Shown here piece by piece: positions 1 through 35,619 of a stretch of 35,619 bases of DNA. This stretch comes from Croceibacterium sp. (lineage in GTDB: Bacteria > Pseudomonadota > Alphaproteobacteria > Sphingomonadales > Sphingomonadaceae), in the NCBI GenBank assembly GCA_025450635.1, contig JANWHA010000019.1, positions 1 to 35,619 of the forward strand, in the 5' to 3' direction. Under the pieces are notes generated by a model that ran no database searches, had not been told where the DNA came from, and saw nothing but the letters and a program-made list of their open reading frames with translations. Each line of letters opens with the position of its first letter. The first letter of the stretch is position 1. The translations under genes and the position numbers were made by a program.

Positions 1-38
1 CCCCCCCCCGGGCGGGGGGGGGGGGGGGGGGGGGGCGC
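1..38. other. Low-complexity C/G run at window end
   Basis: The window opens with nine C, then GGGCGGG and an almost unbroken run of about 25 G. Nothing else in the window resembles it. It sits exactly at the edge, directly before the truncated mutL frame. It is more likely a contig-end or sequencing artefact (poly-G read tails) than biology, so sequence upstream of about base 39 should not be trusted. Confidence 0.7.
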
Positions 39-776
39 GTGGCCGACAGGCATCGCGTCGACGCTGGCGTCGGAGCACCCCCACCCAACCCTCCCCCTCA
101 AGGGGGAGGGCTATTGTTACGTGAAGGCCGCTCAGCTTTCTTTCCCCAAGGCCGCGCCGAAGCGGCCGAATCACTGCCCGAAGACGCCGCCGATTACCCG
201 CTCGGCGTCGCGCGCGGCCAGATCGCCGACACCTACATCGTCGCCGAAGCCGCCGACGGCCTGGTCATCGTCGACCAGCACGCCGCGCACGAGCGCCTGG
301 TGCTCGAACGGCTGCGCGCCGCCGGGGCGGCGGAGGCGGTGGCGGCGAGCCAGGCGCTGCTGCTGCCCGAAGTGGTCGAGCTCGACGAACCGGCTTGCGA
401 CCGGCTCGAGGACAGCGCCGCGAAGTTCGCCGAATACGGCCTCGCCCTCGAACGCTTCGGCCCCGCCGCGATGCTGGTCCGCGCGATGCCCGCCGCGCTG
501 AAGGGCGCCGACCCCGAAAAGCTCCTCACCGACCTCGCCGACGACCTTGCCCAACACGGCGAGGCGCTGCTGCTCGGCGAGAAGATCGAGCACGTCCTCG
601 CAACGATGGCCTGTCACGGCTCCGTCCGCGCCGGCCGCACGCTCAGCGTCGCCGAGATGAACGCGCTCCTCCGCGAAATGGAACGCACCCCGCGCTCCGG
701 CCAGTGCAACCACGGACGGCCGACCTGGGTGAAGCTGTCGATGGGCGACGTCGAGAAGCTGTTCGGGCGGCATTGA
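39..776 (+). CDS. mutL: DNA mismatch repair protein MutL, C-terminal part (5' truncated)
   Basis: This is the C-terminal dimerisation/endonuclease domain of MutL, which links MutS mismatch recognition to strand nicking and excision. About 245 codons are present; the N-terminal GHKL ATPase domain lies off the window, so the GTG at 39 is not a real start. The motif [12 protein letters not shown] (about residues 79-90) fits the metal-binding endonuclease pattern DQHA(X)2E(X)4[10 protein letters not shown] and GQCNHGRPT near the end match the other conserved C-terminal motifs, so it looks like the nicking type of MutL. Residues 1-45 are linker-like, Pro/Gly-rich, and encode a 22-bp palindrome. 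The stop overlaps the next gene's start (TGATG). Confidence 0.93.
89..110. repeat. Perfect palindrome inside the MutL linker
   Basis: The arms CCCTCCCCCT and AGGGGGAGGG flank a CA centre, giving 10-bp perfect arms. C/G-rich palindromes of this kind are usually found between genes in sphingomonad genomes (from memory). Here it is read in frame as Pro-Pro-Pro-Gln-Gly-Gly-Gly in the variable MutL linker. Confidence 0.75.
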
Positions 777-1309
777 TGAGGCGGATTATTCTCGGTCTGT
801 TCACTTTGCTCGCCGCTTCGTCGCTGAGCGCGCAGTCGAAAACCTCCATTCCACTTTGCCAGGCACCGTTCGAAAGGTTGTTAGGCCCGGCGTTCTTCAA
901 CCGCTATCCGGCCAAGCCCGTTCGCCTATCCAAACCGGCAACGCCTGTCGTGAGCAAGGGACAAGCCCACCTGTTCCGGACGGTCATTCGTGAACAGGCC
1001 AAAATGGGTCCCGATTTTGCGGGGCATTTCACAATTGTGCGCATCGGTTGTGGAGCCGGGATGGTTTGTCTCGCCATTGCGGATGCACTGACTGGGCGGG
1101 TGTTCTTTTCACCAAAGCTCAGAAACGTATTCATCTTTCGGGACGCAAACGTCGAGAGGCTGAATTACCGAAGGGACAGCCGTCTGCTTATTGTGGCAGG
1201 GTCACCTAACGAAGACGTGAGCCGTGAAGGCTTGAGTTACTATCTATGGCAGGACGACAAGTTTCACTTGATCCGCTTCATTTCCTCGGCCGAACTTTGC
1301 AAGAACTGA
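776..1309 (+). CDS. Small exported protein of unknown function
   Basis: A 177-aa protein whose ATG overlaps the mutL stop (TGATG), so translation is probably coupled; there is no clear ribosome binding site. The ORF track begins far upstream at 395 inside mutL, which is a shadow. Residues 1-20 ([20 protein letters not shown]) look like a Sec signal peptide ending in SLSA-Q. The core has MGPDFAGHFTIVRIGCGAG followed by AIADALTGRVFF. This resembles a loose family of uncharacterised periplasmic proteins with an FAGHY...GCG...A-D--TG pattern (recalled, not searched). Base composition is visibly less GC-rich than in mutL, which hints at recent acquisition. No enzymatic motif is recognised. Confidence 0.8.
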   Translation: MRRIILGLFTLLAASSLSAQSKTSIPLCQAPFERLLGPAFFNRYPAKPVRLSKPATPVVSKGQAHLFRTVIREQAKMGPDFAGHFTIVRIGCGAGMVCLAIADALTGRVFFSPKLRNVFIFRDANVERLNYRRDSRLLIVAGSPNEDVSREGLSYYLWQDDKFHLIRFISSAELCKN

Positions 1310-1746
1310 TGCGTCAATTTCTGCTCTTCCCCGTCTTGCTCCTAGCTGGATGCGGCAGCGCGGAGCAAAGGTCACCTGCGACCCAGTCACTCGATGCCCA
1401 ACCAATAACCTACATGGACATCGAAGCCGCCAAGCTCACCGGCCCCAGCTGCAACTACGCCGCGGGCAAAAGCATGGGCGCGGTGGTGATGGCGATGAAC
1501 GATGCCGCGGTGATGAAGCTCGGCGGCGCACTCAAGCGCTTCACGCTCGATCCGCAGTGCGACAAGCTCGAGAAAGGCACCGGCTCGCGCTACGTCGCGC
1601 CGGGCTATGTGCTCGACCTCTCGGTGAAGAAGGAAAGCCGCAGCGAGCACGCCGGGACGATCGGCTTTGCGGGCTCGGTCACGCTGAGCGACGGCAAGGG
1701 GCGGGTGCTCTATGCTACCGACGGCGACGTGCAGTGCGGCGGATAA
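1309..1746 (+). CDS. Putative lipoprotein of unknown function
   Basis: A 145-aa protein. I start it at the ATG at 1309, which overlaps the previous stop (TGATG), rather than the track's 1246. From 1309 the product begins MRQFLLFPVLLLAGCGS, a lipoprotein signal with the lipobox LLAGC, so the mature protein should be anchored by Cys16. Two further Cys lie in the body (TGPSCNYAA and DPQCDKLE) and one near the end (DVQCGG), which could form disulfides in the periplasm. Its codon use is GC-rich again, unlike the gene before it. No family is recognised. It is probably co-transcribed with the preceding small gene. Confidence 0.82.
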   Translation: MRQFLLFPVLLLAGCGSAEQRSPATQSLDAQPITYMDIEAAKLTGPSCNYAAGKSMGAVVMAMNDAAVMKLGGALKRFTLDPQCDKLEKGTGSRYVAPGYVLDLSVKKESRSEHAGTIGFAGSVTLSDGKGRVLYATDGDVQCGG

Positions 1747-1747
1747 T

Positions 1748-1790
1748 CCGATCCTGCCATTTGGCCTTTGGCAAAATGGGAGAGGATCGG
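1748..1790 (+). terminator. Probable transcription terminator hairpin
   Basis: CCGATCCT (1748-1755) pairs with AGGATCGG (1783-1790). Inside, CCATTTG pairs with CAAAATGG apart from one bulged A. It starts just after the lipoprotein stop codon (TAA at 1744-1746). No U-tract follows, so it may be Rho-assisted or only an mRNA 3'-end stabiliser. Confidence 0.6.
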
Positions 1791-2004
1791 TTGAAATCAC
1801 TTTCCTACACGGGCGTGTTCTGTCTATGTTCCAGACATGCGTTCGCGGTTCCGTCCACGCCTCTGCCCCTCATTGGACAACCATGGGTCACCGAAAGCCT
1901 GCATCGCAGGGTCGCGCCGTTTTTGCGAACTGTAACCCTGCCACTGTGTCGGTTTTCGGCATCTAACTATCTAATATACAATGCAATACCTAGGGCGCGC
2001 GCAG

Positions 2005-2030
2005 AGTTACAGGGTGTAACTAGTGTAACC
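2005..2030. promoter_or_regulatory. Operator-like dyad AGTTACA-GGG-TGTAACT plus a third half site
   Basis: A perfect inverted repeat (2005-2011 and 2015-2021) is followed at once by AGTGTAACC. Another copy, TGTAACCCTG, lies at 1931. Spaced TTACA/TGTAA dyads are a common form of TetR-family operators. No regulator or divergent gene lies next to it in this window. Confidence 0.5.
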
Positions 2031-2075
2031 AATTTCACGGTTCACAGGCTGCCAACCCGTGGTTGCCCAGCCGGC

Positions 2076-3401
2076 CTAGTCTCCCAGGCTGAGCTTCGCG
2101 AACACCGTGTAGCCCATCGGCGACTTGCCGTAGGCCGCGTCGAGCGCATCCGGCTTGAGGAAGGCCGCGGCCGTTCCGCCGAGCGCCAGGTTCGCCGGCC
2201 CGAGCGGCAGGCGATAGGCGTAGCCGGCCTGGAGCTTGGTCACGCGGAAGGCGACATCGTGCAGCGGATCGGCCGGGTTCGGAAAGAGCTCGTCGTTGTC
2301 GACGTTCTCGATCCGCCCGAACAGCGTGTGGCGCCGCGTCAGGTCCCAGTTCACCTCGCCGAGCCAGGCGCTGAAGTTGCGGCCGGGAACGCGGTCTTTG
2401 ACCGAAAACGCCGCCATCGCCGAAAGGCCGCTGCCGTTGTTGTACTGCGCCGAAATCGTGGTGCGGTTTTCATCCTCGGTCGGATGCGCGGCCTCGGGCG
2501 CGTGGATGTGGCCATGGCTCGCCTGCAGCAGCCAGGCAGGCGATGGGGCGAAGGTGGCGCGGACGCTCCAGCTGTCGAGCCTCGGCGTCTCGATGTTCCA
2601 GCGAAACTCGTCGGGCTCCTGGCCGCGGAAGGCGCTCGCTTCGAATTGCCATTTCGGTGCCGAAACGCCGGCGGTGACCACGCCGTAACTGATGTGGGTC
2701 GAATCGAACCAGTGATGGGTAATCGGCGCCTCCGGGTTATACTTCGCGCTGGCGCGGTGCATGAACGCGCTCGGCCCGAGCGCCGGCTCGGCAACGGGGC
2801 CGCCATAGAGGAACGCGGTGGTCTTGTTCGCGATGTCGAGATCGAGCCGGCCCGACAGCTCCATGAACAGATCGTGCGGATGCTGGCGGTCGACCAGCGG
2901 CTGCCCTTTGGCCTCCTCGCCGGTGGCGTACAGCAGCGGATAGCCGTCGTGCTTCATCGCCGGTTCGAGGCTCATCATCGAGTTCAGGGTGACTTTGCCT
3001 CCGGTGAACGGCGCGGTCAGCATCGCCATGCCCATCGACTGGGCGTAAACTTTGTCGTCGCCGCGCGGGCCGGTCTGGTCGGTGTAGATCGGCCAGACGT
3101 AACCGCTCAGCATCAGCATCGTCTGCCCACCGAGACCGAGCATCGTGCCGCCCATCTTCTCGTTCGGCGGCAAGCGCGACGTGCCCGAGCCCTGGCCGGA
3201 CATATCCATGCCGGACATGTCCATCCCCTTCATGCCTTTCATGTCCATGCCGGACATGTTCATGCCCTTCATAGATCCCTGATCGGGCGAGGAATCATCG
3301 GCCGGTGGGGCAGCGGCCTGGTCCGGCGCGGCGTCTTGCGCCAGGGCCGGGGCAGGGAGCAGCGCCAGCGCCGCAGCGCCGGCCAGAAGCAACTTGGTCA
3401 C
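2076..3401 (-). CDS. Methionine-rich exported protein, putative outer-membrane metal-locus protein
   Basis: A 441-aa protein. Residues 1-21 (MTKLLLAGAAALALLPAPALA) form a signal peptide. Residues about 43-69 are a Met-rich repeat built from MKGMNMSGMDMKGM-like units, of the kind that binds Cu(I)/Ag(I) through thioethers. The rest contains MMSLEP, DRQHPHDLFMEL, ALGPSAFMHR and HHWFDSTHISYGVV, followed by alternating aromatic/polar segments ending in FAKLSLGD, which look like beta strands. I recall this body as an uncharacterised family often found in heavy-metal loci. It ends downstream of the glutaredoxin/MauE gene (15-bp gap) and should be co-transcribed from the MerR-type promoter. A role in periplasmic or outer-membrane copper binding is inferred. 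Confidence 0.85.
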   Translation of the reverse strand: MTKLLLAGAAALALLPAPALAQDAAPDQAAAPPADDSSPDQGSMKGMNMSGMDMKGMKGMDMSGMDMSGQGSGTSRLPPNEKMGGTMLGLGGQTMLMLSGYVWPIYTDQTGPRGDDKVYAQSMGMAMLTAPFTGGKVTLNSMMSLEPAMKHDGYPLLYATGEEAKGQPLVDRQHPHDLFMELSGRLDLDIANKTTAFLYGGPVAEPALGPSAFMHRASAKYNPEAPITHHWFDSTHISYGVVTAGVSAPKWQFEASAFRGQEPDEFRWNIETPRLDSWSVRATFAPSPAWLLQASHGHIHAPEAAHPTEDENRTTISAQYNNGSGLSAMAAFSVKDRVPGRNFSAWLGEVNWDLTRRHTLFGRIENVDNDELFPNPADPLHDVAFRVTKLQAGYAYRLPLGPANLALGGTAAAFLKPDALDAAYGKSPMGYTVFAKLSLGD

Positions 3402-3416
3402 TTCACGAGCGCTCCC

Positions 3417-4166
3417 TCAGGGGTTGAACAGCATCCAGATCGCCATTCCGATCATGCACAGGTTCTCGGTCAGCGAGACGAAGCCGAGCGGCACGTTGCT
3501 CGATCCGCCGACGCACGCGCATTTGATCGCGCGCTTCTGCACGTAAACCGCGTAATAGACGCTTACCGCGCCGACCGTCCCGATAAAGAGCGCCACGGGA
3601 ATCGACAGCCAGTTGAGCGCGTGCGCCGCCATCAGCACGCCGGCGGCGGCTTCGAGGAACGGATAGGCGTAGGCATAAGGCACCCAGCGCCGGGCGAGCA
3701 GGTCGTAGCCGACGAACATCGTCGAGAACTTCTCGACGTCCTGCAGCTTGAGCATCGCCAGGATGGCCATCGTGAAGCTGACGAACCATTCGCCGGCGCG
3801 CACGGTGAACGGCGAGCCGAATGCATGGAAGCTCACCGCCATCGCCAGCAGGGCGGCGATCGCGAACACAGCGATCACCGGCGCGTAGCTGGTCGCGTCA
3901 GCCGCGCGCAGCGGCTTCCCGAGGAACTTGCGCAGCTCGGTATAGCCGCCGATGCGCTTGCCTTCGACGAAGCTTTGCGGAGTTGTCCTGACCTTGTGCT
4001 CGCGCTTGAACGCGTCGGTCTCCTCGCGCGTCGTCAGCCAACGGTCGTCGACCAGGTAGCCGTTTTTCTCCAGCAGCCAGCGGGCTTTCACGCCATAGGG
4101 ACAGACGTGCTCGGGCATCACCATGCGATAAAGGCGGGCGGTCTTGGGGATGTTGCCGGTGTTCAT
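3417..4166 (-). CDS. Glutaredoxin-like domain fused to MauE/DoxX-like membrane protein
   Basis: A 249-aa protein, starting at MNTGNIPKT (ATG at 4166). The track's extra 13 codons run into the MerR promoter. Residues about 7-80 are glutaredoxin-like, but the redox site reads CPYG rather than CPYC, so only the first Cys remains. TTPQSF carries the conserved cis-Pro, and GGYTEL follows. Residues about 90-249 hold four hydrophobic helices and the motif CACVGGSSNVPLGFVSLTEN, typical of MauE-like proteins. The predicted role is membrane thiol chemistry or metal handling in the cytoplasm and inner membrane. It is the first gene of the minus-strand pair controlled by the divergent MerR regulator. Confidence 0.85.
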   Translation of the reverse strand: MNTGNIPKTARLYRMVMPEHVCPYGVKARWLLEKNGYLVDDRWLTTREETDAFKREHKVRTTPQSFVEGKRIGGYTELRKFLGKPLRAADATSYAPVIAVFAIAALLAMAVSFHAFGSPFTVRAGEWFVSFTMAILAMLKLQDVEKFSTMFVGYDLLARRWVPYAYAYPFLEAAAGVLMAAHALNWLSIPVALFIGTVGAVSVYYAVYVQKRAIKCACVGGSSNVPLGFVSLTENLCMIGMAIWMLFNP

Positions 4167-4181
4167 GTCCGTTCCTATAGC
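4153..4181 (+). promoter_or_regulatory. Candidate promoter of the merR-type gene
   Basis: TTGCCG (4153-4158) and TATAGC (4176-4181) are 17 bases apart. This would start transcription just inside the dyad, so the bound regulator could repress its own gene. The match is only moderate. Confidence 0.4.
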
Positions 4182-4205
4182 CCCCGTACCACAGTACGGA
4201 GTCAA
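4175..4205 (-). promoter_or_regulatory. MerR-type promoter/operator with 19-bp spacer
   Basis: Read on the minus strand: TTGACT (4205-4200), 19 bases, then CTATAG (4180-4175). The spacer holds the perfect dyad CCGTAC-N4-GTACGG (4184-4199). A long 19-20 bp spacer with a central dyad is the hallmark of promoters untwisted by MerR-family activators. The half sites and the TTGACT element match mercury mer operators as I remember them. Confidence 0.85.
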
Positions 4206-4207
4206 GC

Positions 4208-4648
4208 ATGAAAGCGATGCGCATTTCCGATTTGGCGCGCGCGGGAGGCGTCGGGGGAGAAACGGTGCGGTTCTACCAGCGCAAGGGGCTGCTCGCCGTT
4301 CCGCGGGGAGACGCCCCCGGCGGGCGGCATTACGACGAGGAGGACTTGCGCCGCTTGCGCTATATCAAGCAGGCGCAGAACGCCGGCTTTACTCTCGCCG
4401 AGATCGCGCAACTGATCGAGCTGTCGCATACCGACGACCGCCCGGCCGCCCGCGCCATGGCCCGCGAGCGCATCGCCGCGCTCGACGACCGGATCGCCGT
4501 GCTGCAGGCGGCGCGGCAAGCGCTGGTCAAGCTCGAGCACGACTGCGTGCAAGGCGGTGACGGGCCATGCCCGATCCTCAACGTGTTCGAGCAGCCGTTT
4601 GTCAGCCGAACGCCGGCTTCAGGTCCTGCCGCTCGACGCGAGGGATGA
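4208..4648 (+). CDS. MerR-family metal-responsive regulator, CueR/HmrR-like
   Basis: A 146-aa regulator. ATG at 4208 is preceded by GGAG. Residues about 4-72 are a MerR winged helix (ISDLARAGGVGGETVRFYQRKGLL, then RRLRYIKQAQNAGFTLAEI). A dimerisation helix follows, then a metal-loop signature C-x7-CPIL (CVQGGDGPCPIL). The seven-residue spacing is that of CueR-like monovalent-metal sensors rather than mercury MerR, and no Cys is visible at the start of the dimerisation helix. It diverges from the glutaredoxin/MauE gene over a mer-like operator, so it probably activates that operon on metal stress. The metal, Cu/Ag/Au or other, is not settled. Its 3' end overlaps the convergent DUF1206 gene by 47 bases. 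Confidence 0.9.
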   Translation: MKAMRISDLARAGGVGGETVRFYQRKGLLAVPRGDAPGGRHYDEEDLRRLRYIKQAQNAGFTLAEIAQLIELSHTDDRPAARAMARERIAALDDRIAVLQAARQALVKLEHDCVQGGDGPCPILNVFEQPFVSRTPASGPAARREG

Positions 4649-5402
4649 TGAGGTATCGGGCGACGATGAGGCTGAACGCACCGAACACCATCAGGCCGAT
4701 GACTACCACGGTGTACAGCAGCCCGCTGGACCGCAGGCTGACGAGCGCTTCGCCGAGGCCCTTGGCGTCGCTCGAGTGGTGCCACCACGCCGCGCGCACC
4801 AGCGACCAGCCGACGATCGCGAACACCACCGCGCGCGCGGCAAAACCGATCCGCCCGAGCGCTTCGACCCACGCCGGGGCGCGGCCGCTCACGCGGTGCA
4901 TGAAATGACCGGTCGCCGCCTGGCGCACCTGCATCGCCGCGGCGACGACGAAGCCCGCGCCGACAACGCCGATTGCCACCTTGCCCATGCTCCAGTCGAG
5001 CGCCGTGTGCACGGTGGCGCGGGTCTGCGATTCCGCTCCCGCGCCGTGCTTCAATCCCAGCGCGAAGCGCAGCGCCGAGTACGCGACGATTGAATAGGCG
5101 ACGGCCGACGGCAGGCTGGCGAGACGGTGAAACAAGCCCCTGGCGTCGCTGCCGCGCTGCTCGATATCGCACACCACGCACAGCAGCCGGAACGCCACGT
5201 ATCCGGCGAGCGCCACCACGAGAACCCCCAGCACGATCCGGCCGAGCGGCATCTTCTGCAGCATGTCGAAGACAGCCTGGTTTCCGGCATTGACCCTGGC
5301 TCGCGTGGCGAGCGCGAGCCAGCCGAGCAGCAGGTAAACGACACCGCGCCCGGCATAACCCGACCGAACGAGCCAACTGAATTGTTCCGGCGCGTCGGGC
5401 AT
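4602..5402 (-). CDS. DUF1206 family integral membrane protein
   Basis: A 266-aa protein. I start it at MPDAPEQF (ATG at 5402), seven bases after AAGGAG, rather than at 5429. It has about six hydrophobic helices in three repeats. RSGYAGRGVVYLLLGWLAL near the N-terminus and GRIGFAARAVVFAIVGWSLV near residue 185 show the repeat, whose R-x-G-(Y/F)-x-(A/G)-R motif marks DUF1206. The function of the family is unknown. Its end runs 47 bases into the 3' end of the merR-type gene in the opposite direction, so the two may affect each other's mRNA. No link to the metal module is evident beyond position. Confidence 0.85.
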   Translation of the reverse strand: MPDAPEQFSWLVRSGYAGRGVVYLLLGWLALATRARVNAGNQAVFDMLQKMPLGRIVLGVLVVALAGYVAFRLLCVVCDIEQRGSDARGLFHRLASLPSAVAYSIVAYSALRFALGLKHGAGAESQTRATVHTALDWSMGKVAIGVVGAGFVVAAAMQVRQAATGHFMHRVSGRAPAWVEALGRIGFAARAVVFAIVGWSLVRAAWWHHSSDAKGLGEALVSLRSSGLLYTVVVIGLMVFGAFSLIVARYLIIPRVERQDLKPAFG

Positions 5403-5452
5403 CCCAACTCCTTGACCTGCGCGCTTCAACGGAGGGGACGCGGAATGGTGCC

Positions 5453-6172
5453 TCAGCGCACGCGCTTCACGAAAAGATGGCCGTTGCGATCCTCGACGCG
5501 GAAGCGTTCGTTCGCTCGGAACAAGTCGGAAAGCCGCTTGAATCCGTGGTTGCGCACGTCGAAGCTGGAGCGGTTGCCGGCGATGTTGCCGACCTCACTG
5601 ATGGAGGCATAACCGTCCCTGTCGCGCTTCGCCGCCTTCCACGCGGCACCCAGCAAATCGTTCAGGTCCTGGTCGATCGGTTCGCTGTCGGGCGCACCCG
5701 CCTCTTCCATCACGTCGTCCTGAGCCGAGGTGCGCATCAGTTGGTCGACATCGATGTATCGGGTGCATGCCGTCCTGAACGCCTCGGGTGCCTTGGCGCC
5801 GCCGAAACCGTAGACGATCAGCCCATCCTGTCGCAACCGGGTGACCAGCGGGGTGAAATCGCTGTCGGAACTCATGATCCCGAAACCATCGACCTTACCG
5901 CCGTAGAGCAGGTCGATGGCGTCGATGGTCATCGCCATGTCGGTGGCGTTCTTGCCCTTGGTGAGGTCGAACTGCTGCATCGGCTGAAGGCCGTAACGGT
6001 GGGTGATCTTGTCCCACTTCGACAATCCCGGCTTGGTCCAATTGCCGTAGGCGCGGCGGACGTTTACCTGGCCGAGTTCGGCCAGCACGGTCAGGACCGC
6101 GTCGATCCCGGCGGGATTGGCATTATCCGCGTCGATCAGCAGGGCGATGTTCTTGAGCGCTTCTTCCGGCAT
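5453..6172 (-). CDS. NYN-domain putative RNase with C-terminal LOTUS/OST-HTH domain
   Basis: A 239-aa protein. Residues about 8-145 are a NYN (PIN-like) nuclease domain. The acidic metal-binding residues are visible in LLIDADN (11-17), KNATDMAMTIDA and MSSDSDFTPLVTRL, so it should be active against RNA. Residues about 165-239 (LGAAWKAAKRDRDGYASISEVG, then a GFKRLSDLF segment) match an OST-HTH/LOTUS RNA-binding domain. A cytoplasmic RNA-processing or RNA-decay role is inferred. Substrate and partners are unknown. The ATG at 6172 has a GGAG only two bases upstream, so the exact start is a little uncertain. The next gene on this strand ends 36 bases upstream of the start. Confidence 0.87.
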   Translation of the reverse strand: MPEEALKNIALLIDADNANPAGIDAVLTVLAELGQVNVRRAYGNWTKPGLSKWDKITHRYGLQPMQQFDLTKGKNATDMAMTIDAIDLLYGGKVDGFGIMSSDSDFTPLVTRLRQDGLIVYGFGGAKAPEAFRTACTRYIDVDQLMRTSAQDDVMEEAGAPDSEPIDQDLNDLLGAAWKAAKRDRDGYASISEVGNIAGNRSSFDVRNHGFKRLSDLFRANERFRVEDRNGHLFVKRVR

Positions 6173-6208
6173 CGCTCCGTGATGGCGCGGCGAAGCGCTG
6201 CTGGCAAG

Positions 6209-6862
6209 CTAGGTGACCGGCGCGAAGTCGCCGCTGTCTTCGTCGAGCAGGTGCAGCACGCCCTCCGAGATGGCGAAGAACGCTCCCCGCAGCCGCAGCT
6301 TGCCGCGAGCCTCCAGTTCCTTGACGCACGGGAAGGTGCGCAAGTTCTCGAGGCTCACCTTCACCGCCGCGTGCTCCATCGCGCGTTCGGCCTCACGGCC
6401 TTCCGTTCCGAGCTCACGCGCGATCGGCCCGCGCGCTTCGTCGAGCATCGAGATCCAGTCGGCGATGAAGCCGCCCTGGCCCGGCTCCGCGCCGTGCAGC
6501 TCCTGGGTCAGCGCCGCCTTGCAGCCGCCGCACATGCCGTGGCCCATGACGACGATCTCGCGCACCTTGAGCACCTGCACGGCGAATTCGAGCGCTGCGG
6601 AGACGCCGTGGTGCCCGGGGTTGGTTTCGAACGGCGGCACCATGGCCGCGATGTTGCGAACCACGAAGATCTCGCCGGGATCGGCGTCGAATACCATCGC
6701 AGGATCCGTCCGGCTGTCGGCGCAGGCGATCACCATCACGTGGGGCTCCTGCCCCTGGCGCAGCGCCGCCCAGCGTTCTCTTCGCTCGGCAAAGCCGGTG
6801 GTGCGGAAGCGGCGGTAGCCCTCGATCAGGCCGGCGAGCTCGAGGCTGGGTTCGATTGCCAT
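6209..6862 (-). CDS. Beta-class carbonic anhydrase
   Basis: It interconverts CO2 and bicarbonate with a zinc ion. The sequence shows CADSR (Cys about 47, Asp 49, Arg 51) and GHGMCGG (His about 108, Cys about 111), the three zinc ligands and the Asp-Arg dyad of beta enzymes. The length, about 217 aa, is typical. I prefer [12 protein letters not shown] (ATG at 6862) as the start; two further in-frame ATGs at 6874 and 6886 are possible, and none has a clear ribosome binding site. The start region carries the 16-bp palindrome CATGGGCGCGCCCATG. It diverges from lipA over about 60 bases. Confidence 0.93.
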
Positions 6863-6898
6863 GGGCGCGCCCATGCCGCGCGGCATTGCCTATGGCAA
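6860..6898. promoter_or_regulatory. Divergent start region with two palindromes
   Basis: CATGGGCGCGCCCATG (6860-6875) is a perfect palindrome covering the carbonic anhydrase starts. TTGCC-TAT-GGCAA (6886-6898) is a second dyad between that gene and lipA. They could be operators or chance. No good -10/-35 pair is obvious. Confidence 0.35.
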
Positions 6899-6921
6899 GG
6901 CACATGCCTAAGTGGCGCGAG

Positions 6922-7848
6922 ATGAACGACCTTTCGTCTGCTCCAAGGCCGCAACGCCAGCGCAAGCCCGACTGGATTCGCGTCAAGGCGCCGGTCAGCA
7001 AGGGCTACCAGCAGACGCGGGCGCTGATGCGCGAACTCAGCCTCAACACCGTATGCGAGGAAGCCGCCTGCCCGAATATCGGCGAGTGCTGGACCAAGAA
7101 GCATGCCACGGTGATGATCCTCGGCGACGTGTGCACCCGCGCCTGCGCCTTCTGCAACGTCAAGACCGGGATGCCACGCGTGGTCGATCCGTTCGAGCCG
7201 GGGCACGTCGCCACCGCCGCGGCGCGCCTGGGTTTGGAGCACATCGTCGTCACCTCGGTGGATCGCGATGACTTGCCGGACGGGGGGGCAGGGCAGTTCG
7301 TCAAGGTCATCGAAGCGCTGCGGCGCGAGACGCCCGCAACCACAATCGAGATTCTCACGCCCGACTTTCGCGGCAAGATGCGGCCGGCGGTCGAGGCGAT
7401 CGTCGCCGCCGGGCCCGACGTCTACAACCACAACCTCGAAACCGTTCCCCGGCTCTATCCCACCATTCGCCCGGGGGCGCGCTACTACGCCTCGCTGCGG
7501 CTGCTCGAGGAAGTGAAAGCGCACAATCCCGCGATGTTCACCAAGTCGGGCGTGATGCTCGGCCTTGGCGAAGCGCGGCTCGAAGTGCACCAGGTGATGG
7601 ACGACATGCGCAGCGCGGACGTCGATTTCCTGACTATGGGGCAATACCTGCAGCCGACCCCGAAGCATGCGCGGGTCGAGGAGTTCGTCAGCCCGAAAGC
7701 CTTCGATGCCTACGGCGCCATCGCCCGCGCCAAGGGCTTCCTCCAGGTTGCCTCGAGCCCGCTAACCCGCTCGAGCTATCATGCGGGCGAGGACTTCGCG
7801 CTGATGAAAGCCGCGCGCGAAGCTCGGCTGGCGCAACGGCAGGCCTGA
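6922..7848 (+). CDS. lipA: Lipoyl synthase
   Basis: A radical-SAM enzyme that inserts two sulfurs into octanoyl groups on carrier domains such as the 2-oxoacid dehydrogenase E2 subunits and GcvH. From the chosen start ([13 protein letters not shown] at 6922) it has 308 aa, a usual length. The auxiliary cluster motif [12 protein letters not shown] (Cys about 45, 50, 56) and the radical-SAM motif CTRACAFC (71, 75, 78) are both intact. The C-terminal RSSYHAGE region supplies the conserved RSSY motif. The track's 6856 start adds an unlikely Arg/Pro-rich leader; ATG at 6904 is an alternative. The stop overlaps the next start (TGATG). The lipoylated complexes also need Lpd, and this window's lpd copy is interrupted. 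Confidence 0.96.
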
Positions 7849-8309
7849 TGCCCGGCATCCGCGAAACCCGGCGGCTGCCCTTCAGCTGCGACGAGATGTT
7901 CGACCTGGTGGCCGATGTCGCGCGGTATGCGGAGTTCCTGCCGTGGGTGGTGGCCACACGGGTCCGCTCCAACAGCGAGACCGAAATGGTCGCCGATATG
8001 CTGGTCGGCTTCAAGTCACTGCGCGAGAAGTTTACGTCGCGCGTGGTGAAAGAGCGGCCGCGGCGAATCGAAGTGATCTATGTGGACGGTCCGCTCAAGG
8101 ACCTCGACAATGTCTGGGAATTCGAGCCGCTGCCGGACGGCGGCTGCGAAGTTCATTTCTGCGTCGACTTCGCCTTCAAGAACATGGTCTTCCAGGCGCT
8201 TGCCGGGCAATATTTCGACCGCGCGTTCCGCAAGATGGTGGCGGCGTTCGAGGCCCGCGCGGAACAGCTCTACGGCAAAAGAAGCTCGAGCGCGCAGAGC
8301 GTCGCCTGA
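7848..8309 (+). CDS. COQ10/RatA-like START-domain protein
   Basis: A 153-aa single-domain polyketide cyclase/START-like fold. The opening RETRRLPFSCDEMFDLVADVARYAEFLPW and the end FKNMVFQALAGQYFDRAFRKMVAAFEARAEQLYG match the COQ10/RatA family. COQ10 members bind ubiquinone and support respiration; E. coli RatA was described as inhibiting 70S assembly. Sequence alone does not decide, but a quinone chaperone is the usual reading in alphaproteobacteria. The ATG overlaps the lipA stop (TGATG), so the two are translationally coupled. The last 40 bases overlap the end of the convergent pncC gene. Confidence 0.9.
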   Translation: MPGIRETRRLPFSCDEMFDLVADVARYAEFLPWVVATRVRSNSETEMVADMLVGFKSLREKFTSRVVKERPRRIEVIYVDGPLKDLDNVWEFEPLPDGGCEVHFCVDFAFKNMVFQALAGQYFDRAFRKMVAAFEARAEQLYGKRSSSAQSVA

Positions 8310-8767
8310 CGCCGTACCTCCGAGCGGTCGCTAGCCTCGAATACCTTCGATTCCGCCTCGCGTTCCTCGGCGTAACGCACGGCCCGGGCGAACACGACGG
8401 TGCCGACGGGCTTTTGCTCGCTGCCGCCTTCGGGACCGGCGATGCCGCTTATTGCCACTGCTACGTCGGCTTCGCTGTGCTGCAGCGCGCCCTGCGCCAT
8501 GGCGTAGACGCAGGCGATCGACACCGCACCGAACGCATCGATGACGTCGCCGGCGACGCCGAGCATTTCCTTCTTCGCCTCGTTTGAATAGGTCACGAAG
8601 GATCGATCGAGCACCGCCGACGAGCCGGCGATCTCGGTCAGGGCGGCGGCGACGAGACCGCCGGTGCAGCTTTCGGCAAGCGCGATCTTGCGGCCGATGG
8701 CGCGGTTTTCCTCCACAACGCGGCGGGCCAGGTCGATAATCTCCTCTGGCAGGAGAAACTGGCTCAT
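8270..8767 (-). CDS. pncC: CinA C-terminal domain family, nicotinamide-nucleotide amidase
   Basis: A stand-alone 165-aa CinA C-terminal domain, which hydrolyses nicotinamide mononucleotide to nicotinic acid mononucleotide in NAD recycling. Diagnostic segments are LAESCTGGLVAAALTEIAGSS near residue 30, VTYSNEAKKEMLGV, and AVAISGIAGPEGGSEQKPVGTVVFA. The start (MSQFLLPEE, ATG at 8767) overlaps the stop of the upstream exported-protein gene as ATGA. The track's longer 292-aa frame is a shadow of that gene. The N-terminal MoCo-binding-like half of full CinA is absent, as in many alphaproteobacteria. The end overlaps the COQ10-like gene tail to tail. Confidence 0.93.
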   Translation of the reverse strand: MSQFLLPEEIIDLARRVVEENRAIGRKIALAESCTGGLVAAALTEIAGSSAVLDRSFVTYSNEAKKEMLGVAGDVIDAFGAVSIACVYAMAQGALQHSEADVAVAISGIAGPEGGSEQKPVGTVVFARAVRYAEEREAESKVFEASDRSEVRRQATLCALELLLP

Positions 8768-9306
8768 GGCCGCGCCGAATGGCTCTCCAGGCTGGCCACC
8801 AGCTTGTCGCTCGCAGAAGCGAAATCGAACAATACACTCAGGATCGTGCCGGCCTGTTGCGGCTCCAGGGGAGCAACCGCTTCCATCAAGCGCTCGACGT
8901 TGCGGCACGAACCCGGATGGATTTTGAGCGCGACCTCCTGCTGAATCAGGGCGTCGGCCAGTGGGCGGATGGCGTTGTCGGGCAGGGTGCTGAAGCTCTT
9001 CAGCTGGTCGCCCGCCTTGCCGGCCGCGAACTTGAACAGGGCCGCGCGCGCTTGCGGCCAGACGGCATTCTGCTGCGCGGCATAGCGCTGCGAGAGCGCG
9101 TCGCCGCGCATGGCGAGGAATCCGTTGGGCGAAAGACGGCCCGCGCACGTCTGCCTGGTCGCCGAGATCAAGTCGGGCACGGAGTACACCGCAAGCGCGG
9201 CAGCTTCGTCGCCGGACATGTCGGGCAGCTTCGGCGCGGCCTGGGCGGCAGCGCCAAGCGTCAGCGTCACGGTCGCTGCAACGGCGAAAAGGACGTTAAG
9301 CTTCAT
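8764..9306 (-). CDS. Exported protein of unknown function
   Basis: A 180-aa protein. Residues 1-23 ([23 protein letters not shown]) form a clear signal peptide with an AQA-A cleavage site. The mature part is mostly helical and Ala-rich, with two Cys (ATRQTCAGRL, about residue 54, and HPGSCRNVERLM, about residue 134) that could form a disulfide. I recognise no domain. It sits between ispDF and pncC with ATGA overlaps at both ends, so all three should be one transcript. A periplasmic location is inferred from the signal alone. Confidence 0.85.
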   Translation of the reverse strand: MKLNVLFAVAATVTLTLGAAAQAAPKLPDMSGDEAAALAVYSVPDLISATRQTCAGRLSPNGFLAMRGDALSQRYAAQQNAVWPQARAALFKFAAGKAGDQLKSFSTLPDNAIRPLADALIQQEVALKIHPGSCRNVERLMEAVAPLEPQQAGTILSVLFDFASASDKLVASLESHSARP

Positions 9307-10457
9307 GTCTCGTGTTCCTCCCGGGAAACCAGTGTCGCCACGGCCTGGGCGGCAATGCCTTCGCCGCGGCCGGTGAAGCCGAGTCGCTCGGTTGTCGTCG
9401 CCTTGACGCTGACCTGCGACAAGTCAACGCCGAGAAGTGTCGCCAGCTTGCCCCGCATCGCATCTCGGTGCGGCGCAATCTTCGGCGCTTCGCAGATCAA
9501 GGTTACGTCCACGTTGCCGACCCGGTATCCGGCCTTATCGGCCAATTCGACTGCATGGGCGATGAATTTCTCTGACGACGCGTTCTTCCAGCGCGGATCG
9601 CTCGGCGGAAAGTGCTCGCCGATGTCGCCTTGGGCGCAAGCGCCGAGGATCGCATCGACCACGGCGTGCAAGCCGACGTCGGCGTCGCTGTGGCCGGCAA
9701 GCCCTTTGTCATGCTGGATCTGGACTCCGCACAGCCATAGCTCCTCGTCTTTGGCGAAGCGGTGAACGTCGAAGCCGGTGCCAATGCGGACCATCGCCGC
9801 GCCGGTGCGGAAATCGGCGGCGAAGGTCAACTTGCGCAAGCGCTCGTCGCCTTCGACCAGCGCCACCTCGAGTCCCGCAGCCAGCGCCACTTGGGCGTCG
9901 TCGCCGGCGGTCGCATCGCCGTGCCACGCTCGGTGAGCCGCCAGAATGTCCTGGTAGCGAAAGGCTTGCGGCGTCTGCACGCGGCGCAGGGCGTCTCGAT
10001 CCGCCGCTCCCGCCATGAGAGCCCCGCCAGCGACGGCAATGCTGTCGATCACCGGGAGCACGGGAATGGCACCTCGGCGCTCGCCGAGCGCCGCCAGGAG
10101 CCGCTCAATGACTTCCGGAGGCAGATCGGGCCGGGCCGCATCGTGGATCAGCACGGAGACGGCCGCCACGTCGGCGAGTGCTTCGAGCGCCGCGCGCACC
10201 GACTGCTGGCGCGTTGCCCCGCCGGTGACGAGACGCACACCTTCGAGCGCCGCCAGTGCGGCGCGCGCGGGATCCTCCGCACCCGGAGGAATTGCGACCA
10301 CGATCGGGCGCGCACCGAGCCGGGCGAAGACTTCGGCCGAGTGCCGCACCAGCGGCTTGCCACGCCACATGGCGAATTGCTTGGGAACGTCGCCGCCCGC
10401 GCGCAAACCCTTGCCCGCGGCGACGATCACGGCGGCGAATGGGGGCAGGGAGGCCAT
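9303..10457 (-). CDS. ispDF: Bifunctional IspD/IspF of the MEP isoprenoid pathway
   Basis: A 384-aa fusion. Residues about 1-215 are IspD, which makes CDP-methylerythritol ([39 protein letters not shown]). Residues about 220-384 are IspF, which forms methylerythritol cyclodiphosphate ([67 protein letters not shown]). The metal ligands Asp and His of DVH and the later His are present. The start is [10 protein letters not shown] (ATG at 10457); the track's N-terminal 33 residues run through the dusB promoter. Fusion is common in alphaproteobacteria. It diverges from dusB and leads a minus operon with the exported protein and pncC. Confidence 0.96.
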
Positions 10458-10497
10458 GGGCCGCGCGGCTAGCCGCTTGCGCGGGACCGGGCAATCC

Positions 10498-10527
10498 ACT
10501 ATGCGCTGCCCAAATTTTAGGCATAGT
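10498..10527. promoter_or_regulatory. Inverted repeat in the ispDF/dusB divergent region
   Basis: ACTATGC (10498-10504) and GCATAGT (10521-10527) are perfect complements 16 bases apart, around an A/T-rich AAATTTTAG. This is the only AT-rich segment between the two divergent genes, so it probably contains the promoters. No regulator can be named. Confidence 0.45.
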
Positions 10528-10534
10528 TCACCCA

Positions 10535-11551
10535 ATGTCCCAGCTTCCCGCCCCACCGGCGCTCCGGCCGATCATGATCGGCGACGTGCGGATCGACTGC
10601 CCGGTCATCCTCGCGCCGATGACCGGCGTGACCGACCGGCCGTTCCGCACGCTCGTGCGCCGCTATGGCTCGGGGCTCAACGTCACCGAGATGATCGCCA
10701 GCGAAGCTGCCATTCGCGAGACGCGCCAGAGTGTGCAGAAGGCGGCTTGGGCGCCGATCGAGGACCCGGTGTCGATGCAGCTTGTCGGCTGCGATCCGAG
10801 TTCGATGGCCGAGGCCGCCAAGCTGCAGGAAGGCAACGGCGCGGCGATCATCGACATCAATTTCGGCTGCCCTGTCCGCAAGGTCGTCGGCCAATACGCC
10901 GGCAGCGCGCTGATGCGCGAGGTGCCGCTGGCCATCAGGCTGATGGAAGCGACGGTGAAGGCCGTGTCGGTACCGGTGACGGTCAAGATGCGCATGGGCT
11001 GGGACCACGACAGCCTCAACGCGCCCGAGCTGGCGCGGATTGCCGAAGACCTGGGTGTGAGGATGGTCACCGTTCACGGCCGCACGCGCAACCAGATGTA
11101 CAAGGGCGCGGCGGACTGGGCGTTCATCCGCAAGGTCAAGGAAGCGGTATCGATCCCGGTAATCGTCAATGGCGACATCTGCGGCATCGAAGACGCGGCC
11201 ACGGCGCTCGAACAGTCGGGCGCGGACGGCGTGATGATCGGCCGCGGCGCCTACGGCAAGCCGTGGTTCCTGGCCCAGGTAATGCATTGGTGGCGTACCG
11301 GTGAGGAGTTGCCAACTCCTGACTTTAATGAACAGTATCAGGTTCTTGTTGAACATTATTCAGCCATGCTCGAGCATTACGGTCGCGAGACCGGAGTCAA
11401 GATCGCGCGCAAGCACCTCGGCTGGTACACGAAGGGGCTGCCGGGCTCGGCGGAATTCCGGAATCATGTCAACTTCATTGACGATGCAGACCGGGTCCTT
11501 GGTGAACTCGAGCGGTTCTACGAGCCGTTCCTGCGACGCCGGGCCGCGTGA
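10535..11551 (+). CDS. dusB: tRNA-dihydrouridine synthase DusB
   Basis: A 338-aa FMN enzyme that reduces uridines in the tRNA D-loop. The motifs are [13 protein letters not shown] (flavin site, about 26-38), [11 protein letters not shown] with the catalytic Cys near 112, [26 protein letters not shown] and IVNGDICG. The start is [12 protein letters not shown] (ATG at 10535). It was once called NifR3 because in alphaproteobacteria it heads the ntrBC operon, as here. Its GTGA overlap with ntrB couples the two. Codons about 255-280 (bases 11300-11370) are strikingly A/T-rich and include the inverted repeat AGGAGTT-GCC-AACTCCT, unlike the rest of the gene. Confidence 0.96.
11303..11319 (+). repeat. 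Inverted repeat within dusB
   Basis: AGGAGTT-GCC-AACTCCT is a perfect 7-bp-arm hairpin at the start of a low-GC island in dusB, about 230 bases before ntrB. It may be an mRNA structure or part of an internal promoter. Confidence 0.4.
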
Positions 11552-12633
11552 TCGACGACGCGGGGGAGGGAGCCGCACCCTCCGCGGCCGCGCAGATAGC
11601 CGAGCTGACTTTCGCCTTGCTGTTGCTCGATGAGACGTCAACGGTCCGCGAAGTCAATCAGGCCGCCGAAGATCTGTTTGGAGCCGGCGCCCGGCGCATG
11701 GTGGGGCAGACCCTGCGGGACCTGCTGTCTTTCGGCGACGATTTGATTGCCGAGCGCATCGCCGAACCCGATGCGCAATTGACCGCCCGCGGCGTGCCGG
11801 TGCGCTTCGGCGAGCGCGACACGCGTGTGAACGTTACCGTCTCCTCGCTCGGTTCACACCCGGGCTGGCGGGTCCTCACGTTTTCCGACTCCGGTCAGGG
11901 CGAGCGCTTCGGTGACGACGAGCGCGGCTCGTCGTTGCGGGGGCCGGCGATCCTTGCGCACGAGATCAAGAATCCGCTCTCGGCCATCCGCGGCGCGGCC
12001 CAGTTGCTCGCGCGGCGGGCCGGCGACGGGGAAAAGCGGCTGACCAACCTGATCGCCGACGAAGTCGACCGAATTGCGCAATTGATCGACAGGATGCAGC
12101 GGCTGGGCCGCGAAGATCCTGACCCCGTCGCCCCGATCAATCTTCACCAAGCTATCCGCCGAGCGTGCCAGACCGTATTCGCGGCCGCGGATGCCGGCGT
12201 GGCGCTGCGCGAGGAATTCGACCCGTCGCTGCCGCCGGTGCTCGGCAACGAAGGTGCGTTGGTGCAAGTGCTGATCAACCTGATCGCTAACGCCCGCGAT
12301 GCTGCTCTCGCCAGTCGATCGCCGACGGTCACATTGCGCACGCGGTTCGTGAGCGGCCTCGTGCTCAACGTCATGCGCCTGGGCCGACCGGTGAAGCTGC
12401 CGATCGAAGTTCAGGTCACCGACAACGGCCCAGGCATCGATCCTGCGCTGGCCGACCACATCTTCGAACCGTTCGTCACCAGCAAGCCGCGCGGGCAGGG
12501 CCTGGGCCTTGCCCTGGTCAGCAAGGTGGTGCGCGACATGAACGGCCGCATCACCCATGAGCGCGACGAGGCCGCGGGGCTTACGCATTTTCGCGTCCAC
12601 CTGCCGATGGCGCGCCAGGAGAAAAGGAAATGA
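11548..12633 (+). CDS. ntrB: Nitrogen regulation sensor histidine kinase NtrB
   Basis: A 361-aa cytosolic kinase/phosphatase that, with PII, sets the phosphorylation of NtrC. It starts at GTG 11548, overlapping the dusB stop (GTGA). Residues about 15-120 are a PAS domain. HisKA carries [21 protein letters not shown], with the phosphorylated His near 136. The ATPase domain has the N box [10 protein letters not shown], the G1 box DNGPGID and the G2 region [12 protein letters not shown]. There is no transmembrane segment. The stop overlaps ntrC (ATGA). The function is assigned from motifs plus the conserved dusB-ntrBC order. Confidence 0.95.
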
Positions 12634-14039
12634 GCTGGAGCGCCTTGCTCGTCGAGGATGACGCCGCCATCGCCACCGTGATCACCGCCGCCCTGCATGA
12701 GGAGGGATTCACCGTCGACCGGTGCGATTCCATTGCCGAACGCGACAGGCTGCTGGCGGACGGACACTACGACGTCATGCTGACCGACGTCATCCTGACC
12801 GACGGCGACGGAATTGAAACGCTCGGCACGGTGCAGGCGCTGCGGCCGGAAATGCCGGTGATCATCCTCTCGGCGCAGAACACGCTCGACACCGCGGTCC
12901 GCGCGACTGGGACCGGCGCGTTCGAGTACTTCCCCAAACCGTTCGATCTCGACGAACTGGTCCGCGCCGCGCGCCAGGCGGCCGATCGCGCGGAGCGCGA
13001 GGGGGACAGCGCAGTCGAGCCAGGGCAAGGGCTGCCGATGATCGGCCGCAGCCCGGCGATGCAGGAAGTCTATCGCATGATCAGCCGCGTGGTGCGGAAC
13101 GATCTTACGGTGTTGATCCTCGGCGAAAGCGGCACCGGCAAAGAGCTCGTGGCCGAGGCGATCCACCAGCTCGGCCATCGCCAAGAGGGACCGTTCGTGG
13201 CGTTGAATGCGGCAGCCATTCCGCGTGAGCTGATCGAGAGCGAGTTGTTCGGGCACGAGAAGGGCGCCTTCACCGGCGCGGTCAGCCGCAACATCGGCAA
13301 GTTCGAGCAGGCCAACGGCGGAACGCTGTTCCTCGACGAGATCGGCGACATGCCGGTCGAAGCGCAGACGCGGCTGTTGCGAACGTTGCAATCGGGCCGC
13401 ATCCGCCGCGTCGGCGGACGGGACGAAATCGCCATCGATGTCCGCATTATCGCGGCAACCAACCGCGACCTCGGGCCGATGATCGCGGAGGGCAGCTTCC
13501 GCGAGGACCTGTTCTATCGCCTTAACGTCGTTCCGATCCGCCTGCCGGCGCTGCGCGAACGCGCGGGCGACGTCGAGCCGCTAGCGCACCACTTTCTGCG
13601 TCTGGCGGCGACGGAAGGACTGCCGTCACGGCGTTTGTCCGACACGGCGGCGGACGTGCTGGCGGCGCAGCCCTGGCGCGGCAACGTCCGCGAACTGCGC
13701 AACGTTGTATACCGCGCCGCACTGCTCGCGCGAGACGACGTCATCGATGCCGCCATCATTCGGCAATTGCTTATTGAAAGTCCCGCGTTGGACGACGGTG
13801 CCCGCGCCGATTTCGCGAACGCGCTCAGAGCATGGCTCGGCGAAGCGGCTCCGAAGGAAGGCCAACTCTATCACACGGCGCTAGCCGCCTTCGAGAAGCC
13901 GCTGTTCGAGCATGCGCTGGCCCGCACCGGGGGCAACCAGTTGCGCGCCGCGGCGATGCTCGGCATCAATCGCAACACGCTGCGCAAGCGGCTGAGCGAC
14001 CTCGAAATCGATCCCGAGCGATTTTCCACGACGAGTTGA
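12630..14039 (+). CDS. ntrC: Nitrogen regulation response regulator NtrC
   Basis: A 469-aa sigma-54 activator. The receiver domain (about 1-120) has the acidic pocket VEDD and phospho-Asp in MLTDVIL (near 54), with Lys in FPKPF. The AAA+ domain (about 140-370) has Walker A GESGTGKE, the sigma-54 contact loop GAFTGA, Walker B GGTLFLDEIGD and the arginine-finger region FREDLFYRLNV. The C-terminal Fis-type helix-turn-helix is HALARTGGNQLRAAAMLGINRNTLRKRL. All are intact, so it should activate nitrogen-starvation genes when phosphorylated by NtrB. It overlaps ntrB by ATGA and is followed by a 59-base gap before ntrY. Confidence 0.96.
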   Translation: MSWSALLVEDDAAIATVITAALHEEGFTVDRCDSIAERDRLLADGHYDVMLTDVILTDGDGIETLGTVQALRPEMPVIILSAQNTLDTAVRATGTGAFEYFPKPFDLDELVRAARQAADRAEREGDSAVEPGQGLPMIGRSPAMQEVYRMISRVVRNDLTVLILGESGTGKELVAEAIHQLGHRQEGPFVALNAAAIPRELIESELFGHEKGAFTGAVSRNIGKFEQANGGTLFLDEIGDMPVEAQTRLLRTLQSGRIRRVGGRDEIAIDVRIIAATNRDLGPMIAEGSFREDLFYRLNVVPIRLPALRERAGDVEPLAHHFLRLAATEGLPSRRLSDTAADVLAAQPWRGNVRELRNVVYRAALLARDDVIDAAIIRQLLIESPALDDGARADFANALRAWLGEAAPKEGQLYHTALAAFEKPLFEHALARTGGNQLRAAAMLGINRNTLRKRLSDLEIDPERFSTTS

Positions 14040-14057
14040 CGTCAGGGCGGCGAAAAA

Positions 14058-14098
14058 CCCTTGCAAAAGGGCAACAGGCCCGTTGTAACCTTGCAACG
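14058..14098 (+). promoter_or_regulatory. Hairpins in the ntrC-ntrY gap covering the ntrY start
   Basis: CCCTT-GCAA-AAGGG (14058-14071) forms a small hairpin. CGTTG-TAACCTTG-CAACG (14081-14098) forms a second, ending exactly before the ntrY ATG. TTGCAA occurs twice, 30 bases apart. No Shine-Dalgarno sequence is visible, so structure may limit NtrY translation. Confidence 0.45.
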
Positions 14099-16336
14099 AT
14101 GGCCGAGCCCCCAGCCAGTGAAATCGTGACGGCGTCGCGCAGACGACGCTTCCCGCGTTGGTGGCGGCGGGCGCTGCTGACCTCGCGGCGGATCAACCTG
14201 TTCCTGTGGCTCGAGGTGATCGCCACCGCGGCGCTGGTGGTGATGGTTGCCAGCTCGTACCTCGCGCTGTCCCGCGCGGGCAATCCGGCGGTGCCGCTAC
14301 CGGGCTTCCAGGCAGCCGCGCTGTTGATAGGCACCCTGATTCCTGCGCTCGCGCTGGTGGTGCTGGCAGGCCGACGCATTGCGATCCGCCGCGCCGGCGA
14401 CGCGGGGGCACGGCTTCACGTGAAGCTGGTGTTTTTCTTCTCGCTGGTGGCCGCGGTGCCGACGCTGCTGGTGGCTGTTTTCGCCAGCATCCTGTTCCAG
14501 TCCGGCATCGACTTGTGGTTCTCCAGCCAGTCGCGCGGCATTCTCGAGAACGCCCGTACCCTGGCGCGCGGGTACTACGAACAGACGCAGCGCTCCGTGG
14601 CCGACAACACTTCGGCGATGACGACTGACATTCGCGATTATCTACAACACTATTCGATTAACCGGCCCGACTTCGCCGACGGCTACGTCACGCAGGTCTA
14701 TCAGCGTGAAATGGACCAGAGTGCGCTGTTGCAGGAAACGCCCGACGGCCATCTCAACACTGTCGCCATCGTTCCTATCGTCAACCCGGACAAAGTGCAG
14801 CTTATCAAGCAGGCGGTCAGGACGGCGCTGCCGAAATTGAAGAGCTCCGGCGACCTGGTCATCTCGGCGCGCCAGGACCGGGTCGAGGCCATGGCCGCGA
14901 TCGACGCGAAGTCGGGCCTCTATCTCTATAATGCGCGAAATTCGGACAGACAGGCCATCGAGCAGTGGCAGCGCGCCAAGAATGTTCTTGCCGCCTACGA
15001 CGTGCTGACGACGCGATCGCGCCTGACCCAGTTGCGCTTCAACCTGCTGTTGTTTGCATTCTCACTGGCGCTTGTAGGCCTCGCGGTCTGGTTCGCCCTG
15101 CGCTTCGCCGACCGCCAGGTACGGCCGTTGACTGATCTCGTCACTGCCGCCCGCCGGGTCGGCAGCGGCCTTTACGACATGCGCGTGGAGGGCCGAACAG
15201 GCGCGGACGAAATCGGCCTCCTGAACCGCGCCTTCAACCGCATGACCAGCCAGATCGAGCGGCAGACCACGGCGCTGGTCGCCGCCAACCGCCAGCTCGA
15301 CGAGCGCCGTGCGTTCATCGAAACGGTGCTGCAATCGATCACCGCCGGGATCGTCTCGGTGGATCGCGACGGCGAAGTCCAGCTGATGAACGCCACGGCG
15401 CAGATGCTGCTGCTGGAGAAGACGGGCCCGGCTCCGCTGGGGCTCAAGCTCGACGCCATCGCTCCGGAAATTGCGGCCATGATGAACAGCGGCACAGATC
15501 AGGGGCTGGTGCAGATGAACCGGAAGGGCGAGCTGACTCTGGCCGTGAGGCTGGCGGCCACGGCCAGCGGCTGGGTCATCACCTTCGAGGACATCACCCG
15601 CCAGCTCATCGACCAGCGCCAGGCGGCATGGTCGGATGTCGCCAGGCGTATCGCTCATGAGATCAAGAATCCGCTCACTCCGATTCAGCTCGCGACCGAG
15701 AGGCTCAATCGACGCTACCGCAAGCAGATCCAGCACGACGGCGAGCTTTTCGACGAACTCACCGATACGATCATCCGCCAGGTTGGTGATCTCAGGAAAA
15801 TGGTCGACGAATTCTCCTCGTTCGCGCGCCTGCCGAAACCGGTGTTCCGTCAGGAAGACGCGGTCGACCTCGTGCGCCAGGCGCTGTTCCTGCAGGAGGT
15901 CGCGCGGCCGGATATCGACTTCAGCTTTACGGCGCACGAGGAGTTCCCGCCTATCGCCTGCGACCGGCATCAGTTCGGCCAGGCGATGACCAACGTGCTC
16001 AAGAACGCCGCCGAGGCGATCGAGGCAAGGAAGCGTGAGGCCGAGCCCGATTTTCGCGGGCGCATCGCGGTCGAGGTAAGCGCCGACGAGCGCTACTTCA
16101 CCGTGGCCGTGTCCGACAACGGCGTGGGCCTGCCGAGCCAGGGCGCCGAACGGATCCTGGAACCCTATGTGACGACGCGCGAGAAGGGCACCGGCCTGGG
16201 CCTCCCGATCGTCAAGAAAATCGTCGAGGAGCACGCAGGTGAGATGAGCTTTGCGAGGAATCGAGGGGAAGGGACCACCGTAACGCTGCGCTTCGCGCGC
16301 GACCCGCTGGCCGCGGGGGCCGAGGCGGCCGAATGA
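14099..16336 (+). CDS. ntrY: Membrane sensor histidine kinase NtrY
   Basis: A 745-aa kinase starting at MAEPPASE (ATG 14099). The long frame upstream is a shadow of ntrC. The N-terminus has three hydrophobic helices (about 30-130), then an extracytoplasmic region (about 145-300) and another helix near 315. A HAMP linker (FADRQVRPLTDLVTAARRVGSG), a PAS region (FIETVLQSITAGIVSVDRDG), HisKA with [18 protein letters not shown] (His near 519) and a HATPase with NVLKNAAEAI, DNGVGLPS and EKGTGLGLPI follow. NtrY with NtrX is linked to nitrogen, redox and envelope signalling in alphaproteobacteria. The gene continues the dusB-ntrBC operon. Confidence 0.95.
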   Translation: MAEPPASEIVTASRRRRFPRWWRRALLTSRRINLFLWLEVIATAALVVMVASSYLALSRAGNPAVPLPGFQAAALLIGTLIPALALVVLAGRRIAIRRAGDAGARLHVKLVFFFSLVAAVPTLLVAVFASILFQSGIDLWFSSQSRGILENARTLARGYYEQTQRSVADNTSAMTTDIRDYLQHYSINRPDFADGYVTQVYQREMDQSALLQETPDGHLNTVAIVPIVNPDKVQLIKQAVRTALPKLKSSGDLVISARQDRVEAMAAIDAKSGLYLYNARNSDRQAIEQWQRAKNVLAAYDVLTTRSRLTQLRFNLLLFAFSLALVGLAVWFALRFADRQVRPLTDLVTAARRVGSGLYDMRVEGRTGADEIGLLNRAFNRMTSQIERQTTALVAANRQLDERRAFIETVLQSITAGIVSVDRDGEVQLMNATAQMLLLEKTGPAPLGLKLDAIAPEIAAMMNSGTDQGLVQMNRKGELTLAVRLAATASGWVITFEDITRQLIDQRQAAWSDVARRIAHEIKNPLTPIQLATERLNRRYRKQIQHDGELFDELTDTIIRQVGDLRKMVDEFSSFARLPKPVFRQEDAVDLVRQALFLQEVARPDIDFSFTAHEEFPPIACDRHQFGQAMTNVLKNAAEAIEARKREAEPDFRGRIAVEVSADERYFTVAVSDNGVGLPSQGAERILEPYVTTREKGTGLGLPIVKKIVEEHAGEMSFARNRGEGTTVTLRFARDPLAAGAEAAE

Positions 16337-16355
16337 AATATACTGGAGATCTTTG

Positions 16356-17750
16356 ATGGCGCTCGACATCCTCGTGGTCGACGATGAGCATGATATCCGC
16401 GAACTGGTCGCCGGGGTGTTGACCGACGAGGGATACGAGTGCCGTACCGCGGGCGACAGCACACGCGCGCTCCAGTTGGTCGACGAACGTCGCCCCAGCC
16501 TGGTGCTGCTGGACGTGTGGCTTCACGGCAGCCCGATGGACGGGCTCGAGCTACTCGACGCAATCAAGGTCCGCGAGCCGGCGCTGCCCGTCATCATCTT
16601 CTCCGGTCACGGCAACATAGATACCGCGGTCTCGGCGGTGAGCCGGGGGGCGATGGATTTCATCGAGAAGCCGTTCGAGGCCGAGCGGCTGCTGCACCTC
16701 GTGGGCCGAGCAACAGAAACCGAACGGCTCCAACGCGAGAATGCTCGCTTGCGCGAAGGCTTCGTCCAGACTGACGAGTTCACCGGCAATTCGAGCGCGA
16801 TCAACCAGGTGCGCGCGACGCTGAAGCGCGTCGCCAATACCGGCAGCCGGGTTATGATCACCGGCCCCGCCGGCGCCGGCAAGGAAGTCGCCGCGCGGCT
16901 GCTCCACGCCTGGAGCCCGCGCGCCGACAAGGCCTTCGTCACCGTCAATTCCGCCCGCATCACCCCCGAACGTTTCGAGCAGGAGCTGTTCGGGGAAGAA
17001 GCCGACGGCAAGCTCGTGCGTGCCGGCCTGCTCGAGATGGCCGACGGGGGAACGCTCTACCTCGATGAAGTGGCGGACATGCCGATCAACACACAGGCGC
17101 GGATCCTGCGCGTCCTGACCGACCAGAGCTTCGTTCGCGCCGGCGGCAACCGCCAGATCGGCGTCGACGTGCGGGTCGTCTCCTCGACCGCGCGCGACCT
17201 CGAGAACGAGATCGAGGAGAAGCGCTTCCGCGAGGATCTGTTCTACCGCCTCAACGTGGTGCCGGTCGCGATCCCGCCCCTGGCCGACCGGCGAGAGGAC
17301 ATTCCGGCGTTGGCGGACCACTTCTTCACCCGCTACGCCCGCGAGCAGGGTCTCGCCGCGCCGGCCGTATCGCTGGAAGCGATGGCCGCTTTGCAAGCGT
17401 ATGACTGGCCGGGCAACGTTCGCCAGTTGCGCAATGTGATCGAGCGCACGGTGATCCTCGCTCCGCGCGACCGGCTCGAGCGGATCGAAGCCGACATGCT
17501 GCCCGAGGAGATCATCGGCGGCTCGTCGGAGAGCGGCAGCGGCATGTCCGCGCTGATGGGCGTGCCGCTACGCGAGGCGCGCGAGAACTTCGAGCGCGAG
17601 TACTTGCGGATCCAGATTCGCCGCTTCTCGGGCAACATTTCAAAGACCGCCGGCTTCATTGGCATGGAGCGCTCGGCACTGCACCGCAAGCTCAAGCTCC
17701 TCGGCATGGGCGAGCGCGAGGTGAACGGCGGCGGGGATGGCGGCGGCTAG
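16356..17750 (+). CDS. ntrX: Response regulator NtrX
   Basis: A 464-aa protein starting at ATG 16356, after GGAG (16344-16347); the track uses TTG three bases earlier. The receiver has VVDDEHDIRE and phospho-Asp in VLLDVWL (near 53). The AAA+ domain has an altered Walker A (GPAGAGKE), and the sigma-54 contact motif GAFTGA is missing: the region reads FGEEADGKLVRAGLLEMADGGTLYLDE. The C-terminal Fis-type helix (FSGNISKTAGFIGMERSALHRKLKLLG) is intact. Loss of GAFTGA is usual for NtrX-like regulators (from memory) and suggests it acts without sigma-54. Its stop codon shares the CTAG palindrome with the convergent gene's stop. Confidence 0.95.
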   Translation: MALDILVVDDEHDIRELVAGVLTDEGYECRTAGDSTRALQLVDERRPSLVLLDVWLHGSPMDGLELLDAIKVREPALPVIIFSGHGNIDTAVSAVSRGAMDFIEKPFEAERLLHLVGRATETERLQRENARLREGFVQTDEFTGNSSAINQVRATLKRVANTGSRVMITGPAGAGKEVAARLLHAWSPRADKAFVTVNSARITPERFEQELFGEEADGKLVRAGLLEMADGGTLYLDEVADMPINTQARILRVLTDQSFVRAGGNRQIGVDVRVVSSTARDLENEIEEKRFREDLFYRLNVVPVAIPPLADRREDIPALADHFFTRYAREQGLAAPAVSLEAMAALQAYDWPGNVRQLRNVIERTVILAPRDRLERIEADMLPEEIIGGSSESGSGMSALMGVPLREARENFEREYLRIQIRRFSGNISKTAGFIGMERSALHRKLKLLGMGEREVNGGGDGGG

Positions 17751-18097
17751 CGTGATGCCTTGGCATGGTTAAGCGCGACGGCTTCTGAGATTAGCGCCTT
17801 GAACGCCGCCTCGTCGATCGCATCGCCTTCGAAGATGTCGAGCGCGCGGCGGGTGCCGCCGTCGAGGCTGGAGTTGAACAACTCCGCAGGGTCGTCGAGC
17901 GCGGCACCCCGCGCAAAGGTCAGCTTCACCTTGTCCTTGTAGGTTTCCCCGGTGCAGATGATGCCGCCGTCTTCCCACACGGGCACGCCGGCAGGGTTCG
18001 ACGGCTTGCGCCACTTGCGCTCCTCGGTCGCATTGGGCGCGGCCTGCTCGATAAGTTTGCGGATACGATCGAGCGTTTCCTGGCGCCAATCACTCAC
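17747..18097 (-). CDS. DUF1801-like small protein
   Basis: A 116-aa protein. I start at GTG 18097 (VSDWRQETLDRIRKLIEQ), seven bases after AGGAGG. The track's extra 24 residues lie upstream of that site. The body (ATEERKWRKPSNPAGVPVWEDGGIICTGETYKDKVKLTFARGAAL, then LDGGTRRALDIFEGDAIDEAAFKALISEAV) fits the DUF1801/YdhG-like fold, whose members include a proposed Bacillus iron chaperone. The function here is unknown. It lies on the minus strand between ntrX and hfq, which are usually adjacent, so it is an insertion into a conserved cluster. Confidence 0.85.
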   Translation of the reverse strand: MSDWRQETLDRIRKLIEQAAPNATEERKWRKPSNPAGVPVWEDGGIICTGETYKDKVKLTFARGAALDDPAELFNSSLDGGTRRALDIFEGDAIDEAAFKALISEAVALNHAKASR

Positions 18098-18169
18098 CTT
18101 GAAACCTCCTCCGGGGCTGCGAATCCGACAAACGCCTGCCGTCATGGAACTGCGATTGATCAAAGTCAT

Positions 18170-18198
18170 TTGCTGAATCTGGCGGACCGGGCGATAAT
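18170..18198 (+). promoter_or_regulatory. Candidate sigma-70-type promoter of hfq
   Basis: TTGCTG (18170-18175), a 17-base spacer, and GATAAT (18193-18198). It lies about 90 bases before the hfq ATG, in the only non-coding stretch of this cluster, so hfq-hflX can be transcribed apart from ntr. Confidence 0.6.
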
Positions 18199-18203
18199 GG
18201 CCG

Positions 18204-18231
18204 CGTTACCCCCGGCCCAACTTTCGTAACG
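18204..18231 (+). promoter_or_regulatory. Hairpin in the hfq 5' leader
   Basis: CGTTAC (18204-18209) pairs with GTAACG (18226-18231). GGCCC and GGGCC in the same region could form a competing stem. It lies in the predicted hfq leader; hfq mRNAs are often self-regulated, so this is a candidate site. Confidence 0.4.
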
Positions 18232-18285
18232 GGCCAGATCGCGGACCGCAGAAGCGGCCGCCAAAAAGAAGAAGGAGTGCGGTAC

Positions 18286-18858
18286 ATGCCCAAGGGAACG
18301 CTAACCGCCCGACCGAAGCCTGCGAGCGAAGAGGCAACCCCAGCGCCTTCGATCCCGACGCCGATCGGGGTCAAGGGCGCAAATCTGCAAGACGTCTTCC
18401 TCAATCACCTGCGGCGCGAGAAGATGCCCGTCACGATGTTCCTGGTGAAGGGCGTCAAGCTGCAGGGCATCGTCACCTGGTTCGACAACTTCTCGATCCT
18501 GCTGCGGCGCGACGGCCAATCGCAACTTGTCTATAAGCACGCCATCTCAACCATCATGCCCAGCCAGCCGATCGACGCAGCGCAATTCGGCCCCGGTGGC
18601 GAGGGGCCCCGTAAGCAGCGGCTGCTGCAGGACGTGTTCCTGAGCCGCGTGCGCGATGCCGCGGTGCAGGTGACGATGTTCCTGGTCAACGGCGTGATGC
18701 TGCAAGGGCGCATCGCCGCTTACGACTTGTTCTGCATGCTTCTCGAGCGCGAAGGCTTCGTGCAACTTGCTTACAAGCACGCCGTTTCCACCATCCAACC
18801 GGCGGCGCCGGTCGACCTGACGAGCGAGTGGGGCGAGGAAGAAGGCGAAGCGGCCTGA
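18286..18858 (+). CDS. hfq: Hfq with two fused Sm domains
   Basis: A 190-aa RNA chaperone, about twice the usual Hfq core. ATG 18286 follows AAGGAG by eight bases; the track's GTG at 18277 overlaps that site. Sm domain 1 (about 33-97) is canonical: [43 protein letters not shown]. Sm domain 2 (about 113-176) repeats it exactly 80 residues later: [43 protein letters not shown]. Domain 2 keeps the proximal-site Gln and YKH but loses the rim patch (RREK to VRDA) and the distal-face Lys (VKLQG to VMLQG). Three chains could form a six-domain ring. I recall double Hfq being noted in Novosphingobium. hflX follows directly. Confidence 0.96.
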
Positions 18859-18863
18859 ACATC

Positions 18864-20180
18864 GTGGACGAAATCGGTGAAGTCGCGCGCGGGGCGCGCG
18901 CGCTGGTTGTGCATCCCGACATCCGCGGCACGCGCAACGGGCTTGAGCCCGAATCGCGGCTCGAGGAAGCCAAGGGCCTCGCGCTGGCGATCGGGCTCGT
19001 CGTCGCCGACGCCATCGTGGTGCCATTGCGCCAGGTCCGCCCGGCGACGCTGCTCGGCCAAGGTCAGATCGAGCGCATCGCCGCCGAGTGCGAAGTCGAC
19101 CAAGCGGAGCTGGTGATCGTCGATGGTGCGCTCTCGGGCATCCAGCAGCGCAACCTCGAGGAAAAGCTGAAGCGCAAGGTGATCGACCGCACGGGCCTCA
19201 TCCTGGAAATCTTCGGCGAGCGCGCGGCGACGGCGGAAGGACGGCTGCAGGTCGAGCTGGCGCACCTCGACTACCAGCAGAGCCGGCTGGTTCGCAGCTG
19301 GACCCACCTCGAGCGCCAGCGCGGCGGCTTCGGCTTCCTCGGCGGCCCCGGCGAAACCCAGATCGAAGCCGACCGGCGAATGATCCGCGACCGCATGGCG
19401 CGAATCAGGCGCGAGCTCGAGCAGGTCCGTCGCACCCGTGCGCTACATCGCAAGCGACGCGAGCGGGCGCCGTGGCCGGTGATCGCGCTGGTCGGCTACA
19501 CCAATGCCGGCAAATCGACCTTGTTCAACCGCCTGACCGGCGCCGACGTGAGGGCCGAAGACCTGCTGTTCGCCACGCTTGATCCGACCATGCGGGCAAT
19601 CTCGCTGCCGGGCGTAGAGAAGGCGATCATCTCTGACACCGTCGGCTTCATTTCCGACCTGCCGACCCAGCTCGTTGCCGCCTTCCGCGCTACGCTGGAG
19701 GAAGTGACCGAGGCCGACCTGATCCTCCACGTGCGCGACATCGCCAATCCCGACAGCGCCGCGCAGAAGCGCCAGGTGCTCGAAGTTCTTCGGGAGCTCG
19801 GCGTCGTCGAAGGGGACGGGGAAGGAGATGAAAGCCGCGTGCCGATCGTCGAGCTGTGGAACAAGTGGGACTTGCTCGAGGACGAACGGCGCGCGGAGCT
19901 GGAAACGATGGCCGCGCGGGATGCGGGCGTGCTGGCGATATCGGCCGAGACCGGACTCGGCGTCGAAACGATGCTCGATCGCATCGGCCGCCTGTTGACC
20001 GAAGGTGCGCGCATACACACCTTCACGGTTCCGGCAACCGACGGCGCGCGGATCGCATGGTTGCACCGCCACGGCGAAGTTCTGGGCGAAAGCGACGCCG
20101 GGGAAGGGGAGGCGGGGCCGCTTCGCCGCCTCGACGTGCGTTTAACCGACAAGGAGTTCGGCCGCTACGCCAGTTTGTAG
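18864..20180 (+). CDS. hflX: GTPase HflX, ribosome rescue/splitting factor
   Basis: About 438 aa. I place the start at GTG 18864 (VDEIGEVARGARALVVHP), five bases after the hfq stop; the track's 18828 lies inside hfq. The N-terminal HflX domain shows TLLGQGQIERIA and the coiled region ends in GGFGFLGGPGETQIEADRR. The G domain has G1 GYTNAGKST (about 211-219), the G2 Thr in FATLDPT, G3 DTVGF, and NKWD for guanine recognition. HflX binds 50S subunits and splits stalled 70S ribosomes under stress. Pairing with hfq is conserved across proteobacteria. No ribosome binding site is clear, so it is probably coupled to hfq. Confidence 0.94.
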   Translation: MDEIGEVARGARALVVHPDIRGTRNGLEPESRLEEAKGLALAIGLVVADAIVVPLRQVRPATLLGQGQIERIAAECEVDQAELVIVDGALSGIQQRNLEEKLKRKVIDRTGLILEIFGERAATAEGRLQVELAHLDYQQSRLVRSWTHLERQRGGFGFLGGPGETQIEADRRMIRDRMARIRRELEQVRRTRALHRKRRERAPWPVIALVGYTNAGKSTLFNRLTGADVRAEDLLFATLDPTMRAISLPGVEKAIISDTVGFISDLPTQLVAAFRATLEEVTEADLILHVRDIANPDSAAQKRQVLEVLRELGVVEGDGEGDESRVPIVELWNKWDLLEDERRAELETMAARDAGVLAISAETGLGVETMLDRIGRLLTEGARIHTFTVPATDGARIAWLHRHGEVLGESDAGEGEAGPLRRLDVRLTDKEFGRYASL

Positions 20181-20218
20181 CCGTTGACGGGCGCCCGCGC
20201 CCCCGCGATGTTGGCCAA

Positions 20219-20977
20219 ATGCTTCCTGGGATCGAAACCGGCTACGAAGCGGAGTTCGACTTTCCACCGTTCCGTGGGCCGCCGCCGCGCCCGTATCTTC
20301 TTGCCAGTGTCCCGCGCTCAGGCAGCACGTTCGTCAGCCATTTGTTGTGGCAGACCGGGTGCCTGGGAGCCCCCCTGGAGTACTGCAACTTCGATCCGAA
20401 CGGGCCCTACGGAGATGCGCACCAGTCACAATCGGAGCAGCAACGACTGTGGCGAGAAGTGTTGATCCGCAGGACGTCGCCGAACGGAGTCTTCGGGCTC
20501 AAGGGCTTTCCGGTCCAGTTCGAAGCGCTCCAGCGAGATAACCCGGCATTGCTTGCAGAGGTCATGCGCGACGTGCTTCCCTCCCGCGCTCGCGGCCGCA
20601 TCGTTTTATTGCGTCGCCGAGATCGCACCGCTCACGCGATTTCCTACGCCCGGGCGATCATTTCAGGCATCTGGCGCGCCGAACAGGAGCGTGAGGAAAT
20701 GACCGAACCGGAATACTCCCGAATAGCCGTCGAGCGGGCAGAACGAATGATCGAAAGCCAGGAAGGCGCCTGGCGCGCCATGCTGGTCGATCTCGGAATC
20801 GAACCTCTGATGCTGTGGTACGAGGACGTGCTCACCGCTCCCGGGAGGGCCATCGACGCCGTGGCCGAATACCTCGAAATAGAAATAGACCCGTCCGCCG
20901 CCGTGAAGATTCCCAGGATCGAACGGCAATCGCAAGATGGCGCGCGCACATGGGCGCGTCAGCACGCCGGAGGCTAA
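20219..20977 (+). CDS. Stf0-type sulfotransferase
   Basis: A 252-aa protein starting at MLPGIETGYEAEF (ATG 20219), 38 bases after hflX. The track's longer frame overlaps hflX. The N-terminus has the PAPS 5'-phosphosulfate loop SVPRSGSTFVSHLLWQTGCLGAPLEYCN. The 3'-phosphate region is RIVLLRRRDRTAHAISYARA, and VFGLKGFPVQFEAL lies between them. This layout is that of Stf0 enzymes, which in mycobacteria put sulfate on trehalose; the acceptor here is unknown. A plausible target is a surface or soluble glycan or lipid. It lies between hflX and mazG and is probably an accessory insertion. It ends tail to tail with mazG over CTAA. Confidence 0.9.
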   Translation: MLPGIETGYEAEFDFPPFRGPPPRPYLLASVPRSGSTFVSHLLWQTGCLGAPLEYCNFDPNGPYGDAHQSQSEQQRLWREVLIRRTSPNGVFGLKGFPVQFEALQRDNPALLAEVMRDVLPSRARGRIVLLRRRDRTAHAISYARAIISGIWRAEQEREEMTEPEYSRIAVERAERMIESQEGAWRAMLVDLGIEPLMLWYEDVLTAPGRAIDAVAEYLEIEIDPSAAVKIPRIERQSQDGARTWARQHAGG

Positions 20978-21720
20978 ATCTCGCCCGCCTTTACCCGCTG
21001 CCACAGCGTTTCCTGCTCGTCGAGCGAGAGCGCAGCGAACGCCTCGGGGCCGCCGGCCAGCGCCTCCATCGCGCGAAAGCGACGCTCGAACTTCAGGTTG
21101 GCGGCGCGCAAGGCGTCTTCGGGCGCGATCCCATAAGCGCGGACCAGGTTCACGGCGGCGAACAGCAAGTCGCCGGCTTCTTCCGCCCGCTCGTCCTGAG
21201 GTGCGGCAGCCAATTCGTTGGCTTCCTCGATGATTTTCGCCGCGGGCCCCTCGGCATCGGGCCAGTCGAATCCCGAACGCGCTGCCCGGCGCTGCAGCTT
21301 CTCGGCCCGAAGCAAGGCCGGCAGCGCGGTCGCCACGCCGTCGAGTGCGCTCTCGGTGCCCTTGTGCGCTCGCTCGGTGGCCTTGAGCGCCTCCCATCCG
21401 GGCGAATGGTCGGCGTCGCCGAAGACGTGCGGATGGCGAGCCTCCATCTTGTCGGCGATCGAAGCGGCAACGTCGGCGAAATCGAACAGGCCGGCTTCCT
21501 CGGCCATGCGCGCGTGGAACACGACCTGGAGCAGCAGGTCGCCGAGCTCGCCACGCAAATCATCCATGTCCGAGCGCTCGATCGCGTCGGCGACTTCGTA
21601 GGCTTCCTCGATCGTGTACGGCGCGATCGTTGAGAACGATTGCGCTCGGTCCCATTCGCAGCCGGAAGGGCCGCGGAGGCGGGCCATGATTGAGAGGAGG
21701 CGGTTGAGTTGCTCGGACAT
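20974..21720 (-). CDS. mazG: Nucleoside triphosphate pyrophosphohydrolase MazG
   Basis: A 248-aa enzyme that converts NTPs and dNTPs to monophosphates and clears damaged nucleotides. Two MazG-type helical units are visible. The first has GCEWDRAQSFSTIAPYTIEEAYEVADAI, then ELGDLLLQVVFHARMAEE, with E-x-x-E and E-x-x-D metal ligands. The second has IIEEANELAAA, then EEAGDLLFAAVNLVRAYG. Length and order match E. coli MazG. It is last on the minus train, 55 bases after the 54-aa membrane protein gene, and has its own AT-rich promoter. It converges with the sulfotransferase gene. Confidence 0.95.
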   Translation of the reverse strand: MSEQLNRLLSIMARLRGPSGCEWDRAQSFSTIAPYTIEEAYEVADAIERSDMDDLRGELGDLLLQVVFHARMAEEAGLFDFADVAASIADKMEARHPHVFGDADHSPGWEALKATERAHKGTESALDGVATALPALLRAEKLQRRAARSGFDWPDAEGPAAKIIEEANELAAAPQDERAEEAGDLLFAAVNLVRAYGIAPEDALRAANLKFERRFRAMEALAGGPEAFAALSLDEQETLWQRVKAGEI

Positions 21721-21731
21721 CCAAGGATGAT

Positions 21732-21760
21732 AATATATATTATGTTAAATCAAGAAGCAA
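21732..21760 (-). promoter_or_regulatory. Candidate mazG promoter with AT palindrome
   Basis: On the minus strand: TTGCTT (21760-21755), 17 bases, TATATT (21737-21732). The -10 region sits in ATAATATATATTAT (21730-21743), a perfect 14-bp A/T palindrome that stands out in this GC-rich genome. The -10 is only about a dozen bases from the ATG, so the mRNA would be nearly leaderless. Confidence 0.55.
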
Positions 21761-21775
21761 TCGTCGAGGCAGATC

Positions 21776-21940
21776 CTACCCTATCGCAGTAAAGATCGCC
21801 GCCGCGGCAAAGAAGATGGCGCCCCAAATCAGCGCGTACAAGATCGCTTTGCGCGCGTTGAGCTGCCGCGCGCGCAACGCCGATCCGGCAAGGACGAGCC
21901 AACCGAGCAACGCAATGACCGAAACCCAGCTCGAATTCAT
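21776..21940 (-). CDS. 54-residue membrane protein, missed by the ORF track
   Basis: Translating the minus strand from ATG 21940 gives MNSSWVSVIALLGWLVLAGSA, then LRARQLNARKAILYALIWGAI and a hydrophobic tail ending FTAIG. It is two predicted transmembrane helices joined by a short positively charged loop (RARQLNARK). It was too short for the track, whose 71-aa frame here (21750-21965) is a shadow. The ATG overlaps the stop of the MBL-fold gene (ATGA), the same coupling seen along this operon, which strongly supports it as real. The loop charge predicts both ends outside the cytoplasm. The function is unknown. Confidence 0.82.
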   Translation of the reverse strand: MNSSWVSVIALLGWLVLAGSALRARQLNARKAILYALIWGAIFFAAAAIFTAIG

Positions 21941-22707
21941 CCGAGCTCGATCTCCATCCCGTCATACCCGACTAGCACATTGGCCGGCGTCTCGGCCGTA
22001 AGCGTCGCGTAATCCATGCTCTTGTCGAGATGTGTCAGCACCGTCAGGCCCGCGCGCGTTCGCTCGGCGAAGTCCAGCGCCATCGCCAGGCTGGCGTGAG
22101 TGGGATGGAATTCGCGGCGGAGACAATCGGTTACGAGAATGTCGACACTTTCGAATAGTTCGATCATATCCTCAGATACATCACTAAAATCAGTAGCATA
22201 TCCAACACTCCTGCCATCGGCCTCAAAACGAAAGGCGGTGCTCGTGATCGGGCCATGCGGCATTTCGCAGGTGTCGATAGCAAATCCGGCCACGATCCGG
22301 ACCGTGCCGAGCGGTTGCAAGTCGACGATGGTCGGGTAGCCGTACTTGCCGGCAAACACGTAACTGAACCGCTGCTTCAGCCGTCCCACGGTGTTGACCG
22401 AGGCATAACCCGGCAAAGGCGCGTTGCGGCCGAAGCGCATGGGCCGAAGGTCGTCTATCCCGTGACAATGATCGGCGTGATCGTGGGTCCAGACGACCGC
22501 GTCGACGGCCTCGATGCCGTTGGTGAGAAGTTGATTGCGGAGGTCGGTCGAGGTGTCGACCAGGATCCGCGCGCCGGCTTGACTTTCGACGACGATCGAC
22601 ACGCGCGAGCGGCGGTTCTTCGGCTCGTTCGGGTCGCATTCGCCCCAGTCGTTGCCAATCCGCGGAACCCCGGTGGAGGTACCCGACCCGAGTACGATCA
22701 GCTTCAC
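21937..22707 (-). CDS. MBL-fold metallo-hydrolase, PhnP/RNase Z-like
   Basis: A 256-aa enzyme starting with GTG at 22707, overlapping the tatD stop (GTGA). The metallo-beta-lactamase fold is clear: LGSGTSTGVPRIG at the N-terminus, the metal motif WTHDHADHCHG (His 75, His 77, Asp 79, His 80), then MPHGP, YATDFSDV and THLDKSMD. The N-terminus and Cys-containing GECDPNEPKNRR resemble PhnP-like cyclic phosphodiesterases. The substrate is not certain. It follows tatD in many alphaproteobacteria (metG-tatD-MBL order). Codons near bases 22130-22210 are unusually A/T-rich for the operon. Confidence 0.92.
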   Translation of the reverse strand: MKLIVLGSGTSTGVPRIGNDWGECDPNEPKNRRSRVSIVVESQAGARILVDTSTDLRNQLLTNGIEAVDAVVWTHDHADHCHGIDDLRPMRFGRNAPLPGYASVNTVGRLKQRFSYVFAGKYGYPTIVDLQPLGTVRIVAGFAIDTCEMPHGPITSTAFRFEADGRSVGYATDFSDVSEDMIELFESVDILVTDCLRREFHPTHASLAMALDFAERTRAGLTVLTHLDKSMDYATLTAETPANVLVGYDGMEIELG

Positions 22708-23483
22708 ATCGCGGCCTTACTAAACAGTCCTCGAAAATTGCGGGTGGTGTTCTCGGCCAGCGCTTCAAGACTTTCACCGCGCAAATCCGCGACGAAGCGC
22801 GCCGTGTCGGCGACATAGGCGGGTTCGCACGGCCGCCCGCGGTGCGGCACCGGCGCGAGAAACGGGCTGTCGGTTTCGACCAGCAGGCGGTCGGCCGGGA
22901 TTTCCGGCGCGAATTCCTGCAGTTCCTTCGCGTTCCTGAAAGTGACGATGCCTGACAGCGAAATCGTCAGGCCCAGCTCGAGCACCTTGCGGCCGAAGGC
23001 GGGGGAAGCGGTGAAACAGTGGATCAGCGCAGGGAAGGCACCCTTCCCCAACTCGTCCTCGAGGATCGCGACCGTATCGTCCTCGGCGTCGCGGGTGTGG
23101 ATGATCAGCGGCAATCCATTGATGCGCGAGACCGCGATGTGGGTGCGGAACAGCGCTTGCTGCACCTGGCGATCGGACTTGTCGTAATAGTAATCGAGGC
23201 CGGTCTCGCCGATCCCAATCACGCGCGGGTGCGCTACCGCTTCGAGCAATGCCGCTTCGCCGAGGTCGGCGTGCTGGTCGGCCTCGTGCGGATGGATGCC
23301 GATGCTCGCCCAAACGTCGGGCTCCCGCTCGGCAGTGCCGACGACCCTGCCCCATTCGCCGCGACGTGTGGAGATGTTGAGGAACCCGCCAACTCCCGCT
23401 GCCCGCGCCCGCTCGAGCACGCCGCGCTGGTCTTCGGCGAGGCCTTCGTATTCGAGGTGGCAGTGGCTGTCGATCAGCGTCAC
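22704..23483 (-). CDS. tatD: TatD family metal-dependent hydrolase/DNase
   Basis: A 259-aa protein. It starts at GTG 23483 (VTLIDSHCHLEYEG), overlapping the metG stop (GTGA); the track's start at 23780 is inside metG. The TIM-barrel metal ligands are present: DSHCH (His 7, His 9), GETGLDYYYD (Glu), IHTRDA (His), IHCFT (His) and ETDSPFLAPVPHRG (Asp). TatD proteins are 3'-5' DNases or deoxyaminoacylase-like hydrolases in the cytoplasm and do not take part in protein export despite the name. It is the fifth gene of a tightly overlapping run dac-tmk-holB-metG-tatD-MBL. Confidence 0.95.
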   Translation of the reverse strand: MTLIDSHCHLEYEGLAEDQRGVLERARAAGVGGFLNISTRRGEWGRVVGTAEREPDVWASIGIHPHEADQHADLGEAALLEAVAHPRVIGIGETGLDYYYDKSDRQVQQALFRTHIAVSRINGLPLIIHTRDAEDDTVAILEDELGKGAFPALIHCFTASPAFGRKVLELGLTISLSGIVTFRNAKELQEFAPEIPADRLLVETDSPFLAPVPHRGRPCEPAYVADTARFVADLRGESLEALAENTTRNFRGLFSKAAM

Positions 23484-25042
23484 GCCGCCTCGCTCTCGTC
23501 CAGTTCGACACGCGGGAACAGGCCTTGCGGCTTGTCGAGCCGGAAATCGCTTTCGGCGAGCAGCGAATACCAGTGCGACCACGCGCCGTCGAACGTGCGC
23601 AAGTCGTCCGAGAAGCCCATCGAGTCGAGCAGCCTGGCCATAGATTCGGGCATCACCGGCAGCGCCGCCACGGCCAGCAGGGCGATGGCGATGTACAGCG
23701 TCGCGAGCACGGTCTGCATCCGCGCGGGATCGGTCTTGCGCAGAGCCCACGGCGCCTGCTCGTCGATATAGGCGTTGCAAGCATATACCGCGCCCATCCA
23801 GCTTTCGAGCGCCTGGGCGAAGGCAAGCTTCCCGTAAGCCTCCGGCATCTCCTGCCGGGTAGTCTTTTCGAGCGCGTCGAACAGCGCGTTGTCGGCATCG
23901 GTATGACCGTTGATCGGCGGTGGGCTGCCTTCGCAGTTCTTGTAGATCAGCGACAAGGTCCGCTGCGCGAGATTGCCGAAGCCATTGGCCAACTCGGAAT
24001 TCGCCCGGTTGGCAATAGCTTCGAGCGAATAGTTGCCATCTTGTCCGAAGGTGAACTCACGCAGCAGGAAATACCGCAGCGCGTCGACTCCGAAACGGTC
24101 GGCCAGCTCGTGCGGATCGGTCACGTTGCCGAGCGACTTCGATTCCTTCTCGCCGCGGTTGAGGATGAAGCCGTGGGCGAACACCTGCTTGGGCAGGGCG
24201 ATGCCGGCGCTCATCAGGAAGGCCGGCCAGTAGACCGCATGGAAGCGTACGATGTCCTTGCCGATCAGGTGGAGGTCGGCCGGCCAGAAGGTGCGGAACT
24301 CTTCCGTATCGTCGGGATAGCCAACGCCGGTGAGGTAATTGGTCAGCGCGTCGACCCAGACGTACATCACGTGGTTCTCGGCGCCCGGGACCTTGACGCC
24401 CCAGTCGAAGCTCGTGCGGCTGATCGACAAGTCGCGCAGGCCGCCTTCGACGAAGCTGCGCACTTCGTTCAGCCGCGTCGCGGGGCGGACGAATTCCGGA
24501 TTGTCGCGATAGTGGCGGAGCAGCGGTTCCTGGTACTTCGATAGGCGGAAGAACCAGCTCTCCTCGACCGTCCATTCGACCGGTGTGCCCTGGGGGGAAA
24601 GCTTATCGCCGCCCTCGCCCGCGACGAGCTCGCTCTCGTCGTAATAGGCCTCGTCGCGGACCGAGTACCAGCCTTCGTAGCGGTCGAGATAAAGGTCGCC
24701 GTGCGCCTCCATCGCCTGCCAGATGGCCTGGCTGGCGCGGTGGTGGTCATCCTCGGTCGTGCGGAAGAAGCGGTCGTAGGAGATGTTCAGGCGGTCGAAC
24801 AGCGCCCGGAAATGGCTCGACATCTCGTCGGCCAACTGGCGCGGCGTGATGCCCAGGTCGCGCGCCTTCTGCGCCATCTTCAGGCCATGCTCGTCGGTCC
24901 CGGTCTGGAACCGCACTTGCCGCCCGCGCAGCCGCTGGAACCTGGCCGCGACATCGGCCGCAACCGTCTCGTAGGCATGGCCGATGTGCGGCTTGCCGTT
25001 CGGGTAGTGGATCGCCGTGGTAATGTAATAGGGATCAGGCAT
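23480..25042 (-). CDS. metG: Methionyl-tRNA synthetase
   Basis: A 520-aa class I synthetase starting at MPDPYYITTAIHYPNGKPHIGHAYE (ATG 25042, inside the end of holB). The HIGH motif is in PHIGHAYE. The KMSKS loop reads EKESKSLGN, with Glu in place of the usual Met. The connective-peptide zinc knuckle has no Cys pairs (EGWYSVRDEAYYDESEL), so it is the zinc-free form. Anticodon-binding helices follow (NGFGNLAQRTLSLIYKN and WALRKTDPARMQ). There is no C-terminal EMAP/tRNA-binding extension, as usual in alphaproteobacteria. The tatD start overlaps its stop. Confidence 0.96.
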   Translation of the reverse strand: MPDPYYITTAIHYPNGKPHIGHAYETVAADVAARFQRLRGRQVRFQTGTDEHGLKMAQKARDLGITPRQLADEMSSHFRALFDRLNISYDRFFRTTEDDHHRASQAIWQAMEAHGDLYLDRYEGWYSVRDEAYYDESELVAGEGGDKLSPQGTPVEWTVEESWFFRLSKYQEPLLRHYRDNPEFVRPATRLNEVRSFVEGGLRDLSISRTSFDWGVKVPGAENHVMYVWVDALTNYLTGVGYPDDTEEFRTFWPADLHLIGKDIVRFHAVYWPAFLMSAGIALPKQVFAHGFILNRGEKESKSLGNVTDPHELADRFGVDALRYFLLREFTFGQDGNYSLEAIANRANSELANGFGNLAQRTLSLIYKNCEGSPPPINGHTDADNALFDALEKTTRQEMPEAYGKLAFAQALESWMGAVYACNAYIDEQAPWALRKTDPARMQTVLATLYIAIALLAVAALPVMPESMARLLDSMGFSDDLRTFDGAWSHWYSLLAESDFRLDKPQGLFPRVELDESEAA

Positions 25043-25985
25043 GCGTCCGCTCACTAGGAGCGGCCAGCGCGGCGAGCAAGCTGCCGATCTCCATGATCAG
25101 CAGCCCGGCGTCGTAGTTGTAAGTCGGGAATTCGCCGGCGAGGCGGCTGAGCTGGCTGTGCGCATCGGCGAGCGCCGGGATCGCCGGCAGGTCGACATCG
25201 CGCATCGCCTCCGCGACAACCGAGCGGGCAAGTTCGATCGCCGCCATCTGCCGCTGGCGATCCGGCCGCGCGCCGATCGCTTCTGCCAGCTTTCCGCGCG
25301 AAACGAAGTCCGCATCGCCCCGGCGGACGAGCTGCTCCATCAGCGTGTGCAGCTCGCCGAGACCGAGACCGACGAATTCCAGCGCCACGCCCGGCGATCC
25401 GGCCGAAGCGGCGATGGCCGCCGCCCGCGTCGCCGCGTCCGCCTGCGGCGCTTCACGCTTCAATACCGCGTCGATCTTCTCGTCGGCTACCGCAGGGAAG
25501 CGCAGCACGCGGCAGCGCGAGCGGATCGTCGGCAGGAGACGGCCGATCCGGTGTGAGACGAGCAGGAAGAAGGTACCGCGTGGTGGTTCCTCCAGGCTCT
25601 TGAGCAGCGCGTTCGAGGCGTTCGTCTCGAGGTCGTCAGCCGGATCGACGATGACCACGCGGCGCTCGCCGAGCGTCGGGCGGGTCGTCAGCCGCCGCTG
25701 CATCGCGCGAACTTCGTCGATCGGAATGTTCCGCTTTGTCTCGTACGGCTTGCCCTCGTCGCGCTTGGCCGCCTCCTTCTCGTCTTTCGGCGGATGCGCC
25801 AAGGCGATGATGTCCGGATGATGGTCCATCACCCGGCCACCAACCAGGTCGCGCGCCGCCTGCAGCGCGAACCCCGCCTTACCGACGCCCCGCGGTCCGG
25901 AAAGTATCCACGCGTGGTGCATCCGCGCACCCGCCACGGCGGCGCGCCATTGCCGCCAGGGTTCCTCATGCCCGGCGTAGCTCAT
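25035..25985 (-). CDS. holB: DNA polymerase III delta-prime subunit
   Basis: A 316-aa clamp-loader subunit. It has AAA+ features: HHAWILSGPRGVGKAGFA (Walker-A-like, about 23-40), VVIVDPADDLETNASNALLKSLEEPP, and the SRC motif TIRSRCRVLRFP that serves in trans on the neighbouring ATPase. The four-Cys zinc module of the E. coli protein is replaced by a Cys-free insert (HHPDIIALAHPPKDEKEAAKR). Delta-prime is the stator of the loader in the cytoplasm. It overlaps tmk upstream (ATGA) and metG downstream (8 bases). The tmk-holB-metG-tatD order is widespread in bacteria. Confidence 0.94.
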   Translation of the reverse strand: MSYAGHEEPWRQWRAAVAGARMHHAWILSGPRGVGKAGFALQAARDLVGGRVMDHHPDIIALAHPPKDEKEAAKRDEGKPYETKRNIPIDEVRAMQRRLTTRPTLGERRVVIVDPADDLETNASNALLKSLEEPPRGTFFLLVSHRIGRLLPTIRSRCRVLRFPAVADEKIDAVLKREAPQADAATRAAAIAASAGSPGVALEFVGLGLGELHTLMEQLVRRGDADFVSRGKLAEAIGARPDRQRQMAAIELARSVVAEAMRDVDLPAIPALADAHSQLSRLAGEFPTYNYDAGLLIMEIGSLLAALAAPSERTHA

Positions 25986-26620
25986 GCTGCCTGACCGAGC
26001 AGCGAGCCCAGGGCATCGATGACGGCTTGGTGGGTCTCTTCGCGCGGGCCGGAGCTGTCGATGCGCACGAAGCGCTCCGGCTCCGCCTCGGCGAAGCGCC
26101 GAAAGGCCGCGGCAACCTTGCGATGAAACGCGCTATCGCGCCCGCCGATGCGATCGTGCTCGCCGCCGTCGCGGCGGGCCAACCGGTCGGCAACGATAGC
26201 GGCGCGCCCTTCCAACAGGATCGTCATGTCGGGCAGGAGTCCGCCCGAACCGACCCGGTGCAGCGCCAGGATGTCTGTGTCGGACAGGCCCCCTCCCCCG
26301 CCCTGATAGGCGCGGGTCGAATCGACGAAGCGATCGCAAATCACCCACGCGCCTCGTTCGAGAGACGGGCGGATCAGCTTTGCGACATGGTCCGAGCGCG
26401 CGGCGGCGAACAGCAGCGCCTCTGCTTGCGGGCCCCAGTCCTGGCCTTCGGGATCGAGCAACAATCTTCGGATCGCCTCGGCGCCTTTGGTCCCGCCCGG
26501 TTCGCGAGTCAGGACTGTTTCGAGCCCGCGACCCTCGAGCGCTTCGGCCAGCAGGGCCGCCTGGGTCGACTTGCCCGCCCCCTCGCCGCCTTCGAACACG
26601 ATGAAGCGGCCACGCGCCAT
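25982..26620 (-). CDS. tmk: Thymidylate kinase
   Basis: A 212-aa enzyme that phosphorylates dTMP to dTDP for DNA synthesis. The P-loop FEGGEGAGKST (about 9-19), the DRX motif CDRFVDSTRAYQGGGGG (about 95-111), the early TREPGGT and a lid region RRDGGEHDRIGG are present. An Arg next to the P-loop Gly, typical of some Tmk classes, is replaced by Glu-Gly-Ala as in E. coli-like enzymes. The start ATG uses the A of the upstream dac stop (TGATG), and its stop overlaps holB (ATGA). Confidence 0.96.
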   Translation of the reverse strand: MARGRFIVFEGGEGAGKSTQAALLAEALEGRGLETVLTREPGGTKGAEAIRRLLLDPEGQDWGPQAEALLFAAARSDHVAKLIRPSLERGAWVICDRFVDSTRAYQGGGGGLSDTDILALHRVGSGGLLPDMTILLEGRAAIVADRLARRDGGEHDRIGGRDSAFHRKVAAAFRRFAEAEPERFVRIDSSGPREETHQAVIDALGSLLGQAA

Positions 26621-27789
26621 CAGAACAGGCCTTCCAGGCCGTTGCGCAACCGCTGCCAGGCCTTGGCCTTAGCCACGGCGCTGGCGGCGACAAGCGCCAC
26701 GTCGTGTGGCTGCTGCCCGGGAACGGCGACCCGCAAGGTGGCGACCTCCTCGCCTTCGGCGATCGGCGCCTTGAGCGGGCCGCGATAGCGCAGGCTAAGC
26801 TGGGCTTTTCCAGCGCCTGCGTTCGCGAGATTGGCGAACACGTTCGTCTCGGTTCGCAAGGGCACCGAGGTCGCCGCGCCGCCTTGCACCGCCGCCGTTC
26901 CGACAGGGCTGCCGGCCGGAAGCAACTCGCGGGTCGAGAAGTTGTCGAAGCCCCATTCGATCAGCTCACGGGCGGTGTGATTGCGGATTTGCCAGCTCGG
27001 AGAGCCGGCAATCACCATCGCCAGGCGCCGTCCATCGCGAACGGCGGAGCCGAGATAAGTGTAGCCGGCCTGCTCGGTAAAGCCAGTCTTGATGCCGTCA
27101 GCGCCCGGGACCACGCCGATGTCGGGATCGTGGTTGTTCTGGGTGATGCCGTTGTAGGTCATTCCATGGTGACCGATGAAGCGCTGATACAGGTCGGGGA
27201 ATCGCCTGGTCAGCGCGTCGGCGAGCAAGACCAGGTCGTGGGCGGTCGTGTATGTCCGCCCTTCATCCATATAGCCGTTGGGCCGGCCGAAATGGCTGTC
27301 GTGCATGCCGAGCCTGGCCGCATTGTCGTTCATCAGCGCCACCCAGTTCTCGACCGAACCGGCGCCAGCCTTGGCAAGGGTGACGGCTCCGTCGTTGGCG
27401 GAGACCGTCGCCACGCCCATCAGCAACTCGCCGACCGTGACGCGGTCGCCCTCCTTGAGGAGCAACGAGGAGCCAACATCCTGCCATTGATCAGCCAGCT
27501 CCTTGTCGAAGGTCGCTTCCTTGTCGAGGGACAGCTTGCCGCGCTGGATCAGGTCGAAGGCCGTGTAGAGGGTCATGACCTTGGTCACGGAGGCCGGCAT
27601 GAAACGCCGGTCGGGCTCGCGCGAAAAAAGCGTCTGGCCCGTCGAGAGATCGACGAGCAGCGCCACGGGGATCGCTGGATCGACCGGCGCGGGGCCGGTT
27701 ATGGGCTCGACGGGCGCATCTGCGGGTGCTGCGGTGGCGGCAAGTGCTGCCACCGCCAGCGTAGCGACAATTCCGAAAAACCGTTTCAA
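26620..27789 (-). CDS. D-alanyl-D-alanine carboxypeptidase (PBP5/6-like)
   Basis: A 389-aa serine peptidase S11 that trims the terminal D-Ala of peptidoglycan stems in the periplasm. A TTG start at 27789 follows GGAG by five bases. The signal peptide is residues 1-24. The active sites are SVTK (Ser 67, Lys 70), SAN (130-132) and KTG (234-236), all intact. The C-terminal beta domain follows (PVGTAAVQGGAATSVPLRTE), and the end AWQRLRNGLEGLF is an amphipathic helix suited to membrane anchoring. It follows the SPOR lipoprotein gene and overlaps tmk (TGATG), linking wall trimming to a replication/translation operon. Confidence 0.95.
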   Translation of the reverse strand: MKRFFGIVATLAVAALAATAAPADAPVEPITGPAPVDPAIPVALLVDLSTGQTLFSREPDRRFMPASVTKVMTLYTAFDLIQRGKLSLDKEATFDKELADQWQDVGSSLLLKEGDRVTVGELLMGVATVSANDGAVTLAKAGAGSVENWVALMNDNAARLGMHDSHFGRPNGYMDEGRTYTTAHDLVLLADALTRRFPDLYQRFIGHHGMTYNGITQNNHDPDIGVVPGADGIKTGFTEQAGYTYLGSAVRDGRRLAMVIAGSPSWQIRNHTARELIEWGFDNFSTRELLPAGSPVGTAAVQGGAATSVPLRTETNVFANLANAGAGKAQLSLRYRGPLKAPIAEGEEVATLRVAVPGQQPHDVALVAASAVAKAKAWQRLRNGLEGLF

Positions 27790-27826
27790 GCCTGCTCCTG
27801 CCGCCTGGCGGCAAGGAGCCGCGCGA

Positions 27827-28918
27827 TCAGCCGTTGGTTAAGATTCGCGCGTCGCTATAACCCGCGGCCCGCACCTTTGCGAGCGAGGCTTCGGCCTGTT
27901 CATGGGTGGCGAACGGGCCGGTGCGAACACGGAAGTATTGACCCGCCTTGCTGACCGAGCCGCCGATGCTGCCGGCGACTTTCCGTGCCCGCTCCAGCGT
28001 GCTCATCGCCGCGGCCTGGACGACGTAGGCGTCGTTTTGCGCGGTCTGCGTGGCTCTCGGCGCCTGCGGAACGGTCCGAGAGGATCGCGCCTCGACAGGC
28101 TGAGAATCGGCCGGCGGGGTCTGTTGCTCCAGGCGGGCCACCACGACGCCGGGCGGCCGGGAGCTGACTGTTGCGCTGGCGTGCGGCAGCAAAGGCGGCA
28201 GCGGCGGCGGACCCGAGCCGCCAGACCGCGCCAACCGGGGTTCCGGATTCGCGAGCATCACCGAGGTGCGAGGCGTAGCGGTGCTCGGCGGCACTTCGAC
28301 CGACGCGAGCGTGGCCGGCGCATTGGGCTTCTGCAGCGCCAGATTGGCCGCACCCTCCGCCGGGAGCTTCTGCTTGAGCACCGCGACCAGCGAGGCGGGC
28401 GTGTCCATTCGCGCCGGGGCGCTGCGGCCGGCGCGCAAGGCAGCCCGCTCCGCTTCCGGCGGATTGACCCGCCGCACCCGCACCGGATCGCCAGCCGAAG
28501 CGCCGAGTTGGGCCAGCGCGGCGGGGGACAAGCCGATCACTTCATTGCCGTCCATCGGACCGCGGCGTTCGACTCGCACGAGAATGGTATGCCCGCTCTT
28601 GAGCGAGGTAACGTCGGCGTAGCTGGGCAGCGGCAAGGTGTGGTGCGAAGCGGTGACGCCTCTACCGCTGTCGGCTGCGACATAGCCCACTTCGTCGAAA
28701 TTCATCCTGTCCGCCGGCGTGTAGAGTGTCTCGCCGACTTTGTAGGGCGAGCCGATCACGATCGGATAGTCCGCTGCCGGTCCATTCACCGGAGCCGGGC
28801 CGGCGCCGGCGGAGGCGAGCTCGTGATGCGAGCCGCACGCCGCAAGGGCGGGTACGAGAATCAACGTCAGCGCAAGGCCGCGCACGCGGCCGGCGAAACT
28901 CTCACCGAGCAATCTCAT
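27827..28918 (-). CDS. RlpA-like SPOR-domain lipoprotein with degenerate catalytic site
   Basis: A 363-aa protein starting at MRLLGESFAGRV (ATG 28918), 17 bases inside the end of the mltB-like gene. It has a lipoprotein signal with lipobox LAAC (Cys 28). Residues about 60-150 follow the RlpA double-psi barrel (TLYTPADRMNFDEVGYVA, then TASHHTLPLPSYADVTSLKSG), but the usual NDRGP reads ERRGP and the W-Y-G...GE-FD segment is missing, so transglycosylase activity is doubtful. A long Pro/Ala-rich linker leads to a SPOR domain (about 285-363: AYVVQAAAMSTLERARKVAGSI, then YFRVRTGPFATHEQAEASL), which binds denuded septal glycan. The likely place is the division site. Confidence 0.9.
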   Translation of the reverse strand: MRLLGESFAGRVRGLALTLILVPALAACGSHHELASAGAGPAPVNGPAADYPIVIGSPYKVGETLYTPADRMNFDEVGYVAADSGRGVTASHHTLPLPSYADVTSLKSGHTILVRVERRGPMDGNEVIGLSPAALAQLGASAGDPVRVRRVNPPEAERAALRAGRSAPARMDTPASLVAVLKQKLPAEGAANLALQKPNAPATLASVEVPPSTATPRTSVMLANPEPRLARSGGSGPPPLPPLLPHASATVSSRPPGVVVARLEQQTPPADSQPVEARSSRTVPQAPRATQTAQNDAYVVQAAAMSTLERARKVAGSIGGSVSKAGQYFRVRTGPFATHEQAEASLAKVRAAGYSDARILTNG

Positions 28919-29924
28919 CTGCCAGCAACCCCACACTCATCGCGTAGTAGTTCGAGCAGTTGTATTGCAGGATAACCCTATAATTCTGCGTTAAGAGATA
29001 GGCGGGAGCGCCGGGCCCGTCGGGCTCGAACAACGAGGCCATGACGCCTTCTCCGATCGACCCGAGAGGGACGACGCCGAGCGCGCGCCATTCGCGCACT
29101 GTCTTCCATTTGCTGTGGCGCACAAAGACCCGCGCGCAATTGGGCGGATTCATCGGGCTGACGAGCGCCCGGCGGTTGAGGTTGGACGGGACTTGCGCCC
29201 GCACGCCCCACGGTTGGCCGGGTCGCCAGCCGGCATCGCGGAAATAGTTGGCGATCGAATAGAGCGTGTCGGTCCGGGAATCCCAGATATTGCGCACCCC
29301 GTCGCCGTCGCCGTCGACCGCGAGCCGCAAGTAGATGCTCGGAAGGAACTGCGGGTTGCCGAACGCACCGGCCCAGCTGCCGACCAGGCGCGAGCGCGGC
29401 ACGCCCTGCTGGACCATCCGCATCAGGTCGATCAGCTCGGTTTCGAACAGCGCCCGCCGCCGCCCCTGCCAGGCGAGCGTCGTCAGCGCCTCGGCAAGAT
29501 CGAAGTTGCCCTTGACCGCGCCGTAGCTCGTCTCGTGCCCCCAGATGGCGATCAGGATCGGCGCCGGCACGCCATAGCGCTGCTCGACCCGCGCGCGGAG
29601 CGAGCCGAGGTTTTGGTAGACCTGGCGGCCTGCGGCGATGCGCGACGCCGTGTTGTGGCTCGACAGGTACGGCGCCAGCGCGGGGAAGCCGCTGCGCACC
29701 GGCGAGCTGACGTTGTCGCTGTCTAGGGCGATCACCCGCTGGCTCGGTTGCAGGCCGCGCAGGACCGAATCGACCGCGGCCTGGCTTATGCCCTGGCCGA
29801 GCGCTTTGGCCCGCACGTATTGCAGGTAGGCGTCAAAGGAATTGTTCTGCGCCGGCGCAGCCGACGGACCCAACAAGAGAGCGGCGGAGGCGACTAGGGC
29901 GAGGAGTCGGCGGCTGATCGGCAT
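28902..29924 (-). CDS. MltB-family lytic murein transglycosylase
   Basis: A 340-aa protein starting at MPISRRLLALVASAALLLG (ATG 29924); the track's 568-aa frame upstream is a shadow. The signal peptide is residues 1-25. The catalytic Glu is in IAIWGHETSYGAVKG (Glu 131). GSWAGAFGNPQFLPSIYL, DGDGDGVRNIWDSRTDTLYSIANYFRDAGW and the closing NYRVILQYNCSNYYAMSVGLLADEIA are hallmarks of this family. It cleaves peptidoglycan glycan strands to 1,6-anhydro ends in the periplasm. No lipobox is seen, so it may be soluble. It opens a wall-remodelling group with the RlpA-like protein and the carboxypeptidase. Confidence 0.94.
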   Translation of the reverse strand: MPISRRLLALVASAALLLGPSAAPAQNNSFDAYLQYVRAKALGQGISQAAVDSVLRGLQPSQRVIALDSDNVSSPVRSGFPALAPYLSSHNTASRIAAGRQVYQNLGSLRARVEQRYGVPAPILIAIWGHETSYGAVKGNFDLAEALTTLAWQGRRRALFETELIDLMRMVQQGVPRSRLVGSWAGAFGNPQFLPSIYLRLAVDGDGDGVRNIWDSRTDTLYSIANYFRDAGWRPGQPWGVRAQVPSNLNRRALVSPMNPPNCARVFVRHSKWKTVREWRALGVVPLGSIGEGVMASLFEPDGPGAPAYLLTQNYRVILQYNCSNYYAMSVGLLADEIAR

Positions 29925-29961
29925 GCCGCCATCTTTGCACGGGTCGTCGCCCGTGTGAATT

Positions 29962-29990
29962 CCCCGCTCGCCCGCGTGCGACGAGCGGGG
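29962..29990 (-). terminator. Strong hairpin downstream of the paralogue pair
   Basis: CCCCGCTCG (29962-29970) and CGAGCGGGG (29982-29990) are perfect complements with an 11-base loop. It sits 12 bases past the stop of the 30002-30889 gene, on the same strand. No U-tract follows, so it may be a Rho-assisted terminator. Confidence 0.65.
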
Positions 29991-30001
29991 GCGATGCCGC
30001 G

Positions 30002-30889
30002 CTATCCGGCTTTGGCCGGGAGATCCGGATGCATGCCCGGGTTTTTCTTGAGCATTTCCGCAAAGTTGCCGAGGCCGCAGTTGTCGTCCTTGCCGCAGTT
30101 GGTCACGGTGTGGATGTAGCGGATCTTGCCGTTCTCGATCCGGAACACATGGCTGTCGGCCCGTCCCTCGGGTCCCATCTTGAGCATCACGTCGACCGCG
30201 CCGATCGATGGATCGATCACATACTGGCGATCGGCCATCGCGATGTTGTTGGGAACGCCGACGTTGCAGCTGTCCTGCGGCGTGCCCTTGCCCATGTAGG
30301 CGCTGCCTTCCAGCCGGTCGCACGGCGTGCCCCACGGCACCTGCACCGACTTGTCCTTGAAGTAATCGAGATAGGCGTCCGCCGCGGCCTTGAGCTGGTC
30401 CGGCGTCTCGCGCTTGTCCGGCGGGATCTCCGACCAGTCCTCCATCTGCGCATACTTGTGCGTGTAGGCGGCGTCGAACAGCCAATCGCCCTTGTCGGTA
30501 TCGATCACGTTGAAGTTGGAGCCGTTGCCGCCGAAGCCGTTGAACTGCACGGCGATGACGTGCGGATGGTCGCCCTGGTCGGCGATCATCTCGAGATAGA
30601 CCTTGCACTGCTTTTCATCGAGCAGCGCGCGGTGCCAGGTGATCTTGAGCGGGGTGGAGAGAATGCCCTGCGACATCGTCGAGAGCGCGCCGTTCTCGTT
30701 GTAGACTACCCAGTTGCCCATCGGAATCCGCAGCGGCAGCCCTTCTTCCTGGGCCTGGACGTACTTGTCGGCCAGCATTTGCAGGTTCGCGCGATCGCAC
30801 GGCCCGCCGCCGAACTGCGCCGCGGCCGGGCTGGAGAGGGCCATCAGCCCCGCGCCGGCGAGAATTCCCGCCAAAAATCTTGTCTTCAC
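30002..30889 (-). CDS. Exported protein, DUF8021-like paralogue B
   Basis: A 295-aa protein. I start at GTG 30889 (VKTRFLAGILAG), six bases after AAGGAG; the track's TTG at 30895 touches that site. The signal peptide ends near SPAAAQ. The N-terminal part (CDRANLQMLADKYVQAQEEGLPLRIPMGNWVVYNENG, then GILSTPLKITWHRALLDEKQCKVYLEMI) parallels the gene upstream, and both end in RIE-GK-RY-H. This copy has an extra segment around residues 180-220 with paired Cys (TPCDRL, DSCNVG) and a Cys pair near NCGKDDNCG. It resembles the DUF8021 family (recalled). Function unknown; periplasmic or secreted. Confidence 0.82.
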   Translation of the reverse strand: MKTRFLAGILAGAGLMALSSPAAAQFGGGPCDRANLQMLADKYVQAQEEGLPLRIPMGNWVVYNENGALSTMSQGILSTPLKITWHRALLDEKQCKVYLEMIADQGDHPHVIAVQFNGFGGNGSNFNVIDTDKGDWLFDAAYTHKYAQMEDWSEIPPDKRETPDQLKAAADAYLDYFKDKSVQVPWGTPCDRLEGSAYMGKGTPQDSCNVGVPNNIAMADRQYVIDPSIGAVDVMLKMGPEGRADSHVFRIENGKIRYIHTVTNCGKDDNCGLGNFAEMLKKNPGMHPDLPAKAG

Positions 30890-30917
30890 TTGCAACTCCT
30901 TGGTGATCCCTTGCTGC

Positions 30918-31604
30918 TTATTTCGTGATCATCGAGTGGGCGTAACGAACCTTGCCGCCTTCGATGCGCAACACCTCAGCGGCGGCCGGGCCGTCATCCC
31001 CGCCGACGTGCCCCGTCACCGCGACGGCGCCCTTGGTCTCATCGACCGTGAATTCCGGGCTCGATAGTTGCGGGCCCGAGCTTGCGAGATAGCCTTTGGC
31101 CGCGCTCATCAGCGCGTCGCGGGTGTCGCGCCGGCCCTCGGGAATGACGCCCCAGTCCTCCTTGCCCGCCGTGTCGACGGCCTTCTGGGCGTCGAACTGC
31201 GGATTGCCCGGCTGGGTGACGACGCTGCCGATCTGGCCCAGCCCGTTGAAGCTCCAGGCGAGGCGAGTGCCGACGATATACGGCTTCGGCTTGAGGATCA
31301 TGCCTTGCACGAACACGCGGCAATTGCCGGTATCGACGAGGTCGACATGCCAAGCAAAGTCGGATGGTTGGCCGATGACGCCCGTGGTCGTGGAAACGAG
31401 CCCGTAGTTCTCGCGGTAATCGACCCACTCGCCGACCGGCAGGGTGAAGATCGAACCCTGTTGCTGCGCCTTCACGTAGCGGTTCGCGACATCCTGCAGC
31501 GTGTCGCGTGTGCAGTTGCCTTGGGCCGCCGCCGGCGATGTTGCCGCGAGCGCGGCGATGGCGGTGATGGCCAGCAGTCCAACCTTCGCGATGCGCCTCG
31601 ACAT
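30918..31604 (-). CDS. Exported protein, DUF8021-like paralogue A
   Basis: A 228-aa protein starting at MSRRIAKVGLLAITAIAAL (ATG 31604), eight bases after AAGGGGA; the track start at 31670 is upstream of that site. The signal peptide ends at SPAAAQ-G. The body begins NCTRDTLQDVANRYVKAQQQGSIFTLPVGEWVDYREN and ends VLRIEGGKVRYAHSMITK, matching the downstream gene in order: Cys, helix with YVKAQ, P-G-WV-Y-EN, a W-H--L-D---C segment and a terminal RIE-GK-RY-H. The fold may be NTF2/SnoaL-like. It is followed after 28 bases by paralogue B, so the two form an operon from tandem duplication and divergence. Confidence 0.82.
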   Translation of the reverse strand: MSRRIAKVGLLAITAIAALAATSPAAAQGNCTRDTLQDVANRYVKAQQQGSIFTLPVGEWVDYRENYGLVSTTTGVIGQPSDFAWHVDLVDTGNCRVFVQGMILKPKPYIVGTRLAWSFNGLGQIGSVVTQPGNPQFDAQKAVDTAGKEDWGVIPEGRRDTRDALMSAAKGYLASSGPQLSSPEFTVDETKGAVAVTGHVGGDDGPAAAEVLRIEGGKVRYAHSMITK

Positions 31605-31748
31605 CGGCAAATCCCCTTCCCGGCGGCCGTTACCGGCCTGTTTGATTTTGTCTAATTGAAGGCCGGGCAAGAGTCACGCGTGGTGCGGCGAACTGCGCGC
31701 GCTCTTTCAGTGACAACCGCGGCTTTCGCGGCTAGCGCGAGCGGCCGA

Positions 31749-31850
31749 AGATGGGTGGCCGAGCGGTTTAAGGCACCGGTCTTGGAGTCGGAGGGCCGGA
31801 ACGGCCCGGAGACGTCACCGCAGGTGACAATACCGGCGTTCAGCGCTAGC
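31749..31850 (+). pseudogene. Broken 5' copy of tRNA-Ser
   Basis: Bases 31750-31784 match 31867-31901 of the intact tRNA-Ser with one mismatch in 35, covering the acceptor 5' strand, D-arm and the start of the anticodon arm. After CTTG the sequence diverges: the anticodon stem no longer pairs, and there is no matching CCCATC acceptor strand or CCA. Small hairpins GGGCCG-GAA-CGGCCC and GTCACC-GCA-GGTGAC follow. It is either a decayed duplicate or a footprint of recombination at the tRNA. Confidence 0.75.
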
Positions 31851-31865
31851 CGACTTTCCCCGAGC

Positions 31866-31955
31866 GGATGGGTGGCCGAGTGGTTTAAGGCACCGGTCTT
31901 GAAAACCGGCGTGGGTTCACGCCCACCGTGGGTTCGAATCCCACCCCATCCGCCA
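31866..31955 (+). tRNA. tRNA-Ser (anticodon UGA)
   Basis: A 90-nt tRNA with encoded CCA. The acceptor stem GGATGGG pairs with CCCATCC (31945-31951), followed by G and CCA. The D-arm contains GGCCGAGTGGTTTAAGGC. The anticodon arm ACCGGTCTTGAAAACCGGC shows TGA in the loop. A long class II variable arm (GTGGGTTCACGCCCAC) and a T-arm with GGGTTCGAATCCC follow. It decodes UCA and other UCN serine codons. It ends five bases before the stop codon of the convergent exported-protein gene. Confidence 0.97.
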
Positions 31956-31960
31956 TGCGC

Positions 31961-32668
31961 TTACTTGGGCACCTCGCGCTTCTGGTCTTCCGCGAGGCCG
32001 GGCGAGTTGGCTGTCATGCTGCAATCGAACACGCCGCTCGCCTTGGTGAAGCAGACGAAGTTGCGGTCGCGGCGCAGGAACACGTCCCTCCGGTTGTAGT
32101 CGGTGCACGTGTCGAAGGTGACCCGCACATCGTACATCGGCCGCCCCGCGACGGTCTGGTACTGCACCGCGTCGACCGGCGAGGCCGGCCGCGACACGCC
32201 GATGCGCAGCGAATCGATGTGCACCGTGATGCGCCCGTCCTCGCCGGGGTTCGGTTCGTGCGAAAAGCCGCGGACGAGCACGGCACGAATACGGCCGTTG
32301 AGCCCGGCGCCCTGGACCGCATCGTTGGCGAAACAGGCGCCACCACCGCCGATGGGCGGCGCCGGCGGAGCATCGGCGAAACCGGGTTGCTGCCGCACCG
32401 GCGGAGCCTGCACTGGCTGGCGATCGCCAGGCGGGTCGCCGGCGCATGGTCCCGGGACCACGTCGTCGAACGGGACGATGATGGGCGTGTCGTTGGGCCC
32501 GAACCCCTTGACGCTGTAGGCGAAGGGCAGGACGCTCTGAATGCGGCCGGGATGGAGCTTGTCCGCCACGACGCAGGTGCCGGGCGCGAGGCCCCTCTCG
32601 GCGAGCGCGGGATGTGCAGTAACCAAAAGCACGCCGCCAAGGGCGGCTGCCAGCAAAATCGATTTCAT
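31961..32668 (-). CDS. Exported protein of unknown function
   Basis: A 235-aa protein. Residues 1-23 (MKSILLAAALGGVLLVTAHPALA) form a signal peptide. The mature part starts with a Cys-containing region (PGTCVVADKLHPGRIQSVLPFAYSVKGFGPNDTPIIVPFDDVVPGPCAGDPPGD), a Pro-rich spacer, then a beta-rich segment (RITVHIDSLRIGV, YDVRVTFDTCTDYNRRD) and two Cys near the end (FVCFTKASGVFDC). Six Cys in an exported protein suggest disulfides. No family is recognised. A G-run precedes the ATG in place of a standard ribosome binding site. It is convergent with tRNA-Ser. Confidence 0.82.
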   Translation of the reverse strand: MKSILLAAALGGVLLVTAHPALAERGLAPGTCVVADKLHPGRIQSVLPFAYSVKGFGPNDTPIIVPFDDVVPGPCAGDPPGDRQPVQAPPVRQQPGFADAPPAPPIGGGGACFANDAVQGAGLNGRIRAVLVRGFSHEPNPGEDGRITVHIDSLRIGVSRPASPVDAVQYQTVAGRPMYDVRVTFDTCTDYNRRDVFLRRDRNFVCFTKASGVFDCSMTANSPGLAEDQKREVPK

Positions 32669-32764
32669 CGAATCCCCCCCAGATTGGAGCAGGAAGACTC
32701 GATTAGAATTTCCTACAAGTCAACGGGTTGTCGGGCGTTCCCACATCCGCGCGAGGCGTGGCTT

Positions 32765-32791
32765 CGCCGGCCTTCTACGGGAAGGCCGGCG
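32765..32791 (-). terminator. Terminator-like hairpin after the heme-barrel gene
   Basis: CGCCGGCCTTC and GAAGGCCGGCG form a perfect 11-bp stem with a TACGG loop. It starts 15 bases beyond the stop of the 32806-33411 gene on the minus strand. No T-run follows, but stem strength and position fit a terminator. Confidence 0.75.
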
Positions 32792-32805
32792 TCTGCAGGA
32801 TAGGC

Positions 32806-33411
32806 TCAGGCTGCGACCGCGCTCGGGTGGTAGCGCTTCACCAGCCGCAGCGTATTGCGGTCGGTGTGGTGCATCTCCTGGCCGGTGGCGGCGAGCCTGA
32901 GCATGAGATCGGAGGTGTAGCTCATCGAGCCGTCCTCGTCGATCGTGAAGGTGCTGGTGAAGTCGCGCAGCTCGGCGCGCTCGATCAGGTACTTGTTCTG
33001 CAGAATGCCGTAATGCGGCTCACCGGGCTTGGCGTCGAAGCGCAGCGTCGTGTCGTGCGGGCCGGCGTCGCTGCCGGCGAGGATGGCGATGCCGCGGCCG
33101 AACACTACATTGCGCATCACCTGCCCGTGCGCCTTGTCCCACAGCAGGAAGCCGACCTCGTCGTGGAACGGGTCCATCGCTTCCTCGCCGTGCCGCCAGG
33201 CGGTCATGCCGTAGCTGAGGCCCCACAGGACCTGCTGGCCGTTCTCCTGGATCGGGATCGGCTTGAACCAGGCCTTCTCGAAATAGGTCGTCTCGGCGGT
33301 CCAGTCGTCCTTGTTGTGGTACGACAGGTCGACGCCGTCATTGCCTTCCCATTCGCCGACGAACGGGGTCAGCGGCCCCAACTTGCGCGAATAACGAATT
33401 TGCTCAGCCAC
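32806..33411 (-). CDS. Heme-binding beta-barrel (nitrobindin/FABP-like) protein
   Basis: A 201-aa cytosolic protein. The GTG start at 33411 follows AGGAGG by six bases. It opens with LGPLTPFVGEWEGNDG, the G-x-W-x-G turn typical of nitrobindin-like ten-stranded barrels, continues with DPFHDEVGFLLWDKAHGQVMRNVVFGRGI and ends with MHHTDRNTLRLVKRY, where a conserved His near the C-terminus could bind heme iron. Family members bind ferric heme and isomerise peroxynitrite or bind NO. The assignment rests on these motifs only and is moderate; a lipocalin-like ligand carrier is the alternative. It sits downstream of the 54-aa ORF, with a 9-bp-arm inverted repeat between them. Confidence 0.75.
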   Translation of the reverse strand: MAEQIRYSRKLGPLTPFVGEWEGNDGVDLSYHNKDDWTAETTYFEKAWFKPIPIQENGQQVLWGLSYGMTAWRHGEEAMDPFHDEVGFLLWDKAHGQVMRNVVFGRGIAILAGSDAGPHDTTLRFDAKPGEPHYGILQNKYLIERAELRDFTSTFTIDEDGSMSYTSDLMLRLAATGQEMHHTDRNTLRLVKRYHPSAVAA

Positions 33412-33486
33412 TACGGCCCTCCTCTTATGGTTGCCCAGAGATGGTTCGGCCCTAGACTGGGCGTGGCTTGCTGATCAACTCACGGG

Positions 33487-33507
33487 TTTCGATTACGCTA
33501 ATCGAAA
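33487..33507. promoter_or_regulatory. Perfect inverted repeat TTTCGATTA-CGC-TAATCGAAA
   Basis: Nine-base perfect arms with a 3-base centre lie in the 109-base gap between the 54-aa ORF and the heme-barrel gene. It could be an operator for the latter or a processing hairpin. No T-run follows on either strand. Confidence 0.55.
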
Positions 33508-33520
33508 GAGTGGCTTACTC

Positions 33521-33685
33521 TCAGGCGAGCTGCTCTTCCTCTTCGGGAATTACGACCGCCTTCTGACAAGGCTTCGAGCGGCCCGGCGTGAGCAGGCGCG
33601 AGAGGATCGCGCGGCGGCGGCGGGTAAGGCTCGGGTTGGTGCTGACATCGAACAGGACGTCGCAATCGTCGATTTCGTATTCCAT
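33521..33685 (-). CDS. 54-residue cytosolic protein, missed by the ORF track
   Basis: Minus-strand translation from ATG 33685 gives MEYEIDDCDVLFDVSTNPSL, then TRRRRAILSRLLTPGRSKPC and an acidic tail ending PEEEEQLA. AAGGAG lies seven bases before the ATG, one of the best ribosome binding sites in the window. The protein is acidic at both ends with a strongly basic middle and two Cys; there is no membrane segment. It is too short for the track, and the plus ORF at 33431-33751 is its shadow. No family is recognised; size and charge suggest an RNA- or protein-binding accessory. It lies 81 bases downstream of the interrupted lpd gene on the same strand. Confidence 0.65.
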   Translation of the reverse strand: MEYEIDDCDVLFDVSTNPSLTRRRRAILSRLLTPGRSKPCQKAVVIPEEEEQLA

Positions 33686-33706
33686 CGCCTCGCTCCTTAC
33701 CGCCCC

Positions 33707-33730
33707 AACCCGCGGGCCGAGCAGCGGGTT
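33707..33730 (-). terminator. Hairpin between lpd and the 54-aa ORF
   Basis: AACCCGC (33707-33713) and GCGGGTT (33724-33730) pair across ten bases. It lies between the lpd stop and the small ORF's ribosome binding site, so it may end lpd transcription or be a leader structure of the small ORF. Confidence 0.45.
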
Positions 33731-33766
33731 CCCGAGCGAAAAAGGAAATGAGACGAACGGTTTAGC

Positions 33767-35473
<1,707 letters not shown>

Positions 35474-35474
<1 letters not shown>

Positions 35475-35619
35475 CACCCGTCCACCGGCCGCGGCTTGTT
35501 GCCCATATCGACGGCGACGAAAGTGAAGGTCGCTTCGGTCACCTTGACCGCGGTCTCTTCCTGGCGGTGGCGGCGCCAGGCTTCGACGGCGATGGTCAGG
35601 CTGGTGCGGCCGACCTTGA
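35474..35619 (-). CDS. Acyl-CoA thioesterase (hotdog fold), C-terminal fragment
   Basis: Only the last 47 codons are in the window; the start lies beyond its right end. The translated end VGRTSLTIAVEAWRRHR, then ETAVKVTEATFTFVAVD and NKPRPVDG, matches the final strand of YciA-like hotdog thioesterases, where V-R-T-S-(L/M)-x-(I/V)-x-V-E-x-W lies in the core sheet. These enzymes release CoA from acyl-CoA in the cytoplasm. The stop overlaps the small membrane protein's ATG. The identification is good, but chain length and specificity cannot be judged. Confidence 0.78.

Follow-up and report, generated by a model that had tools for sequence, protein, structure and literature searches.

A MerR-controlled glutaredoxin-MauE and porin-like operon of Croceibacterium that looks like a new form of copper/silver resistance

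What would a MerR-type regulator, a glutaredoxin fused to a MauE membrane domain and an exported Met-rich protein do together at a locus where no copper pump or oxidase gene lies nearby? The window analyzed here is the whole 35,619-nt stretch of DNA, which represents a complete contig (G000:C19) of a Croceibacterium sp. genome that is 74% complete. The three predicted genes were confirmed, with the regulator gene divergent from the other two, which lie on the minus strand with a spacing of 15 nt.

2076 to 3401, minus strand: predicted outer-membrane porin-like protein of the DRQHPHD family, 441 aa, GTG start, with an N-terminal signal and a disordered Met-rich tail
2871 to 2891, minus strand: DRQHPHD motif (residues 171-177), invariant in every aligned member
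3198 to 3275, minus strand: Met-rich repeat (residues 43-68), no His
3417 to 4166, minus strand: Grx-MauE fusion of the SmGrx3 type, 249 aa, ATG at 4166, with Grx at residues 8-82 (CPYG) and MauE at residues 123-247 (CACVGG)
4174 to 4205, minus strand: MerR-type promoter/operator TTGACT-CCGTACnnnnGTACGG-TATAnn with a 20-bp spacer, conserved across intergenic regions
Operator parts, minus strand: TTGACT at 4205-4200, dyad CCGTACTGTGGTACGG at 4199-4184, and -10 element TATAGG at 4179-4174
4208 to 4648, plus strand: MerR-family regulator, 146 aa, CX7C, with Cys only at positions 113 and 121

The sequence-only reading had stated that P-type ATPases, multicopper oxidases and RND pumps are absent nearby, and this holds for the whole-contig window, as searches for a Cu P-type ATPase, CopA oxidase, CopB and HME-RND pump gave no match inside it. 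The other open reading frames of the window were assigned by Pfam scans to housekeeping functions (NtrX/NtrY-type, HflX, MetG, TatD and DacA-like), and since they surround the module, it is probably chromosomal in the source genome; versions of the module are also carried on plasmids. The same three genes occur in the close relatives Altererythrobacter segetis (G003) and Croceibacterium soli (G004), and the genes of the module are kept across dozens of genomes. A conserved neighborhood in relatives, whose lack had been set beforehand as the ground for abandoning the idea, was thus found.

Taken by their sequences, the three genes look like MerR-controlled copper/silver resistance in a new form, in which the operon probably serves copper(I)- or silver(I)-induced protection of the envelope. 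Two neighboring genes were observed as well. The 3' end of the regulator gene overlaps by 47 bp (4602-4648) with that of a gene for a DUF1206 membrane protein (4602-5429, minus strand), and DUF1206 genes recur near the porin gene in eight relatives. A protein with NYN and OST-HTH/LOTUS domains is encoded near the module at 5453-6172, and a similar gene adjoins the regulator in C. salegens (L141).

The regulator and its operator

The best NCBIfam matches of the regulator were the mercury MerR model TIGR02051 (92.3 bits, cut-off 150.85) and the CueR model TIGR02044 (83.8 bits, cut-off 147.4), both under the cut-off. In CueR, Cys112 and Cys120 are the Cu(I) ligands, while a third Cys (C82) belongs to the Hg(II) site (PMC9909328, PMC7911910). 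Alignment with MerR and with CueR of solved structure revealed that the Cys82/117/126 triad of mercury MerR is incomplete in the regulator owing to the lack of Cys82, and in all complete Grx-MauE-paired regulators compared, CX7C was present and the C82 equivalent absent. The regulator has two Cys in CX7C, followed by PI in a loop resembling metal-binding loops, and no third Cys at 77/82, as expected of CueR-like sensors of monovalent metals, but the Ser77 of CueR is replaced by Ala in the phmmer alignment and by Ala or Arg in relatives.

The MerR-type promoter has its dyad within a 20-bp spacer, in line with the 19-20 bp general for MerR regulators. The operator layout was recovered in 47 of 48 MerR|Grx-MauE intergenic regions, in taxa that range from sphingomonads to Rhizobiaceae, some with few substitutions and with a few genomes contributing two regions. 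The claim of three genes sharing one MerR-type switch was supported, a single such switch being turned towards both minus-strand genes. A pattern search of 14 genomes mostly returned one site per genome, with two in G142 and none in G001 and G083, and the reversed-pattern control gave zero matches; the source genome contains a single site of this type. Extra operator copies apart from the Grx-MauE promoter were noticed at G142:C16:291120 and L102:194. Separately, 16 Grx-MauE loci in the L042-L068 set (e.g. L047, L050 and L055) have neither the divergent MerR gene nor the operator within the stretch examined.

The switch resembles CueR/GolS-type regulators of Cu(I)/Ag(I)/Au(I) in the two Cys of CX7C, the lack of Cys at 77/82 and the overlong promoter spacer. 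It differs from them in the mer-type TTGACT, the CCGTAC/GTACGG half-sites, the 20-bp spacer, the replaced Ser77 and the sub-cut-off CueR score, and its target is neither copA nor an oxidase gene. Regulators divergent to more distant porins (L036/L041) are near-CueR, scoring 142 and 145 bits against the cut-off of 147.4.

A mercury-responsive system was considered as a rival, in which the regulator would be a genuine mercury MerR and the membrane protein would guard thiols from Hg(II). In its favor, TTGACT and the dyad half-sites are the same as in the R100 merR|merT region and thereby in the operator of the Tn21/R100 mer operon, the closest NCBIfam model is mercury MerR (92 bits, and 122 bits for the regulator of S. 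meliloti), and merAB genes lie near one plasmid Grx-MauE locus (L156). However, the Hg-binding third Cys is missing throughout, the loop is CX7C instead of CX8C, the spacer is 20 bp instead of 19 bp, and mer genes are absent from the window and from the other annotated loci examined, which leaves the mercury explanation very improbable.

Copper or silver is the best-supported ligand, as the sequence-only reading had suggested, given the CX7C loop, the conserved operator, a Cu-ATPase behind the same operator in a sibling species and the copper islands described below. That species is C. salegens, where the same regulator and operator stand ahead of a YHS/HMBD Cu-ATPase (TIGR01511, 599 bits, cut-off 397) with the porin gene directly after. 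From the CX7C loop we infer that Cu(I) or Ag(I) would be bound by C113/C121, and the metal-loaded regulator would then remodel the overlong 20-bp promoter to turn on the divergent operon; the operator was located by comparison, and activation is presumed. The regulator would thus be a dedicated local switch joining a mer-like DNA site to a monovalent-metal loop.

The glutaredoxin-MauE fusion

The MauE domain (PF07291) of the membrane protein scored 51.8 bits, above the cut-off of 27, and the Grx domain 21.5 bits, slightly below the cut-off of 22.9. In agreement with the single-Cys glutaredoxin head noted earlier on a membrane protein, C22 of CPYG is the sole Cys of the head, and the MauE half contributes the invariant C216xC218. 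The other invariant residues are the Met residues M133, M150, M179 and M238/M241/M245, the last three of which are located in the last helix. The AlphaFold model (pLDDT 82) contains the Grx domain and five long helices, and hydropathy alone gave three helices. A fold search against the PDB returned convincing matches to glutaredoxins only (best E 2e-3), with no solved structure found for the MauE half. The positive-inside rule predicts a cytoplasmic location for the charged loops, the CxC loop among them. The proposal of thiol repair in the envelope is unsupported, because the Grx head, which has no signal peptide, and the K/R-flanked CxC loop are both predicted to be cytoplasmic.

The combination of a CPYG glutaredoxin head with a MauE domain assigns the protein to the type of SmGrx3 (S. 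meliloti SMa0280), whose deglutathionylation activity is low, whose mutant has no phenotype and whose function is reported as unknown (PMC6315971). The earlier claim of an undescribed system was accordingly narrowed, since this fusion is of a named type, while the DRQHPHD porin family and the module operon were not found in the literature search. Plasmid copies from S. meliloti (L158) are about 66% identical to the window protein and likewise lie opposite a MerR gene, with an operator that is nearly identical; the window differs from SmGrx3 in having the porin gene next in the same operon. With the MauE of methylamine utilization the protein has the PF07291 domain in common, but it carries its own glutaredoxin and no mau genes were seen with it.

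Relatives of Grx-MauE were detected on 295 plasmid records; within the family, a search at E<=1e-10 found them in 111 of 201 genomes, at full length in 99 of those. Among 121 full-length genes in the family, at least 38 are found no more than 8 kb from CopA/CopB and at least 14 near the porin, with zero overlap between the two groups among the matches listed and a chance expectation of about 1.5%. Grx-MauE occurs within copper islands of Sphingobium, Alteromonas, Pseudosulfitobacter, Phaeobacter and Agrobacterium, and copper-type contexts were recorded at L005, L006, L008, L010, L011 and L149-L152. On Sphingobium plasmids, MerR|Grx-MauE is followed by two small genes (one Cys-rich), the porin gene and DUF305; at L006 the DUF305 protein matches CopM under the cut-off, and a P-type ATPase gene and a TolC gene come next. 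The small CC-rich proteins between Grx-MauE and porin on these plasmids appear metallothionein-like (L006 5235-5429; L010 5255-5479), and a family search with the one from L006 gave no match. In Alteromonas and marine Rhodobacterales (L149, L150 and L151), Grx-MauE comes after DUF305 and beside CueR, Cu-ATPase or CopAB, with its own divergent MerR absent.

No copper genes were nearby in 6 of the 16 plasmid Grx-MauE loci examined (L007, L009, L153, L154, L157 and L158), and several plasmid pairs stand alone. Such loci outside metal islands, together with the weak activity of SmGrx3 and the listing of heat shock among its inducing conditions (PMC6315971), would fit an operon that serves general thiol or oxidative stress and lacks a metal ligand, in which Grx-MauE controls disulfides as a membrane-bound glutaredoxin while the two Cys of the regulator sense oxidants. 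This explanation is regarded as unlikely, as the CX7C-PI loop resembles metal-binding loops, a Cu-ATPase carries the same operator and Grx-MauE is strongly enriched near CopA/CopB.

Under the copper/silver explanation, Grx-MauE would be an inner-membrane protein whose glutaredoxin head faces the cytosol, and it would handle glutathione-bound Cu(I) or copper-oxidized thiols at the membrane via C22 and C216xC218. A bolder possibility, put forward with considerable doubt, is that the protein is itself a copper carrier in the membrane instead of an enzyme for thiol repair, passing copper from Cu(I)-glutathione via C22, C216xC218 and the invariant Met residues into the periplasm, where the Met-rich porin would then remove it. 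If so, it would offer an ATP-independent copper route in genomes without CopA, CopB or a detected Cu-ATPase, such as that of C. soli. The idea that Grx-MauE replaces the Cu-ATPase in general was rejected, since the two are present independently across the family (p about 0.75-1), and the swap in C. salegens is therefore a single case. A literature search found no copper transcriptome naming Grx-MauE. The SmGrx3 type, found on hundreds of plasmids with no assigned function, hereby gains a testable role in copper/silver stress.

The porin-like protein and its relation to CopB

The sequence-only reading had described a Met-rich repeat with a conserved DRQHPHD body, and both were recovered, as the 48 residues ahead of GSGTSR contain 10 Met and zero His and DRQHPHD is invariant in the aligned members. 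The Met cluster is moderately unusual, with 10 Met in 28 aa compared with a mean of 4.8 and a maximum of 11 in 20,000 shuffles of the protein, and was taken as real because relatives also carry tails rich in Met/His and dozens of genomes keep these genes. The tails of relatives contain both Met and His (e.g. MDHSQMDH; median 8 Met and 6 His in the scanned region), whereas that of the window protein has Met only. Export was supported by a Sec-type signal ending in ALA-QD, as judged by eye, but the prediction is of an outer-membrane barrel rather than a soluble protein. Its structure model (pLDDT 79.8) contains a barrel matching OmpU, Omp38 and OmpF with query TM of about 0.45-0.55, and residues 1-64 are of very low confidence, as expected of a disordered tail. 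No Pfam family was above its cut-off, with Porin_4 weak, and a phage search revealed no porin homologues.

By prediction, the protein shares with CopB/PcoB (PF05275) an outer-membrane barrel, a disordered Met-rich N-terminus and copper contexts. It differs in its larger OmpU/Omp38/OmpF-like barrel, the invariant DRQHPHD, the lack of a CopA-oxidase partner and its largely exclusive occurrence with CopB. A similar disordered tail is present in PcoB homologues and is critical for PcoB function in Caulobacter, which depends on a minimal set of His (PMC12509749); the tail of the window porin differs in having no His. The candidate explanation of a distant CopB was rejected, as none of 34 porin-family members matched PF05275 at E<=0.1, BLASTP gave 21.9 bits and the profile match was weak (hhalign 50% probability across 116 columns).

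Across the family, porin and CopB are anticorrelated (14/36 against 141/166, about 85%; p=5e-8), in a comparison whose genomes are related and thus not independent events and in which G002 was scored negative though left out of the search; with one genome per genus, p was 8e-4. The porin is also anticorrelated with CopA. Neither CopA nor CopB was found in the source genome, A. segetis or C. soli, in which HME-RND matches were under the cut-off, and the Cu-ATPase search gave no match in C. soli and one in A. segetis, on another contig. Since the source genome is incomplete, the absence of copper genes from it counts as weak evidence. The idea of a module working by itself is accordingly possible for these three genomes, but elsewhere its parts sit with Cu-ATPases and CopAB.

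Many sphingomonad porin loci lie among housekeeping genes, with ychF on one side and mutL/mreB on the other, where the regulator and Grx-MauE are absent, and a full-length Grx-MauE gene is missing upstream at 56 of 80 porin loci. The notion that Grx-MauE and porin form an obligate pair was rejected, as their presence across the family is independent (p=0.71). These observations would suit a porin that is a passenger, holding its operon position for historical reasons and serving another purpose such as a nutrient channel. The operator, however, is present at 26 of 80 porin loci and immediately precedes the porin gene in L131 and L111; the porin gene adjoins Cu-ATPase genes in C. salegens, on a Pontibacter plasmid (L011, a related porin) and in G200, where the two are side by side; and the Met/His-rich tails and the anticorrelation with CopA/CopB likewise argue against a passenger, which is considered quite unlikely.

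In the copper/silver explanation, the disordered Met-rich tail would capture periplasmic Cu(I)/Ag(I) and help to discharge it through the pore. On the basis of architecture and mutual exclusion, the protein may fill the role that in most relatives falls to CopB/PcoB, and this outer-membrane family lacking annotation is flagged as a probable CopB stand-in. If this is true, copper-resistance surveys using CopA/CopB/Cus overlook one class of genomes. At G192:C3:62442-63153, in a genome with CopA and CopB, a porin gene broken by in-frame stops lies next to an intact Grx-MauE gene.
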